Position numbers and translations under genes: made by a program. Below the pieces are notes generated by a model. The model had not been told where the DNA came from and ran no database searches. It saw only the letters and a list, made by a program, of their open reading frames with translations. Shown piece after piece: positions 1 to 64,000 of a DNA stretch of 64,000 nucleotides (its first letter is position 1; every line of letters begins with the position of its first letter). Origin of the DNA: Nitrosospira briensis. Lineage in GTDB: Bacteria > Pseudomonadota > Gammaproteobacteria > Burkholderiales > Nitrosomonadaceae. The stretch lies in the NCBI RefSeq assembly GCF_900115125.1, contig NZ_FOVJ01000001.1, positions 839,852 to 903,851 on the forward strand, in the 5' to 3' direction.

Positions 1-69
1 TTCTACCGCGGCATGGCCGAACAGTTTAAATCGTTCAACCCGAGGGCCAGACTTGGAGTGCAGACATGA
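1..69 (+). CDS. cbpA: CbpA (DnaJ-family co-chaperone), 3' end only
   Basis: Only the last 22 codons and the stop are in the window. They read FYRGMAEQFKSFNPRARLGV and then QT, which matches the C-terminal end of CbpA-type DnaJ proteins (an AEQF..FNPR ending). The TGA at 67-69 overlaps the ATG of the next gene (ATGA at 66-69), the usual coupling of cbpA with its modulator gene. The J-domain lies upstream of the window, so identity rests on this tail plus the neighbour. CbpA works with DnaK in protein refolding and binds DNA non-specifically in stationary phase. Confidence 0.75.
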   Translation, partial: FYRGMAEQFKSFNPRARLGVQT

Positions 70-440
70 CGGAGAGAAAGCCGCCCGGGATGTCAGGCGA
101 GAAGCCAGCCGACTCGCGAACCGAGCGGAACGCGATCATTATCGACGAGCAACACGCTCTCACGCTCGCCGAGTTCAGCCACGCCTGCGCCGTGCAGACA
201 GGCTACATTATCGAACTGGTCGACGAGGGCCTGCTCACCCCGGAATCGGAGGAAGAACGCGAGCCTCATCTCTGGCGCTTCGCAAGCGATCAAATGCGAC
301 GCGCCAGAGTTGCGCTGCGGCTGCAAAACGACCTCGGCATCAATTTGGCTGGCGTAGCGCTGGCCCTGCAGTTGCTGGATGAAATCGAAACCCTGCAGCA
401 ACGGCTGAATACCATCGACGTGATGATGAACGGTGAATGA
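66..440 (+). CDS. cbpM: Chaperone modulator CbpM
   Basis: This 124-residue protein has a MerR-like helix-turn-helix layout: LTLAEFSHACAVQTGYIIEL, then VDEGLLTP, and the segment LWRFASDQMRRARVALRLQN typical of CbpM. A C-terminal helical part (LLDEIETLQQRL) follows. In E. coli CbpM binds the J-domain of CbpA and inhibits its co-chaperone and DNA-binding activities. The start codon overlaps the cbpA stop (ATGA), so the two are translationally coupled. The N-terminal 30 residues are a variable, probably disordered extension. Family assignment is strong from motif order and position. Confidence 0.88.
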   Translation: MTERKPPGMSGEKPADSRTERNAIIIDEQHALTLAEFSHACAVQTGYIIELVDEGLLTPESEEEREPHLWRFASDQMRRARVALRLQNDLGINLAGVALALQLLDEIETLQQRLNTIDVMMNGE

Positions 441-543
441 CAGCGGTTCAGACGGTTCGGTGGATCACGCTACGCCAGTCCAGACTGCTTCCGTTTCCTC
501 ACCTTAGATACAGTTCGTTGGATTACGCAGATGGAGGTGCAGG

Positions 544-567
544 TCGGATTAGCGCAGCGTAATCCGA
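544..567. repeat. REP-like palindrome
   Basis: Arms TCGGATTA (544-551) and TAATCCGA (560-567) are perfectly complementary around GCGCAGCG. Related copies occur at 1345-1368, 12943-12966, 13084-13106 (inverted) and 29421-29448. It lies between the convergent cbpM and lipoprotein genes and is not a promoter of either. Confidence 0.75.
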
Positions 568-586
568 TGTCATTTGCTGCGCGAGG

Positions 587-1144
587 CTAGTAGCCAGCAG
601 CCTGTTTATTCTCCTTTACGTTCGTCACCGCTTTTGCCACTCCTTCCGCGAACCCCTGCTCCACGTCCTCGATCGATGTCACGCCACCGTAGATTCCCCC
701 CCAGGCGAACGTCTTGTCGATGTCGAATTCCGCAACCTTCTTTCGGTCCGGCAGCAGCAAAACCGAGACTTTGCCGTCTATGTGTATTTGTCCAAGACCA
801 GCAAGCATGAATCTCGCGAAAGCATTGCCTTTATCATATCTCGTCACCTGCACCACGATTTCGAATTCCCGCTTGCCACGAGTATCCCCATTCTGGATCT
901 TTTGAGCATCGATCTTTCCCGATATGGTTCAGGCCAGTCGTTGTTTCTCAAGCTCCTCAATCGTGACGCCCTCCCCTCCCTCTACTTTCACAGCGGCGGT
1001 GTCGTTCGCCGCCAGATAATGTTCCTTCGGCAGCGCTTCCTTGAATCTCGCATCAGGCGAGGTCGTCGCGCAGCCTGTAAGCAATAGTCCTGCCCCTGCA
1101 ACAAACAAAATACCGACTTTGAAGGCCTTGCTTGAACCGTACAT
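587..1144 (-). pseudogene. DUF4410-like lipoprotein gene interrupted by one in-frame TGA
   Basis: On the minus strand one frame runs from an ATG at 1144 (GGGGAA about 8 bases upstream) to a stop at 587, broken only by a TGA at 929-931. The first part is a lipoprotein precursor: hydrophobic segment VGILFVAGAGLLLTGC with a lipobox Cys, then text ending EELEKQRLA. After the stop the same frame continues TISGKIDAQKIQNGD...REFEIVVQVTRYDKGNAFARF...GKVSVLLL and on to the end, a typical DUF4410-type body. A CGA-to-TGA change would explain it. If the stop is real, only a truncated lipoprotein of about 70 residues is made; a sequencing error or readthrough cannot be excluded. The DUF4410 name is from remembered family appearance, not a search. 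Confidence 0.75.
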
Positions 1145-1177
1145 ATATAGTTTCCCCTTTTGTGAATAATTCGACAT

Positions 1178-1540
1178 TGGCTTCAGATATCCGCGAACAT
1201 GTTTCAGCCTCCGATATCCCTGTCCATTAAAAGCGGAACACGAATATCACCAACGTGAATGCACGTGTTCGCCGATCCTTGAATACGGGATCGCATAGTA
1301 TCAATACGGTTGAGCTAGAGCAATACTGCCAAGCCGGGGGATCGTTGGATTAGCGCATCTTGGTCCGACAGTCATTGCGGGGAGCGTCTGCCGCTGATGA
1401 GCGACTATCCTGCCCATGTATGTACGACAACGAACGGAAGAGCAGGATTAGGTCTGGCATCGTAGCAGGGACGCCATTGGGCCTTGCGCCCACGGGCTCG
1501 AATCTGGCATTGCATCCATTGGACCAATCAGGAACGAGGA
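1178..1540. other. Intergenic stretch without a supported gene
   Basis: No convincing coding frame was seen. It holds a degenerate copy of the REP-like palindrome (1345-1368, TTGGATTAGCGC ... TGGTCCGA) and the upstream region of the divergent genes on either side. Confidence 0.5.
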
Positions 1541-1882
1541 ATGGAAAAAGAACCTTTGATCAAGCTGCCGTGGCACGGGCATGAAACGATAGCATCAATA
1601 CCGTCACTACTGGACAAGGGCGAGCGTATAGAAGTCACGCTGCCCTCCAACTATAACCATGCTTTGTTCCGGGTGCTGCATCCTGGCAAACCGGCGGCGC
1701 AACTGGAAGAAATTGACGCTTCAGGAGGACCGGAACTTCTGGCGGAAATCGCAACTGTCACCGGCCTGGAGGAATTTGCCACGCTTACGCAAGCACTCGC
1801 CAGCGCGGACGCTACGGTGCAGGTCGTCAGTCCTCCAAAAGTGCTCATCACGCTTCCTTCTGCGAACGTAAAAAAGCAATGA
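1541..1882 (+). CDS. Conserved hypothetical protein upstream of the PLD gene
   Basis: The 113-residue product is not recognised. ATG at 1541 is preferred over upstream in-frame starts because GGAACGAGGA sits just before it. The sequence is soluble, with alternating hydrophobic residues (RIEVTLPSNYNHALFRVL, ATVQVVSPPKVLITLPS) suggesting a small alpha/beta fold; no signal peptide or membrane segment is visible. Its stop overlaps the start of the phospholipase D gene (ATGA at 1879-1882), so it is co-translated with that gene and probably belongs to the same lipid or membrane function, which is inference from coupling only. Confidence 0.7.
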   Translation: MEKEPLIKLPWHGHETIASIPSLLDKGERIEVTLPSNYNHALFRVLHPGKPAAQLEEIDASGGPELLAEIATVTGLEEFATLTQALASADATVQVVSPPKVLITLPSANVKKQ

Positions 1883-4029
1883 CCCGTTCCACCATTCTTA
1901 AGCCGGGAGATAACTGCTGGCGTATCGATCACGCCGATCAGATCGCCTTTATCGTCGATGGGGCGGATTTTTTTCGCGCTTTCCGTGAAGCGGTAAAACA
2001 GGCGCGGCGTTCAGTGCTGATCATGGCCTGGGATATCGATAGCCGCGTGAACCTCATACGGGAAGAAGAATCCGACGGACTCCCGGTCGGCTTGGGCGAC
2101 TTCCTCAACGCAATGGTCGAGCGCAATGATCAACTCCATATCCATGTGCTCGATTGGGACTTCGTCATGATCTTTGCTCCGGACAGGGAGTGGCTGCCGC
2201 TTTACAAGCAGAAATGGAGCAGCCACCCGCGCCTGCACTTTTGCCTGGATGACCGCCATCCGACCGGAGCGTGCCATCATCAGAAAATTGTCGTGGTTGA
2301 TGACCAGGTGGCGTTCGCGGGAGGACTGGATTTGACAACGGGACGCTGGGATACGCCCGAGCACCTGCCCTGTGATCCCCGGCGGCGCGACCTTGAAACA
2401 GAACCGGTTCCACAGCCCTATCACGATATCCAGATGATGGTCTCGGGCCCGGCGGCGGCCGCACTGGGCGAGGTTGCGCGCGACCGCTGGTTTCATGCGA
2501 CAGGCAAGAAGCTGCCTGCTCCAGATATCCAGCCAGGGCCTGGTTGGCGCTACTGGCCGGACTACCTGAAGCCTGATCTCGAAAATGCCGAGGTCGCCAT
2601 CGCCCGCACCATTCCCGAGTACGAGAGCCAGGCGGAGGTGCGCGAGGTCGAGCGGCTCCTGCTGGATGCCATCGCGGCGGCACGTGATTCGATCTACATC
2701 GAAGCCCAATACTTCACGGCGCGCAAGATAAGCGCTGCCCTGGCAAAGCGGCTGGAGGAGGAAGATGGGCCGGAAATCGTTTTGCTCCTTCCCGAGCATA
2801 CTGTCGGCTGGTTGTCGCGTAATACCATGGATGTCCTGCGCGAGCGCTTATTCAAACAACTCCTGAAAGCGGACCTCTACAAACGATTGAGGCTCTATGA
2901 GCCCTGTATACCTGGTCTGGACGATGAATGCGTTAACGTACACTCCAAGATCATCATAATCGATGATGAACTGTTGCGGATTGGCTCCGCCAATTTGAAT
3001 AACCGTTCCATGGGTCTCGATACCGAATGCGATCTTGTTCTCGAGGCAAGCGGCAAGGCTCATATACGCAGCGCGATACATGCTTTTCGCACCCGCTTGC
3101 TGAGTGAGCATCTTGGCATGGAAGCAGGCAGGATAGAAGAATGCATGGAACGGGAACGTTCTCTGATCAACACTATTGAATCTCTTCGCGGTTCGGGACG
3201 CACTGTGCGTCCGCTGGCATTTCGCGTTACCGCCGATGTGGATGCGCTGGTGCCGGATGAAGAGATCGTCGATCCGGGACGTCCGATCGATCCGGACGAA
3301 TTGATGAGAGAGTTCGTTCCTGAAGAGGAACGGGAACCGGTACGCAACCACACCTTCCTGATCGTCTCGATACTGGTGGCTATTATAGGGTTGGCCGCCG
3401 CCTGGCATTTGTCTCCTCTTCGCGAGTGGGTCGATGTCGACAAACTTGTTCGCTTCGCCGCCGAACTGGAACAAACCCCCGGCGCCCCCTTACTGGCACT
3501 CGGCGTTTTCATTGTCAGCGGTCTGGTCGCATTCCCCCTTACCGTGCTCATCATTGTCTGCGTACTGATATTCGGTCCATGGCAGGGTTTTCTATATTCA
3601 ATGCTGGGGGCATTGTTGAGTGCGATACTGACCTTCGCGCTGGGTCATTGGCTGGGCCGTGACACAGTGCGGCGGTTCGCCGGCAAGAAGCTCAGGGAAT
3701 TGAACAAGCGTCTGGCTCGTCGCGGCTTAATGACGATAATCATTGTTCGCATCATCCCGTTCGCGCCGTTTTCAGTCATCAACATGATAGCCGGGGCGTC
3801 CCACATCCGCTTCCGCGACTTTGTCCTTGGCAGCGCCATTGGCATGTTGCCCGGGATGACTGGCATATCCCTGTTTACAGACCGGCTGGCGGCGACCCTC
3901 CAGAAACCCGATCTGCCGGCCTTCGCGATATTAGTGGCCGTAATCGCGGTCATTATCGTCGGCGGCTGGAAGCTCTGGCAATGGGGAGAAAAGCATCGGA
4001 ACGATCGGCTGAGAGCGCAATCCGATTGA
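1879..4029 (+). CDS. Phospholipase D-family (cardiolipin synthase-like) protein with C-terminal VTT membrane domain
   Basis: A 716-residue, two-part protein. The N-terminal half carries two HKD active-site motifs of the phospholipase D superfamily: HHQKIVVVDD near residues 133-142 and HSKIIIIDDELLRIGSANLNNRS around residues 355-377, the latter followed by the usual GSANLNNRS. The C-terminal part starts with a membrane segment (TFLIVSILVAIIGLAAAW), then a VTT/SNARE-associated (DedA/TVP38-type) domain with G-P-W-G-like and R..P..PFSVINMIAG features. Likely role is phosphatidyl transfer (cardiolipin-type synthesis) or lipid scrambling at the inner membrane. It is coupled to the gene before it and is followed by an endonuclease/exonuclease/phosphatase protein, the same pairing as ybhO(clsB)-ybhP in E. 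coli. Confidence 0.88.
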   Translation: MTRSTILKPGDNCWRIDHADQIAFIVDGADFFRAFREAVKQARRSVLIMAWDIDSRVNLIREEESDGLPVGLGDFLNAMVERNDQLHIHVLDWDFVMIFAPDREWLPLYKQKWSSHPRLHFCLDDRHPTGACHHQKIVVVDDQVAFAGGLDLTTGRWDTPEHLPCDPRRRDLETEPVPQPYHDIQMMVSGPAAAALGEVARDRWFHATGKKLPAPDIQPGPGWRYWPDYLKPDLENAEVAIARTIPEYESQAEVREVERLLLDAIAAARDSIYIEAQYFTARKISAALAKRLEEEDGPEIVLLLPEHTVGWLSRNTMDVLRERLFKQLLKADLYKRLRLYEPCIPGLDDECVNVHSKIIIIDDELLRIGSANLNNRSMGLDTECDLVLEASGKAHIRSAIHAFRTRLLSEHLGMEAGRIEECMERERSLINTIESLRGSGRTVRPLAFRVTADVDALVPDEEIVDPGRPIDPDELMREFVPEEEREPVRNHTFLIVSILVAIIGLAAAWHLSPLREWVDVDKLVRFAAELEQTPGAPLLALGVFIVSGLVAFPLTVLIIVCVLIFGPWQGFLYSMLGALLSAILTFALGHWLGRDTVRRFAGKKLRELNKRLARRGLMTIIIVRIIPFAPFSVINMIAGASHIRFRDFVLGSAIGMLPGMTGISLFTDRLAATLQKPDLPAFAILVAVIAVIIVGGWKLWQWGEKHRNDRLRAQSD

Positions 4030-4139
4030 GTAGATGCGGGGCATGATGTCCCGGTGTGCAACAGCAAAAACGTTGGGAGTAAAGCGCCCGTCACGGCCTA
4101 TGTTTCGCTGCGGGAAATTTCGAGCTCTTCATGTAAACC

Positions 4140-4826
4140 ATGCAGCTAAAGGTCGCTACCTATAACATACATGCATGTGTCGGCACGGACGGCCGCTTCG
4201 AGCCCGACCGCGTCGCGCGGGTATTGCAGGAGATTGATGCGGATATAATAGCGTTGCAAGAGGTCGAGCATCATGACGTCGATGGTTGTGATTTGCTGGA
4301 TTATCTGGCGGCCAAAACAGGACTGACACCCATTGCCGGTCCCACCCTTCAGCGCGAAACCCGGCACTATGGGAACGCCATACTGACAAAACTTCCCATC
4401 CTGAAGGTCAACCGCGTTGACCTGACCTTGCCGGGGCGCGAACCACGTGGAGCGCTCGATGTCACCTTCGCCGGCAACGGGCGGCGGGTGCAGGTAGTGG
4501 CAACGCACCTTGGGCTCAGGCCGTGGGAGCGGCGCCAGCAGGTTCGCCGGCTGCTCAAGCTGTTCGAAATTGGCCTCGACGATATTTATGTGCTGATGGG
4601 TGACCTGAATGAATGGTTTCTCTGGGGACGCCCCCTGCGCTGGCTGCATGCGCACTTCAAACGGACCCCGCAACCCGCGACATTCCCTGGCCGCCGGCCC
4701 TTCATGGCCCTGGACCGCCTATGGGTACATCCGCGCCGCCGGCTCGCCAGGCTGGAAGTGCATGCCACCGGCCTCGCCCGCGTCGCATCCGATCACCTGC
4801 CTTTGAAGGCGATTATTGAAATCTGA
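4140..4826 (+). CDS. Endonuclease/exonuclease/phosphatase family protein (YbhP-like)
   Basis: 228 residues with the EEP-superfamily signature in order: N-terminal LKVATYNIHACVGTDGRF (Asn of the metal site), DIIALQEVE (catalytic Glu), ATHLGLRPWERRQQVRRLL (His), MGDLNEW (Asp/Asn pair) and a C-terminal ASDHLPLKA (Asp-His). These are magnesium-dependent phosphodiesterases acting on DNA, RNA, phosphoinositides or sphingomyelin; the substrate cannot be told from sequence. It follows the PLD/VTT gene by 110 bases on the same strand. A cytoplasmic product is likely, as no signal peptide is visible. Confidence 0.87.
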   Translation: MQLKVATYNIHACVGTDGRFEPDRVARVLQEIDADIIALQEVEHHDVDGCDLLDYLAAKTGLTPIAGPTLQRETRHYGNAILTKLPILKVNRVDLTLPGREPRGALDVTFAGNGRRVQVVATHLGLRPWERRQQVRRLLKLFEIGLDDIYVLMGDLNEWFLWGRPLRWLHAHFKRTPQPATFPGRRPFMALDRLWVHPRRRLARLEVHATGLARVASDHLPLKAIIEI

Positions 4827-4872
4827 CCCCGTGTTAAACAATATTCATTTGTCTCTCTCGTCGGAGACCGCG

Positions 4873-5085
4873 TTATTTTTCCTGCGGATTCCTGTCGATC
4901 CAGGCGCGGGCCTCTACATCGGCTGCCTCGTGCGCCTTATGCTCGTCTTGCATCGGCTCGACGAAGCTTTCATAAACAACCATGCCGTTATCATCGAGAA
5001 TCCGGTAACGGCCGTTCCATGAGCCCGAGGGATCGTCTCGTTCCGATCCCGTGACGATGCAGTATCCTTTGTAATCAGCGTTCAT
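4873..5085 (-). CDS. Small conserved hypothetical protein
   Basis: 70 residues, with a GGAG ribosome site 8 bases before the ATG at 5085. The product has a compact predicted beta-rich start (YKGYCIVTGSERDDPSGSW) and an acidic helix (EHKAHEAADVEARAWID) ending NPQEK. No signal peptide or catalytic motif is seen. It is convergent with the EEP gene, with 46 bases between the stops. Function unknown; the codon pattern and ribosome site support it being real. Confidence 0.65.
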   Translation of the reverse strand: MNADYKGYCIVTGSERDDPSGSWNGRYRILDDNGMVVYESFVEPMQDEHKAHEAADVEARAWIDRNPQEK

Positions 5086-5546
5086 CTTATTATCTCCATA
5101 AATAAAACAGGAATATGCTGGGCAGTAATGATTCAGCGTTTATCTGTCACGATCAGCCGGCCGGCTTCCGGATTCGGCCGATTAACCTCCTTATTCTTCA
5201 GCTGTTACTGTGCCGTAAAAATATTTCAGGTTAATGGAAGAGTATTTGACACGGCAACGAATCATCGGTGCGATAGCGCACGAACCAGGAGTGATCCCGC
5301 TTACCGAAATTTTTCGCTACGTGTACAACCGCACAGATCATCCGTGCGTGTGAGGACATCATCTACATACAGGTAAATTTGTCCGATATGTTTGGCTCAA
5401 CCCTCTCTCGAGTGTGAGATACGGGCAAATTTGTCTCCATTGGTCGAGTAGTCTTTCAAAATTCCAAGGCTTCCGCGGTAGATCCCGCGGAGCTGCGGAT
5501 GCGAGGCTCTCCTGAATACCGAAGATATTTACTGGAGGAAATTCAA
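5086..5546. other. Intergenic, upstream region of the SRPBCC gene
   Basis: No gene supported. It contains a TTGACA at 5246-5251 without a good -10 partner, and a repeated AAATTTGTC (5375-5383 and 5427-5435) that could be a direct-repeat regulator site for the gene at 5547. Neither is strong enough to call as a promoter or operator. Confidence 0.4.
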
Positions 5547-6089
5547 ATGATAGGAAAAATTGTAACGCTCGCTGCGGTTGCCGCAGGCGGAGTCATGTTA
5601 TCCAAAAAGATGAAAAAAAATCGTGATTCGGGGACTTCAACAATCGAAGATTCGATCGAAGTTAATGTGCCTATCAGCACGGCATACAATCAATGGACTC
5701 AATTTGAAGATTTTCCCAAGTTCATGAAAGGAGTAATCGAAGTGCGGCAGCTGGATGACACCCATGTGCACTGGCGGGCGGAAATTGGCGGCAAGGAAGA
5801 ACAATGGGACGCAGAGATCACGGAGCAGATCCCGGATACGCGTATTGCCTGGCGGAGCACGAGCGGCGCTAAAAACGAGGGAATCGTCAAGTTCTACAAG
5901 ATCTCCGATTCCGTAACCCGTATCGTGTTGCAAATGGATTACGGCCCCAAAGGCTTCGTTGAAGAAGTCGGCGATGCACTGGGAATAGTAAAGATGCGTG
6001 CCAGTGGAGACCTGAAGCGTTTCAAGGATTTCATCGAGAACCGCGGGCACGAAACCGGCGAGTGGCGGGGTTCGGTCCCTCAGCACTAG
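5547..6089 (+). CDS. SRPBCC family protein (polyketide cyclase/dehydrase-like) with N-terminal membrane anchor
   Basis: 180 residues from the ATG at 5547, chosen because GGAGG lies 9 bases upstream. An N-terminal hydrophobic stretch (MIGKIVTLAAVAAGGVML) is followed by a basic cluster and then an SRPBCC fold: EVNVPISTAYNQWTQFEDFPKFMKGVIEV, HWRAEIGGKEEQWDAEI, RIAWRSTSG and the C-terminal helix GDLKRFKDFIE. Such proteins bind hydrophobic ligands; the ligand here is unknown. The gene stands alone after a long leader. Proteins of this shape are common stress-associated membrane-anchored proteins in proteobacteria. Confidence 0.85.
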   Translation: MIGKIVTLAAVAAGGVMLSKKMKKNRDSGTSTIEDSIEVNVPISTAYNQWTQFEDFPKFMKGVIEVRQLDDTHVHWRAEIGGKEEQWDAEITEQIPDTRIAWRSTSGAKNEGIVKFYKISDSVTRIVLQMDYGPKGFVEEVGDALGIVKMRASGDLKRFKDFIENRGHETGEWRGSVPQH

Positions 6090-6309
6090 GGCGTCCTGTC
6101 ACGGCCTGTTTGCTGATCGTATCCGCCCGGCGATTTCTGCCCGGCTAATCCCGCTGGAGAAAGGATGAGGCCGGGTACCCCGCAACAGCGGGACACCCTG
6201 CCCGGCAAAGTCCGGCGCCAATTCTCCGGCATCCGTGCAACAATCAAAATCGAAACGGAGGCTACGCAGCCGCAAAGCCTCCACGAAGCTGGCCTGCTTC
6301 GAATCCCGG

Positions 6310-6603
6310 TCAGGGGATGGCGGGCTCTGTCCTGACGCCTTCATCCGGCGTCGCCCACTTGGTATTGGCTTTTACGTTGTTCTCTGCCCGGCTGGCATTG
6401 ATGCAATCCGGAGTCGCGTCAAGCATGCGCGGATTGGTCATGCAGTCTGTTAGCTTTGCCGCTCGCTCGGCGTCGTGCGACTCGTACCAATCGACCGTGC
6501 GGACTTCATCCTGCTCGTCGCGAGTTTCACATCCCGCCAGTATCGACATCAATATCACGCTTGCCGCTACTGGCGCGGCGATTACGCTCTTTTTCGTTTT
6601 CAT
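6310..6603 (-). CDS. EexN-family-like lipoprotein
   Basis: 97 residues. Signal sequence KKSVIAAPVAASVILMSILAGC gives a clear lipobox (LAGC). The mature part has the EexN pattern: VDWYESHDAERAAKLTDCMTNP then DATPDCINASRAENN, with the two conserved Cys and the WY..H/C..N..C order. EexN proteins are entry-exclusion lipoproteins of conjugative plasmids and integrative elements, blocking transfer into a cell that already holds the element. No conjugation gene remains nearby, so this is probably a leftover cargo or accessory gene at the end of the phage-like remnant. Confidence 0.75.
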   Translation of the reverse strand: MKTKKSVIAAPVAASVILMSILAGCETRDEQDEVRTVDWYESHDAERAAKLTDCMTNPRMLDATPDCINASRAENNVKANTKWATPDEGVRTEPAIP

Positions 6604-6946
6604 GGCTTGAACTCTTCAATTGAAAGGGTAGCTGTCAACAATTCGGTTTTCACTCCGATTTTGAGCATTACACGTCACGCGGCATCACTCTGTGCGCTAG
6701 CGAACCATGATCCTGAATCCGGCACTTGCGTGCCTATTTTTCAGTTTAGCGTTTTGATACTCAAGAACATTTACATCTCCCGCCCTTTCCCTTTTTGATA
6801 AGTTCGCTACGGGGCGGATTGAACACACTCCGTCCAGCCATCAGATTCAGGATGATTGAAACAGCGTTGGCAGGAGCCTGGGCCGGGCGCCAGTTGCCCT
6901 CTATCGGAAGCCCGCCTCCTGCCCTCTTCTCTTTGTCGCGATCCAG
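6604..6946. other. Intergenic stretch inside the element remnant
   Basis: No coding frame with a ribosome site or recognisable product was seen on either strand. It separates the eexN-like gene from the phage-type operon and may carry the promoter of the eexN-like gene on the minus strand. Confidence 0.4.
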
Positions 6947-7471
6947 CTACGCCATTTGGCTCACGTCGGCATTCTCCAATAAACCCCGGTTCTCCATTTC
7001 TCTTTGCAATGTATCCATGGCCTGCACATGGATCATATCCAGGGCATCATAGCCCCGGTTGCGAAGTGAAGCGGCCTTGAGCATTCCGCACGACATGGTT
7101 TTTCTGAGTTCGCGCAAACCCGTCTTTTGCCCGCAATAGGTCCGGATAATCAATTCGACGCCTCTCCGGCTGTGCATTCCCGTGCCAAAATTTGCCGCGA
7201 GATGACGCACAAGCAAATCGAACCCGCTTGCTTCCCTGCCGTATTGAACCCGTATGTAGGCTATATGCATGTCAGATAATACGCGCTCGCACAAGGCTAG
7301 TATCAACGCCGCCTGGGCATGCCGGTCGTAGGCGGTCAGTTCCCCGTCTGCGCCGGTCTCCCCTGCCCCCTCAGGCCCGCGCATTACGTTGACGGAAGAG
7401 ATTTTCACGATTGGCCTGCTGGTGGTTTCATAAGCCCATCTCAGGGCATGCTCCGGATTCCTGAATTTCAC
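6947..7471 (-). CDS. Hypothetical phage-type protein, last gene of the leftward operon
   Basis: 174 residues, not recognised. It starts 3 bases after the stop of the preceding Cys-rich gene, so it is tightly coupled. The middle is helical (YDRHAQAALILALCERVLSDM) with Cys at about 112 and 126, and the C-terminal third resembles a helical nucleic-acid-binding protein (LRELRKTMSCGMLKAASLRNRGYDALD written in parts: basic, Leu/Arg-rich). Position at the end of an early phage operon would suit a late-gene antiterminator or replication accessory protein, but this is inference from place alone. Confidence 0.65.
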   Translation of the reverse strand: MKFRNPEHALRWAYETTSRPIVKISSVNVMRGPEGAGETGADGELTAYDRHAQAALILALCERVLSDMHIAYIRVQYGREASGFDLLVRHLAANFGTGMHSRRGVELIIRTYCGQKTGLRELRKTMSCGMLKAASLRNRGYDALDMIHVQAMDTLQREMENRGLLENADVSQMA

Positions 7472-7474
7472 TTG

Positions 7475-7693
7475 TCATATTCCTTCTGGTTGATATAACG
7501 CACAATGTTTCCCATGTTTTCGTCCTTTCCCGCAATATTTCGAGTATTGCGAGGCAAGACGGACTGTTTCTTCAAATCTGCAGCCGTGGCACGATTGCGC
7601 TTGCCTGCGTGCTGCCACCTCTTCCGGGTTTCCGTACTCCCAGCGCTCCAGATGCAACCAGCTATCGCGCGCCTTACTGGTATTCGCTCTCAT
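7475..7693 (-). CDS. Small Cys-rich phage-type protein
   Basis: 72 residues with four well spaced cysteines: SCHGCRF, then YCGKGRKHGKHC, a pattern suiting a zinc-binding knuckle. Its ATG at 7693 overlaps the TGA of the 32-codon gene upstream (ATGA), and it ends 3 bases before the next gene, which shows a single polycistronic unit. Function unknown; Cys-rich proteins of this kind are frequent in early regions of betaproteobacterial prophages. Confidence 0.65.
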   Translation of the reverse strand: MRANTSKARDSWLHLERWEYGNPEEVAARRQAQSCHGCRFEETVRLASQYSKYCGKGRKHGKHCALYQPEGI

Positions 7694-7788
7694 TTACTGC
7701 CCCGGTCCTGATATTCTTCTGTCATTCTGTTGATTCCCGTTCTCCATGTTTTGAATAGCCTTCCATCCTTTTGATAAAACTGCTCCAC
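7690..7788 (-). CDS. 32-residue protein in the phage-type operon (GTG start)
   Basis: Starting from GTG at 7786-7788 the frame reads MEQFYQKDGRLFKTW, then RTGINRMTEEYQDRGSK, with TGA at 7690-7692 overlapping the ATG of the next gene. It fills the otherwise unexplained 116-base gap between the DUF6475-like gene and the Cys-rich gene. No strong ribosome site is seen, so an internal ATG (MTEEYQDRGSK) is also possible. The overlap and protein-like composition support it; the function is unknown. Confidence 0.5.
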   Translation of the reverse strand: MEQFYQKDGRLFKTWRTGINRMTEEYQDRGSK

Positions 7789-7809
7789 CTTGTTGGAGAG
7801 GTAATCGAT

Positions 7810-8487
7810 TCAAGCGGTCTTTCCTGCTTTTTCCATCCGCCTGTTCTCGCTGTACAGCACTTCGCCCACGGCCTCGTCGAAGTCTTCGCCCATGCGTTTC
7901 AATCCCAGCGCAGGCTGATCCGTCCCGCCATGCAGCACCTGCATTGCTGCCTGCTCGTTTCCGATCAGAACCGGTTTTTCATTCTTGAAGCCCTTGAGAT
8001 TGTTGTGTGCCGTTGCAATGCCAACTAAAGTCGGCGGATAAGGTGGACGTTCGCTGCGGGAACAAAACCCGCGATAGCGGTTCTCGAATTCCTTCGCCAC
8101 GAACGGCCATTCATCCTCGGCTTTGGCGCCGAGTGCGATCCAGCCGCCCATGTCCTGGATTACGCGATGAATCAGCGCATCGTCGAACACCACGTCGCAA
8201 TAGGTACCCACCCGGCGCACTGCCTGATCAACCTTGGCCCAGGCCCTCAATGCGGCATCCTGTGTCGAACCCTGCAGCATGCGGATGATGTCGGCCGGTT
8301 TGGGTGCGAACTGCCCGGCATCCGGGTTTGCGAGATGACGATTGAAAGCGTCGACGATTGCGGCAAGATCGTATCGCTTGAGCGCTGTCCACCACACATC
8401 CAGCGCAAATCTGGATACGCTTTTCCCGTAGAATCCCATCACGCCGGAAATACCCTCGTGGAATTTCTGGAATTCATCAGTTTGCAT
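7810..8487 (-). CDS. DUF6475-like phage protein
   Basis: 225 residues beginning MQTDEFQKFHEGISGVMGFYGKS. The opening and the region VWWTALKRYDLAAIVDAFNRHLANPDAGQFAPKPADI (read in parts) match the phage family often annotated DUF6475, which occurs next to YdaU-like replication genes. It overlaps the YdaU-like gene by 11 bases (8477-8487), so the two are coupled. The likely role is phage DNA replication or helicase-loader accessory work, inferred from position. The family name is from memory. Confidence 0.75.
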   Translation of the reverse strand: MQTDEFQKFHEGISGVMGFYGKSVSRFALDVWWTALKRYDLAAIVDAFNRHLANPDAGQFAPKPADIIRMLQGSTQDAALRAWAKVDQAVRRVGTYCDVVFDDALIHRVIQDMGGWIALGAKAEDEWPFVAKEFENRYRGFCSRSERPPYPPTLVGIATAHNNLKGFKNEKPVLIGNEQAAMQVLHGGTDQPALGLKRMGEDFDEAVGEVLYSENRRMEKAGKTA

Positions 8488-9454
8488 GCCTGGTGTCCCT
8501 CAATTCCGGCGGCACCCATCCTTCCGTTGCCGCCTTATTGGATGACTCGAGCAATTCCTGCTTGTTGGGCATCCGCCCCTGGTGCAAGACCAGCTTCGCA
8601 GCCTCTTCGCGTTGCCGCTTCACCGTGCCGATGACATAAGCGAAATTTGCTTTTCCCTTGGCGGCCGCGTTAGCCGCAGCCTGCACAAACTCATCCTCCA
8701 CTGCGCCGGCCTGCAGTAGTGCGAGCAATATCGGATGATGCGGATTGCAGCCTTGCACGCCATGACGGGCCAGGGCTTTACAACATGCGCCTGCCAGGCC
8801 CGGAGGTAGCGCGCCCCGGCTCTCGGTTTCAAGAACCCCGGGGCTGATAACGAGGTGAGGCGCGGGTGAAACAGAATCAGGCACAAGGCCATCCATGTAC
8901 GCCTGCTCTTCCGGCAGATCGATAGTGTCTGCATAACCGCAGCCTGTGTTTGTATGGAACTGGCGTTGGAATTGGTGTTGGGGCTGGTGCTGGCGCTGGT
9001 GAGCTTTGCCAGCGGGTTTCCCGGGGGGTATTTCCGTAATCGCATTGCCTGAACCCGTGGATAACCCATCAGGTATGCGATGAGATGCATTTGGGGCGCT
9101 CTGCGGGACCTGCCGGGAACTCTCTTTGGGAGGACGGCCGCCTTTTCTTCCATTGATCCGCGCAGCCTCTATTTTTGGCCGCGCTTTTACAATTTCGCGG
9201 TCGGCGCGGTGGTTATGGCGCAACCCGTCAATTGCTGAAACGGGAAAAAACTGCTCGGCGACGTTCTTTACCGCCTGCTGCTCAAGCCGCGTCATTGCCC
9301 TGCAAACCCTGTAGAGGCTGGCCAGATCTTCAGGCAATGGCTTTTCAACACTGAAATAAGTGTCGAGCAGCATGGTATAAGCGCCATGCTCAGCCAGAGA
9401 AAGGTGTGCGGTATCGCGCTGGTAGTCGCCGCAATATCGTTCATAATAGTTCAC
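8477..9454 (-). CDS. YdaU-like (DUF1376) phage replication protein
   Basis: The N-terminus NYYERYCGDYQRDTAHLSLAEHGAYTMLLDTYF is the hallmark of YdaU/DUF1376 proteins. The start is taken as GTG at 9452-9454, because GGAG (9460-9463) sits 5 bases before it and family members begin at this NYYERY point; an ATG at 9487 lacks such a site. This gives 325 residues. A linker with the basic motif INGRKGGRPPKES and a C-terminal helical part (ALARHGVQGCNPHHPILLALLQAG...FAYVIGTVKRQREEAAK) follows, as in replication-initiator-like phage proteins. It is the first gene of the leftward operon, under the operator cluster at 9561-9622. Confidence 0.85.
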   Translation of the reverse strand: MNYYERYCGDYQRDTAHLSLAEHGAYTMLLDTYFSVEKPLPEDLASLYRVCRAMTRLEQQAVKNVAEQFFPVSAIDGLRHNHRADREIVKARPKIEAARINGRKGGRPPKESSRQVPQSAPNASHRIPDGLSTGSGNAITEIPPGKPAGKAHQRQHQPQHQFQRQFHTNTGCGYADTIDLPEEQAYMDGLVPDSVSPAPHLVISPGVLETESRGALPPGLAGACCKALARHGVQGCNPHHPILLALLQAGAVEDEFVQAAANAAAKGKANFAYVIGTVKRQREEAAKLVLHQGRMPNKQELLESSNKAATEGWVPPELRDTRHAN

Positions 9455-9560
9455 AGAAACTCCATTTATTCGACGGTAATTGGACATCAGCTGGTCAATT
9501 GCCTTGGTCGGCGAAAAAAACGAACTTTTTTTATTGACCAGACCTCCAATAGAGACATTA

Positions 9561-9622
9561 TTACAAGTAATACTTGTACCTGTCAAGTAATTCTTGTAAG
9601 CGCATTGCAAGCGTTGCTTGTA
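9561..9622. promoter_or_regulatory. Three-site operator for the CI/Cro-type regulator
   Basis: Three inverted repeats of the form CAAG-N5-CTTG lie between the divergent YdaU-like operon and the regulator gene. O1 is TTACAAG/TAATA/CTTGTAC at 9561-9579. O2 is CAAG/TAATT/CTTG with flanking T and TAA at 9583-9599. O3 is TTGCAAG/CGTTG/CTTGTA at 9605-9622. Centres are about 20 and 24 bases apart. O3 sits about 10 bases before the regulator's ATG, so binding there should block its own expression, and O1/O2 lie toward the leftward operon. The arrangement is like lambdoid operators. Binding by the neighbouring regulator is inferred. Confidence 0.8.
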
Positions 9623-9632
9623 TTATGAATGC

Positions 9633-10139
9633 ATGAATATCGCGAAGATAATCCGTGAGGGCCGTGAAAAACTCAACTTGAACCAATCTCAATTGGCCGA
9701 ACTGGTTGGCGTATCGCCGCAAGCCGTCCAACAATGGGAAGCGGGCGCAACCCAGCCACGGGGGAAAAGGTTGAACAAGATCGCGCAAGTGCTCAAATTG
9801 CCGCCAGCACTGACGCATTTCGGAATCTCTTCAGAGTCTGCAACGGCCATGCAGGAAGAAAAAGCCTCCGGCGAATCCTCGAAAGTCACTGCTGAAAAGC
9901 CGGCTTCAAATAACGACCCGCTCATCAATCAGGTTGTCGAAGCAATGCGGCGCATGTCGAAAGAAGATGCTGCCCGGCTTGTGACGATAAGCAAGGCTCT
10001 TGTAGGCGAGGTGGCGCCCGAGGTGGATCTCAAACCCCTGCCCAAGCCTGATATGGCTCCTCATCCGTCTCCGGCATTTCCTCCGCGTCGGATGTCCGAG
10101 GCAGGAACGAAGGGTCGAGGAAAGACGGCAGTCCGATAG
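9633..10139 (+). CDS. CI/Cro-type helix-turn-helix transcriptional regulator
   Basis: 168 residues from ATG 9633. The N-terminal 60 residues are a classic lambda-repressor-like (XRE) domain: MNIAKIIREGREKLNLNQSQ, then LAELVGVSPQAVQQWEAGATQPRGKRL as helices 2-4. The C-terminal half shows no S24 peptidase Ser/Lys pair, so self-cleavage is unlikely; it has a linker and a helix VVEAMRRMSKEDAARLVTISKAL. Likely represses the leftward phage-type operon and itself through the triple CAAG-N5-CTTG operator just upstream. A second pair of the same sites at 11215-11252 suggests a small regulon. Confidence 0.85.
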   Translation: MNIAKIIREGREKLNLNQSQLAELVGVSPQAVQQWEAGATQPRGKRLNKIAQVLKLPPALTHFGISSESATAMQEEKASGESSKVTAEKPASNNDPLINQVVEAMRRMSKEDAARLVTISKALVGEVAPEVDLKPLPKPDMAPHPSPAFPPRRMSEAGTKGRGKTAVR

Positions 10140-10370
10140 AAGGGTGCATGACAGGCATCAGATAGACCGGCGAAAAAACGACAGGCGCCGCAGCTAGCAG
10201 AACTGTACGGGATGGATGAACCAGGGATAAGAACAGCATGACAGCGATTATGAAAGGTTTGGGACGAGGCGGAATTCGCAACTCTCGTGGCGCGAATGGG
10301 GGCCGGAACAGAAAGTCGTCCGGTAAGGCCGGCAGGCAGATAAGCCAGATTAGATAAGGCCCTTGGCGAT

Positions 10371-10604
10371 ATGAAACCCTTTACAAACAGCTCAAAGAGC
10401 AACTTGCCTTACGACAGTCTGGAGATGCTGTTTGCTTTTCATATTTCGGAAAAAGCGCGGGCAAGGCTGGAGCAATACATCATGCGATTCCCGGAACACC
10501 TGCGTGAAGCTGAAAAGCGCAGCTATACCCTCGAACATGCGGTAAAGGAAGTTTTAGCTGAAGTGGCGGAAGTTGCGTTACTTATAAAGGAATTGGAGAG
10601 TTAG
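10371..10604 (+). CDS. Small helical hypothetical protein
   Basis: 77 residues, largely helical and charged: FAFHISEKARARLEQYIMRFPEHLREAEKRS then LEHAVKEVLAEVAEVALLIKELES. No signal peptide or motif is known to me. It follows the regulator gene by 230 bases on the same strand and precedes a lipoprotein gene. The ribosome site is weak. Composition suggests a real product, perhaps a small regulator; function unknown. Confidence 0.55.
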   Translation: MKPFTNSSKSNLPYDSLEMLFAFHISEKARARLEQYIMRFPEHLREAEKRSYTLEHAVKEVLAEVAEVALLIKELES

Positions 10605-10674
10605 CATCGCCGGAATCTTTGCATTGACCGGCAGTAATAACCTGAACAGATTATTTATATCCCCGGAGCTCACT

Positions 10675-11007
10675 ATGAAATCTGCTATTTTGGTCTTGCT
10701 CGGCATATTGATCCTTTCCTCCTGTGCGACTCGGGGAAAGATGACGGGCCTGTATGAGGGCATGACAAAAGCGGAGGTCATAAGAGTTGCGGGCGACCCG
10801 GATGGCTACCAGCGCAGCGGCGAGTACGAAGTACTGCTTTACGTCGACCGAAGCAGCGGCACCCGCTCCCTTTTCGGCACTTCCTATCGGGACGTAGTGG
10901 ACTATTCGGTGATTTTAAAGGATGACCACGTTGTGGAGTACGGCCCAGGGCGCGCCCATCAGCGCGGCGACGCCCAATCGCCCTTCGTGAGAATTCCAAG
11001 CCGGTAA
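10675..11007 (+). CDS. Small lipoprotein, BamE/SmpA-like fold
   Basis: 110 residues from ATG 10675 (GGAG upstream); the longer upstream in-frame start would bury the signal peptide. Signal KSAILVLLGILILSSC gives a lipobox LSSC. The mature part reads MTGLYEGMTKAEVIRVAGDPDGYQRSGEYEVLLYVDR, the GMTKxEVxxxxGxP pattern of SmpA/OmlA (BamE) domains, with a Tyr-rich strand after it. It is probably an outer-membrane or periplasmic lipoprotein. A role in outer-membrane assembly is not implied, as this domain occurs in many small lipoproteins. Confidence 0.7.
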   Translation: MKSAILVLLGILILSSCATRGKMTGLYEGMTKAEVIRVAGDPDGYQRSGEYEVLLYVDRSSGTRSLFGTSYRDVVDYSVILKDDHVVEYGPGRAHQRGDAQSPFVRIPSR

Positions 11008-11119
11008 CAACGCGGCGATCCCGCATCGTCCGTTGGCAACACTCGACGCAGCCAGCAAATAGCGATGAATCGTCATTTCCGAGCTATCAGCAGTGCCGTG
11101 CGTTGGAGCAACGCTGAAT

Positions 11120-11135
11120 ACCGGCTTCCGCCGGT
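11120..11135 (+). terminator. Possible terminator hairpin after the small lipoprotein gene
   Basis: A perfect 6-bp stem ACCGGC (11120-11125), loop TTCC, GCCGGT (11130-11135), followed by TTGTG rather than a full T run. It lies 112 bases after the lipoprotein stop. It is a weak intrinsic terminator at best. Confidence 0.35.
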
Positions 11136-11214
11136 TTGTGACCCTTGTACTGTTTTTCTGCTTCCCGCCGAATAGATAAATTTCCTGATACGTCCCCTTG
11201 AATTGTAGCAGCTT

Positions 11215-11252
11215 ACAAGTTTTGTCTTGACAATTACAAGATTTACTTGTAA
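11215..11252. promoter_or_regulatory. Distant second operator pair of the CAAG-CTTG type
   Basis: Two sites match the regulator's operator, 1.6 kb from it. Site A is ACAAG (11215-11219), six bases, CTTGA (11226-11230). Site B is TTACAAG (11234-11240), ATTTA, CTTGTAA (11246-11252), with perfect 7-bp arms. Centres are about 20 bases apart, as for O1-O2. A short frame starting ATG at 11254 (about 32 codons, MLSMLQNNSRFDELL...) and the gene at 11483 lie downstream on the plus strand, so a regulated promoter probably faces right. Confidence 0.7.
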
Positions 11253-11482
11253 TATGCTCTCCATGCTGCAAAACAACTCCCGGTTCGATGAGTTGCTTGT
11301 AGCACCGCGAAACAGATGTGTAGCCCGATCCGGCATAGCCTCGATCCAGTAAGCCCCCGGTGGCGTGGAAAGACAAGCGGCTGGAGACGGAAAGGCACAA
11401 AGAAATGTCCAGGCCGTGCCTGGCGCGGAATTCCGCCCGATTTGAAAGGGTGCGTTAACTGAAGGGAAAAGTTGGGGCTAAC

Positions 11483-11737
11483 ATGGGAAAGGGGGCTGGG
11501 CGCTGGATGAGTTGGAAAGAATTGTGGACCGAACATCGGCCAGCCCCCCTCAACCTCTCCGACAGGGAAATACTGGACTGGCTGGGCGAATACTGCGACC
11601 AGGCGGTCTACACCCGCCCTACTCCACAGTATCGCGGCGGCTTCACCTTATACTGCGACGAGATAAAGACGAGCGGCCAAACCCTGCGCGAAGCAGTTTG
11701 CCTGGCGGCGGCGAAACTGGATGAATTGAATCAATAG
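11483..11737 (+). CDS. Hypothetical phage/plasmid-type protein
   Basis: 84 residues; an internal ATG at 11507 (MSWKELWTEHRPAPL) is an alternative start. The body LSDREILDWLGEYCDQAVYTRPT then FTLYCDEIKTSGQTLREAVCLAAAKLDELNQ looks like small accessory proteins common in betaproteobacterial prophages. Function unknown. It is the last gene of the element remnant, lying downstream of the distant operator pair, and its end overlaps the convergent PEP-CTERM gene by 7 bases. Confidence 0.65.
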   Translation: MGKGAGRWMSWKELWTEHRPAPLNLSDREILDWLGEYCDQAVYTRPTPQYRGGFTLYCDEIKTSGQTLREAVCLAAAKLDELNQ

Positions 11738-12783
11738 CACTTTTTGATATGGTAATTGCCGAGACTGGCTGGTGCAGAGTGAGCCAGCAGCCCATGCATG
11801 GCATTGTCTGTGCCGACTTGACTTCCCCCCTTCCCCTTGCGTCTTGCCATCCTCATTGCCACCAGCCCCGCTCCCAATAGCGCCAAAGACGCGGGTTCCG
11901 GTGCCGGCGAAACCTCGTTGAACAGTGCTGACGAGTCCGTCATGAAGATCAGATTCTGCCCATCAATTCCATTAATGCCCCCTACTGTATTGACGTTGCA
12001 CTGCAGGCCATCCAGAGCATTGGGCCCCGCCCCGTCAATCAATTCTCCAGCCCCATTTTTGAAGCATGAGGAAGGGTCTGCTTGAAAAAACGGCAAATCA
12101 AAGGCAAGCTGGAAATCCAGGCCGAGCCCTGGGGGCAGACCTGCAGGAAAATAAGCCAGATCAACACTTTCAATTGTTACCGTTAGGGAACCACTCCCTG
12201 ACGCCGTGATACTGTCCACGCCGGGGTAATCATCAGGGCCGTAATTGTCGAGATTACCCGGAGCAACATTCACGGCAGAAATAGCGGTTTGTCCGGTAGA
12301 GGCGCTAACCGTGCCAGACAGAACGAGCACCGGGTCCGTATTGGTCGCATCAGGGCCGTAGCCCGTACCATTGGCGGCGTGCGCATTCGGCGTGGCATCA
12401 AAATATAACTTGAAGAAGTTATCACCTCCGCCGATAGCATCCAGCACGACGTTGGCGCCAATTGTCGAGACCACCTGTTGCTGATACCCGGCAATGTATG
12501 TCCACCTGTCCGATCCCGAGCTGCCGATGGGGCTGCCATTGCCGTCCTGAAATTCGCTTAGCGAGGCATGGCTGTAAAGCTGGAAAATATCTCCCAAGGG
12601 ATGCGTAAATATTGAGGCATTACCGACCGGTGTAATCAACGTATTGGCCGGACGCCACTCCAGGCGTTGCACGTCTATAGCGGCATCAATGCCCACGCCA
12701 TCCGGATCAACCGGAATTGCATTTGCCACGCCAGTCAGCACCGTCAAGATAACGGTGAACAGAAGTTTACGATGTCGGCACAT
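11731..12783 (-). CDS. PEP-CTERM sorting-domain surface protein
   Basis: 350 residues from ATG 12783; two further in-frame ATGs upstream are less likely since they precede the signal peptide. Signal KLLFTVILTVLTGVANA is followed by a beta-rich, Gly/Ser/Thr/Asn-rich body without catalytic motifs. Near the end is the exosortase tail SPAPEPASLALLGAGLVAMR then MARRKGKGG: PEP motif, hydrophobic segment and basic cluster. Proteins of this class are cut and anchored or released by exosortase A systems and link to exopolysaccharide. Unusually, about 30 residues follow the basic cluster, whereas the tail normally ends the protein. No exosortase gene is in the window. Confidence 0.85.
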   Translation of the reverse strand: MCRHRKLLFTVILTVLTGVANAIPVDPDGVGIDAAIDVQRLEWRPANTLITPVGNASIFTHPLGDIFQLYSHASLSEFQDGNGSPIGSSGSDRWTYIAGYQQQVVSTIGANVVLDAIGGGDNFFKLYFDATPNAHAANGTGYGPDATNTDPVLVLSGTVSASTGQTAISAVNVAPGNLDNYGPDDYPGVDSITASGSGSLTVTIESVDLAYFPAGLPPGLGLDFQLAFDLPFFQADPSSCFKNGAGELIDGAGPNALDGLQCNVNTVGGINGIDGQNLIFMTDSSALFNEVSPAPEPASLALLGAGLVAMRMARRKGKGGSQVGTDNAMHGLLAHSAPASLGNYHIKKCY

Positions 12784-12942
12784 TATTGACATTGACCAGA
12801 GTTGCTGAAAGGACACGATCCCGCTGCTCTTGGTTCAGGATAGGCGGATTTCCGGAAAAATCAATTATCCAGGTGACTCAATGAAATGGGCTCCTCTCTC
12901 CGGCACCCAAGTGCGCCAGACTCCAGAGGTAGTAGAGGCAGG

Positions 12943-13106
12943 TCGGGTTAGCGCAGCGTAAGCCGACAGCCTCGAGTCCAATTCGCCCAGTTATTCATGC
13001 CCCACCCCTTCAAATTGATCCTGTATCTCACTGACTGATCCTGTATCTCACTGCTTGATCCTGTATTTCACTAACTGATCTTGCCGATTACGCTGTGCTA
13101 ACCCGA
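12943..13106. repeat. Inverted pair of REP-like palindromes enclosing a 20-bp tandem repeat
   Basis: The left palindrome (12943-12966) has TCGGGTTA and TAAGCCGA around GCGCAGCG; the right (13084-13106) is the same family in inverted orientation (CCGATTACGC ... GCTAACCCGA). GCAGGT-type bases flank both outer ends. Between them lie three 20-bp direct repeats, TGATCCTGTATCTCACTGAC and variants (13016-13035, 13036-13055, 13056-13075), plus a partial fourth unit. The layout resembles a BIME or a small REP-derived MITE. Confidence 0.7.
13016..13083. repeat. 20-bp tandem repeat, 3.4 copies
   Basis: Units begin TGATCCTGTAT and end CTCACTGAC, CTCACTGCT or TTCACTAAC, with a fourth partial TGATCTTG. 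The near identity suggests recent slippage. It lies in the leader region between PEP-CTERM and tyrosinase genes, upstream of the predicted tyrosinase promoter. Confidence 0.8.
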
Positions 13107-13177
13107 CCAACCTGCTTTTCCTGAAAAGCATCGGTTTTTTACTCCTGTTTTTTCGCGCAACCCGTTCGGAGTTATCC

Positions 13178-13205
13178 TTGACATCCGATTTCCGGCATCT
13201 ATGAT
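13178..13205 (+). promoter_or_regulatory. Sigma-70-type promoter for the tyrosinase gene
   Basis: A consensus TTGACA (13178-13183) and TATGAT (13200-13205) are separated by 16 bases. It is the best housekeeping-type promoter seen in the window and implies a leader of about 170 bases before the ATG at 13388. Confidence 0.6.
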
Positions 13206-13387
13206 GAATAACAGGAATAAGTGAGCTAATAAGAGCAATGGTAGCTCGATAGTAAACCTGGCGTCGGAGCGGAATCGTCGAATAGCACTACAAAGAGTGT
13301 TAAACAGAATGGCAATGGAAAATGGAAATCTAAACTAGAACCGATGGATCACTCTGGAATATTTTGTCCTTTGAGAGGAAATTACAA

Positions 13388-16300
13388 ATGGGTGTTAGAA
13401 AAAATGCGGCCCGTCTCACGCCAACAGAGAGAGACAATTTCCTGAGAGCGCTTCTGACACTCAAACATACCATTGCCAATCCAGGTGATCCTGCCGCTCA
13501 ACAGATTAGCGTATACGATCAATTTGTGGCGCTTCACCTCTATACCCTGTCTGTCAATGTTCCAGGAGGAGGAGCAATCAATATGGGGCACCAGAACTCT
13601 GGATTTGGCCCCTGGCACCGGTATTACTTGCTGCGATTCGAGCAGTCGCTCCAAGCGGTAGACCCGACTGTTACCCTGCCATATTGGGATTGGACAGACC
13701 ATGCCGCAACAGAGAACATAATTTTCCAAGACAATTTCATGGGCCCAAATGGCGGAGCCGGCGGTGTGGGCGGCGGCACGGTTCGATCCGGTTATTTTGC
13801 TTTCGACAGGCCGGGATCAGGCACAAATCCAACCCCGCTGCCCGCTTGGTGGCCGGGTGGTCCGGCTGGCCTTCCGGGTTGGCGTGTGAAAACTCAGTTA
13901 CAACAGGGGCATGGCAATACACTCAGACGTAGTTTTGATGCTTTTACCGCTTTGGAAACCAAAGCTGATGTGCAGACTTGCCTGTCGAGACCGAATTATG
14001 AGAACCCGAACGGTTTCAGACCTTTTTTAGAGGGCGGCGGCGTGTTTCAAATGCACAACGGCATGCACAGCTGGGTGGGCGGAAATATGGGTGATCCTAA
14101 TTCATCTCCGAATGATCCGATCTTTTTTATGCATCACTGCAACATAGACCGTTTGTGGGCCATGTGGCAGATTGACGGACACCAAGGGAACGCGTTCTAT
14201 CCGGCGGCAGGCAGACCTGAGGGCCACAATCTTAATGATCCGATGTGGCCTTGGGTGGGCGGTCTGGGCGGATATTCATCCAACAACGCACAGACGAACA
14301 TCGTTTTACCAGACTTTACGGCGGAATCCATTCGTCATCCGGCGGATGTTCTGGACCATCGCGCTTTAGGGGTGGCTCATGATACAGAGGTAATTCTGGG
14401 TATTGCTCTCGATCAGACGGGAAGCATGAACGGAATGACTCCTGATCCGATGACGGGCATGGCCCCCAATATCACCAAATGGGAAGCCGCCAAGCGCGGT
14501 GTCGCCGCCCTACTGCACGATTGTGAAACCGCTTATGCGGCGGCGGAGGCTTATGTGGTGGGGGGGGTGGAGACCTTTAGATCCGCCGGCGGCGGTAATA
14601 CCTTTACCCAGATCTTTCCCGGTGCGAATTTTGGCGTGATAAAAAATGGCGGAGCCATCAGCCAAAGTAATTTCGAAACCAACATAGCCGCCCAATCGCC
14701 AGCAGGCGGCACACCGTTAGCGGGCGCTTTAACAGATACCGACATTAATCTAGTACGTGCCCCCTTCGTGAATCTGCCTGCTGGCGAGCAACGCTACCTG
14801 TCCATTTTAACGGATGGGATGGCAACGGCCCCGCCGCCTCTGTCCAGCCTGGGAACTCCCGCTTTCCCGGACACGGTCATCTTTGCGATGGGCTTTGGCA
14901 TCGGGGGCGGATGGGACGGAGTGGACTATGCGACCATTGCTGACATGGCGACAAAAGGGAAAACAGCCCCCCTAGGAGTGTCTCAAGTCTATCATGGGGA
15001 AAATGCAGGAGCCATTGATAAGTTTTACACGAATTCAATTGCCGCCTCTCTTGGCTATACTCCATCGGTTGATCCGGTTTTCGATCTCTATCCAGGCGAA
15101 CACGTCCATTTTCGTTTCGACGTGACCAGCGCCGAAGACGCGTACATGATTACGGCTCAGGGGTTCGATTTCCTGGATGGAAACTGGGATTACTGCCTGA
15201 TGGCACCAAGTGGAATGCATTGTGCCGATACTCGCATGGAAGGAAATATGGGAGTGCCTGCCGGTAGCGGGCACAGTCACGGTAGCCCCACCGAAACACT
15301 TGCGCCCTTCCTGGTCACCATGAAACAACACCAGGGGCGCTGCACCATTTTCCTTAATCGCAACGGAGCAGACACTCACGACTGGGTGGGTCGTTGGCAT
15401 TTCATGGCTTATTACAAAGCGGATCCCGCCGAGCCGTTAATGGTCATGCCCAGTCTCTCGGATTTTGTCCTGCCCGCCGGTGCGCCTCCGGTGCGCGGAG
15501 CGCTTTACTCAAGGTTTTCACAAAAGCCCACGGAACGGCTACCGGTGCGTGCTATCGCAGGCCGCCCAGCGCATCAGCTGGCGACAGGATTAAACGGTAT
15601 CAGCACAAATTCTCCGGAACCTCCCTGCGCAGTCTCGATCAACATTTTCAAGCGAACGAGCCGTCGAGCCAGCTTGACAGCAACAGCCAAAGCACCATTT
15701 GCCGGGGAAGACATTATCTTAACGCTGCAGTTGTCCGATGCATCGGGCGGCAGACAGGATGTGCATACGCTCGTCGCCCGCTTGGTGGCACCTAACCACG
15801 CTTTAGGGAATGCGGTGGCCGATCTCAAAACTGTGCCCGTAAAAGCCAGACGACAATTCATCAATAGAGAAAATACCGAAGATCCCTTCGATTTACTGCA
15901 ATATCTGGCGGAGTACGAACGGCTCAAACCGGGGGCATTTGCTATCAGGGACGAAGAGATTGAATTCAAGCAAAAAGATGACAGTACTTGGATTGCCCGT
16001 ATCAAGCGTAATGCGTTTCCGGGTGTATATCGCATCGCTCTCTACGTTGAGGGAATTTATTATTCGAAGGGGGAAAAACCTGAGAACGATAGGAAGAAGG
16101 GAAAAGAAGGGGGACGACACAGTCACCGTTGCTGCGAACTCGGACCTCAGAGATTTACGGAATCCCTTCACACTGAAATCGCTCTCGGGATCAAGCCGGA
16201 TGAAAAACAGAGCCGTGCGGAATTGCATTGGACAGATCCCGATAAATTTGTCGTCAGCGCTACGCTCATTGATGCAGGCGGTAATATCGCCTTACCGACA

Positions 16301-16687
16301 GCCGGCCACGTCCCTGTCGTTAGGGTCGGTGGAAAAGCTATTCATGCGAAGACCTTGAGTTCGCTTACCGCCGAATATTTAATGGAGGTCACGCTAATTG
16401 GGAAAAATATTGAAATCGCCCCGGGGGGACAAACCGTCAAAAGTGGCGATGTTGTTGTTGAAGCTGTGGATGGAGAGCGTGTGCCCATCAAGCAGAATAC
16501 AAATCTCAGCGTCGGTGTCGAGATTTCGGGCAACAAGCTGAAGGTTGATATACCCGAACTTATAGGGGACAGGGAAACGCGCAAAGTCTTTCCCGCAGGG
16601 ACGCAGGAAGCAATGAAGATAGCAATGGAAAATCGCCAATCCTTTGCCTCTACACAGGAGGCAAAGGATTCAGGTTTCCAACTCTAA
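13388..16687 (+). CDS. Tyrosinase fused to a von Willebrand factor A-like domain
   Basis: 1099 residues from ATG 13388 (GAGAGGA upstream). Residues 1-300 form a type-3 copper tyrosinase domain: CuA ligands His50, His68 and His77 (in GHQNSGFGPWHRYYLLRFE), then LPYWDWTDH; CuB ligands His223 and His227 (MHNGMHSW) and His249/250 in DPIFFMHHCNIDRLWAMWQ. It should oxidise phenols or catechols to quinones. From about residue 335 a VWA-like domain begins, ILGIALDQTGSMNG, a DxTGS variant of the MIDAS, reaching about 550. A beta-rich C-terminal region of unknown kind follows, with a His-rich GHSHG and a GGRHSHRCCELG stretch near residue 910. No signal peptide is visible. It is unusual for its length and domain pairing. 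Confidence 0.88.
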   Translation: MGVRKNAARLTPTERDNFLRALLTLKHTIANPGDPAAQQISVYDQFVALHLYTLSVNVPGGGAINMGHQNSGFGPWHRYYLLRFEQSLQAVDPTVTLPYWDWTDHAATENIIFQDNFMGPNGGAGGVGGGTVRSGYFAFDRPGSGTNPTPLPAWWPGGPAGLPGWRVKTQLQQGHGNTLRRSFDAFTALETKADVQTCLSRPNYENPNGFRPFLEGGGVFQMHNGMHSWVGGNMGDPNSSPNDPIFFMHHCNIDRLWAMWQIDGHQGNAFYPAAGRPEGHNLNDPMWPWVGGLGGYSSNNAQTNIVLPDFTAESIRHPADVLDHRALGVAHDTEVILGIALDQTGSMNGMTPDPMTGMAPNITKWEAAKRGVAALLHDCETAYAAAEAYVVGGVETFRSAGGGNTFTQIFPGANFGVIKNGGAISQSNFETNIAAQSPAGGTPLAGALTDTDINLVRAPFVNLPAGEQRYLSILTDGMATAPPPLSSLGTPAFPDTVIFAMGFGIGGGWDGVDYATIADMATKGKTAPLGVSQVYHGENAGAIDKFYTNSIAASLGYTPSVDPVFDLYPGEHVHFRFDVTSAEDAYMITAQGFDFLDGNWDYCLMAPSGMHCADTRMEGNMGVPAGSGHSHGSPTETLAPFLVTMKQHQGRCTIFLNRNGADTHDWVGRWHFMAYYKADPAEPLMVMPSLSDFVLPAGAPPVRGALYSRFSQKPTERLPVRAIAGRPAHQLATGLNGISTNSPEPPCAVSINIFKRTSRRASLTATAKAPFAGEDIILTLQLSDASGGRQDVHTLVARLVAPNHALGNAVADLKTVPVKARRQFINRENTEDPFDLLQYLAEYERLKPGAFAIRDEEIEFKQKDDSTWIARIKRNAFPGVYRIALYVEGIYYSKGEKPENDRKKGKEGGRHSHRCCELGPQRFTESLHTEIALGIKPDEKQSRAELHWTDPDKFVVSATLIDAGGNIALPTAGHVPVVRVGGKAIHAKTLSSLTAEYLMEVTLIGKNIEIAPGGQTVKSGDVVVEAVDGERVPIKQNTNLSVGVEISGNKLKVDIPELIGDRETRKVFPAGTQEAMKIAMENRQSFASTQEAKDSGFQL
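16638..16670. terminator. Perfect 12-bp hairpin over the 3' end of the tyrosinase gene
   Basis: Arms AATCCTTTGCCT (16638-16649) and AGGCAAAGGATT (16659-16670) pair without mismatch around a 9-base loop; the stop codon follows at 16685. There is no T run, so it is either a bidirectional processing or stability hairpin for two convergent transcripts or a Rho-independent-like stop without a tail. Confidence 0.5.
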
Positions 16688-16806
16688 GGAAAAACTGGAT
16701 CGCAGTGCTTGGTAAACCATGTCCTGATCAAACCTCCGGCTGATTGCAAAATCAGCATCTCCCAAGCCGTCCACGGAAACGACGTGCGAGCGATAAGCAG
16801 TTGGCT

Positions 16807-17970
16807 TCAGAAGGACACTCCCTGGCTTGCCAGCGTGGCATTTTCTGCCTTCTCCGATGAGAGTGCCAATGGCGGAAAACTTCCGAACCTCTTCCTTCTG
16901 GCTCCCCGCTCGACCACTGTTATGAAAACGTAATCCGGCTTGTAAACCTCCACCAGCCGGGCGAACACCTCCGGATGCGCCGCGTCGTAGTGAAGCTGCA
17001 CTGTTTCGCTGAAGGTGGCGGCCATAAAAGGGGCAATTGCGGTCCCGAATGAGTCCCGCAGCCACAAAACTCTCTTTTGATTCAAGGCATTTTTCGACTT
17101 GACAAGCAGAGGGCGCTGAGCAGTATGAATCTCGGGATTCCCGCCAGACCGCTTGAGGCGGCCGGTTTCAAAATCATATTGCGCGGTTTCAACCGGCAAC
17201 TCACTCTTGATATCAATGGCGACCTCGTCATCCCGCAAAATTTCTTTCAGCCTCAGGAATTTCGCCAGGTCTCCGCCCTGGCGTTCATTTACATTCGATA
17301 TGCGCACATCCTGCTCGGTCAGCCAGCGCAAGTCCGTTTCCGTACGGGCAATCTCCGTCTGGAAGGCCTGAAAAGCGACCCAGGCACCGAGGCTATTCCA
17401 GTGTGTGTCCGTTTTGTAGTACAGCGATTCCGAAAACCGGGATTTTGCCGCGCGCAAGGCAGTTCGGGTGTCAATATAAAGCCCCTGGCTGACATTCTTC
17501 AATAAGGTATCAGTTGCAGACTCGGTAGCAGGCTGTGCCCAGCCGGGAAGAAACTCGGGGTAGATGGTTGTCTTGTCCGGGCTCAGCATGACCCTGAACT
17601 TACTCACCCCCTTCTGACTTAACCATTCGCTCCAAGAATTCGTTGCTTGCCCGATTATCCTGGCCACCTCCGCGTCCTCGACAGTCGCCCCACGGCGATT
17701 TCTGGAAATCGTATTGTCGTACTGCTCTCCGAGGTAGAGCCAATCGTCCTTTCCTATCAACACCTGATCGGGATTGGTGGAAATTCCGTGGGGATAAAAA
17801 AACCGGTTCAGGAGGGCCGACGCAAAATCAAGGTTGTAGAGCGTGGAGTCTCTCCACCATTCCAGTTCGGTGTTCTTTTTTTGTCCATCTCCCATATTCA
17901 GGTTGATTGCCGGAACAACCGCCAGCACAAACAGGGCCACCCAGACAAACATAAATACTCTTTTTTTCAT
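16807..17970 (-). CDS. AlgJ/AlgX-type SGNH polysaccharide O-acetyltransferase
   Basis: 387 residues. An N-terminal membrane anchor or signal (VFMFVWVALFVLAVVPAINL) precedes a periplasmic SGNH-like domain: GKDDWLYLGEQYDN, FRVMLSPDKTTIYPEFLPGW, the DTHWNSLGAW motif (catalytic Asp-His) and WLRDSFGTAIAPF (nucleophile Ser), in the order seen in AlgJ/AlgX. It takes an acetyl group from the MBOAT partner and transfers it to a cell-surface polysaccharide. It starts 9 bases after the MBOAT gene, forming an operon. No polymer synthesis genes are nearby, so the acceptor is unknown. Confidence 0.88.
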   Translation of the reverse strand: MKKRVFMFVWVALFVLAVVPAINLNMGDGQKKNTELEWWRDSTLYNLDFASALLNRFFYPHGISTNPDQVLIGKDDWLYLGEQYDNTISRNRRGATVEDAEVARIIGQATNSWSEWLSQKGVSKFRVMLSPDKTTIYPEFLPGWAQPATESATDTLLKNVSQGLYIDTRTALRAAKSRFSESLYYKTDTHWNSLGAWVAFQAFQTEIARTETDLRWLTEQDVRISNVNERQGGDLAKFLRLKEILRDDEVAIDIKSELPVETAQYDFETGRLKRSGGNPEIHTAQRPLLVKSKNALNQKRVLWLRDSFGTAIAPFMAATFSETVQLHYDAAHPEVFARLVEVYKPDYVFITVVERGARRKRFGSFPPLALSSEKAENATLASQGVSF

Positions 17971-17979
17971 GCTGGCCGT

Positions 17980-19458
17980 CTAGAAATTGAAGTAAAGAAA
18001 TACCGAGCTCGTGGATACCATCGTGAAATGCATCGCAATGCAAAACAACAGGAGCGCGCCCGATAGCTTTACGGCACCCTGCCCACCCGCCATTAATTGA
18101 AACGAATTCTTCTGGCTGATAATTCCCAGCGTAAGCGCGATTGCGGTGAAGCAGAGTATATTTGCGGCAAGGCCGGCAGGCAGCCATCTGAGGAGATGGT
18201 CGGAAAACCAGCCACCCCACACCAGGCTGTCGGTCGACACGTCCAAAACCGGCAAGCCAAAAACGGACTGAATGTCTACCATTCCCCGTATGACCCTGAG
18301 CGCATCATCAAGGGTATTGGCTCGAAAGAAAACCCAGCTGAGGTTGATGAAATTAAATGTCAACAGCCATGCCGCCGCTTTTGGCATACTCAAGCCCAGC
18401 CCGCCCCATGCGCGATGCGTCACCAGCGCAATGCCATGAAGGGCACCCCATATGACAAACATCCAGCTCGCGCCATGCCAGAGGCCGCCCAATATGAAGG
18501 TTGCCATCAGGTTGAAGTACACCCGCGGCGTCGAGCAACGGCTGCCGCCCAGCGGAATGTAGAGATAGTCGCGCAGATAGCGGCTGAGCGTGATGTGCCA
18601 TCTGCGCCAAAAATCCTGTATATCCAGCGCCTGGTAGGGAGAATTAAAATTGATGGGCAGCCATATATTGAACAGGAGTGCGGCACCGATCGCCATATCG
18701 CAGTAGCCGCTGAAATCGAAATAGAGCTGAAAGGTGTATGAAAGACTCGTCGCCCAGGCGCTGAAAAAATCGAGATTTTTTCCACCATCGAACCCGGCAT
18801 CCGCCCAGATGGCAAAGGTATCCGCGATGACCACCTTCTTGAACAGACCAATGCTGAAAATAAACAGGCCAAGCGCGATATTCCGGTAGCGCACCGCCAG
18901 AGTCCAGCGTGATGCGAACTGCGACATCATCTCGCGATGATGCAAAATGGGGCCTGCTATCAAGTGAGGAAAGAAAGTCACAAACAGCGCGTAGTTGAGG
19001 AAATCGTATTCTTTGGCTTCTCCGCGATGGCTGTCGATCAGATAGGCGATCTGCGTGAATGTAAAGAAACTGATGCCCAGCGGCAACAGGATCTGGGGCA
19101 GGTTGAGGCCAACGTCGAAAGCGGCATTGATGTTGTCGATCAGGAAGTCGGCGTACTTGAAATATGCCAGCAAAGCAAGATTTGCGGCGATACCGCAAGC
19201 AAGAACAAAACGGGGCGGAAACCATGAATTGCTCGACGTCCGATTACGGGAGAGACTTGTGCCGACGGCGAAATTGAAAAATATGGAACCGAGAAGAAGC
19301 GGCAGGTAGGCAATATTCCAGTAGGCATAAAAGAACAGGCTCACGCCCACTAGCCAGGCCTTGCCCGCGAGGACATATCTAATCCGATTCAGGAAGAAGT
19401 AGCCGAAGAACGCTATCGGTAGAAATAGCAGGATGAACTTCGGAGAGCTAAAAATCAT
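17980..19458 (-). CDS. MBOAT-family membrane O-acyltransferase (AlgI-like)
   Basis: 492 residues with about ten hydrophobic segments, starting IFSSPKFILLFLPIAFFGYF. Family landmarks are GISFFTFTQIAYLIDSHRGE, DFWRRWHITLSRYLRDYLYIPLGG and the catalytic His in FILGGLWHGASWMFVIWGALHG. It moves acetyl groups across the inner membrane to the AlgJ-like partner. The pair alone, without alginate or cellulose synthesis genes, is a common stand-alone surface-glycan acetylation module. A GGAG-like site lies about 20 bases upstream, further than usual, so the true start is not certain. Confidence 0.9.
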   Translation of the reverse strand: MIFSSPKFILLFLPIAFFGYFFLNRIRYVLAGKAWLVGVSLFFYAYWNIAYLPLLLGSIFFNFAVGTSLSRNRTSSNSWFPPRFVLACGIAANLALLAYFKYADFLIDNINAAFDVGLNLPQILLPLGISFFTFTQIAYLIDSHRGEAKEYDFLNYALFVTFFPHLIAGPILHHREMMSQFASRWTLAVRYRNIALGLFIFSIGLFKKVVIADTFAIWADAGFDGGKNLDFFSAWATSLSYTFQLYFDFSGYCDMAIGAALLFNIWLPINFNSPYQALDIQDFWRRWHITLSRYLRDYLYIPLGGSRCSTPRVYFNLMATFILGGLWHGASWMFVIWGALHGIALVTHRAWGGLGLSMPKAAAWLLTFNFINLSWVFFRANTLDDALRVIRGMVDIQSVFGLPVLDVSTDSLVWGGWFSDHLLRWLPAGLAANILCFTAIALTLGIISQKNSFQLMAGGQGAVKLSGALLLFCIAMHFTMVSTSSVFLYFNF

Positions 19459-20040
19459 CTGGCCATCTGTCCGTCAAACTCCTTTCGTAAAATTTAGCCG
19501 AGCGCGTGTCTTGATTGAAGCGATTTTTGCAGTTTATAAACAGCCGGGCTCCGGCTGCGAAAGCGAGAATTGCTGATACAGGCTGTCCCTGCGGTACTGC
19601 AGGACGGTCTTGACCTTTCTTGAGCGTCTGGAAGGACGTTCAGGATAATCCTGCCACGAATTGAATTGGTAGACAGGGTGACTTACAGCGGGTTCCTTTT
19701 TGCTGATACCGAGCAGTTGCCCATTGTACCCAAGACAAGATTGAAATGCTCAGGAAATTTCGGGAGAGTGTTGTACCGGGCTGGAAATCGCTATGGCGGC
19801 TGGCAAAATCCTTAGAAAGGCACGACAGTCTTGTATTTCCCTTTTTCTGAACTATAAATAAATCATTTTACCGCTTCAACACGCCGGAAGCGGGCGGTTT
19901 GCCAGCGATTCCTGTGCGCCCTGAAACGCGGTCCCCCGGAGTATTTTCCGTTATTCAGGTAATGAGCGCTCCGCTCTTGTTTTCCCGTTTCATCGGCCGC
20001 CCGTGAAATACCCCCTGATCTGAAACGAGGAGATTTCGAT
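19459..20040. other. Intergenic region between the divergent MBOAT and GMC genes
   Basis: No gene supported. It holds a small perfect hairpin CAGCCGG-GCT-CCGGCTG (19541-19557) and a possible -10 box TATAAA (19853-19858) with a weak -35 (TTGTAT at 19831-19836) facing the GMC gene. Confidence 0.4.
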
Positions 20041-22599
20041 ATGACTGCCAGTAAACCCCAAACCACCGACTTTACCAAAGATGTGCTGGGCCGCTACATC
20101 AACAATGGAATGGATGAAGCATTGAACAGCACCGATAAAAATGGACAGCGGCCGGATGGCTCCCCGACCAGTGACGCCCGGCCCTTTGATGTAATCGTGA
20201 TTGGTGGCGGCAGCTTCGGACCCGTGTTCGCACAGCATTTATTTTCGACCGATCATACCCACAGTCACCGCATCCTGGTGCTGGATTCCGGCTCGCTGCT
20301 GCTCACCGAGCATGTGCAAAACTACCCGCCTATCGGGCTCGGGGTGCCGCCGCCTACTGAAAACGATCCGTTCCGGCTTCGCGCCGAAGTCTGGGGATTG
20401 CCCTGGCGCGCAGATCCTGCAAAAGTGCCGCAGGGCTTTCCCGGATTGGCCTATTGCCTGGGAGGGCGCTCGCTCTATTTTGGCGGCTGGTCCCCACGAT
20501 TACTGGATACCGGCACCGACACGGAAATGCCACGGGACCGGTGGCCCGACAGCGTTGTGACAGAGTTGAATGACAAGTATTTTGCGGAGGCTGCGCAACA
20601 AATCGGTACTGACCAGACGAACGATTTTATAAGTGGTCCCATGCATGATGCCCTACGCAAGCATTTATTCGACGGCATCGAGGCTGACGAGGTCCCTGAA
20701 GCGATCAAGCCAGCCGAACTTCCTTTGCACCTGGATCTGCCCCCCGGCATACCAGCCGCAATGAAAGAGCAGCTCAAACTGGAAGCTCCCTTGGCCGTTA
20801 AAAGCCGTGAGGGCTCGGGATTGTTTCCTTTCAACAAATTCAGCGCCATGCCTCTGGTCATCAAGGCGTCGCGCGCCGCTTCCACCGAGTCCATGCACGC
20901 CGTTGGCTATCCCGACAACGTCAAGAAGCGATTCATGGTAGTGCCGCACTGCCGCGTAATCCGTCTTGTCACGAATATCCAGGATGGGCTTGGCCGCGTG
21001 ACCGGCGTGGAATGCGAAATCTATGTGCCCATCTGTGGCGACGACTCCAACGTTCAAAAGCAGCGTTTGACGATTCCCGTGGCCGACACCGCCAATGTCG
21101 TTATCGCGCTGGGCACGATAGAAAGTGCCCGGCTTGCACTGCTCTCCTTCCAGGGGATCAGGAATTACGACAGGATCGGCAAAAACCTGATGGCGCACCT
21201 GCGCTCCAACCTCACCATCAGCATTCCCCGTACCTCCTTGTCCAGCCTCAGCCCAGCCGTGAAAGTACTGCAGGCGTCTGCACTGTTCGTGAAGGGCAGG
21301 CATACCTTTTCCGATGGGTCGGGCGAGGGCTATTTTCACTTGCAGATCACTGCGGCGGGTCTCGATAAACTTACCTCGGACTCCGAGGCCGAACTCTTCA
21401 AGAAAATTCCCGATCTGGACAGCATGCTACCCCTGCATCAGGTGAACGATCATACGATAGTCATCACCATACGTGGCATCGGCGAAACCCAGGAACAGAA
21501 TCCGGGCAGCAACATCACGTTGAAAAATGACGAAACCGACGAGGTCGGCGTGCAGCGTGCCCTGGTGACCTACAATCTCAGTGGCAACGACTTCGAACTG
21601 TGGGACGCAATGGATAAGGCTTCCGACGATGTTGCCAGGGTGTTCGCTGGTGGAAACAGCTTCACTGTCTTCACGGCGCCCGATCGTCCTCAGACGGTTG
21701 CACCGACGGCGGACTTGAGCCTGATTGTTCCCTATAAGCCGGTCTGGGAAGGGGGACGCCGCGACGGCATGGGCACCACGCATCACGAGGCAGGACCGCT
21801 CAACATGGGCGATGATCCGGACACTTCCGTCACCAATGCCGATGCACGGTTTCACTTTCTCGAAAACGCATATGTCGCAGGACCCGCCCTGTTCCCGACA
21901 GTCGGCTCGCCCAATCCCATGCTCACAGGAGTTGCGCTGGCACGCCGTCTCGCTGATCGGCTTACCGTTGCGCCATTTAAAGCGGACGCGGGATTCAACC
22001 TGCTTTTCGATGGCGCAGACGCGAGTAAATGGCGTATGTCGACCATCACGAATCAGGCCAATAATTTTCCCGGCGGACGCCTTGTGGTGAATGGCGCCCT
22101 GGAATCGGTGCCCGGCAATGACATCGGCATGTTCTGGCACACCGACCCGACCCCTCATGATTTCGTGCTTAAACTGGAATGGTTACGCTGGCGCGAAGAT
22201 GACAATTCCGGGGTATTCATCCGCTTTCCGCACCCCGACAGTAAAAATTACAACAACACCGCCTACGTCGCGGTTAATTTTGGTTTCGAGATCCAGATCG
22301 ACCAGCTCGCCCGCCCCGATGGCTCACCGCTGAGCAAGACTGGCGCGATCTATGGCTTTGCCCCACCGGACGACCCAAACAACCTCCCGGTAAAACCTGT
22401 GGGCGAATGGAATGAATTCGAGATTCATGTCCAGGGGCAAAATTACATCGTGTTCCTCAATGGTGTAAAAATCACCGAGTACGATAACCCGGACACGGCG
22501 CGGGGCCAGCCGAGCACGGGAAGCAACCCAAGTTTTATCGGCCTGCAAACCCATACTGGACGGGTAGCTTTCCGCAAAATCCAGATCAGAGCGCTTTAA
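20041..22599 (+). CDS. GMC-type oxidoreductase fused to a DUF1080 (3-keto-disaccharide hydrolase-like) domain
   Basis: 852 residues; GAGGAG is 7 bases before the ATG. The FAD-binding Rossmann motif DVIVIGGGSFGPVFAQHL is near residues 50-67. A GMC C-terminal region follows with GMGTTHHEAGPLNMG (active-site His) and AYVAGPALFPTVGSPNPMLTGVALARRLAD. From about residue 655 a second domain begins, FNLLFDGADASKWRM, continuing LEWLRWREDDNSGVFIRF and EWNEFEIHVQGQNYIVFLNG, the concanavalin-like DUF1080 fold found in 3-keto-glycoside hydrolases. The fusion suggests oxidation of a sugar to a keto-sugar and cleavage by one polypeptide (inference). No signal peptide is visible. Confidence 0.88.
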   Translation: MTASKPQTTDFTKDVLGRYINNGMDEALNSTDKNGQRPDGSPTSDARPFDVIVIGGGSFGPVFAQHLFSTDHTHSHRILVLDSGSLLLTEHVQNYPPIGLGVPPPTENDPFRLRAEVWGLPWRADPAKVPQGFPGLAYCLGGRSLYFGGWSPRLLDTGTDTEMPRDRWPDSVVTELNDKYFAEAAQQIGTDQTNDFISGPMHDALRKHLFDGIEADEVPEAIKPAELPLHLDLPPGIPAAMKEQLKLEAPLAVKSREGSGLFPFNKFSAMPLVIKASRAASTESMHAVGYPDNVKKRFMVVPHCRVIRLVTNIQDGLGRVTGVECEIYVPICGDDSNVQKQRLTIPVADTANVVIALGTIESARLALLSFQGIRNYDRIGKNLMAHLRSNLTISIPRTSLSSLSPAVKVLQASALFVKGRHTFSDGSGEGYFHLQITAAGLDKLTSDSEAELFKKIPDLDSMLPLHQVNDHTIVITIRGIGETQEQNPGSNITLKNDETDEVGVQRALVTYNLSGNDFELWDAMDKASDDVARVFAGGNSFTVFTAPDRPQTVAPTADLSLIVPYKPVWEGGRRDGMGTTHHEAGPLNMGDDPDTSVTNADARFHFLENAYVAGPALFPTVGSPNPMLTGVALARRLADRLTVAPFKADAGFNLLFDGADASKWRMSTITNQANNFPGGRLVVNGALESVPGNDIGMFWHTDPTPHDFVLKLEWLRWREDDNSGVFIRFPHPDSKNYNNTAYVAVNFGFEIQIDQLARPDGSPLSKTGAIYGFAPPDDPNNLPVKPVGEWNEFEIHVQGQNYIVFLNGVKITEYDNPDTARGQPSTGSNPSFIGLQTHTGRVAFRKIQIRAL

Positions 22600-23019
22600 C
22601 GCCTCTATCGGCTATTTTTCAGAGGAAGTTACACCAGCCTGAGTTCCAGGACACAGAAGACGCCTGGCTGGACTCTGCCCTCCCCCGCGAAATTCGGATG
22701 ACGACAATCGACCGGGATAGAGCACAACCGAATCACTAAAAACCCGGCAGCAGGATCACTGCTACCGGGCCGCGCCGAGCTCCCACTTTCATGGAGGAAA
22801 AATAACACCTCCAAGCTCTATATTACACGTTTTGCGCTCCCTGCCTATTGGACCAAAGTACTACCTCTACATTGCATATGCAGCGGTCCTTTGAAATCCA
22901 GTGATAAAAAACCATGTAAAAATGCTTCTCCCCGCGAAAAGGGGGCAAGGCAAACCCAACATTTGAGCCACAACGCGCCAGCGTGCACAACTCAGCGGGA
23001 TAATTAACTCAAAGGGAAT
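22600..23019. other. Intergenic region with a GC-rich hairpin
   Basis: No gene supported. A hairpin at 22743-22769 has CCCGG and AGCAG pairing with CTGCT and CCGGG (one C.A mismatch) around GATCA. It may end the GMC transcript, although no T run follows. Confidence 0.45.
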
Positions 23020-24204
23020 ATGAGCGGGTCAATGCCGTACAAAGCCGCACAGACAGCGGCCCTAGCCACTACTTCCTACATAATGTCTGTGGCCATTATG
23101 CGGGGACTGGTGATCGTACTCATGGCACTGGACCATGTGCGCGGGTTCTTCACTGATGCCGATTTCAGCGCTACCGATCTTTCCCGCACCAATTTGATGC
23201 TTTTTTTGACCCGCTGGGTTACGCACCTTTGCGCCCCGGCGTTTGTCTTCCTTGCGGGCACCAGCGCCTTTTTATCTGCCCAGGGAGAGGACCGCCGTCA
23301 ACTTGCCATCCGCTTGCTCACCCGCGGACTTTGGCTCGTTATTCTCGAACTCACGGTCGTGCGCTTTTCCTGGTATTTCAACCTGGACTATAACCAGATG
23401 AGCTTGCAGGTCATCTGGGCGCTTGGCTGGTCCATGGTCGTGCTTTCCGCGCTCATTTACCTGCCCTTATGGGCAATAGCCAGCGTGGGCATCCTTATGA
23501 TCTCCGCCCATAATCTCCTGGATGGGATACGCCTCGATGATTTCCGGGCGGCAGATGGAACCCACGGATGGCAGGGATGGGCGCTGAGCGTACTTCACAT
23601 TCCGCACTACCCGGTGATTTATCCACTCATACCCTGGATAGGGGTAATGGCGGCAGGCTATGCCTTCGGGCCTGTCATGCTGGCCGCATCAGAAACAAGA
23701 AGAAAGGCAGCGCTTGCCTGCGGGATAGTTCTCATCACAGCCTTCGTCATATTGCGGGCTTATAACGTCTATGGCGACCCCGTGCCGTGGTCCGGACAGG
23801 AAACCGGTCTGTTCACGCTGCTTTCTTTCTTGAACACCACGAAATATCCCCCTTCCCTGTTGTACCTGCTGATGACCCTCGGGCCAATGTTCGTGCTGCT
23901 CGCGGCATTCGAACAGGCGCAGGGTTCAATAGGGCGTTTTTTGATGATTTTTGGCCGTGTGCCCCTGTTTTTTTATCTGGTTCACCTGTATGTCATTCAT
24001 GCGCTAGCCGTTGCGGTCGCTTTTGCAATGAGCGGAGATATTCAATCATCATCCTCCGAAACCTTTTCTTCCTGGTGGGGATTCGGTCTCCCGGTGGTCT
24101 ACCTGACATGGATAGCGGTGGTTATCCTGCTCTATCCCGTCTGCCAGTGGTTCGCCGGGCTCAAGTCGCGCCACAGGGGGAGCTGGTGGACGCCTTACAT
24201 CTAG
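23020..24204 (+). CDS. DUF1624/heparan-alpha-glucosaminide N-acetyltransferase-like membrane protein
   Basis: 394 residues with about ten membrane segments. The first is MRGLVIVLMALDHVRGFFTD, whose R-G-L-x(6)-M-x-L-D-H-V-R pattern is the signature of the HGSNAT/DUF1624 acyltransferase family with its conserved Asp-His. Other segments: THLCAPAFVFLAGTSAFL, YPVIYPLIPWIGVMAAGYAFG and FGRVPLFFYLVHLYVIHALAV. These proteins move acyl groups across a membrane to sugars or lipids; the target is unknown. The stop codon abuts a MITE-like element at 24205. Confidence 0.82.
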   Translation: MSGSMPYKAAQTAALATTSYIMSVAIMRGLVIVLMALDHVRGFFTDADFSATDLSRTNLMLFLTRWVTHLCAPAFVFLAGTSAFLSAQGEDRRQLAIRLLTRGLWLVILELTVVRFSWYFNLDYNQMSLQVIWALGWSMVVLSALIYLPLWAIASVGILMISAHNLLDGIRLDDFRAADGTHGWQGWALSVLHIPHYPVIYPLIPWIGVMAAGYAFGPVMLAASETRRKAALACGIVLITAFVILRAYNVYGDPVPWSGQETGLFTLLSFLNTTKYPPSLLYLLMTLGPMFVLLAAFEQAQGSIGRFLMIFGRVPLFFYLVHLYVIHALAVAVAFAMSGDIQSSSSETFSSWWGFGLPVVYLTWIAVVILLYPVCQWFAGLKSRHRGSWWTPYI

Positions 24205-24365
24205 CAGCCTGTCGGACTTGAAGAATCGAAGCGAAAAAGCGATTGGGTGCGGACAGATTTTGTTGATTTTGAAGGCCAATAGTTATTCTATTGGCCGAAA
24301 AAGCGGCGAAATATGGACCAGTCAGACGCGTTTGCAGCCAATTTCCTTTAGCCGGACAGGCTGTC
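24205..24365. mobile_element. MITE-like element with terminal inverted repeats and a central hairpin
   Basis: CAGCCTGTCGGACTT at 24205-24219 pairs, with three mismatches, with the inverted copy whose reverse complement begins CAGCCTGTCCGGCT (24350-24364). In the centre is a perfect 9-bp hairpin GGCCAATAG (24274-24282), TTATT, CTATTGGCC (24288-24296). The 160-bp interior has no coding frame. It begins directly at the stop codon of the upstream gene. Confidence 0.6.
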
Positions 24366-24429
24366 AGGGCCGAAAATTCGCATCAATCCGCCTGCAAACC
24401 CCGTGCTGGGTTATCCGGATGGAAACAGG

Positions 24430-25437
24430 TCAAACCGTAATGACGGTCTTTCCGAAATGCCCGGCTTGCTGATGAGCATACGCATAGGTCGCATGCTCGA
24501 AAGTAAACGTGCGGGAGATGACAGGGCGCAGACGAGAAGCATCAATGGCGCGGTTCATTGCGCGGAACATGTCGGCAGAGCCGACGTTGATGCCATGCAT
24601 CGATATTGAGCGCTGCATAAGCGGCAGGGGATCGATCTTCCCGAAACCGGAAACCAGGCCGATCAACGTTACAATGCCTCCGAATCGCACCGCCTTCAAA
24701 GAGCGCTCAAGCGTCTGCGCGCCACCCACTTCAATCACGATGTCAGCACCTCGGCCCCCGGTCAGACGCAGCACTTCCTGGTCCCAGTCCGGCGTGTTCC
24801 GGTAATTGATGAGATGATCCGCGCCCATTGCCTTGGCCCGCTCCAGCTTATCGTCGCTGCTTGAAGTCTGGATAACGATCGCGCTGTGCAGCTTGGCGAA
24901 CTGCAAGGCGAACAGACATACCCCACCCGTACCCAACAGGAGTACGGTGTTGCCAGCCTGGATACGCCCGGCCTCCACCAGCGCGTGCCAGGCAGTCACG
25001 CCGGCATTCGGGAGCGTTGCAGCTTCCTCATAACTCAAATGTGGCGGAAACGGTATTGCGGCCCGTTCCGGAAGCGCCACATATTCCGCCAACATCCCGT
25101 CGATGGGCCCTCCTAAAGAGCGCATGAAAACCTCTTGCGTCAATGGCCCGGATATCCAATCCGGAAAAAAACACCCCGCAACGCGATCCCCGACCCCGAG
25201 AGTTTTTACGTTTTTACCCACCTCGACCACATCGCCGGCACCATCCGAAAGCGGGATGACGTCCGGCTTCATTCCAACCGGATATTCCCCGTGTGTGACA
25301 ATGTAGTCACGGAAATTCAGCGAAGTGGCGCGCACGCGAACAAGCACTTCATCGTGCCCAGGCGCCGGCTTTTCGAGATCGTTGCGCAAGATCAGCCCGG
25401 TCATGCCGGCGGTCTCTCGGAATTGAAAAGCTTTCAT
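24430..25437 (-). CDS. NAD(P)-dependent medium-chain dehydrogenase (quinone oxidoreductase-like)
   Basis: 335 residues of the MDR superfamily: GroES-like part with SLNFRDYIVTHGEYPVG and VIPLSDGAGDVVEVGKNV, the stretch EEAATLPNAGVTAWHALVEAG and the nucleotide-binding LLLGTGGVCLFALQFAKLH. The zinc ligands of classical alcohol dehydrogenases are absent (no GHE or four-Cys lobe), placing it with zinc-free quinone reductases. Probably NADPH-dependent reduction of quinones or enals; the substrate is unknown. GGAGG-type bases precede the start, and the gene is monocistronic. Confidence 0.85.
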   Translation of the reverse strand: MKAFQFRETAGMTGLILRNDLEKPAPGHDEVLVRVRATSLNFRDYIVTHGEYPVGMKPDVIPLSDGAGDVVEVGKNVKTLGVGDRVAGCFFPDWISGPLTQEVFMRSLGGPIDGMLAEYVALPERAAIPFPPHLSYEEAATLPNAGVTAWHALVEAGRIQAGNTVLLLGTGGVCLFALQFAKLHSAIVIQTSSSDDKLERAKAMGADHLINYRNTPDWDQEVLRLTGGRGADIVIEVGGAQTLERSLKAVRFGGIVTLIGLVSGFGKIDPLPLMQRSISMHGINVGSADMFRAMNRAIDASRLRPVISRTFTFEHATYAYAHQQAGHFGKTVITV

Positions 25438-25735
25438 TGGAGAACCTCCTTATATCCTTTTATATTTATATTCAGAGCGGAGCTTGCCTCCACACTGAAA
25501 TACCTCGATCTGCCTTGGGGATGAAAGCGTGGCCCAGCTCTCCGCTGGCGACGGAAATGTCAACCGCAAGGGACCTCCATTGTCCTGGAGATGGCGGATG
25601 TAACCGGCGACTTTCCCCTTGAGGCTCCAGGTAGTGATAGCACCACCTTCCCTTTCCGTATGTGCGCTATCCCACAAAAAAGCCATACGAGCTTTGCTAC
25701 ACTCCGATCTTTATAGTGACGTGACAGGAGTTTTC

Positions 25736-26002
25736 ATGAGCGATGATCTTTTTCAATTTCCAATTACGGGGTGGGAAATAAAGACAGAGCCGGTAGATGG
25801 CTTGCTCTCTGTTCGCTTTCCGTTCTTATCCCATGAGCAGCAAAAACTGGCCGAAGCCGACCCGGGAAGACCGTACGTAATGCAGGCGGAGCAGGCGCGT
25901 GAGCTCCGAGACGCGTTATCGAGAGCAATAGAGCGCATCGAGAACAACGAGTTTACGCAGCCTCTGTTCCCAGACCCCTCGGGCGAGTTGCTAATCTGTT
26001 GA
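25736..26002 (+). CDS. Small BssS-like protein
   Basis: 88 residues from ATG 25736 (AGGAG 6-7 bases upstream); the longer upstream frame has no ribosome site. The sequence resembles E. coli BssS in layout: FPITGWEIKTEPVDGLLSVRFPF for the HPLVGWDISTVDSYDALMLRL strand part, then ARELRDALSRAIERIENNEF for the C-terminal helix. BssS-type proteins are linked to biofilm and signalling regulation in enterobacteria. The similarity was recognised by eye from memory and needs a profile search; an unrelated alpha/beta small protein is possible. Confidence 0.6.
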   Translation: MSDDLFQFPITGWEIKTEPVDGLLSVRFPFLSHEQQKLAEADPGRPYVMQAEQARELRDALSRAIERIENNEFTQPLFPDPSGELLIC

Positions 26003-26109
26003 TCGCACGGGCGTTCTCGCATGCTTGGCATGGAGATAGAGCGCTACGTTAAACCGACACCTGAATTTTCGGCTTGCAGCGGCATTATCAATAACGCGCG
26101 ATCCCTGCC

Positions 26110-27966
26110 GTGACACCCGAAACCCCGCCAAACCGGCTCGACCGTCCCGTTGATGAGCGGTACGACCACGTTCTTGGCCCGGCCGATGCCGAAATCACAC
26201 TGGTTGAATACGGCAGCTACGGCGATCCTTCCTCTCGTGCAGCCCATGAGCGAGTCGCGGAATTGCGTAATCGGTTCGGTAGCCGTCTGCGCTATGTTTT
26301 TCGCCACCGTCCACTGAAGGGCAGCTTTATTGCTCGCCGCGCAGCTGAGCTGGTAGAAGCCTATAGCGACCCTGCGCGTTTCTGGAACGTGCATGTCGCG
26401 CTGATGAACCGCTCGGACAAACTGAGCAAGGAGGATCTGCAGAAGATAGCCGCCGACCTGAGCCTCGATGCGGAAGACGGTGACTCAGTGAACAACGACA
26501 ATGTTGCGCAGGCCAAAGCCCGCGTAAATGCCGATATCGCCAGCGCGGCCGCCAGCGGCGTGATTGTAACGCCGACATTTTTCATCAATGACCGCCGTTA
26601 CGACGGGCCTTGGGATGTCAACTCTCTCTCCGAGGCGATGCTGGGTTCGCTGGGCCATGTCGTTCATTCCGCCGCGCTGGATTTCGCAAAATGGGCTCCC
26701 TCGACCGGCATCATGCTGTTGCTGGCCACCGGAATCGCCGTTATATTAAGCAATTCCGTTATCGGCCCCGATTTTAACGAATTGTGGGATTTGCGGCTGG
26801 GACTCACTTTCGCCGCCGCCAGCTTCGATCTCTCACTACGTGATTGGATAAATGACGGGCTGCTCGTGATTTTTTTCCTGGTGGTGGGCCTGGAAATAAA
26901 GCGAGAATTTACAATAGGCCATCTCGCGAACCGCCAGTCTGCGATGCTGCCTGTCGCCGCTGCCGTTGGCGGAATGGCGGTGCCCGCAATCCTCTATCTG
27001 ATACTGGTGCCGGAAGGGCCGCCGGGTTCCTCCGGGGCCTGGTCCCTGGGCTGGGGCGTACCAATGGCGACCGACACCGCATTCGCGGTTGCGTTGATCG
27101 CAATGATGGGCAGGCGGGTCCCGGTAGAGCTTCGTGTTTTTCTTACTGCCGCGGCCATTGTCGACGATATCGGCGCAATCATTGTTGTCGCTGTCGTTTA
27201 TTCCGCTAATCTCCACATCGAGTATATTGCGAGTGCGGTCGCCATTATTGGATTGCTGGCACTGCTTAACGAAGGTGGCGTATATCGCGCTTCGCCCTAT
27301 GTATTCCTCGGTATCGGCCTCTGGACCTGCGTGCATGCAAGCGGAATGCATGCGACCCTGGCCGGCATCATTCTCGCCCTTTTTATCCCGACGCGTCCGC
27401 CGCCCAATCTTCGCGCGCTGATGCTGCAAGCCGACGCAATCCTCACCGCGGAAACCAAGCGCGGCAGGGAAGTCATGCGGTATGGCCCATCCGAGCCCGC
27501 GCTGGAGGCGCTGGATGCCATCCATGACCGGCTGGAGTCGCCCGCCGACCGCATGCTCCGCCATGTGGCGCCGCGATCGAGCTTCCTGGTATTGCCGGTG
27601 TTCGCCCTCGCCAATGCCGGCGTAGTAATGGATTCCAATGTTTTCAGCGGCCATGTCGCACTGATGGTCGGTACCGCGGCAGCCCTGGTCATTGGCAAAC
27701 CGATCGGATTTATCGCCGCTACCGGTATCGCTGTATGGCTGAATATCGCGACCAAGCCCAGCGCCTATTCCTGGCGTCAGCTGGCCGGAGCCGGGGCCCT
27801 GGCAGGAATCGGCTTCACGATGTCGCTTTTTATCGCAAGCCAGGCTTTTTCCGTGGAAAGCGACTATGCAGCCGCGAAGATCGCAATTTTCGCGGGCTCG
27901 ACTCTGTCAGCGATAATTGGCATTGCGATATTGTGGAACGCCCAATCTGATTCAAATTCACGTTAA
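26110..27966 (+). CDS. nhaA: NhaA-type Na+/H+ antiporter with N-terminal thioredoxin-like domain
   Basis: 618 residues from a GTG at 26110. Residues 1 to about 185 are a DsbA-like thioredoxin fold: PADAEITLVEYGSYGDPSSR, FRHRPLKG, and a C-terminal GVIVTPTFFINDRRYDG with the cis-Pro loop. At the active site the usual C-x-x-C is replaced by DPSS, so the domain cannot do disulphide exchange. Residues from about 190 form NhaA: SNSVIGPDFNELWD, GLEIKREFTIGHLAN, AAIVDDIGAIIVVAVVYS with the paired Asp of the ion site, and the C-terminal GAGALAGIGFTMSLFI. It exchanges Na+ for H+ at the inner membrane. The GTG start has a weak ribosome site. Confidence 0.9.
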   Translation: MTPETPPNRLDRPVDERYDHVLGPADAEITLVEYGSYGDPSSRAAHERVAELRNRFGSRLRYVFRHRPLKGSFIARRAAELVEAYSDPARFWNVHVALMNRSDKLSKEDLQKIAADLSLDAEDGDSVNNDNVAQAKARVNADIASAAASGVIVTPTFFINDRRYDGPWDVNSLSEAMLGSLGHVVHSAALDFAKWAPSTGIMLLLATGIAVILSNSVIGPDFNELWDLRLGLTFAAASFDLSLRDWINDGLLVIFFLVVGLEIKREFTIGHLANRQSAMLPVAAAVGGMAVPAILYLILVPEGPPGSSGAWSLGWGVPMATDTAFAVALIAMMGRRVPVELRVFLTAAAIVDDIGAIIVVAVVYSANLHIEYIASAVAIIGLLALLNEGGVYRASPYVFLGIGLWTCVHASGMHATLAGIILALFIPTRPPPNLRALMLQADAILTAETKRGREVMRYGPSEPALEALDAIHDRLESPADRMLRHVAPRSSFLVLPVFALANAGVVMDSNVFSGHVALMVGTAAALVIGKPIGFIAATGIAVWLNIATKPSAYSWRQLAGAGALAGIGFTMSLFIASQAFSVESDYAAAKIAIFAGSTLSAIIGIAILWNAQSDSNSR

Positions 27967-28433
27967 CACCCGTTCAGCAGGCAAACCTGAGCCATCGTAG
28001 CGGTAAGACCGGTCGAGAGCGTGGCCAAGATGTCGACAGATGCAGTGTTTCCCTCGAAGACATTAAAAGTAAAGTTGAAATTTCCGATTGAAACGAAATC
28101 GGCAGCAGCCACCGGATCATCCACATTAGGGGTATTGGTCAGATGAAAAGGTGTCTCGAGAACGAGATTTTTCTCCGGCACATTATCGAAGTTTATCGCG
28201 AGCCTGAAATTAACGCTGTCAGCACCTGTGCCCGATAGAATTTCACCATTGTGAAAAGTCAAACAGCCCAATGTGAAGGGTGTGCCAGGTGTAGCATCGA
28301 AGCTGGCCCCCGGCAAAGTCCAAGGAACTGAAACCACCGCTGCCCCAGCTAAAATTGTTTGTACCTACTCCCGATACTACAGCAAGCCCTGCGATGCAGG
28401 GGATTTGCGCAAAGAAGGTGAAACCGACGCCGG
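27963..28433 (-). pseudogene. Broken choice-of-anchor-type surface protein gene
   Basis: The frame at 27963-28337 (FTLGCLTFHNGEILSGTGAD, FRLAINFDNVPEKNLVLETP) lacks a signal peptide. Upstream, the next frame reads VSGVGTNNFSWGSGGFSSLDFAG, which joins it in sense if one G is removed at a run of five (28307-28311 on the plus strand). The joined text has the order of the choice-of-anchor K-type domain (GTNxxxWG, then SFDA/TPFTLGxLTHFN). Further up an in-frame TGA (28434-28436) blocks the frame. So a +1 frameshift and loss of the 5' end make it nonfunctional. The stop overlaps nhaA. Confidence 0.6.
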
Positions 28434-28436
28434 TTC

Positions 28437-28888
28437 AACGCCCGTTGGTCTCGCGTGATACCTTTTTTGACCATGAGCCGGCCGCGCTGACCTGAACCGA
28501 GGGAAGCATACGCGTTTCTGAAACTCACGCATCTGATGAGGAATATGAAGTGCTTAAGAATGAATTCAGCGAGCAGGAGATGGAAAAGAAGCAGTTATCC
28601 CGCTTCGCAGCGCTCCCTTGCCGATGCTTTCGGGGAAAAAAGCGACTATGGCGAATGTCACCACATGATGCATGGGCGAAAGCCGGGCGAAAACCGCTTC
28701 TCGCTTATTCTTTGATCAGAATGAGGCATATCGCCCTCCGTCGGATCAGTTTTGTGTGCCAGCGCACAGACTGGGCATGGCCACCGGGGCAGTCTAAGGT
28801 TTTTATTATGCTCGCTATTTTCTGTTACGGAATCACCCATCGTATTTTCGTGAACCCGCAGGTTTTTTTTTCCTGAAATGGAGCAATC
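28437..28888. other. Intergenic region upstream of osmC
   Basis: No supported gene; a plus-strand frame around 28550-28876 has no ribosome site or recognisable composition and was not called. A GGAG at 28879-28882 belongs to osmC. Confidence 0.4.
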
Positions 28889-29317
28889 ATGACGACAAAA
28901 AAAGCATGGGCTGTCTGGAAGGGCGGTATCAAGGATGGGGACGGTGCCATTTCCACAGAAACCGGTGTGCTAAAGGAAGCGCCTTATGGTTTTAAATCGC
29001 GCTTCGAAAACGGCAAAGGCACGAATCCGGAAGAACTGATCGCTGCTGCACATGCGGGCTGTTTCTCGATGGCGCTATCTCTGATACTTGGAGAGTCGGG
29101 CATGACACCTGAGAGAATCGAAACGCATGCCGCAGTTACTATTGAAAAGATAGGTGAAGGATTCGAAATCACGTCAAGCCATCTGACCGTCACGGCTAAA
29201 ATACGGGTTGCAAACGAGGAGAAGTTTCTGGAGGCCGCGAACAAGGCAAAAGAGGGTTGCCCCGTATCGAAGCTCATGAAGGCCAACATCACGATGGACG
29301 CGAAGCTCGCACCGTAA
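28889..29317 (+). CDS. osmC: OsmC-type organic hydroperoxide reductase
   Basis: 142 residues, the usual length. The two reactive cysteines sit in the expected places: AHAGCFSMALSLIL (peroxidatic) and EGCPVSKLMKANITM (resolving). TNPEELIAAAHAGCF is the classical core motif. It reduces organic peroxides with thiol cofactors in the cytoplasm and is commonly induced by osmotic and oxidative stress. ATG follows a GGAG ribosome site by a few bases; the gene is monocistronic. Confidence 0.93.
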   Translation: MTTKKAWAVWKGGIKDGDGAISTETGVLKEAPYGFKSRFENGKGTNPEELIAAAHAGCFSMALSLILGESGMTPERIETHAAVTIEKIGEGFEITSSHLTVTAKIRVANEEKFLEAANKAKEGCPVSKLMKANITMDAKLAP

Positions 29318-29890
29318 ATACGCCTGTCGCATGAGGATAGTATGAGACAGCGCGAGTCTTCGCACGCACTGTAATCCAGCCATATTCCGGCTTCCGGGTT
29401 CCACCGTTACCTGCAAGCGCAGGCCTGATCAGCGCAGCGTAACCTGACAACTAACAATTTTGATTATTTGTGCTGCGCCTCCCATATGGTAAAAATATGC
29501 TGCACGGTGGGATGCGTCGACCTCAAAACCGGCATTACACCCTGCATAGTTTTTCCGGGGACGTGGCAATAAATGAGTTATCCCCGTCTTACCGAGGAAT
29601 AGCCTGAACCCGTGCGGTAACGATGCTGGGGAATGGACGTGCAACCAGGGCCAACGCTCGTTTCAACCTCTTGCCCAGGCCCTTCACGCTTACAGCAGCA
29701 GTCCGGCGGGACTCCCGTTTGCGAACCCTCGAAGCTTGCAATTTGCCTCTTGCGCCTCCAACTCCAGTCTTTTCCGGCGCCGATCTCTTATAATCTTTCT
29801 CATGCAGTAGAGGAAGTTTGCATTGGATGCCGTGCCTTCGAGTATCCTCGCGTTTATGCAAGGTTTATTTAGAGACAAGGGGAGTTATGT
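29318..29890. other. Intergenic region with a degenerate REP-like repeat
   Basis: No supported gene. A weak copy of the palindromic repeat lies at 29421-29448 (CCTGATCAGCGCAGCGTAA ... CCTGAC). A GGGGAG site at 29879-29884 belongs to the histidine kinase gene. Confidence 0.45.
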
Positions 29891-31057
29891 ATGACCCTAT
29901 CAACAGACCAGAATATCAACCCTGAAAAACTTTCTCCGACTGCCAGAAGAATGCTGGAGCTTCGGGATGAAGTTCTTGCGGAATGGGCAGAAAAGGTTCG
30001 GCAATCGGTCAAGGAAGCGGAACGGCTGCCTCACCCGATCCTGATCAATACCTTCCCGTCCCTGTACGACAACATTGCAGAAGCTATTACGCCGGGTTAC
30101 CCCAGGGCGACAGGAGATGAAAGCAACACTATAGCCATGGAACATGGCGGGGAACGCGCACGGCTGACGAACTACAACGTTCACTCGGTTATATCAGAGT
30201 ATCAGATACTGAGATGGACGATTCTTGCCGTTTTAAAGAAGAATAATGTTCAGCTTAGCGAGGAGGAAACCTTGCTGATCAATGCTTCTATTGATGAGTC
30301 GATACGCGGAGCCGTGAATGCTTTCGCTCTTGCCCAATCCATGCTTCGCGAAAGATTTACCGCCGCTCTTACGCACGACCTCAGAAATCCATTATCAAAT
30401 GCCCACACTGCTGCTCAGCTCATAGAACGCTCTGCCGATTCACCAAAAATAAAGGAGTTGGCAGAACTGATTACCGAGAACCTTATGCGCATGGACGGAA
30501 TGATTCAGGATTTGCTTGATTCCGTCCGCTTTCAGGCGGGAGAACGGTTACAGCTCCGTCTGGAGGAATTCGACGTGCAAGAACTGGCGGAGGAAGTGTG
30601 CGGACAATTCGCATTTACGTGTGGGCCGCGTTTTCAACTCATTGCATCTTCTTCCAGAGTCTGGTGGGATCGTGAGGCAATCAAGAGGGCAATCGAGAAC
30701 CTTGTTGGCAATGCGGTTAAATACGGTGCTCCGGATACTCCTGTAAGGATCAAAATAAATCTGGTACAGGAGCGTGTCATGATAAGCGTGCATAATGAAG
30801 GAGAGCCGATACCTCTGGAACAGACCGAAGGCCTGTTCCAGATATTCAGAAGAGCAGGAGCTGCAAACTCAGGGACTAAGGAAGGCTGGGGCATAGGTTT
30901 GCCGTACGTGCGCAGTGTTGCGGAAAGCCACGGTGGGAGTGTTGTAGTTGATAGCGGGACTGACCGTGGAATAACCTTTATGATAAACATACCAGCGGAC
31001 GCGAGACCGTATCAGGATGCCCCGACTCTCGAGGAAAAACCGGATGACCCGATGTGA
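29891..31057 (+). CDS. Sensor histidine kinase with RsbR-like N-terminal domain
   Basis: 388 residues, soluble (no membrane segments). Residues 1-150 are helical (LRDEVLAEWAEKVRQSVKEA...LPHPILINTFPSLYDNIAEAI), resembling RsbRD-type sensory domains. The kinase core has the H-box LTHDLRNPLS with His162, an N-box IENLVGNAVKYG, and the G-box KEGWGIGLPYVRSVAESHGGSV. It should autophosphorylate on His162 and pass phosphate to a response regulator not encoded next to it. The signal is likely cytoplasmic (stress or energy), which is inferred from the N-terminal domain class. Confidence 0.85.
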   Translation: MTLSTDQNINPEKLSPTARRMLELRDEVLAEWAEKVRQSVKEAERLPHPILINTFPSLYDNIAEAITPGYPRATGDESNTIAMEHGGERARLTNYNVHSVISEYQILRWTILAVLKKNNVQLSEEETLLINASIDESIRGAVNAFALAQSMLRERFTAALTHDLRNPLSNAHTAAQLIERSADSPKIKELAELITENLMRMDGMIQDLLDSVRFQAGERLQLRLEEFDVQELAEEVCGQFAFTCGPRFQLIASSSRVWWDREAIKRAIENLVGNAVKYGAPDTPVRIKINLVQERVMISVHNEGEPIPLEQTEGLFQIFRRAGAANSGTKEGWGIGLPYVRSVAESHGGSVVVDSGTDRGITFMINIPADARPYQDAPTLEEKPDDPM

Positions 31058-31205
31058 CAGGGGCCTCGGCAAAGCTGCACCTTGCCGGCATGCGTATACT
31101 GTTGACTACGTGATGGTCAACAGATTGTTGCAATGAACCATGAGCTGAGTGTGCGAACCTGGACCCCCAGTCAAGATAAAAAAGGTAAGACTTAAAGATT
31201 CCGGG

Positions 31206-31949
31206 ATGGCAAAAAATCTCCATTACCTCATTATGCTATTGGCCGTACTTTCCTGTGGCCTTGCAGGCAAAGTTTACGCGGAACCAAACGATGCCGTTCT
31301 CAGTAGCGAAGAGTTGGGCATACCCGAGCCGCTGGTGTTTGATCTGGTGAGGCCGCTGGGCTCGCCCAAAGGAGAACTTGAGGTCAATACATTAATAACC
31401 CGGTCTTCTCAAACTGGCGAGTTTGCATGGGCTCCGGAAATTGAATATGCATTTGCCGACGGATACGCGGTTGAGTTTGAACTGCCATTCCAGAACTCGT
31501 CATTAGAAGAATACAAATTCGGTTTACAGGGCACTTTTGGCGAGCTACTCAAGGGCCGGATGATCCATGGTTGGCAGGCGCTGGGCCGCTATGGCAGACA
31601 AGAAAACGTGTACTCCGCGGATATCCTCTATTTGAACGGAGCGCGGATTTCTGACAAGTGGAGCACTTTGAACATGCTTGGTATCAGATGGGCCGATTTC
31701 GGAAAGCGCGAGGATATCGTTGCATTGATAAACAATAATCTTTTCTATCATTTCTCCCGCAACCTGACGCTGGGAGTAGAAATGAACAACGAGATCCACG
31801 AGCACAAGCAATGGCGTTATCGATTAACGCCTCAGCTTCATTACAGCTTCAGTTCTAATAAAGCGGTGCAGATAGGTGGAGGACCAGCGCGGCTGAACAA
31901 CAAGAAATCAGATTGGTTGCTAGCCTCCCGTTTTATCTATACTTTTTAA
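31206..31949 (+). CDS. Outer-membrane beta-barrel-like protein
   Basis: 247 residues from ATG 31206. Signal peptide LHYLIMLLAVLSCGLAGKVYA is followed by a beta-rich mature chain with alternating aromatic residues (FAWAPEIEYAFADGYAVEFELPF, YKFGLQGTFGELL, LHYSFSSNKAVQIGGG) and a C-terminal ...LLASRFIYTF with terminal Phe, typical of barrel outer-membrane proteins. Function unknown. It follows the kinase gene by about 150 bases on the same strand. Confidence 0.75.
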   Translation: MAKNLHYLIMLLAVLSCGLAGKVYAEPNDAVLSSEELGIPEPLVFDLVRPLGSPKGELEVNTLITRSSQTGEFAWAPEIEYAFADGYAVEFELPFQNSSLEEYKFGLQGTFGELLKGRMIHGWQALGRYGRQENVYSADILYLNGARISDKWSTLNMLGIRWADFGKREDIVALINNNLFYHFSRNLTLGVEMNNEIHEHKQWRYRLTPQLHYSFSSNKAVQIGGGPARLNNKKSDWLLASRFIYTF

Positions 31950-32044
31950 GGCCTGCTCGAATTTCTGCTGCAAAGGCCATGATGAATGCGGTCATTTAGA
32001 AATTCTGCATTAATTCTTTCGGGGTGCCTGAGTTCGCCGTGTAC

Positions 32045-32347
32045 ATGACACAGCTTTTGCTGCCGCTCTGGAGTAATGGCGGGGAGGAGTTCCCGCACGC
32101 TCTTTTCGAGCAGGTTCGTGACGAACTGGTGCGCGAGTTCGGAGGGTTGACTGCCTATACCCGTACGCCCGCAAGCGGCTTGTGGCAGAAGAAGGATGGG
32201 CTTACAGTTCGCGACGAAATCATTGTGTATGAGGTAATGGTAAAGGACCTGGACGAGGATTGGTGGCGCAACTATCGAAAGAAGCTCGAACAGCGGTTTG
32301 GCCAGGATGAGTTGGTGATACGAGCGCAGGAAGCTCGATTACTGTAA
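32045..32347 (+). CDS. Conserved hypothetical small protein
   Basis: About 100 residues; a GTG at 32024 is an alternative start and neither has a good ribosome site. The sequence TQLLLPLWSNGGEEFPHALF, then REFGGLTAYTRTPASGLWQKKDG and DEIIVYEVMVKDLDEDWW belongs to a widespread small-protein family I recognise by appearance but cannot name; a ferredoxin-like alpha/beta fold is likely from the strand pattern. It ends ...QDELVIRAQEARLL. It is not obviously linked to its neighbours. Confidence 0.65.
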   Translation: MTQLLLPLWSNGGEEFPHALFEQVRDELVREFGGLTAYTRTPASGLWQKKDGLTVRDEIIVYEVMVKDLDEDWWRNYRKKLEQRFGQDELVIRAQEARLL

Positions 32348-32623
32348 TTTTTTATTATATGTTACAGGAGACAGGGTTCTCACCGGCCTCATCAATAAGC
32401 TGTCAACGCCCAACCGCTCACTCTTAAGTAGTGTCTGACGAAGCATGCGGGATTGCTCGTCAGTACCGGTTAGTTTCGGATAATCTCCTTCCTTTTAAAA
32501 TGTCCTCCCGCAGCAAAAACCAGTTTATCCTGTGGATAAACAAGCAGCAGGAATTCAAGGGAAATTTTTATCGTCGAGCTTCCCCTGCGAGGTACAAGGC
32601 GGGAAGACAAGCAAGGAAATTAC

Positions 32624-33634
32624 ATGAGAGTAGCTGTTTGCAGCGCGCAGTCCTATGACCGCCAATTCTTTACCGCTGCCAATCAGAATGTCGGGCATGA
32701 GCTGATTTTTTTTGATTCGCACCTGTGCCATGAAACGCGCCGAATGGTCGGAGACTTTCCCGCCGTTTGTGTGTTCGTCAACGACACGCTCGACGTCACA
32801 GTGCTGGAAACTTTGGCCATGCAGGGGACGCGCCTGATCGCGCTGCGATGTGCGGGATTCAATAATGTGGATGTTCAGGCTGCCAGCAGCCTTGGGCTAT
32901 GCGTGGTGAGAGTTCCGGCTTATTCGCCCCACTCGGTAGCAGAGCATAGCGTGGGGTTGATACTCGTGCTGAATCGGCACCTTCACCACGCATATAACCG
33001 TGTGCGTAACGGGAATTTCGCTTTGCAGGGGCTGCTGGGGTTTGAGCTGCGCGGCAAAACCATCGGTATCGTCGGCACCGGCCGTATTGGCGTGGCCGTC
33101 GCGCAAATACTGCGGGGATTCGGTTGTCGCCTGATCGCCCATGATCCCCGGGAAAACCCGGAATGCATCAGCCTGGGCGTGGAGTATGTACCGCTCGAAG
33201 AACTCTATGCCGAGAGCGACATCATCACCTTGCATTGTCCATTGAACCCTCAGACACATCGCCTGATCGACAGGGCGGCGATCAGCCAGATGAAACGCGG
33301 CGTGATGCTGATCAACACCAGTCGCGGCGCAGTCATTGATACTCAAGCGGTGATTGAAGGACTGAAGTCGGCAAAAATTGGCTCCCTTGGACTCGACGTG
33401 TATGAACAGGAAGGGGATCTGTTCTTCCAGGATTTATCCGATCGGGTGATACAGGATGATGTGTTCGGACGCTTGCTGACTTTTCCAAACGTGCTGATCA
33501 CCGGTCATCAGGGGTTCTTTACTGTCGAAGCGCTTTCGAGCATCGCACAAACCACGCTGGAAAATATCACCGTTTTCGAGCGGGACGGAACATGCCAGAA
33601 TGAAGTAAAGGTTGATTTGCTCAGAGCAGATTAG
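32624..33634 (+). CDS. ldhA: D-2-hydroxyacid dehydrogenase, fermentative LdhA type
   Basis: 336 residues. The NAD-binding GIVGTGRIGVAVAQIL, the catalytic Arg in NTSRGAVIDTQA, the Glu in SLGLDVYEQEGDLFF and the His in GHQGFFT form the D-2-hydroxyacid set. The stretch VYEQEGDLFFQDLS and VIQDDVFGRLL is typical of E. coli-like D-lactate dehydrogenase LdhA. It converts pyruvate to D-lactate with NADH. AAGGAAA lies before the ATG at 32624. In an aerobic ammonia oxidiser this would serve fermentation or redox balance when oxygen is low. Confidence 0.88.
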   Translation: MRVAVCSAQSYDRQFFTAANQNVGHELIFFDSHLCHETRRMVGDFPAVCVFVNDTLDVTVLETLAMQGTRLIALRCAGFNNVDVQAASSLGLCVVRVPAYSPHSVAEHSVGLILVLNRHLHHAYNRVRNGNFALQGLLGFELRGKTIGIVGTGRIGVAVAQILRGFGCRLIAHDPRENPECISLGVEYVPLEELYAESDIITLHCPLNPQTHRLIDRAAISQMKRGVMLINTSRGAVIDTQAVIEGLKSAKIGSLGLDVYEQEGDLFFQDLSDRVIQDDVFGRLLTFPNVLITGHQGFFTVEALSSIAQTTLENITVFERDGTCQNEVKVDLLRAD

Positions 33635-33667
33635 CTGTAGTAGTCGTTACTTCATCCGGAATCGGCG

Positions 33668-36130
33668 TCAGCCTTCGTCATCGTCATCCTCTTCATGATC
33701 ATGGCCCTCATCTTCGCAACAGGCGTCGATACCCTGGGCACTGCAGGATTCGTCATGGTGTTTCCCGCCACAACCCCTGCGGCAATCGTCACAATTTTTA
33801 CACCCGCAATCGCTCCAGATCGTGTAGGCCATGACATCGAGAGTTTTCACGGGAGTTTCCGGGTCATCGCTCGTGATAACCAGTTCGCAGGACCTCGGGC
33901 ACTTTTCCGTCGCCTTATATCGAATCAGGACGCTCAGGCACGAACCGGGGAAAAGCGTCGCCGGGAAAGGATTGTTAACTAGCTTCCAGTGCCTGCTTTT
34001 GCGCTTGAATGCAACGCTTGTCACGTATAGTTTGCATTCGCCTGCATTGCAGATGGAGATGGTGCGCTCGCCAAGACAGCATGCCGTCACGCCGCCGATG
34101 CATGTAGAGCCTGTGACGACGAGTTTGCCGAAGGGCGCATTCCCGGAAACTGAAATGTTCTTTTCGCCTGCCGGATCGTCACTTATGATCGTGATCATGC
34201 CCCCCTTTGCACCGAAGCCAGTCGGTTCAAACCGGACGGGTATCTGCAGGGAGCCGCCAGCTTCTATGGCAATTGGATATGCCAGCACGTTGGGGGCGAG
34301 AAACTCGGCAGAGGACGAAGTGATGCTGGTTATTGTCAGGGTGCAACGGCCACTATTGCTTAAAGTTATCATCTGATCTACAAAAGACCCGACGCAGGCG
34401 TTACCGAAATTGCCTGCATTAGCGATTATTGCAACCAACCTTGGTGCCCTTGCTCTACCTGATACCTCCACGGATTTCGAACCGCTTGAATCGTTACTGA
34501 ACACGGTAATAGTCTCTGCCTTTGGGCCAAGACTATTCGGCTGGAATCGGATCGGTACTTCAATGGCGTTCCCCGCTTCGATGGTAAGGGGATATGACAA
34601 AACGCCCGGAACGAGAAACTCGGCAGCATCGGAAGAGGTAATATTGGTTACAGTGAGCATGTTGCCGCCGCTATTGCTCAAGGTCAGAACCATATCCTTG
34701 AAGGACCCGATGCATACTTCGCCAAAGTTACCGCTATCTGCGATTATCGTGACCAGTCTCGGTAGAATAGTTTCAATTATCAAACGCAAGTCCGGCATCA
34801 CACCGATGTTGCCAGGCACTCCCCCGCCCTGAGCAGTACCCGTAGCGCGGTCCGACAACAGGGCACGCATCTCGAGGGGCGACAGAGGTTCGCCTGTGTT
34901 TGCCCTATATATGCCCTGAACAATAAGTGCCGCTCCTGAAATAATAGGAGATGCCGAGCTGGTGCCATTAAAGGTACTTGTATACGTCCTGGTGTTATCA
35001 CCGCCGCCGCCATCGAGATCTCCATAACCTGCGGTTACAACATTTTCACCCCAGCCATAACAGTCGACGCGACTGCCAAAATTCGAAAAACCGGCGCGAT
35101 TGTGAGGCAAAGGTGAAAGAGCGGCGCCCACCATAATTGCCCCTGATTCCATAAAATCAGCACTCCCTCGACTGAGCACGAATTTCCCGGCGCCATCTGT
35201 GTAGCTGTCCAGATCAAAAGAACCATTTCCCGCTGCTTCCACCACAACGATTCCAAGAGCGACGGCGAGCCGTATTGCGTCGAGATCTGCGACATCGGTT
35301 TCGGTAGGTAAAAGACCTTTCTGAATCTCCAGCAATAATACGTCACCGACCTGCAGCGTCGGCAAAGCTCCTGCGATCGCGTCAGCCACGTTTCCTGATG
35401 AGCTGCTGGCAGTATCCCAGTGACTTGTCACATTAACGGACGATACCGATGGGGCGATTCCGACAACACCAACCGTATTATCGTCAGCAATAACTTCGCC
35501 AAGAACCGCAGTTCCATGATTACCAACATACCCATCAATGCCGTCGCGGTTATCACCGTATAGAAGAGCCGGCAATTTACTTGCAAAATCCTCGTGATTC
35601 AAAAACCAGCCTTGTTCCAGATCAACAAATCCGACACCTGCACCTTCGCCGTTCGGTTGTGTCCAGGCCCAGCGCGCGTCTATTCCAACGGGAGCCGCAT
35701 CCTGGTAGTTTTGATTGGCATTATAAGGATCGTCAGCCGGGTTAACCGCAGGATCCGTAGCCTCCAATTCGCGATATGCAACTTCCACTTCATCGAGAGC
35801 ACTGAAACGTTTTACGATCTCTTCTGATTTTTCAGGGCAATGGCGAACATCGAGTTTCCAGTAAGAAGTGAGGCTATGTAATGGCGGCAGTTCGGTTTGA
35901 GCCGCCTGTTTTTCAAGTTCACGTATCTTTTCCGGTAGCAACGCACGTATCGCTGGCCGTGTTTCTTTGATTTCATACAAATCAAGCAGTTTCTCAATCC
36001 CATGCAATTTGCACTCAGCGGCAAATGATCGCAATGTTGTCATCGACTCACTTGCAGGAGCGGTTTCCTGTGCCATTCGAATAACAATAAAACCGCTATA
36101 GCGAGGGGGATAGACGTTTCCTGTTTCCAT
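33668..36130 (-). CDS. S8 (subtilisin-type) peptidase with repeated immunoglobulin-like domains and metal-binding-like tail
   Basis: 820 residues; AGGAG is 7 bases before the ATG. Catalytic triad: Asp170 (VGFVDLEQGW), His205 (GNHGTAVLG) and Ser391 (GTSSASPI), with Asn302 as the oxyanion residue (AAGNGS). From about residue 450 come two copies of a 100-residue choice-of-anchor D (ASH/HYDIN-like) unit, each with ADSGNFGEVCIGSF or similar, then LSNSG and a SxDPxG ending. The C-terminus is rich in Cys, His and acid: CGCKNCDDCRRGCGGKHH ... CCEDEGHDHEEDDDDEG. No signal peptide is visible, so the site of action is unclear. Confidence 0.87.
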   Translation of the reverse strand: METGNVYPPRYSGFIVIRMAQETAPASESMTTLRSFAAECKLHGIEKLLDLYEIKETRPAIRALLPEKIRELEKQAAQTELPPLHSLTSYWKLDVRHCPEKSEEIVKRFSALDEVEVAYRELEATDPAVNPADDPYNANQNYQDAAPVGIDARWAWTQPNGEGAGVGFVDLEQGWFLNHEDFASKLPALLYGDNRDGIDGYVGNHGTAVLGEVIADDNTVGVVGIAPSVSSVNVTSHWDTASSSSGNVADAIAGALPTLQVGDVLLLEIQKGLLPTETDVADLDAIRLAVALGIVVVEAAGNGSFDLDSYTDGAGKFVLSRGSADFMESGAIMVGAALSPLPHNRAGFSNFGSRVDCYGWGENVVTAGYGDLDGGGGDNTRTYTSTFNGTSSASPIISGAALIVQGIYRANTGEPLSPLEMRALLSDRATGTAQGGGVPGNIGVMPDLRLIIETILPRLVTIIADSGNFGEVCIGSFKDMVLTLSNSGGNMLTVTNITSSDAAEFLVPGVLSYPLTIEAGNAIEVPIRFQPNSLGPKAETITVFSNDSSGSKSVEVSGRARAPRLVAIIANAGNFGNACVGSFVDQMITLSNSGRCTLTITSITSSSAEFLAPNVLAYPIAIEAGGSLQIPVRFEPTGFGAKGGMITIISDDPAGEKNISVSGNAPFGKLVVTGSTCIGGVTACCLGERTISICNAGECKLYVTSVAFKRKSRHWKLVNNPFPATLFPGSCLSVLIRYKATEKCPRSCELVITSDDPETPVKTLDVMAYTIWSDCGCKNCDDCRRGCGGKHHDESCSAQGIDACCEDEGHDHEEDDDDEG

Positions 36131-36264
36131 GCCGATCTCCTTTCAGGGATTCTGTAAACCAACGGAACAAAAAAGCTGAAGGCTTCCTTATATTCAGATT
36201 GGATCATTAATATAAATTGTCAACCAAGCGCATCTATACGCATGCACGATGGTGAACGATCTCT

Positions 36265-37149
36265 TTAGAACCCGATTCCAAGGTACCCCCCGGCAGTCAT
36301 ACCATCCACCTTGACCCCGTCGGTTCTGCCGCTGGTCAGGTGATACCGGCCATCAATACCAACAAAGAAATTTTTCCAGATTCTATAATCCGCCCCCGCG
36401 CCAAACATGACCCCCGGAATCAATATGATGGACTCGGAAGGAGGGCTGATCACATGGATACTCAGTCCCGCAGGGATAATCCACGGCCGGAACCTGGAGC
36501 CCTCAAAAAATTTGATCTTTGGCGCGGCTGTCAACGTAAACTGGCTGACGTTTACGCCAGCCCCCGGGGGAGGAAGGGCGTTACCCGCTACCCGGGACGC
36601 AAACTCCTTGTATTCGAACATCAGTTCCGACTCGATGCTCGTCCTGGGAAGCAGCCCCCAGACATCGTTAGTCAAATTAAAGTCAAAGCCGGCTCCGATG
36701 TACCACGCATTTCGATCTGACTGTCCTCCTGCGCCTCCAGCACCGCCGCTTTGTATGGAGACGCCGTTGCGGAGCTCGTTGCTGCGAGCGTAACCACCGC
36801 GGAAAAACAGCATATGATTCTTATTGCTTGGAAGTTTTTCCACCGATCCCGCAGCTTCTTCGATTTTTGCCACCCTCTGTGCTTCCAGCACCTGGCGCTC
36901 TTCAATTGAACTCGACTTTTTTTCGATTTTCATAAACCTCTGCGCTTCTCTCGCAGATTCTGCTTTTACCTGGTCGAGTTCATTCCGAACGGCCCGCAGA
37001 GTCGCTTCCAATTGCTGGAGTTGTTGTTCCAACGCTTGCGTCCTTACATCCTGCGCGAAAAGCGGCAGAGGAAGAGCTGTCATTGCGATGGCAAGTAAAA
37101 CGGCAGGGCTGATTGGCGATAGTCGCGGCTTGTTAAAAAAATGCTTCAC
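36265..37149 (-). CDS. Outer-membrane protein with coiled-coil and beta-barrel
   Basis: 294 residues. Signal peptide ISPAVLLAIAMTALPLPLFA is followed by a coiled coil (LEQQLQQLEATLRAVRNELDQVKAESAREAQRF, and a further heptad block) and then a beta-barrel domain of about 180 residues starting MLFFRGGYARSNELRNG and ending YLGIGF with terminal Phe. It resembles opacity/porin-like barrel proteins. Function unknown; probably anchored in the outer membrane with the coiled coil in the periplasm. Confidence 0.8.
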   Translation of the reverse strand: MKHFFNKPRLSPISPAVLLAIAMTALPLPLFAQDVRTQALEQQLQQLEATLRAVRNELDQVKAESAREAQRFMKIEKKSSSIEERQVLEAQRVAKIEEAAGSVEKLPSNKNHMLFFRGGYARSNELRNGVSIQSGGAGGAGGQSDRNAWYIGAGFDFNLTNDVWGLLPRTSIESELMFEYKEFASRVAGNALPPPGAGVNVSQFTLTAAPKIKFFEGSRFRPWIIPAGLSIHVISPPSESIILIPGVMFGAGADYRIWKNFFVGIDGRYHLTSGRTDGVKVDGMTAGGYLGIGF

Positions 37150-37836
37150 TTATCATTCCTCCATGTTGTCGAATTTTGTTGGCTATTGTTCCAGCGGGAA
37201 GCCGGGCGGGAATCAGCGGGGAAACTGCAGGCAAGACCGCAAATTCAGCTCTGAGATTGGCGGTCTTCGAGTGTTGCTACACCCTGACGGGCGCAGGGAG
37301 AAAAATCACAAACCGACGAGCACCATTCATGCAAACCGCATTGGCCTGGAGAACAGACGCAATTTCAGATCGAGGATTTGTATCCCGATCATATGGGACG
37401 GAGCAAAAAAAAAGCTGACTGGTGTCAACTTTCAGTTCTTTCTTTAGGGGAAATGGGAATGGTGTATCGAACTTTACGGTCGGCGCTACGGACACCGAAC
37501 CAGGATGCTTCGAAGTCCAAGGGGTGGGAGTTCAGAATTGGGCGAAACTCCAAACATTCTTCATAACCAATCTGATGTTTATCAGCCTGGATTTGATCTG
37601 ACAAACAGTGTTAGATTCGAACCGGCGCCAAGGGCCAGGAGCAGACTTTCAAGCCCGAAAAAAGCTACAAGGAGACGTATGCTCAGCCATGGTTGTAGGT
37701 CAGCTTTCGCCTGAGCCCCGTCTTGGGCAGGGCGGCATGCGCCCCTCAACTCAAGGAGCAAATCAATCGGATCCCGAGAAGCGCACGCGTGGAAGGACGG
37801 GGTGGAGCAACCAGCAAGAACCAGGTTTGCGGGTAT
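37150..37836. other. Long intergenic region, partly duplicated around the HAF genes
   Basis: No gene supported. The part at about 37590-37710 (CCTGGATTTGATCTGACA ... TTTCAAGCC ... AAAAAAGCTACAAGG) has a clear relative at 40711-40830. Bases before the HAF1 stop (about 37745-37836) match those before the HAF2 stop (39205-39287). The region is thus a fragment of a duplicated unit. Confidence 0.6.
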
Positions 37837-38955
37837 TTATGCCATCCGGCGCTTTCGCATGGCCATGAATCCGACCAGCATCAGGCCGGCGAGCATCAAA
37901 GCATAGGAATGAGGCTCCGGGACAATGGCGATGACCTGTCCCGCATTATTGATGCCGACAGCATCAAATAGAACATCCCCGGCCGGCAATTCAACCAGTG
38001 AATTTAGGTCGGTCATGCCCACCCCATTGGGGCCGGTGATGAAAGCGTGCCAGTCACCTGCGGCCGTGAACGCCCCTCCTACCACCTGCCCGGCGTCATT
38101 GATGCCATAGGCGACGCTCCGCTCCCCACCCAACGTCCCGAGATCGGTCATGCCTACGCCATCGGGGCCAGTGATAAAAGCGTGATGCAAACCTGCCGTC
38201 GTAAAAGACCACCCCACCACCTGCCCGACATCATTGATGCCATAGGCGATACTGCTATCCCCGCCTAGCGTACCGATATCCGTCATGCCCGCGCCATTGG
38301 GGCCGGTTATAAAAGCGTGGTGCAAACCTGCGGCCCTGCCGGAGTCTCCCACGACCTGCCCCGCGTTATTGATGCCACGGGCGATACTGCCATATCCACC
38401 CAGCGTCCCGAGATCAGTCATCCCCATGCCATTGGGGCCGGTGATGAAAGCGTGCCCAGCTCCTGCGGCCGTTTGGGAACTCCCCACCACCTGCCCGGCG
38501 TCATTGATGCCATAGGCGACACTGCCACCTCCACCCAGCGTCTCGAGATCGGTCATGCCTACGCCGTTGGGACCGGTGATGAAAGCGTTCCGAGCACCTG
38601 CGGTCCTATCATACCACCCCACCACCTGCCCGGCGTCATTGACGCCATAGGCGACACTGCGCTCCCCACGCAGCATTCCGGGATCGGTCATGCCCATGCC
38701 GTTCGGGCCGGTGATGAAAGCACGCTCACCCCCTGGGGCCGTTCGTGACCACCCCACCACCCGGCCGGCGTCATTGATGCCAGTGGCGTAAGTGGTTCCG
38801 CCGGTCAGCGTTCCAAGATCAGCCAATCCTGTGCCATCGGAGTTCAGGATGTATGAACGTACCTGTGCGGAGACAGGGGAAACAAAACCCAGTCCGATAC
38901 TCAGGGCTGCCACCAGAATCAAGATCCGGATTTTAAAACTGCGGTTAATTTTCAT
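37837..38955 (-). CDS. HAF-repeat PEP-CTERM protein, paralogue 1
   Basis: 372 residues from ATG 38955, preceded by GGAGGGG. Signal peptide ILILVAALSIGLGFVSPVSAQ. The body has six imperfect repeats of about 45 residues with the HAF core AFITGPNGVGMTDLGTLGG and the linker YGINDAGQVVGWS. The C-terminus VPEPHSYALMLAGLMLVGF and MAMRKRRMA is a full PEP-CTERM tail (PEP, hydrophobic span, basic cluster). Likely exported by Sec and processed by exosortase, forming a surface or matrix protein. It is the first of a three-gene family here. Confidence 0.9.
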   Translation of the reverse strand: MKINRSFKIRILILVAALSIGLGFVSPVSAQVRSYILNSDGTGLADLGTLTGGTTYATGINDAGRVVGWSRTAPGGERAFITGPNGMGMTDPGMLRGERSVAYGVNDAGQVVGWYDRTAGARNAFITGPNGVGMTDLETLGGGGSVAYGINDAGQVVGSSQTAAGAGHAFITGPNGMGMTDLGTLGGYGSIARGINNAGQVVGDSGRAAGLHHAFITGPNGAGMTDIGTLGGDSSIAYGINDVGQVVGWSFTTAGLHHAFITGPDGVGMTDLGTLGGERSVAYGINDAGQVVGGAFTAAGDWHAFITGPNGVGMTDLNSLVELPAGDVLFDAVGINNAGQVIAIVPEPHSYALMLAGLMLVGFMAMRKRRMA

Positions 38956-39287
38956 GATTTCCCCTCCAGCAAGAGAAGGTTTCACAGATCCGGGGTCTCC
39001 GAGGTTTGATGGAAGCGTGCGGACCGTCCCGCCTGTGCCAGATAATTGCCCAACTTCAATTTCTCACAATCCAGCTTAGATCAATTAAGGGAAAAGTAAA
39101 TGAGCCGAGCGGTCTATGCAGCGGAAGGCATCTGCTCCACAGCTCTGATCAGCTTTTGCTTAGCAATCTTGTGGCAGGGTACCGGGCGCCATCAGCCCAG
39201 AAGCAAGTCAATCGGATTCCGGTTGAAGCACGGTGGCAGGACTGGGCGAGGCAACCAATATGAACCAGGTTTCCCGGTATTCTCATG
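38956..39287. other. Intergenic region between HAF1 and HAF2 with duplicated upstream element
   Basis: No gene. The stretch at 39052-39115 (TCTCACAATCCAGCTTAG, AATTAAGGGAAAAGTAAATG) is nearly identical to 40505-40575 upstream of HAF2, so both genes carry a copied upstream region, probably including their promoter. Confidence 0.65.
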
Positions 39288-40412
39288 TCAGCAGGCATCT
39301 CTCGGCGCCACGAATCCGAGCAGGATCAGGCCGGCGAGCATCAAAGCATACGAGTGAGGCTCAGGGACTCCGGTAGCGATGACCTGTCCCAGGTTATTGA
39401 TGTCGACGGCGTTCGTTAGAACAATTCCGGCCGGCGACTCAAGCAGCGAATTGAGGTCGGTCATGCCCACGCCATTGGGGCCGGTGATGAATGCGTGCTC
39501 AGCGCCTTCTGCCGTGTTAGACCACCCTACCACCTGCCCGGCCTCATTGTTGATCCCACTGGCGTAACTGTAACGTCCACCTAGCGTCCCCAGATCGATC
39601 ATGCCCGCACCATTCGGGCCGGTGATGAAAGCGTGCTCTGCACCTTCGGCCGCGGAAGCCCACCCCACCACCTGCCCCGCGTTATTGATGCCAGTGGCGA
39701 AAGTGTTTCCGTGCAGAGTCCCGAGAGTGGTCATACCTATGCCATTGGGGCCAGTGATGAAAGCGTAACAACAACCACCGCCTGGGATCGTGTTGGAGTA
39801 CCCCACCACCTGACCGGCGTCATTGATGCCACGGGCGAAACTAGTTTCACCCAGTGGGCCTAGACGGGTCATGCCTACGCCATTGGGGCCAGTGATGAAA
39901 GCGTGGTAAAAATTACCCCCGGTCGTTAGGGAGAACCCCGCCACCTGCCCGGCGTCATTGATGCCACGGGCGACACTGCGATCTCCACCCAGCGTCCCGA
40001 GATCGGTCATGCCCACGCCATCGGGGCCGGTGATAAAAGCGTGCCCACGACTTGTGGCCGTGTAGGACTCCCCCACCACCTGCCCGGCATCATTGATGCC
40101 AGTCGCGTAAGTGCTTCCGCCAGCCAGCGTCCCGAGATCGGTCATCCCCACCCCATTGGGGCCCGTGATGAAAGCGCGCTCAACCCCTGGGGCCGTCCAA
40201 GACCACCCCACCACCCGCCCGGCGTCATTGATGCCTTCGGCGAAAGCGCGATCTCCACCGAGCGTCCCGAGATCGGTCAGTCCTTTGCCGTCGGCATTCA
40301 GAATGTATGAGCGTATTACTTGCGCGGAGACAGGGGAAACAAAACCCAGTCCGATACCCAGGGCTGCCGCCAGAATCAGGATCCGGATTTTAGAGTTGCG
40401 GGTAATTTTCAT
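39288..40412 (-). CDS. HAF-repeat PEP-CTERM protein, paralogue 2
   Basis: 374 residues; GGGGAG precedes the ATG at 40412. Signal IRILILAAALGIGLGFVSPVSA is nearly identical to paralogue 1. Six HAF units follow, with more variation (for example AFITGPNGVGMTRLGPLGE and AFITGPNGIGMTTLGTLHG). The C-terminus is VPEPHSYALMLAGLILLGF then VAPRDAC, so the hydrophobic span is present but the usual basic Arg/Lys cluster is reduced to one Arg. This may weaken exosortase recognition or anchoring. Adjacent duplicated DNA indicates origin by a gene-unit duplication. Confidence 0.88.
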   Translation of the reverse strand: MKITRNSKIRILILAAALGIGLGFVSPVSAQVIRSYILNADGKGLTDLGTLGGDRAFAEGINDAGRVVGWSWTAPGVERAFITGPNGVGMTDLGTLAGGSTYATGINDAGQVVGESYTATSRGHAFITGPDGVGMTDLGTLGGDRSVARGINDAGQVAGFSLTTGGNFYHAFITGPNGVGMTRLGPLGETSFARGINDAGQVVGYSNTIPGGGCCYAFITGPNGIGMTTLGTLHGNTFATGINNAGQVVGWASAAEGAEHAFITGPNGAGMIDLGTLGGRYSYASGINNEAGQVVGWSNTAEGAEHAFITGPNGVGMTDLNSLLESPAGIVLTNAVDINNLGQVIATGVPEPHSYALMLAGLILLGFVAPRDAC

Positions 40413-40965
40413 GATTTTCTCCCCAGTAAGAGAAAGTTTTCAGAGATCCGGGGCTTTCCGGATTGGATGGAAGCTGCCGACACTCTGCAAACTCTGGATC
40501 CGACAGATAACTGTCCAACTTCCATTTCTCACAATCCAGCTTAGATCAATTAAGGGAAAAGTAAATGAGCCGACCGCTCTATCTAGCGGAAGACATCTGC
40601 TCCTGGTTTCGCGTGCACTGAGCAGTAGCAATGGACGGTTTTGTGCCAAAGACAGTAACTTAAATCTGACAACCGGTGCAGATCAAACCTCGACTACGAC
40701 ATTTTTGCGTTAGCCTGGACTTGATCCGACAAGCAATGCCGAATTCGAACTGCCGGCAGTGCCACGAATAGGCTTTCAAGCCTGGAAAAAAGCTACAAGG
40801 GACGCATGTCCTTCCATAGCTCTGGATCAGGGCGGGAAGCTCCGATCGGTCGATGCCGACAATCGCCCGCCAAGAAGACAAATTTCAGTTTGCTCTTATT
40901 TCGATTTGACAAATAAACCCTATTGCCTAATCTAAAATTATGGATCCTACATATCGGAGCACGCC
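40413..40965. other. Intergenic region between divergent HAF2 and HAF3
   Basis: No gene. The stretch at 40711-40830 matches 37590-37710, and 40505-40575 matches 39052-39115. A candidate promoter for HAF3 has TTGACA at 40906-40911 and a TCTAAA-like -10 19 bases on. Confidence 0.5.
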
Positions 40966-42144
40966 ATGATACTCAGCCATTGCTTCAAAATCTGTAACCT
41001 CGTTCTTACATTAATTGCCGGCTTCAGCTTCGTTACTCATGCCACTGCTCAAAGCGTCCCCTACCTTATTGACACGAACAACAAGACTTGGACCAGGCTT
41101 GATTTGGGAAGTGGGGGATACGCCAGCGCACTCAACGATGCCGGACAGGTGACAGGCAGTTTTTACACTTCGGCAGGACCCCGTGCCTTCATCACGGGCC
41201 CCGATGGAATGGGCATAAGAGAGATCGCAAATTTTCCCGAGCCTTCTAATTACGTCATCCGTTCGGGCGACGCGATTAACAATGCCGGACAGGTTGCAGG
41301 CTACAGCTCGATGGATCTCGGTTTTCCAGGGCCTTTCTTCGTTACTGGACCCAATGGTACGGATCCAAAGTTAGTATCCGAAGAACCAGGCGTTGTTCAG
41401 GGTCGGTGGGGCGTCATCAACGGCATCAATGACGCCGGGCAGGTGGTAGGGTCTCGGATTTTGAGGGATGGAGCCCTTGGGTTCCTGGCCGGGCCTAATG
41501 GCGAGGGCCTGAATTTTATTGGCGATCTTGGCGGAGAGTCTCCCTGGGGTGATAAGGAGATTTATGCTAATAGCATTAATAACACCGGGCAGGTGGTAGG
41601 AGCTTCGCTCGCAGTCGGAGGAGGGTCTCATGCGTTCATAACAGGCCCCAACGGCGTGGGTATTACAGACCTTGGCACGTTAGGGGGGCATAATAGCTAT
41701 GCTACCGACATTAACGATAGCGGGCAGGTGGTGGGGGATTCCCTAACCGCCGCAGATGCTACGCATGCTTTCATCACCGGCCCCAATGGCGTGGGGATGA
41801 CCGACCTCGGGACGCTGGGTGGAGATTACAGTACCGCCTTGGGCATCAATGATGCGGGGCAAGTGGTGGGATGGTACTCGGCTGAACGTTTTGGTGAGCG
41901 CCACGCCTTTATCACTGGTGTCAATGGTGAAGGAATGACCGATCTTAGTTCATTGGTTGACCTGCCTCAAGGGGTAGTTTTAACCGAGGCGATAGACATC
42001 AATAACAACGGCCAGGTCATAGCCCGCGCTTCAATTGTTCCCGAACCCGAAACCTATGCCTTGATGCTCGCCGGATTAGGCTTGATCGGGTTTATGGGGC
42101 GGCGCAAGAATCAACATCCTTTACCTACTCTAAGCAAGGCATGA
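40966..42144 (+). CDS. HAF-repeat PEP-CTERM protein, paralogue 3
   Basis: 392 residues; GGAG precedes the ATG. Signal ICNLVLTLIAGFSFVTHATA. Six units follow, more divergent at the start (AFITGPDGMGIREIANF), and near the end typical (AFITGPNGVGMTDLGTLGG). The tail VPEPETYALMLAGLGLIGF then MGRRKNQHPL is PEP-CTERM with an RRK cluster and a dozen extra residues. It is transcribed away from HAF1/HAF2 and its repeats are less similar, so it is the older member of the family. Confidence 0.88.
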   Translation: MILSHCFKICNLVLTLIAGFSFVTHATAQSVPYLIDTNNKTWTRLDLGSGGYASALNDAGQVTGSFYTSAGPRAFITGPDGMGIREIANFPEPSNYVIRSGDAINNAGQVAGYSSMDLGFPGPFFVTGPNGTDPKLVSEEPGVVQGRWGVINGINDAGQVVGSRILRDGALGFLAGPNGEGLNFIGDLGGESPWGDKEIYANSINNTGQVVGASLAVGGGSHAFITGPNGVGITDLGTLGGHNSYATDINDSGQVVGDSLTAADATHAFITGPNGVGMTDLGTLGGDYSTALGINDAGQVVGWYSAERFGERHAFITGVNGEGMTDLSSLVDLPQGVVLTEAIDINNNGQVIARASIVPEPETYALMLAGLGLIGFMGRRKNQHPLPTLSKA

Positions 42145-43185
42145 GGGGTTAGAGATAATTACTTTAAGTGCCCGCTCCTCCATCGCGTTACTGAATGCGT
42201 CATACGCCGCCATGATGTCCTCCAGTTGGAAATAGTGCGTGATCAGATCCTTGGGCTGGATTTTGCCTGACATCACCGTTTTCATGAGCATGGGTGTTGT
42301 CGCCGTATCGACAAGACCGGTTGTCAGCGTGATATTTTGAGACCATAGTTTATCCAGATCCAACTGGACCGGCTTTCCGTGCACCCCGATGCTTGCGATA
42401 TGGCCTCCAGCAGTGACGATAGCCTGGCAGATATCAAAACTCATGGGTATTCCTATCGCCTCTATCGCAACATCCACACCTTTGTTGCTGGTCAATGCCA
42501 TCACCTTCTCGGCGGCCTTGCCATCACTGTTGTTGACAGTCTGGGTGGCGCCGAGCTTTTTGGAGATCTCCAGGCGGTTGTCATCGATATCGACCATAAT
42601 GATTTCCGCTGGCGAGTAGAATTGGGCCGTCAACAATGTCGCAAGTCCGATAGGGCCGCCTCCGATTATCGCTACCGTATCGCCGGGCTTGATCTGCCCG
42701 TTGACTACACCGCATTCAAAGCCCGTCGGCAGAATGTCACTTAGCATAACCAGCGCTTCTTCATCTGCTCCAGGGGGAACGGGGTAAAGGCTATTGTCGG
42801 CAAATGGGATACGGACGTACTCAGCCTGAGTCCCGTCAATCAGATTACCCAATATCCAGCCACCTCCACTTTCACAGTGCGAATACATTCCTTTCTTGCA
42901 GTTGCTGCACTTACCGCACGATGTGATGCAGGAAATCAGGACGTGGTCACCAACACGGAAGTTTGAAACATTTGTGCCTACTTGATCGATGATTCCGACT
43001 CCCTCGTGACCCAGAACCCGGCCTGGTGTGACGGTAGGAACATCACCCTTAAGGATATGCAAGTCTGTTCCGCAAATGGTTGTCTTCGAGATTTTGACAA
43101 TGGCGTCAGTAGCGTTTTCAATGGAAGGTTTTGGCTTGTTTTCCAATTCACGTTTTCCTGGACCACGATATACAAGTGCTTTCAT
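42130..43185 (-). CDS. Zinc-dependent alcohol dehydrogenase
   Basis: 351 residues with all zinc-ADH landmarks: catalytic zinc Cys/His in ICGTDLHIL and GHEGVGII, the structural zinc lobe with four Cys (CGKCSNCKKGMYSHC), and the NAD-binding GGGPIGLATLLTAQF. It oxidises small alcohols or aldehydes with NAD; resembles threonine/formaldehyde-type dehydrogenases in form. The C-terminal 15 bases overlap the convergent HAF3 gene (42130-42144). It stands alone. Confidence 0.88.
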   Translation of the reverse strand: MKALVYRGPGKRELENKPKPSIENATDAIVKISKTTICGTDLHILKGDVPTVTPGRVLGHEGVGIIDQVGTNVSNFRVGDHVLISCITSCGKCSNCKKGMYSHCESGGGWILGNLIDGTQAEYVRIPFADNSLYPVPPGADEEALVMLSDILPTGFECGVVNGQIKPGDTVAIIGGGPIGLATLLTAQFYSPAEIIMVDIDDNRLEISKKLGATQTVNNSDGKAAEKVMALTSNKGVDVAIEAIGIPMSFDICQAIVTAGGHIASIGVHGKPVQLDLDKLWSQNITLTTGLVDTATTPMLMKTVMSGKIQPKDLITHYFQLEDIMAAYDAFSNAMEERALKVIISNPSCLA

Positions 43186-43248
43186 GAGAGATCATCCTTC
43201 ATCCGGGTGAATAATTTGATAACTACCACGTATATGTGTTTTTTATCT

Positions 43249-45954
43249 CTAATCTAGTAACCCAAACCTGCGCATCAGGTATTTCTCGCCTTCGAGTATC
43301 ACCATGGCGATGACACCCACGGAAATTATCAATATGCCATCGGTTATGCTTACGGGTTTTGTTGAAAAAAGATGCTGCATGATCGGCAAATAGGTAAAAG
43401 CAAGTTGAGCCACGAAGACACCGCCGATTGCGAGTAGCACAGGCCGGGTTCCCGTAGCACCGCGCCAGGTGAGTGAGGTCATATGGAGGTATCGAACATT
43501 GAAGAGATAGAAAATTTCGAGGACAACAATCGTGTTCACGACTATCGTGCGGGCCGTTTCTAGGTCCAGCCCGCGATTTAACGCATTAAAGAAGAGCAAG
43601 AGCGCACCACTCAGGAAGAGCAGTGACACGAATACTACGCGCCACACCAGGAATGGCGTCAATAATCCCGTATCCGGACTGCGAGGGGGACGCTGCATAA
43701 CGTTTGGCTCGGGAGGCTCGAATGCCAGTGCAAGCCCAAGTGTCACGGAGGTAATCATGTTGATCCACAAAATCTGGACAGGGCTCATCGGCAGAGTAAA
43801 GTTGAACAGAATTGCCGCAATGACGATCAACGCCTCGCCACCATTCGTCGGAAGCGTCCACGCGACGACCTTCCGAATATTGTCGTAGACCGTGCGCCCT
43901 TCATGAACGGCAGAGACAATGGACGCGAAATTGTCATCTAGCAGGACCATTTGCGATGCTTCTTTTGCCGCCTCCGTTCCCCTTTGCCCCATCGCAATGC
44001 CGACATCTGCTTGCTTGAGAGACGGAGCGTCATTCACGCCATCGCCTGTCATGGCCACCACCGCCCCACCCCTCTGAAGCGCCCTGACGATTTGAAGCTT
44101 ATTTTCAGGGCTCGTTCGCGCAAAGACGGCTGTATCCCTCACAGTCGCCTCGAACATCTCATCACGCATATCACCGAGCTCGTGCCCCGTGATCGCACGC
44201 GGGTGATCATCGATACCAAGTTGCCGCGCGATCGCGATTGCGGTTGCAGCATGGTCACCTGTAATCATCTTCACTGCGATCCCGGCAGCGCGGCATTCGG
44301 CGATCGCCGCAACCGCCTCGTCCCTGGGCGGGTCGATGAATCCTATGATGCCAAGAAAGACGAGGTTCTTCTCAACTTCGGCGAACGACAGTCGTTCCGC
44401 CGATTCCGGCGCTGGCTTCATCGCGAAGGCCAGGATCCGCTCACCTTCCGCCGCAGCCTCAGCGATTCGACCTGTCCAATGCTGCGGATCGAGGGGCACT
44501 TCGCCATCTTCGCCTGCTTGCATCGTACACATCTCAAGTAAACGCTCCGGCGCACCCTTCACCAGAACAACCTTTTGTCCATAAGGAACGTGATTGAGCG
44601 TGGCCATGAAGCGGTGCTGGGCGTCGAATGGAATCTCATCCACGCGAGCCCATTCAGCGCGAATATTTTCCGGCTCGAAGCCCGCTTTCATGGCAAGCGT
44701 TACCAGCGCGCCTTCCATAGGATCACCGTTGACGATCCAGGCACCAGCAGATTTGCGCAGATGTGCATCATTGCAAAGAAGCCCCGTATGAACCAAAGTC
44801 AGGGCATGGCCTCGACTACTAGAGGGCATCGCCGCACCTTCATCGTCGAAGAGCTTTTCCCCCTCCGGCGAGTAGCCGGAACCGCTCACCAGGATTTCAT
44901 CACTGGAAACGACGATCCGTCGGGCTGTCATTTCGTTGCGGGTAAGGGTCCCGGTTTTGTCCGAACAAATGACAGAAGTTGCACCCAGCGTTTCCACAGC
45001 CGGCAAACGGCGGATGATGGCATTGCGAGCCGCCATGCGCCGGACGCCAATGGCCAGCGTGATCGTGATAACGGCAGGGAGCCCCTCAGGTATCAGTCCA
45101 ACGGAGAGAGCAACAATGGCAATCAGGGCATCTGGCCAGGCAAAACCACGGGCAAAGACTGCGAACAGGAAGAGCAGGGCCGACCCCGAAATCGTTACCC
45201 AGGTGAAGCGCCGGGCGAATCGATTGATCTGCCGCAAGAGCGGCGTTGTCAGTTCCTGGACACTGCCCAAGAGGGTGCTGATACGGCCCATTTCGGTTTT
45301 GACGCCGGTTGCGACCACCACGCCGCTGCCCTGTCCAGCGGCAACCATTGTGCCGAAATAGGCCATCGACGTCCGATCGCCGAGCGCCGCCTCAACGGGC
45401 ACAGGGTCCTCTCTTTTCTCCGCTGCGACCGACTCTCCGGTCAGGATCGCTTCCTCTATCAGCAAGCCACGAGCATGCATGAGGCGCAAATCGGCGGGGA
45501 CGCGGTCCCCTGCCTCCACAAGCACCATGTCCCCCGGAACCAGATCTGCCACGGACACCCTGCTGCGGTGACCATCACGCATTACAGTGGCCTGAGGTGA
45601 GACCATGCTGCGGATGGCGTTGAGCGCGTTTTCTGCTTTTCCTTCCTGGATAAAACCGACGATTGCGTTGACAAGGACAACCGCAAGGATGACTGAAGCA
45701 TCAACGAAATGCCCCAGACTCCATGTAACGACTGCCGCGGCAAGCAGGAAATAGATTAGCGCGTTATTAAGATGGGAGAGGAAACGAACTACGGGATGTC
45801 GTGCAGGGGTGGACGGAAGCTCGTTTGCGCCGTAGAGTTGTAGCCGTTGAGCAGCCTCCGTGGCGCTGAGGCCGGTCGGACTGGCCTCAATGCCAGCGAG
45901 AACATCCTCCGCGGACAGGGCATGATATGCATCTTCCTCAAATTCAGCCTTCAT
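43249..45954 (-). CDS. P-type cation-transporting ATPase (Ca2+/Na+-type, P2)
   Basis: About 901 residues from the ATG at 45954; an in-frame ATG at 45993 is an alternative. Motifs in order: N-terminal cation ATPase domain (LSAEDVLAGIEASPTGLSATEAAQRLQLYG), TGES (LTGESVAAEK), PEGLPAVITI (the membrane Pro kink PEGLP), DKTGTLTRNEM with the phosphorylated Asp, KGAPERLLEM, and the hinge MTGDGVNDAPSLKQADVGIAMG. About ten membrane segments. It pumps a cation out of the cytoplasm using ATP; subtype is uncertain. No operon partner. Confidence 0.9.
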   Translation of the reverse strand: MKAEFEEDAYHALSAEDVLAGIEASPTGLSATEAAQRLQLYGANELPSTPARHPVVRFLSHLNNALIYFLLAAAVVTWSLGHFVDASVILAVVLVNAIVGFIQEGKAENALNAIRSMVSPQATVMRDGHRSRVSVADLVPGDMVLVEAGDRVPADLRLMHARGLLIEEAILTGESVAAEKREDPVPVEAALGDRTSMAYFGTMVAAGQGSGVVVATGVKTEMGRISTLLGSVQELTTPLLRQINRFARRFTWVTISGSALLFLFAVFARGFAWPDALIAIVALSVGLIPEGLPAVITITLAIGVRRMAARNAIIRRLPAVETLGATSVICSDKTGTLTRNEMTARRIVVSSDEILVSGSGYSPEGEKLFDDEGAAMPSSSRGHALTLVHTGLLCNDAHLRKSAGAWIVNGDPMEGALVTLAMKAGFEPENIRAEWARVDEIPFDAQHRFMATLNHVPYGQKVVLVKGAPERLLEMCTMQAGEDGEVPLDPQHWTGRIAEAAAEGERILAFAMKPAPESAERLSFAEVEKNLVFLGIIGFIDPPRDEAVAAIAECRAAGIAVKMITGDHAATAIAIARQLGIDDHPRAITGHELGDMRDEMFEATVRDTAVFARTSPENKLQIVRALQRGGAVVAMTGDGVNDAPSLKQADVGIAMGQRGTEAAKEASQMVLLDDNFASIVSAVHEGRTVYDNIRKVVAWTLPTNGGEALIVIAAILFNFTLPMSPVQILWINMITSVTLGLALAFEPPEPNVMQRPPRSPDTGLLTPFLVWRVVFVSLLFLSGALLLFFNALNRGLDLETARTIVVNTIVVLEIFYLFNVRYLHMTSLTWRGATGTRPVLLAIGGVFVAQLAFTYLPIMQHLFSTKPVSITDGILIISVGVIAMVILEGEKYLMRRFGLLD

Positions 45955-46159
45955 CCCGCAGCGGCTCTCGCCTCCCTTATGGGTTGAATGCATTTTCGTC
46001 TAGCATCAGTGAAAATATTTTTACAACACTGCTCTGGCTCTGCCGGCGAATTCAAGAGCGGAACCCCGGCTCGGGGGAATATAATATTTCCCCCCTTAAT
46101 ATAATCCAGGACATTGATTTTATGGGAAATATTTATACAAGGGCGGGTAAAACAGAGAG

Positions 46160-46291
46160 ATGAAATTCATGAAAACAGCTATGCGCACGAGAGAAGTTTT
46201 AGAGTCATTGATTGAAGCAGACCCGGGCACGCTGAAAATATCGCCTTGCGGCCCTACCGTAGGTACGGTAGCGAACATATTCCTCTCCTGA
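46160..46291 (+). CDS. Possible 43-residue leader peptide upstream of cspA
   Basis: A short frame, MKFMKTAMRTREVLESLIEA and then DPGTLKISPCGPTVGTVANIFLS, ending 46291. AGAG lies before the ATG. Its 3' part overlaps a perfect hairpin CTACCGTA-GG-TACGGTAG (46254-46271), and a strong intrinsic terminator follows before cspA. It may be a translated leader of an attenuator or just a short frame; composition is protein-like but no homologue is known to me. Confidence 0.4.
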   Translation: MKFMKTAMRTREVLESLIEADPGTLKISPCGPTVGTVANIFLS

Positions 46292-46310
46292 ACATTGTCA
46301 AAATGCGATC

Positions 46311-46335
46311 ACCCCTGAAAACGGGGGTTTTTTTA
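46311..46335 (+). terminator. Intrinsic terminator in the cspA leader
   Basis: ACCCC (46311-46315), eight unpaired or partly paired bases, GGGGT (46324-46328), then a run of T. It lies only about 25 bases before the cspA ATG and ends transcription arriving from upstream unless it is read through. As cold-shock proteins can act as antiterminators, it may form an autoregulatory switch (inference). Confidence 0.7.
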
Positions 46336-46359
46336 ACTCATACGTAGGAGAAAGCGGAA

Positions 46360-46563
46360 ATGGCAATTGGTACAGTAAAATGGTTCAACGATGCGAAAGG
46401 CTTTGGCTTTATTACCCCTGATGACGGTGGCGACGATCTATTCGCACACTTCTCGGCAATCGGCATGTCTGGATTCAAGACGCTCAAAGAAGGTCAAAAA
46501 GTATCATTTGAGGTCACGCAGGGTCCGAAGGGCAAGCAGGCATCAAACATTCAAGCTGCGTAG
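46360..46563 (+). CDS. cspA: Cold-shock protein, CspA family
   Basis: 67 residues, full length. Opening [20 protein letters not shown] carries RNP1 (KGFGFI) and the second motif is DLFAHFSAI; ending [11 protein letters not shown] is typical. It binds single-stranded RNA and melts secondary structure at low temperature. TAGGAG lies 9 bases before the ATG. The leader is unusual: an intrinsic terminator and a perfect hairpin precede the ribosome site, so expression is probably controlled by RNA structure. Confidence 0.95.
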
Positions 46564-46714
46564 GATTTCATGCTGGGGCGGGTAAACCGTACCAGCGTGT
46601 AACAAGTTGGCGTTTCTCGGTTGATGCGGTTCCTGACGGATGTAATCGGGCTGACGACTCGTGCCCAGTCCGCCTGAACAGGGCTCGTTTTTAGGCTAAC
46701 GTGGAGGTTAAAGA

Positions 46715-47728
46715 CTACCCTCTCGTCCGGCCCTTTTGCTGTTCCGGTCCCTTTAGCGCTTCCACACCAGCTAGGACGTCGAACAATTCCTCGTCAATTT
46801 TGCTTTGGCGCAAGCGGTAGAACGTCTTGCGAAGATCTTCGCTTAGCTGATCGATATTCCTTTCGGCACGCTCCATAGCGGCCAAGCGGCTTGCGTTCTC
46901 ACTCGCCAGTGATTCGGCACATGCACGGAAGAGCGAGACGAACAGATATTCGCGAACCAGCGTCCGTAAGGTTTCCGGCCCGCTGCCTACAACCTCCGGC
47001 AAATTCTTCGTTGGCCACGGCAGTTTAGCTAGCGTGCTTCGCCAGGTTTCATCCAGCGGCAGGAGCTGCTGATCGACGGGCTCGTATATTTCCCCCGATC
47101 TGGAGCTGTTATAGAACAGATAAAGCGTCTGAAGCCCGTTCTTTCCTTCGCCTTGCTCGGCTTGTCCGCGCCTTGCCCGGCTCTCCCTCCCCCCGCTTTC
47201 CTTCCTCTCCTCCCTCCCTTCGAGGCCCGGCAGAATAATTTGCGCGAGAATCTGCCCCACCAGCGGAGTAATAGCCTTGATCGAAAATGGAACGGTTAAA
47301 CAACCGGCAAGCGGCACACTCCGATCAGCCAGGCGGTCATGCACCCGCTCGCCCACAGCCCAGACTTTCGTTTTACCCGGTATTGTGGCCAGGGTATGAA
47401 CAGCGTAGTCAGCCAACACGTCATTGAACTGACCCACCAATCCCTGATCAGAACCGAATACGACCGCACCGGTTACGCCGGTGTCTTTTTTTACTTTCCA
47501 TTCACCTGGTACCGTTACCACGTCTGCCACATCTGCAGAGGGCGCCTTAGTGCTCAAGCAGACGCTCAGGCCAAGCTCAACGGCATGATAATACTCGTCG
47601 AGCGAACGTACGGATTTTTCGTATTGGCCTATACTCACCGCCGCCAGCGCCTTCATGGTGCTGACCACTGAACGCAGGTCCCTGGCTCTCTCGATTTTCT
47701 GGCGCAGGTTTGCAAGTGTATCGCTCAT
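46715..47728 (-). CDS. atpG: Orphan F1 ATP-synthase gamma-like subunit (N-ATPase type)
   Basis: 337 residues, longer than usual gamma subunits. The N-terminus MSDTLANLRQKIERARDLRS then VVSTMKALAAVSIGQYEKSV and the C-terminal FRACAESLASENASRLAAME with NIDQLSEDLRKTF are classical gamma-subunit helices. The opening closely fits the gamma subunit of the Na+-translocating N-ATPase. A low-complexity Glu/Arg/Gly-rich insertion lies around residues 170-195 (LEGREERKESGGRESRARRG). It follows bamC by 58 bases, with no other ATPase gene in the window, so it is probably a displaced member of an alternative ATPase operon. Confidence 0.8.
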   Translation of the reverse strand: MSDTLANLRQKIERARDLRSVVSTMKALAAVSIGQYEKSVRSLDEYYHAVELGLSVCLSTKAPSADVADVVTVPGEWKVKKDTGVTGAVVFGSDQGLVGQFNDVLADYAVHTLATIPGKTKVWAVGERVHDRLADRSVPLAGCLTVPFSIKAITPLVGQILAQIILPGLEGREERKESGGRESRARRGQAEQGEGKNGLQTLYLFYNSSRSGEIYEPVDQQLLPLDETWRSTLAKLPWPTKNLPEVVGSGPETLRTLVREYLFVSLFRACAESLASENASRLAAMERAERNIDQLSEDLRKTFYRLRQSKIDEELFDVLAGVEALKGPEQQKGRTRG

Positions 47729-47785
47729 GACTTCCGCTTGCCCATCTTGATATTGCCTGGCTTTGCCGAAGTGTTTGAATAAAGC

Positions 47786-48907
47786 TTACTTCAGCTGTTC
47801 ATGTAGCAGTTTCAATATCTTGCTTGCGTTATTGGTTTTATCCGGCGTGCCATCCTTGTTTAGCACAGTGACATCGGTACTCTCACCCGTTGTACCCGCT
47901 TCACTTAGCTGAATACGAAACTGTTCGGGTCCGTCCTCCCCTTCCTCGCGCCAGAACATAAGCTTCGAAAGTACGCTCGGCCCTGCACCACTGTCCAAAT
48001 CGGGATTGATATAACGCACAAAGTAAATTCCCTGTGAGCGGTTACGATCTTCGACAGTAAAGCCGATACGATCGAGCGCCAGCCCTACGCGGCGCCAGGA
48101 ACGGTCAAACGCCTCGTTCAGGCTGAGCACGCCGCCCTTTTCGCCGTCGAGGCGCGCGCGCTCCTGCACGCTGCCTGAATTTGCCACCGCTGTTCTTGCC
48201 CGTTCTTCCGTTACGCCAAACCGCATCATCAGCCGCGAAAGCATCTCGGCTTCCAGGTCGGGATCAGCGGGACGAGGCTGCCATACGGTACGCACGTCCC
48301 CCTGCATTACCTCATCCATGCCGCGATGGCTGATATAAATTTCCGTCGTACCGTCTTCCCCACGTTCCAGGCGGGTGCGAAATTTATCACGTTCGGCAGT
48401 GGAGTACAGCGAATCGAGAATCTTTCCCAAGGTGTTCCGGATAATGTCCTCTGAAATCTTGGCGCGATTTTCCGCCCAGTCGGTTTCCATTACGCCGGCT
48501 TCCGGCATCTCTACCTTGATGAGAAACCCCAATTCATGCCAGAATTCCTTTACTACCGGCCATACTTCCTCCGGTTCACCCTTTACCACCAACCAGCGCT
48601 GAGTACCCGAACGCTCCATGCGCACACCGGCCTCTTCCAGAGAGGGTAGAATAAAAGCGCCGCCGGTGCTCGCGCCTGACAGCTTGTTGCGCTCTCTATC
48701 ATAGGCTGAAAACGTTGCGCTTCCCGTAGGATTGATATCCGGAACAACATAGCGCTCGTCGGAACCGGGCGCCGTTAAATCGGGTGGCACTTCCAGCGGT
48801 GGGAGTTTGCCCGCTGATTTGTAATTCATCTTCTTGGCTTCCGGCAGCAGGTTGCATCCTGCCACAGTCACTGCCAAACACAACGCAACCACTATCCGCC
48901 ATTTCAT
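47786..48907 (-). CDS. bamC: Outer-membrane assembly lipoprotein BamC
   Basis: 373 residues from ATG 48907; an upstream in-frame start would bury the lipobox. Signal WRIVVALCLAVTVAGC. The mature part starts with the unstructured PPDLTAPGSDERYVVPD, the BamD-binding segment in BamC, followed by two helix-grip domains (QRWLVVKGEPEEVWPVVKEFW; LNEAFDRSWRRVGLALDRIGF). It is a lipoprotein of the BAM complex that inserts barrels into the outer membrane. dapA is 39 bases upstream, the standard pairing. Confidence 0.9.
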   Translation of the reverse strand: MKWRIVVALCLAVTVAGCNLLPEAKKMNYKSAGKLPPLEVPPDLTAPGSDERYVVPDINPTGSATFSAYDRERNKLSGASTGGAFILPSLEEAGVRMERSGTQRWLVVKGEPEEVWPVVKEFWHELGFLIKVEMPEAGVMETDWAENRAKISEDIIRNTLGKILDSLYSTAERDKFRTRLERGEDGTTEIYISHRGMDEVMQGDVRTVWQPRPADPDLEAEMLSRLMMRFGVTEERARTAVANSGSVQERARLDGEKGGVLSLNEAFDRSWRRVGLALDRIGFTVEDRNRSQGIYFVRYINPDLDSGAGPSVLSKLMFWREEGEDGPEQFRIQLSEAGTTGESTDVTVLNKDGTPDKTNNASKILKLLHEQLK

Positions 48908-48945
48908 GTGCAACACTTGACCCCTCTTGAATTCCGGCAAGCCAT

Positions 48946-49836
48946 TTATACGGCTATCCCGGCCTTGCCCATTGCTTCCCTGACAGTCTGATGATATCGG
49001 TCTGAAAGCGGCGTCAGAGGCAGGCGCAGGTCGGCTCCTATCAATCCCATCTGCGCCACCGCCCACTTTACCGGGATCGGATTGGCCTCGACAAACAAAT
49101 CCACGTGCAGCCTCGAGAGCTTGCCATTGGCCGTGCGGGCAGCCGCAAGATCCCCCGCGAACGCTGCTGCGCACATGTCATGCATCAGCCTCGGTGCGAC
49201 ATTCGCGGTGACGGAAATCACGCCATGACCGCCCAGCAGCAACATTGCAAGTGCGCTTGCATCATCTCCACTATAAACCGCAAAACCTTGAGGAGCCCGG
49301 CATAGCAGGTCGAACCCGCGGCCCATGTCCCCTGTCGCATCCTTGATACCTACAATATTCGGGATCTGTGCCAGGCGCAGCACCGTGTCGTTAGCGATAT
49401 CGGCTACCGTCCTGCCCGGGACATTGTATAAAATTTGTGGAATATCAACCGCCTCTGCTATTGCCCTGAAGTGCTGATATAGACCTTCCTGCGTCGGCTT
49501 GTTGTAATAGGGAACCACTGACAGGCTTGCATCCGCCCCGGCATTTTTTGCGTAAATAGACAGATCGATGGCTTCCCGCGTGGAGTTCGCGCCCGTACCC
49601 GCGATTACCGGCACACGCCCGGCGGCACACTCTACCGCTGTCCTGATCAATAGATTATGTTCATCGAAATCCACCGTGGGGGATTCGCCAGTGGTTCCTA
49701 CCACTACGATTCCGTCGGTTCCTTCCGCCACATGGAAATCGATCAGGGCATGAAAACGCTCCAGGTCCAGCTCGCCATTTTCACGCATGGGCGTGACGAT
49801 GGCGACGAGGCTGCCTCTTGTTGCAATATTATCCAT
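48946..49836 (-). CDS. dapA: 4-Hydroxy-tetrahydrodipicolinate synthase
   Basis: 296 residues, standard length. Schiff-base Lys165 in [10 protein letters not shown], Tyr137 in ILYNVPGRT, and the Thr-Thr-Gly-Glu motif [12 protein letters not shown]. It condenses pyruvate with aspartate semialdehyde, the committed step of lysine and cell-wall diaminopimelate synthesis. It is the first gene of a dapA-bamC pair. Confidence 0.96.
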
Positions 49837-49997
49837 GCCAGCAATCCGGGTAAAAACTCCTATTTTACCCGAATCTCGCTTTCAACAAGAATATTCGCCA
49901 CATCACACCAAGTGAAGGCACATCACGTAAACAAATTCATCGAATTCTACGTTCTAAGACCTCCATCAGGCCCTCGGGTTCCAAGCCTCCCGGCCGA

Positions 49998-52607
<2,610 letters not shown>

Positions 52608-52639
52608 GGCAATTCCTCTATGGGTTCTGTATGACCCTT

Positions 52640-52667
52640 ATATGAGGGAGGCAACTGAATTTTCAAG
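52640..52667 (-). promoter_or_regulatory. Sigma-32 (heat-shock) promoter of clpB
   Basis: Read on the minus strand, CTTGAAA (52661-52667) is followed after 13 bases by CCTCATAT (52640-52647). The consensus is CTTGAAA then CCCCATnT, so only one base differs. It sits 32 bases before the clpB ATG. Confidence 0.8.
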
Positions 52668-52776
52668 ATGGCGCGCCACACCTGTCCCTTCCATTGGAAC
52701 GAAGAGACGTAAAAAAAGTAGGGCGTCAATAAGCGAAGCGCATTGCGCCGATGACGCGGTTCACAGCCCCTGCCAT

Positions 52777-54258
52777 TCAAAGCGACCGTGTTTCCGGATA
52801 AGGATACAAGATATTGAGCGCTACGCTTTTACCCGCGGTTTCGACAATACGGACATGTTCGCGCTTCAATTGACGTGCGTGGCGCAAGCCGCAGGAGTAA
52901 GCAATCATGTCGATGTCCCTGTTCATATTCTTGGCGTAATTGGCGACCCGCTGGTACTTTTCCATCACCACCAGGCCGCGCTGCAAGCGCCGGCTATGGG
53001 TGGTGATACCGGTAGGGCAGGTATTGGTGTGGCAGCGCATGGCCTGGATACAGCCGAGTGAAAACATGAAACCGCGCGCGGTATTAACGAAATCCGCCCC
53101 CGCGCACAATGCCCACGCCGCTCGCGCCGATGTCACCAGCTTGCCGGCGGAGACCACACGTATGCGGTCCTTCAGATTGGATTCCAGTAGTGCATCCACC
53201 ACCCGCGGCAGTGCTTCGGCAATCGGCAGGCTCATGTGATCGACCAGGGTCTGCGGCGCCGCACCGCTGCCGCCTTCACCGCCGTCAATGGTGAGAAAAT
53301 CCGGTGCGTATTCAAGGCCCCGGCGGCTCACCGCCTCGCACAGATCATTGATAAAAGACCAGCCCCCAATAGCGGCCTTCACCCCCACCGGGCGTCCGGT
53401 AAGATCACGGATATAGGCGATATTGTCCAGCAACTCGTTCACATTACCGATGTCGTAGTGCCGGTTGGGGCTGATTGAATCATGATAAGCAGGGATACCC
53501 CGGATAGCGGCGATCTCTTCTGTCACCTTGGTTCCAAGCAGCAATCCGCCCTTGCCCGGTTTTGCGCCCTGGGAAAGCTTTATTTCAAACGCCTTGACCA
53601 CTTTGGCGAGCTCCTTCGCCCGTTCCGGTGAAAAATTACCGTCATGATCGCGGATACCATACTTGGCCGTCCCGATTTGCATAACGAGGTCGCAACCGCC
53701 TTCCAGATGATAAGGCGAAAGCCCGCCCTCCCCGGTATTCAGCCAGCATCCCGCTTCCGCCGCGCCAAGCGACAATGCGCGCACCGCGGGCGCGGAGATC
53801 GCGCCATAGCTCATGCCGCTGATGTTGACGATGGACCTTGCATAAAAAGGATGCTCGCAATATCCCTCGCCGATAACCTGCAACGGGGTCGGCAGCCGGT
53901 CCCTTTCCAGTACCGGGAAGGCGACATTGACGAAAATGATCGAGCCAGGCTCACGCACGTCATTCGTGGAGCCAAACCCAACGATGCCGCCTTCGTTCTT
54001 TGCGTTCCTGTATACCCAGGATCGCGTAGCCCGATTAAAGGGCATTTCGTCCCGATCGCTGGAAAAGAAGTATTGCCGTAAATACTCCCCCTGTTTCTCC
54101 AGGAAAAATCGCAGGCGCCCGATAACGGGATAGTTGCGCAGGATTGAATGCTTCTTCTGGGTAATGTCCTTAATGAACCAGAACAAGATGGTTCCTGCCA
54201 CGATCAAGCCCGCTATCGTGCCAAAGCCGTAGGAAAATACTTTCAGTACCTCAGACAT
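52777..54258 (-). CDS. FMN-binding glutamate synthase-family protein
   Basis: 493 residues. An N-terminal membrane segment (GFGTIAGLIVAGTILFWFIKD) precedes a glutamate-synthase alpha/beta barrel: SPYHLEGGCDLVMQIGTAKYG, LSQGAKPGKGGLLLG, FLTIDGGEGGSGAAPQTLVD, and the Cys-rich FSLGCIQAMRCHTNTCPTGI for the iron-sulphur site. It lacks the amidotransferase domain. These stand-alone proteins are membrane-bound and of unclear substrate. It is divergent from nadC, 60 bases between the starts. Confidence 0.88.
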   Translation of the reverse strand: MSEVLKVFSYGFGTIAGLIVAGTILFWFIKDITQKKHSILRNYPVIGRLRFFLEKQGEYLRQYFFSSDRDEMPFNRATRSWVYRNAKNEGGIVGFGSTNDVREPGSIIFVNVAFPVLERDRLPTPLQVIGEGYCEHPFYARSIVNISGMSYGAISAPAVRALSLGAAEAGCWLNTGEGGLSPYHLEGGCDLVMQIGTAKYGIRDHDGNFSPERAKELAKVVKAFEIKLSQGAKPGKGGLLLGTKVTEEIAAIRGIPAYHDSISPNRHYDIGNVNELLDNIAYIRDLTGRPVGVKAAIGGWSFINDLCEAVSRRGLEYAPDFLTIDGGEGGSGAAPQTLVDHMSLPIAEALPRVVDALLESNLKDRIRVVSAGKLVTSARAAWALCAGADFVNTARGFMFSLGCIQAMRCHTNTCPTGITTHSRRLQRGLVVMEKYQRVANYAKNMNRDIDMIAYSCGLRHARQLKREHVRIVETAGKSVALNILYPYPETRSL

Positions 54259-54318
54259 TCCGCCTCCACTATTGCATTCAAGCTAAAATACTCCATTCAT
54301 TCCGTAAACATAATAAAG

Positions 54319-55188
54319 ATGTTTTACGACAATTTCATCGAACTGGAAACCGAGATCAAGAACAACGTCAGCCGGGCGCTAGCCGAAGATATGGGCGGGG
54401 GCGACCTTACGGCCAGCCTGATTCCGGTTGGCGAAAGCGCGGCCGCCACAGTCACCAGCCGTGAAGACGCGGTGTTATGCGGCACTCTCTGGTTCGACAT
54501 CTGTTTTCGGCAACTGTCACCGCAAGCGGAAGTGAGCTGGCTGGCGCGAGATGGCGACAAAATAGCCGCCGGTCAGCGGCTCTGTGAAATAAGCGGACCC
54601 GCACGTGCACTGCTGACAGGAGAACGTACTGCGCTTAACTTCCTGCAGTTGCTGTCAGCGGTCGCTACGCAAACGAGTCGTTATGTGCATGCTGTGGCGA
54701 CAACCGGTGCCATGATCGCGGATACCCGCAAAACTCTGCCAGGCCTCAGGGTGGCTCAAAAATATGCCGTCAGATGCGGGGGTGGCGTAAACCAGCGTCT
54801 GGGCTTATACGATGGCATACTGATCAAGGAGAATCACATCATGGCTGCCGGCGGCATTGGGCCTGCCCTGCGCGCCGCCCAAAAAATCGCCTCGCCCGGA
54901 GTATCCGTTCAGATTGAAGTGGAAACGCTGGATGATCTGCGCCAGGCGCTGGATGCCGGAGCCAAGTTGATTCTGCTGGATAACTTCGACCTGGGTGCAT
55001 TACGCGAGGCGGTTGTATTGAACGCGCGACTGACCAACAGAGGGGCGATGCTGGAAGCCTCGGGTGGAATCACCCTTGATAATGTCCGCGCGGTAGCAAA
55101 AACCGGCGTGGATCGCATTTCCATCGGCAGCCTCACCAAGGATGTGAAGGCAATAGATTTGTCAATGCGGTTTTCTACAAAATCGTAG
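54319..55188 (+). CDS. nadC: Nicotinate-nucleotide pyrophosphorylase (carboxylating)
   Basis: 289 residues from ATG 54319; the upstream in-frame start lies inside the divergent gene's promoter area. Family motifs: EDMGGGDLTASLIP, ERTALNFLQLLSAVAT, DTRKTLPGLRVAQKYAVRCGGGVNQRLGLYDGILIKENHI (read in parts) and LEASGGITLDNVRAVAKTGVDRISIG. It converts quinolinate and PRPP to nicotinate mononucleotide in NAD synthesis. Confidence 0.95.
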   Translation: MFYDNFIELETEIKNNVSRALAEDMGGGDLTASLIPVGESAAATVTSREDAVLCGTLWFDICFRQLSPQAEVSWLARDGDKIAAGQRLCEISGPARALLTGERTALNFLQLLSAVATQTSRYVHAVATTGAMIADTRKTLPGLRVAQKYAVRCGGGVNQRLGLYDGILIKENHIMAAGGIGPALRAAQKIASPGVSVQIEVETLDDLRQALDAGAKLILLDNFDLGALREAVVLNARLTNRGAMLEASGGITLDNVRAVAKTGVDRISIGSLTKDVKAIDLSMRFSTKS

Positions 55189-55409
55189 CTTGAAAACAGG
55201 CAAAAGGCGACGCGATGCGTAAAGTCGCTACAGGGTCGCCTGCTCCAAATGCCTCGCCGGATATCGCGCGTGGCTCTCAAATGCTGCTTTAGCACATCAC
55301 TGTGAGTACTAGGCATGAGCCTGCTATCAACCAGTTTGATTGTCTCCTCATGACCCTGATCTTCGCCTGCATGTAACCGGTAATTCTTGCCCTCCCGAAA
55401 GATCCATAT
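55189..55409. other. Short stretch between nadC and the integrase relic
   Basis: No gene seen; includes a GGCGAC...GTCGCC inverted arm pair (about 55209-55245), which could end the nadC transcript but has a long loop. Confidence 0.35.
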
Positions 55410-55645
55410 CAGATGGTGGCGCCTTTAAAGCTGCCGCACTTCCAGCGTTTTTGCGTCAGGCCAAAACGTGGGATCGGGTGACGGTGCGAAAATCCTCCGG
55501 TTGATGGATGCCGACAAACCGCATGAAGCCGCGTACGCGTTTTCGTAAGCGCCCAGGGTTTGCGGATTATCAATATTGGCGAACCATTCGATTGCGGGCA
55601 CCTCGCTCAATTGGGCGATATTGAGCCGAGTTTTGAGGTTTTAGG
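55410..55645 (-). pseudogene. Decayed tyrosine-type integrase, N-terminal part
   Basis: Three frames carry successive bits of a XerC/D-type SAM-like N-domain. One reads LNIAQLSEVPAIEWFANIDN then PQTLGAYENA; the next reads GFMRFVGIHQPEDFRTVTRS then HVLA and a stop; a third continues with KTLEVRQL and KGATI. The order IEWFANIDNPxTLxAYENxxxxFMRFxGI..PEDFRxVTRxHVLAWR is that of phage and element integrases. At least three frameshifts and one stop make it dead. It marks the left edge of the foreign region. Confidence 0.7.
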
Positions 55646-55670
55646 ATGAGCGAATTCATGAGTTAATTTC

Positions 55671-55698
55671 ACAGTTGATAAAATATGTTATCAACTGT
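55671..55698. repeat. Perfect 11-bp inverted repeat
   Basis: ACAGTTGATAA (55671-55681), AATATG, TTATCAACTGT (55688-55698), extended by TTT/AAA arms after one mismatch. It lies just upstream of the integrase relic, where an operator or recombination site would be expected. Confidence 0.7.
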
Positions 55699-55768
55699 AA
55701 AAGACGGATACGGAAAACCCTTTACGGGGGAGCTTACGGGAGCACATCACTTGTCCTTGGCAAGATAG

Positions 55769-55900
55769 CCGGATTAATAGACTTACCGCTTCTTCGATTA
55801 ATTCAAGCGTCTCTGCTGCCGCCGCTGGATGTGATCAATCAGAAAGTCGGTTATTCTTTCGAGATCGGTAAGGTCACGTTCCGAATAGCTCAGCCTTGCC
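55769..55900 (-). pseudogene. Frameshifted ParE/RelE-type toxin remnant
   Basis: After the antitoxin's stop the minus strand reads ARLSYSERDLTDLERITDFL then IDHI in one frame and, after a frameshift near 55835, HPAAAAETLELIEEAVSLLIR in another. Joined, this is the ParE N-terminal pattern (LxxSxxAxxDLxxIxxFIxxH...A...L..I..A...L). The rest is missing. The toxin is inactive. Confidence 0.65.
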
Positions 55901-56108
55901 GAGATTTGGCTTTCGGCTTTACAGGATTGTTGCCGGCAATGCGCGCCTTAAGGTACGCGTGAACCTCATCGACATCAAAGCCTTTGCCGGTACTTAACAT
56001 TCCTTCCCGTGCTGCTTGAGCTTCAATTACGAAGCTGGCACGCGATTCAGCTGCCGTAGCTGCTCTTTCGTTTGCAATTGACCCTGAATCGCAGCATCTT
56101 ACTCTCAC
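55890..56108 (-). CDS. ParD-like antitoxin
   Basis: 72 residues as a frame; the true start may lie at a downstream codon. The stretch ASFVIEAQAAREGMLSTGKGF then DVDEVHAYLKARIAGNN is like antitoxins that pair with ParE-type toxins. It is followed without gap by the broken toxin. The N-terminus (IANERAATAAESR) repeats DNA found at 56179, so the 5' end may have been rebuilt by an insertion. Confidence 0.55.
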   Translation of the reverse strand: MRVRCCDSGSIANERAATAAESRASFVIEAQAAREGMLSTGKGFDVDEVHAYLKARIAGNNPVKPKAKSRQG

Positions 56109-56193
56109 ACTGGCCGCTCATCTTCTTATTGGCACCTCCCCAAAAAATGACCTATTGCGGGAATGCCAGTTTGCAGCCCTTTCGTTTGCAATT
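56065..56193. repeat. 15-bp direct repeat at the edge of the foreign region
   Basis: CTTTCGTTTGCAATT occurs at 56065-56079 and 56179-56193, 114 bases apart and both within the 3' and 5' ends of coding frames (IANERAA in each). It sits at the border between GC-rich and AT-rich DNA. Confidence 0.6.
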
Positions 56194-57074
56194 TGCCGCC
56201 CTCGGAGGTGACAATTTACGCCCTCTGGTAACGTCCCTCTCACAGGGTGAATTGCAGAATTTTCAGATCCTGCGGTAGGGCGGGGCAGCAGTTGAAACGA
56301 ATCCACATCTATTGGAGCTATTGGAAAGGCCGAATCCTCTGGAACCGTCCATGTCTCCAGCTTACCCCCAAAACTTCCGCAGTCTGATTTTCCAACGACC
56401 ACTTGGAAACGAGTTTCTGGATTGGGAGGGTGAAAGATAGCAAGTAATTCTATGGTAAAAGGGTCAGAGTAAGCCATGAATAGAGGAGTGCCTCTCGGTC
56501 TCGGGATGGCAACATAAAATATTTGAAATGATCTGGTGCCATAGAAAAGGTGAAAAGTGGCTTGCGTCGTCGGGTTAAGCAAAGGAACCGTAACGCCAGG
56601 ATAGTCACGATAGTGAATGCCCCAGCTTCTCCGGAAATCGGTAGGTGAATCTTGCGATGCAATTCCTTCACTAGAAAATATTACATCGTAAAAAAAATGA
56701 AGCTCCCTTCCATCTTCTGTATGTTTCGGTGAATAAAAGGGCATGGATGAACGATGGCAGTCTAGAGCGACATTTCTGTATTTCGGTGTCTCTAGCACGG
56801 ATCCATCCTGAAAAGCATACAGCGAGAACTCCGTTAGAAGATTAACAACAATACCCATTCTATAATTCTGTGGAGTAGCCGGAAGAGGAATGCCTTCCGG
56901 GCTGTCATCGTGTACGACGTTTACTGCCCATTCCCACCAGGGGAAATCTATAAATATATTATTTTGAAGTTCGGCTAACATTGGTGGGCAGTGTAGTGGT
57001 TCTCCCCCCCCCCGAGGATACCTGATATCATGAATAATCTCCTGCCTACCACTCAGGTCAATATAAACTCCCAT
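56118..57074 (-). CDS. Hypothetical 318-residue protein, coupled to the AT-rich gene
   Basis: Not recognised. It begins 3 bases after the stop of the 887-residue gene, so both are translated together. The first 280 residues are beta-rich and aromatic (ELQNNIFIDFPWWEWAVNVV, RSSMPFYSPKHTEDGRELHF, FHLFYGTRSFQIFYVAIPRP) without signal peptide. The last 35 residues (GVNCHLRGRQIANERAANWH and on) run through a repeat shared with the antitoxin gene, which suggests that its original stop was lost. Function unknown. Confidence 0.65.
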   Translation of the reverse strand: MGVYIDLSGRQEIIHDIRYPRGGGEPLHCPPMLAELQNNIFIDFPWWEWAVNVVHDDSPEGIPLPATPQNYRMGIVVNLLTEFSLYAFQDGSVLETPKYRNVALDCHRSSMPFYSPKHTEDGRELHFFYDVIFSSEGIASQDSPTDFRRSWGIHYRDYPGVTVPLLNPTTQATFHLFYGTRSFQIFYVAIPRPRGTPLFMAYSDPFTIELLAIFHPPNPETRFQVVVGKSDCGSFGGKLETWTVPEDSAFPIAPIDVDSFQLLPRPTAGSENSAIHPVRGTLPEGVNCHLRGRQIANERAANWHSRNRSFFGEVPIRR

Positions 57075-57077
57075 ACC

Positions 57078-59741
57078 TTAACCGTTTAAACCTTTTTGCA
57101 TTCCGGTTACTGGGTCATACTCTACCTCAACAGCTACTACCTGATCTGTAGGTAAAATTTCTACCCATTGGTCAAAAATTTCAAAATGACCCGAGGTTTG
57201 TAATTTAAAACCTCCCTGGAGAGGATAAAAACCATGTTCATAAACCTTATCAATAGGAGTTGAGGAAACCTTATTGTCATCATTTATTTCCTCATTTTTA
57301 GGATGTAATTCCACCTTGTTACCTGCCGCATGTTTTTCCCTTACTTTTTCTGCAAGTATAGTTAGTGCTTCCCAAATTGTTTTTCCTTGTAATTCTTCCT
57401 CATCTCCCGTGTAAAAATCATTTTCAGTTAAACCCTCCCCACTTTCTGTATGTTTAAGCCAGTTTAAGGCAGCTTGTTCTTTACCAGGACGAATTGGAAT
57501 TACTGCCTTAACCCATGGAGCATTCAAAAAGGCATTCCTTAAATTATCGCCATCAAGCTGCAATAACCAACCTAAAGAGCTTCCCAACTTTGCCGGTTCC
57601 GATTCTTCAGTAATATTGTAATTTGAATCCCTTATTGCCCCTCCCCAGGAAGCGAATGATCTATTTAATGTAGATAAAAATCCCGAAGAAAAACTCTGAG
57701 TAGTCAATTTAGGTTTCCACCAGTCGGGTGCTACAAAATAAAGCATTTTGTCGATATCGAATATAGAGTTGATTAATTCAGCGATGATGTGCTGGGTCGA
57801 AGTGCTCGTACTATAATCAGGGCTGTTTGTGCTTTCTATCAAGGATTTAATTAAATTTCTATAAACAATGATCCTTTCCTCTTCCCTTAATTCCTCAAAC
57901 TTCCTGCTCTCGATTCTGCTTGCAAAATTTACCCTTTCTTTTAATCCGTCAACAAATGCCTGTTTAGTTAATTGATCAACTTTATTGTCGTAGGCTGTAA
58001 TGGCAGCATCATTAGCAGATATTATCTTTTGTTTCAACGCCTTAGATGGCATCCAGGAAGCTTTAAAGCTTACTGGAATTTCATTCTGATTGTTAAAATT
58101 CACCATCTCTAACTGGATGGTTATATTGTTGTCCTCAGAAATTTGAATAACGGAGAGATCGCAAAGGTTATTATTTGTAGAGACTACATATATCTTGTTT
58201 AACAGATAATCTGTTTGTGGAGGGTTTATAGAATAATTTTGTATGTGCTTAATCCTGTCATTACCCACATAGGTATCTCCCGACTGATCCTCTTCAACGC
58301 CATTAATGTATGTGCGATCTTTTCTTAATCCAAATTCGTTAGGATCTGCATTAATAGGCTCAAATCTAATTTGAAGGGTAACATCAGAAAACAATTCCGC
58401 AGGCATTGGAGCAATTTCTGCCGGAGCAATGCTATCTAAATCTGCGGGTGCAGCTAAATGGATGAGATTTGCGAGCCCTAGCCCCAATCCTGGGTTATCC
58501 ACATAAGTTTGCCAACACAGGTAAGTCCCGATGTCCTGTACCTGAACCCCCACCTGACGCATCTTTCTTCTTAGCTCATAATTGATCAAGTTATTAGTTG
58601 AATTTTTGAGCGTATATTTTTTTGAAGAGGTAGCGGTCTCTTCCGAAACACTCTTAAAAGTAGATTTGAAGTTCTTTTTAATTTCTGAAGATAATTTTTC
58701 AGTCTGCTCCCGCATTCTCTTATGAGAGGTTTCTTTGGAAATTTCCTGCGTAGTATTAAAATCTAAGCTTCCTGTAGCATTGGCACTGCCAGTAGCCCAA
58801 GATTGATTTACTGATGCTGTAAAACCCAATTTCAAATCTTGTTTATTGTTTTCCTGAACTGCCTCAGATATTTCATCCTTTTCCGTTAGACTGCTTTCAG
58901 ATTTAATTATCGTCTCAGATGCCTGCTCTAAAGTTTTCTCTATTACGGTTTTTCTTGTATGGATTTCTATAAGCACTGCTTCTGCCCCCGGGCTTAACCA
59001 GATATGCTCCACTGCAGGACCGAGAAAGGTTTCAAATTCAAAGAAGTATTGCCTGAAGAGATGCACTATTCCAACTGGTGACAGAGAAATTTTATGTAAA
59101 TCTTTTTGGGGATCAAAAAAATCTAAAGGGTCATTTAAACGATCCGAAGGAGTGAAGATTGGTTTTTTGGGGGTTTTAAATATTTTATAGAGTGAATCAA
59201 AAGCTTTTTGTGAGGCCAGGAAAACAAGTAGGCCTGCGACTTTGGATTCATAATTCAGGATCTTTCCATATTTTTCCTGAAGCATTTGCTGACGTAAATT
59301 ATGATTACCCAAGAACTTGCAGTCTTGTGTAAAGGCTGACCTTAATGTATTACTTAATTCCTGCTCCAATAAAATATCGATATTTTCTTTATTGATAACA
59401 CTTTCCCAATCGGAGGTTTCATTAAAAGATTTAACTTTATCGGCTAAAGCATTTAATAATAGGCTTCCATATCCATAATTTTCCTTGCTCAAATTACTGT
59501 CAATACTGCCCGCTTTCCATTCCCTCAGATTAATACTGCAAGTAGCAAGATCTAGATCATAATTCGTGGAAGATTGGATCTGATCTAGGGATTTGTTAAA
59601 ACTCTTTATCCTTTCATCTTGAATGCCCGCATTGAATTTAGCTTTTTTTCTTTCTGACTTCCATCCGAGCAAGGGCTGGTAAACCCCAAAAATTTCGCTT
59701 GAATAAGGTAAGCTTCCGACAAATTTATCTTTGATTTTCAT
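57078..59741 (-). CDS. AT-rich gene for an 887-residue protein of unknown function
   Basis: Clearly foreign: rich in A and T, Lys/Asn/Ile codons and no good ribosome site (TTTTTTAAAT before the ATG), unlike every neighbour. The protein has no signal peptide. Segments include LGPAVEHIWLSPGAEAVLIE, a coiled coil (about residues 270-300, EKTLEQASETIIKSESSL), a Ser/Thr/Asn-rich stretch, a second helical block (KETSHKRMREQTEKLSSEIK), then LRRKMRQVGVQVQDIGTYLC, and a C-terminal beta-rich end VAVEVEYDPVTGMQKGLNG. No catalytic motif seen. Upstream DNA has a Bacteroidota-like flavour (AT-rich, near TAnnTTTG). It is followed by the coupled 318-residue gene. Confidence 0.8.
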   Translation of the reverse strand: MKIKDKFVGSLPYSSEIFGVYQPLLGWKSERKKAKFNAGIQDERIKSFNKSLDQIQSSTNYDLDLATCSINLREWKAGSIDSNLSKENYGYGSLLLNALADKVKSFNETSDWESVINKENIDILLEQELSNTLRSAFTQDCKFLGNHNLRQQMLQEKYGKILNYESKVAGLLVFLASQKAFDSLYKIFKTPKKPIFTPSDRLNDPLDFFDPQKDLHKISLSPVGIVHLFRQYFFEFETFLGPAVEHIWLSPGAEAVLIEIHTRKTVIEKTLEQASETIIKSESSLTEKDEISEAVQENNKQDLKLGFTASVNQSWATGSANATGSLDFNTTQEISKETSHKRMREQTEKLSSEIKKNFKSTFKSVSEETATSSKKYTLKNSTNNLINYELRRKMRQVGVQVQDIGTYLCWQTYVDNPGLGLGLANLIHLAAPADLDSIAPAEIAPMPAELFSDVTLQIRFEPINADPNEFGLRKDRTYINGVEEDQSGDTYVGNDRIKHIQNYSINPPQTDYLLNKIYVVSTNNNLCDLSVIQISEDNNITIQLEMVNFNNQNEIPVSFKASWMPSKALKQKIISANDAAITAYDNKVDQLTKQAFVDGLKERVNFASRIESRKFEELREEERIIVYRNLIKSLIESTNSPDYSTSTSTQHIIAELINSIFDIDKMLYFVAPDWWKPKLTTQSFSSGFLSTLNRSFASWGGAIRDSNYNITEESEPAKLGSSLGWLLQLDGDNLRNAFLNAPWVKAVIPIRPGKEQAALNWLKHTESGEGLTENDFYTGDEEELQGKTIWEALTILAEKVREKHAAGNKVELHPKNEEINDDNKVSSTPIDKVYEHGFYPLQGGFKLQTSGHFEIFDQWVEILPTDQVVAVEVEYDPVTGMQKGLNG

Positions 59742-60009
59742 ATTTAAAAAAGATAAGTTTTATAAATAAAAAATCCGATGAAGAAAAGAAGCTAATTAAA
59801 AAATTCACTTCATTATCATTACGGCGCTCAGGAAAAACGGTATCTAATTCAAAGATTATTAAATGAAATTGATATAACTAAACATTTTCTTTAGGTATTT
59901 TTTATAGCATATTTATAGAAAACCGCACTAAGCCCCTTTGGAGTTGCCCCTATTAAACCGGATAGGATGCGGTTAGTAATTGGCTGCCCTTGATCCGCTT
60001 GGATCGATT
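59742..60009. other. AT-rich intergenic region upstream of the 887-residue gene
   Basis: No gene. The strong AT bias continues from the gene; a promoter for the 887/318 pair should lie here but none is certain. Confidence 0.4.
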
Positions 60010-61719
60010 TCAGCAGGGTACCCAGGAACAGGCCCGCCAAGTAGGATTAGTGACGTCTGGTCCGACAGACCCTGTTCCCCAAAGATGATCGCTTTCCGTC
60101 GAGCCTGTAGCGTCACCTAAGTAGTAAGCGCCCGCCCAGATTTCTCCTGGCTGTATCTCCTGCGCAGTGCGAAACCACGACTGGATAATCGTTGAGCCGG
60201 CCTTCGCATATTGGGCCAAACGTTGCCCTTCCTCTTCGTTATCGAAAGTTACCTGGCCATACCCCATCAATATATGTAATCCATCAAACGCATTCCGCCA
60301 CCTTTCAAGTACATTCCCGCCACTCCCAACCACATCATCTTGTAGCGGCCCACAAGCGGCAACCACGGCCCATTCAAGATTCTTGGTACCCCAAAGATCA
60401 GGGGCACCAGCGGTTTCCGTAAAATGTAGAAAAGTATCATCGGGTGCAGCAAATACCCACCCGTCACTGTTCGCATGTCCTGTGTAGAAAACAAAATCAA
60501 CTGCATCGACCCACTCGTCATTAAATTCGCGCCAATCTGATTCCCATGCGTTCGCGTCGCCCCAATTGAAACGGATACTCCATCCCGCCGCGGCTAATTC
60601 ATCAACAAAACCCTGCGCATTGTTCTGACTCCCCGCCAGACCGCCCGATAGGCCTATCCAGGAAGTACCCGCAGAATAAAAACCTAAAAGATTGCCAAGT
60701 TCCTTCAGTTTGATTACGGGGAAATTGGGATTGAGTATGAGGGGGCCGTTGAGGGATTCAATGGTAAATACATCGGTAAACTTCAGGCCGGCTTGTCGAA
60801 GCAAGCGACGGTTTATTGCAATGCCCGGGGGAAGCGGCCGGCCGGGCACTGGTTGGAAGTCAGCGGGCAGCGGGCGTATGAAAGGCCTTGCATTCTGAGT
60901 TCTCGTGGGTTGCAATGGCTGCGATGCAGGAACAGTTACTTCCGTTGCAGGAATAATTATTTTCCGTAATGGAACACGATTGCCTTCGAAGTCAGCAACC
61001 GCGCTGTACACATAAACCGGATAGAGGAGATTCTGCTCTGAAAATGCAGGTGCCGCGAAATAAGCGAGTTCGGATGAAAACTCGGCAATCTTCATGGAAG
61101 CGGTCATTGCTCGAAATGTCTGGTCGGCTTTTGTTTGCTCCACAACTTCCTGCAACTCCGGCTCGCCAGTCACCGGACGCCAAACGCCCCGAAGCCCCAG
61201 AAGTCGCCCGCCTTCGCCAAATGCAACGCCGAACCGGCCCCCTCCGCCAACTAAGGGGAGAACTTTACCACCTACCCCAAATTCGCTAACATCGATCTCA
61301 ACATCCATTAAAATTGTGATGTCTTCCTGAAACACTTGCCGATCCATCATATTCTTTGTGGCAATAACGGTCGTTGTCCCGCTCGTCCGGGTTTTCAACC
61401 GGAAGGGACCGGTCAGTTGCGGTAAGACTCCGTACTTGGTAAGTAGCCCATAACTTGATCGTTCGGCATCGGCAGCACTTATAAGCTCTCGTTTTTTCGA
61501 ATTGACACCGGCAAACCGCCATAATCGACTTAAGTCCGCCGCCCAAACACCGCCTCGAGCAACATCAATCTCAATGCTTCCGCTCTTGCTGGTCAGCTCA
61601 ATTCGAGTACCCCGCTCAAGCATTTCATAATCTGCTCTGGGAAAGAGAAGCTTGCCGAGATCGTGAATGTGCTCCGCGGGAGCGACAGTGCTGGCTACTG
61701 GGAATATTGGAAGTTTCAT
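60010..61719 (-). CDS. Caspase-fold (DUF6345-like) protein, predicted cysteine peptidase
   Basis: 569 residues from ATG 61719, with AAGGAGG before it. The C-terminal 220 residues show the clan CD (caspase/gingipain) order: FIGLSGGLAG at the start, DFVFYTGHANSDGW with the catalytic-type His (about 415), and NLEWAVVAACGPLQ with the Cys (about 456), followed by LHILMGYGQVTF. This matches the family often called DUF6345. The N-terminal half is beta-rich (TSKSGSIEIDVARGGVWAAD) with no membrane segment or signal peptide. It could cleave a partner encoded nearby; substrate unknown. Same strand and spacing as the lipoprotein and 887-residue genes. Confidence 0.75.
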   Translation of the reverse strand: MKLPIFPVASTVAPAEHIHDLGKLLFPRADYEMLERGTRIELTSKSGSIEIDVARGGVWAADLSRLWRFAGVNSKKRELISAADAERSSYGLLTKYGVLPQLTGPFRLKTRTSGTTTVIATKNMMDRQVFQEDITILMDVEIDVSEFGVGGKVLPLVGGGGRFGVAFGEGGRLLGLRGVWRPVTGEPELQEVVEQTKADQTFRAMTASMKIAEFSSELAYFAAPAFSEQNLLYPVYVYSAVADFEGNRVPLRKIIIPATEVTVPASQPLQPTRTQNARPFIRPLPADFQPVPGRPLPPGIAINRRLLRQAGLKFTDVFTIESLNGPLILNPNFPVIKLKELGNLLGFYSAGTSWIGLSGGLAGSQNNAQGFVDELAAAGWSIRFNWGDANAWESDWREFNDEWVDAVDFVFYTGHANSDGWVFAAPDDTFLHFTETAGAPDLWGTKNLEWAVVAACGPLQDDVVGSGGNVLERWRNAFDGLHILMGYGQVTFDNEEEGQRLAQYAKAGSTIIQSWFRTAQEIQPGEIWAGAYYLGDATGSTESDHLWGTGSVGPDVTNPTWRACSWVPC

Positions 61720-61853
61720 TGCATTCCTCCTTTTCAATAATCATTTATCAGACTAAAGGGGGTTCAGCAGTCCAAGCGAAAAGCAACGCCTAAAGTCCCC
61801 AGGTCTCTCTCCCCCCTCTGCTGTTTGGTCATTGATTTCTAGTCGCGCAAAAA

Positions 61854-63170
61854 CTATGGACATCTTGTTTTTAAGTAGCTGATATGTGCCGCATACGCTG
61901 CAGTAGGTCTATTCCAGCCTGCTGGCGTCGCCGCTGAGGGCATCGTTTTGTCAGCTGCCTGGCGTAGGATTCCACAGTAACGGGGGGTGGGCTCAGCAAT
62001 TTCATGGCAGCCAGAGCAGGCGCCTGCTCCCAGCTCGCTAAATGCAGGCGGATTTGCCCAGGTCGATTGGCCAATAGGTGTATATCGTACGCTGGGATCT
62101 CGGTTAGTCGGACTGCCGAGAGGAGTGTGTGGATGAACAACAAACGCATTAAAGCCACGATGACACTCGGTGCAATTTTCAGCTAAATTTGAGCCATCTT
62201 TTAGTTGATTTATCTGTAGCCGAATCCCTCGGCCCGTGATTCTTCTCCCCGTTGTAGCGTTGAGATTGTCCCAGAAGCATGCTTTACCGGTCGTCTGGCT
62301 TTGGCAGATGATCCCTAAAAGGCCAACGGAACCGCTTGTATTTGTACGCGGCAAGGCATAGCACAATCCTGCGTTTCCAGGCGCCACATAAGTCCAAACC
62401 TCACTATTCGGGTTAGAAGGAGAACCGGCGAAAGCGTATTCGGATGGCAAGGTCCCCCGGTTTACCCATCCACTATCCGGCCAGTTGGGGGGAATTGGGA
62501 CCGAGTTTGATCTGCAAGTCCTCATGTAGCCCGTTTCTACAAAGTTATCTATGCGCAGACTTCCTAGTAGTGCAGCCAGAATCCTGGGGTCAATGTAATT
62601 GTTGAGATACCTACTAAAATCAATATCTAAGTTTCTTAAGTCCAACTGAAGGAAGTCAAGTGATCTCTCATGGATGAGATCAAAACGCCATTGATATGCA
62701 AGCTTCTCGTCAGGCAGGGCCACATCAATTCCCTTCTGAATGAGTAAGCTTTTGGTTAAAATGCGTTGGTCATCAGAGAACTTGAACCCGGATAACACCT
62801 TTTTGACATAGCTTTTTTCCAGGGGTGGCTTTGTTTTTCTATGTTGTTTATAGGGCTTAGCATCCGATTCTTCAGTACTCACTTCAGGCATGGCGGTAAG
62901 GCTTTGGATCATCGAATCCTGCAGCTGCTCGATGACCGCTTTGCTCAGCTTGATTTCCCGGAACTGCCTATCGAGCAGAAGCCCGTGATAAGCGTGTGCT
63001 ATATCGAAGTAGGTAATCTTTTCTAGATTAATAGTACTTCCGTTGTCAGGTCCAGCAGGTTGCGTAGTTGTTTTCATTACGCAAGAAGAAATCAATCCCA
63101 AACCGATTATGCAGAAAAAAATAAAGGTTTTCGTGTGCCGATACATTTTCGTTCTTTTTCCTTGCCACAT
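61854..63170 (-). CDS. Lipoprotein with two CxxCH haem-binding motifs
   Basis: 438 residues; a consensus GGAGGT precedes the ATG at 63170. Signal TKTFIFFCIIGLGLISSC gives a lipobox (ISSC, Cys30). The first 200 residues are helical without known motifs. The last part has haem sites C333-x-x-C336-H337 (ENCTECHRGF) and C385-x-x-C388-H389 (GACSGCHEI), plus several more Cys. It would be a membrane-anchored periplasmic diheme c-type cytochrome. The partner and electron route are unknown; it is the first gene of the cluster with the caspase-fold protein. Confidence 0.78.
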   Translation of the reverse strand: MWQGKRTKMYRHTKTFIFFCIIGLGLISSCVMKTTTQPAGPDNGSTINLEKITYFDIAHAYHGLLLDRQFREIKLSKAVIEQLQDSMIQSLTAMPEVSTEESDAKPYKQHRKTKPPLEKSYVKKVLSGFKFSDDQRILTKSLLIQKGIDVALPDEKLAYQWRFDLIHERSLDFLQLDLRNLDIDFSRYLNNYIDPRILAALLGSLRIDNFVETGYMRTCRSNSVPIPPNWPDSGWVNRGTLPSEYAFAGSPSNPNSEVWTYVAPGNAGLCYALPRTNTSGSVGLLGIICQSQTTGKACFWDNLNATTGRRITGRGIRLQINQLKDGSNLAENCTECHRGFNAFVVHPHTPLGSPTNRDPSVRYTPIGQSTWANPPAFSELGAGACSGCHEIAEPTPRYCGILRQAADKTMPSAATPAGWNRPTAAYAAHISYLKTRCP

Positions 63171-63639
63171 TTTTTACCTCCATCTATTTAATCCCCCCGA
63201 CGACGTGGGGAGTCTGCTCCAGAATATGCAGAAAAGATTAACCTTACCGTTATTCATAGCAGGGAAAGGCTTCATGTCAATCTTGAGCAACATGGAGAAG
63301 GGCATAAAGAATATACAAAACCGTCTTTCTGGTTTTTATGGCTGCTTTTCTGGGAGCTGAGTTGTAACCCTTTCACGGTAGTTGAGATTTCACAAGACCA
63401 CTCGCCGCAAAACGGACAAAACTGCGAAAGAGTTTGGGATAAGTCTAGGTTGTAATGATGGTACAGCTCTCGATGGATTCTCCCGTATCGGTAATTAGCC
63501 TTTATATGGCCGGATCTCATCTCTCGTTAGGGCTAGCCCTAGTGATAGATCATTTACCCCCCTAAAAGCCTATCACTAGACACATTTTTGACTTCTGATC
63601 GGACCTCTATCACATCATCTTTAATCCGTGTGAGAAAAA
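63171..63639. other. Intergenic region before the resolvase relic
   Basis: No gene seen on either strand apart from short frames without ribosome sites. It should contain the promoter of the lipoprotein gene on the minus strand. Confidence 0.4.
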
Positions 63640-63806
63640 ATGATCATTGGCTACGTAAGAACTTCAACTATCGATCAAACGACCGGTTTCGAGGCACAGC
63701 TCAAGGAACTCGAAGGTATCAAGTGTCAAAAAATCTTCCGGGAATAGACTCATCGCTTGGCGTTCGTACACAGCTAGAAACGGCACTGGAGTTCATGCGG
63801 GAAAGC
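63640..63806 (+). pseudogene. Decayed serine resolvase, N-terminal part
   Basis: From ATG 63640 the frame reads MIIGYVRTSTIDQTTGFEAQ and LKELEGIKCQKIFRE then TAG (63745-63747). The opening IGYVRTST with its nucleophile Ser and the following Gln/Leu-rich helix are those of small serine resolvases. The sequence continues in another frame as SSLGVRTQLETALEFMRES, so a stop and a 1-base deletion break it. The remaining two thirds are absent. It marks the right edge of the foreign region. Confidence 0.75.
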
Positions 63807-63841
63807 CGACATCGAACGAGGTCCTTTCACGTCCTATATCC

Positions 63842-64000
63842 TCACGAAATAGCGACAAATCTCGCCTCCGATGGCACGCCCTGGTTGTTCACGACAAAGA
63901 GCATGTAAAACCCGGGCGGGGCAATATTGCCATTGGCTGGAGCGGCGGTTTCAAGGGTGGTTGCCGTGCGCGAGTTGATGGGCAGCTTGATGTAGCGCTG
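63842..64000 (-). CDS. Galactose-oxidase-like protein, C-terminal end (partial)
   Basis: 52 codons and a stop (TGA at 63842-63844) on the minus strand, running off the window end. It reads RYIKLPINSRTATTLETAAP then ANGNIAPPGFYMLFVVNNQG and VPSEARFVAIS. The APPGxYMLFVVNxxGVPS ending is the C-terminal immunoglobulin-like domain (DUF1929) of galactose oxidase-type copper radical oxidases. The catalytic propeller is outside the window. Together with the tyrosinase it shows a taste for secreted copper oxidases. Confidence 0.75.
   Translation of the reverse strand, partial: QRYIKLPINSRTATTLETAAPANGNIAPPGFYMLFVVNNQGVPSEARFVAIS

Follow-up and report, generated by a model that had tools for sequence, protein, structure and literature searches.

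A gene in the window (the whole 64,000-nucleotide stretch of DNA analyzed here) encodes a single protein of 1,099 residues in which a predicted tyrosinase head is joined to a likely VWA domain and further beta-rich regions. The best explanation for this architecture, to which we assign a probability of roughly 0.5, is a tyrosinase tethered by a VWA stalk. A type-3 copper phenol/catechol oxidase head would be held on a stalk of VWA and beta-rich modules, the VWA domain would bind a partner or surface via its divalent-metal MIDAS, and the site of binding would decide where the oxidase makes quinones, i.e., cross-links or melanin-like polymer. For the stalk we infer a tethering role, and the ligand that it would bind, the substrate of the head and the site of action, in or outside the cell, belong to the same inferred part of the model. 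Three architectures are on record for bacterial tyrosinases, namely the enzyme alone, the enzyme with a caddie and the enzyme with a lid at its C-terminus (PMC9454253); a VWA stalk attached to the head would make a fourth. No description of a tyrosinase-VWA fusion or of a head-swapping stalk family was found in the open-access literature searched. In molluscs, separate tyrosinases and VWA proteins build the shell matrix (PMC5597905); with both in one chain, the present protein would allow targeted cross-linking by oxidation to be modeled, and tested, in a single protein.

Tyrosinase head, VWA domain and C-terminal part

The original prediction of a tyrosinase fused to a VWA-like domain in a protein of about 1100 residues was borne out by the single open reading frame, by Pfam and by profile comparison (Table 1). 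Translation from ATG 13388 is supported by an RBS-like sequence, GAGAGGAAA, directly 5' of this codon, and by a homologue in Echinicola pacifica that is collinear from the same Met. The mechanically called ORF begins at TTG 13364, and its extra eight residues have no counterpart in the Echinicola homologue. The latter has the same domain order, shares 41% identity with the window protein, and is collinear with it over 900 residues.

Pfam identified the head as a tyrosinase (PF00264; E 4e-46, 158.4 bits vs. a gathering cut-off of 22.6), and phmmer matched B. megaterium-type tyrosinase across residues 10-297 (E 1e-43), such enzymes being its closest single-domain structural relatives by sequence. 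All six copper ligands that had been predicted were present (CuA H50, H68 and H77; CuB H223, H227 and H250, including the HxxxH motif; numbered from 13388), and these histidines, far from being lost in most homologues, recur without change in each of the five aligned tyrosinase-VWA proteins. The head also contains a waterkeeper-type E215, the Glu before HisB1, and N224, the Asn after HisB1. In its catalytic domain, six His, HisB1-Asn and preceding Glu it is like the tyrosinases of Bacillus megaterium and the Streptomyces MelC2 type, but those are enzymes of ~30 kDa that have no stalk, and with the MelC2 equivalog model NF047834 the window protein scored 174.9 bits, below the cut-off of 450. 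By these features the head is a type-3 copper phenol/catechol oxidase, of which the activity is predicted.

Pfam gave no VWA match in the window protein, residues 323-564 remaining blank even at E 10, and a VWA profile was therefore constructed from 30 domains of relatives that match PF00092. Comparison of the window and Echinicola sequences with these 30 domains by hhalign covered the whole VWA domain, with a probability of 97.7-98.4% and E 2e-12. Using hmmsearch, the same profile detected the Echinicola protein at E 1.4e-7 and the window protein at 0.03, which exceeded 600 of 600 shuffles; a chance resemblance was ruled out by these shuffles and by the profile-profile comparison. The MIDAS is complete in the window protein (D342-x-T344-x-S346, T442 and D476), and its five residues align with DxSxS...T...D across nine fusions, among which the Thr in place of the first Ser (DxTGS) is peculiar to the window and Echinicola proteins. 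This DxTGS variant is the one that had been noted originally. AlphaFold models built from two sequences had a pLDDT of 36 for the VWA domain alone and 27 for the full protein. When the former was submitted to Foldseek, nearly all of the 50 listed matches were VWA/I-domains, the top one being the VWA domain of CLCA1, at E values of 5e-3 or above and a TM of ~0.3. Because the Foldseek matches were weak, we grade a VWA fold at residues 334-548 as likely rather than established. The VWA domain that had been placed after residue 335 is supported by the profiles, whereas the structure prediction itself (pLDDT 27-36) was uninformative.

Table 1. Positions of features in the window and of small MelC1-like ORFs in other loci
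Feature	Position	Strand	Basis or context
REP-type inverted pair, GGTCGGGTTAGCGCAGCGTAA ... TTACGCTGTGCTAACCCGACC	12936..13113	.	left edge of inserted segment
Three 20-bp repeats	13015-13083		left edge, with REP pair
Tyrosinase-VWA fusion gene, 1,099 aa	13388..16687	+	ORF list; ATG start
Predicted tyrosinase head, residues 1-325	13388..14362	+	Pfam match at residues 41-261
Likely VWA domain, residues 334-548	14387..15031	+	hhalign vs. VWA profile; MIDAS residues align across nine fusions
Post-VWA beta-rich region, residues 560-690	15065..15457	+	hhalign; MAFFT alignment
His-rich loop 1, residues 610-640, SGHSHGS	15215..15307	+	alignment with Echinicola
Ig-like/beta-rich region, residues 745-935, fold putative	15620..16192	+	collinear with Echinicola
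His/Cys loop 2, residues 900-921, GRHSHRCC	16085..16150	+	alignment with Echinicola
C-terminal extension, residues 936-1099	16193..16684	+	absent from Echinicola; no family match
RAYT-type (REP-associated) transposase remnant	16690..16846	-	right edge, just behind stop codon
Small MelC1-like ORF	L052, about 5662-5930	-	before tyrosinase
Small MelC1-like ORFs	L104:7964-8218; L106:7780-7980; L107:2897-3178; L110:1248-1499		before tyrosinases whose C-terminal modules vary

The His-rich and Cys-Cys stretches reported for the C-terminal part were found at two sites, and the same two alignment positions are also rich in His and Cys in the Echinicola protein, with different letters (HQHNGHESCNHCC at loop 1 and DHCCDDKHNH at loop 2). 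A scan of genome contigs with the C-terminal part recovered Echinicola pacifica as its sole relative, and no further match was detected in the sampled genomes of the phylum to which the window belongs (398), of the Echinicola phylum (395) or of the Echinicola family (196). For residues 630-1099, no homology was demonstrated outside Echinicola. No match was obtained when the two-sequence alignment of the C-terminal part was searched as a profile against the PDB, and the part of the Haloarcula relative (see below) that corresponds to residues 745-935 scored with FixH at E 9e-4, below the cut-off. Scans of viral contigs with the window/Echinicola alignments and the VWA alignment found nothing, as did phage searches.

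Related VWA stalks with other catalytic heads

The search for the same architecture elsewhere, which had been proposed as a check, found it again in Echinicola pacifica and revealed tyrosinase heads on more distantly related VWA stalks in other genomes. One congener (G019) encodes an 879-residue protein (L048) that combines a tyrosinase head with a VWA domain scoring above the Pfam cut-off. From residue 232 onward, L048 is 36% identical to an M64-peptidase-VWA protein of other congeners (L089) over a stalk of 632 residues (E 1e-110), and the heads of the two proteins are unrelated; judged from this alignment, the pair is a clean head swap on one stalk. In a third congener protein (L090) the VWA stalk bears a trypsin-like head, and in Caballeronia insecticola an M14 carboxypeptidase head occupies a VWA stalk encoded on a plasmid or secondary replicon (L105). 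Tyrosinase-headed stalks are likewise found on plasmids or secondary replicons of Microvirga ossetica (WP_099514959.1) and of the archaeon Haloarcula sp. JP-L23 (QIO24726.1). These two proteins and L048, which are annotated merely as tyrosinase or VWA protein, resemble the window protein in having a tyrosinase head followed by a VWA domain and beta-rich stalk and no signal peptide, but differ from it in that a linker domain precedes the VWA domain, the C-terminus is a conserved tail containing Cys, and a caddie-like ORF lies upstream of the gene.

A profile of ten stalks aligned with the window and Echinicola sequences at residues 436-612 (hhalign E 2e-10, score 86 vs. a shuffle maximum of 24). 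This alignment runs from the VWA domain into the next region, so that ~175 residues are common. The post-VWA part alone also matched the stalk profile (hhalign E 5e-5, score 42 vs. 24 for column shuffles); pairwise against L048, with one sequence on a side, it gave no significant match, and significance was reached only with the stalk profile. The N-terminal section of this part (DPVFDLYPGEH...LMAPSG) is common to the M64, M14 and tyrosinase stalks, and, judged by eye, the MAFFT alignment also brings a later GRW..Y motif into register. The VWA and post-VWA stalk of the M64-, M14- and trypsin-VWA fusions (L085-L091, L105) is homologous to that of the window protein, with peptidases as heads. 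Between head and VWA domain, L048 and the M64 fusions contain a linker domain, whereas the window and Echinicola heads lead almost directly into the VWA domain. When tails were compared, the conserved Cys-containing C-terminal tail of the stalk family was not found in the window protein. By these comparisons, the window gene belongs to a larger head-swapping VWA stalk family, within which it forms a divergent branch. The M64, trypsin-like and M14 fusions (L085-L089, L091, L090, L105) are signal-less, and many stalks end in (L/C)xxLxxCL...GIDxxxLxxCL.

In small trees, the window and Echinicola heads formed their own clade, with a support of 0.999, apart from the head of L048. Because this clade is separate and the L048 stalk groups with the M64 stalks, tyrosinase appears to have been joined to stalks of this type at least twice. 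At least two separate head lineages, together with the occurrence in an archaeon, suggest that the combination is useful, and the related stalks that carry other enzymes in bacteria and one archaeon point to an "enzyme on a stalk" design in which the parts can be exchanged. A general carrier could come to light through the swaps between tyrosinase and peptidase heads. CLCA proteins are animal proteins that consist of a metalloprotease head, a VWA domain and a beta-sandwich; they share the general plan of catalytic head, VWA domain and beta modules with the window protein, but their catalytic head differs.

Tyrosinases with other additions were also observed. A tyrosinase of the same genome as the window carries two PPC domains, and the tyrosinases of Methylobacter and of a Streptomyces plasmid have repeat-type C-termini; in both types, as in the fusions, modules have been added at the C-terminus of a tyrosinase. 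The repeated C-terminal modules of two tyrosinases (L107:3180-4991 and L110:1501-3243) look, by eye, like bacterial lectin-type propeller repeats.

Copper handling and cellular location

In G019, Microvirga and Haloarcula, an ORF of 66-93 residues lies directly before the gene for the tyrosinase-stalk protein, and ORFs of the same type precede the tyrosinases of Methylobacter, the Streptomyces plasmid and the PPC type of the window's own genome. Compared with three Streptomyces MelC1 proteins, these ORFs gave a hhalign E of 7e-6 (score 37 vs. a shuffle maximum of 15); those of them that were tested matched no Pfam family, and they lack the Tat signal sequence that Streptomyces MelC1 has. No such ORF was found upstream of the window gene. 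In G019, a gene for a 1,267-residue galactose/glyoxal-oxidase-like copper radical oxidase (L099:10788-14591, minus strand) immediately precedes the caddie-like ORF and the tyrosinase-VWA gene.

The main rival to a tether is a C-terminal part of 770 residues that would serve mainly as a built-in caddie or lid, with copper loaded via the His/Cys loops and the active site shielded until cleavage, as the beta-rich C-terminal domain does in the pro-tyrosinases of Verrucomicrobium spinosum or Burkholderia thailandensis. The upstream MelC1-like ORF that relatives have and the window gene lacks is in its favor, as are the His/Cys-rich loops conserved in position in Echinicola, and bacterial zymogen tyrosinases with a beta-rich C-terminal domain, like that of the window protein, are known (PMC9454253). 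However, the lids of the Verrucomicrobium and Burkholderia enzymes are of ~17 kDa, with no VWA domain described, vs. a C-terminal part of ~80 kDa here, whose VWA domain has all MIDAS residues, a site that would be needless for a lid. Furthermore, no caddie-like segment scored in the window protein when it was checked for a hidden caddie, and the same stalk type carries peptidases, which need no copper caddie. We consider a caddie or lid as the main function rather unlikely. As a guess, the two loops might take over copper handling.

In a bolder reading, one VWA stalk would serve bacteria and archaea alike as a general carrier, on which copper oxidases and several unrelated peptidases are exchanged; signal-less and in many cases provided with a Cys tail, it would use an unrecognised delivery route, and the window protein would be a divergent member whose own His/Cys loops replace caddie and tail. 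As a whole, this scheme seems unlikely.

A hydropathy check, which is not a trained predictor, found no signal peptide in the window protein or in any other fusion examined. The strongest point against a tethered oxidase is therefore that no route outward is visible. For this reason a surface location is putative, as is the cross-linking role. The same observation would fit a cytoplasmic enzyme in which VWA domain and stalk build a multi-subunit complex (MoxR/VWA-like logic), e.g., for phenol detoxification or intracellular melanin, as would the MelC1-like partners of the relatives, without the Tat signal of their Streptomyces counterpart. However, no MoxR or AAA gene adjoins the fusions examined, and the M64, M14 and trypsin-like heads found on the same stalk type belong to peptidase families that are typically extracellular and digestive, leaving a cytoplasmic complex quite improbable.

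Insertion and origin of the gene

The tyrosinase-VWA gene was present in none of the 22 congeners. Tyrosinase matches as such occurred in all 22, typically 2-5 per genome, while in the sample of its own phylum only 27 of 398 genomes had any tyrosinase match. The segment that holds the gene is bordered by REP elements and a RAYT-type remnant (Table 1), and at the same site congener G019 has REP palindromes and a longer, frameshifted RAYT-type transposase; the closest congeners have only a short spacer between the PEP-CTERM region and AlgX. The GC3 of the gene is 0.54, vs. 0.64-0.66 in five nearby genes; two other genes of the window are also low. Its absence from the 22 congeners, its insertion at a RAYT/REP scar and its GC3 argue for horizontal gain, and by these signs the gene is a recent acquisition, foreign in GC3, at a decayed RAYT-transposase/REP scar.

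It had been suggested that the protein might act jointly with the nearby O-acetylation pair in maturing a surface matrix. The AlgX/MBOAT pair is retained in eight congeners that lack the tyrosinase-VWA gene, which is a late insertion and convergent with AlgX; these observations give no support for such cooperation, and a linkage to the pair was rejected on synteny. The idea of a recently transferred passenger with no role in its host and heading for decay, which would suit its occurrence in one genome of the genus, its GC3 and scar and an 83-residue tyrosinase remnant elsewhere in that genome (G000:C10:1074157), is highly doubtful, since its 1,099-codon frame is intact and all copper and MIDAS residues are kept at 41% identity to Echinicola, implying long selection in the lineage.

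Several ORF fragments beside the Echinicola tyrosinase-VWA gene (L007:13993-21149) are RHS-core-like by eye; one was tested and had no Pfam match. The relatives of the window genome, its size and its REP/PEP-CTERM content resemble those of Nitrosospira-like ammonia oxidisers; an AmoA search of this assembly gave no match, but the control genomes gave none either. Elsewhere in the window, a low-GC region (36-43%) at 56000-61000 contains an ORF of 887 residues without a Pfam match (57078-59741, minus strand), and a 3-keto-disaccharide hydrolase domain and the C-terminal domain of a GMC oxidoreductase share one ORF of 852 residues at 20041-22599. At 33668-36130, Ig domains of the HYDIN/ASPM type follow an S8 peptidase, and the GC3 there (0.51) is low like that of the tyrosinase-VWA gene.
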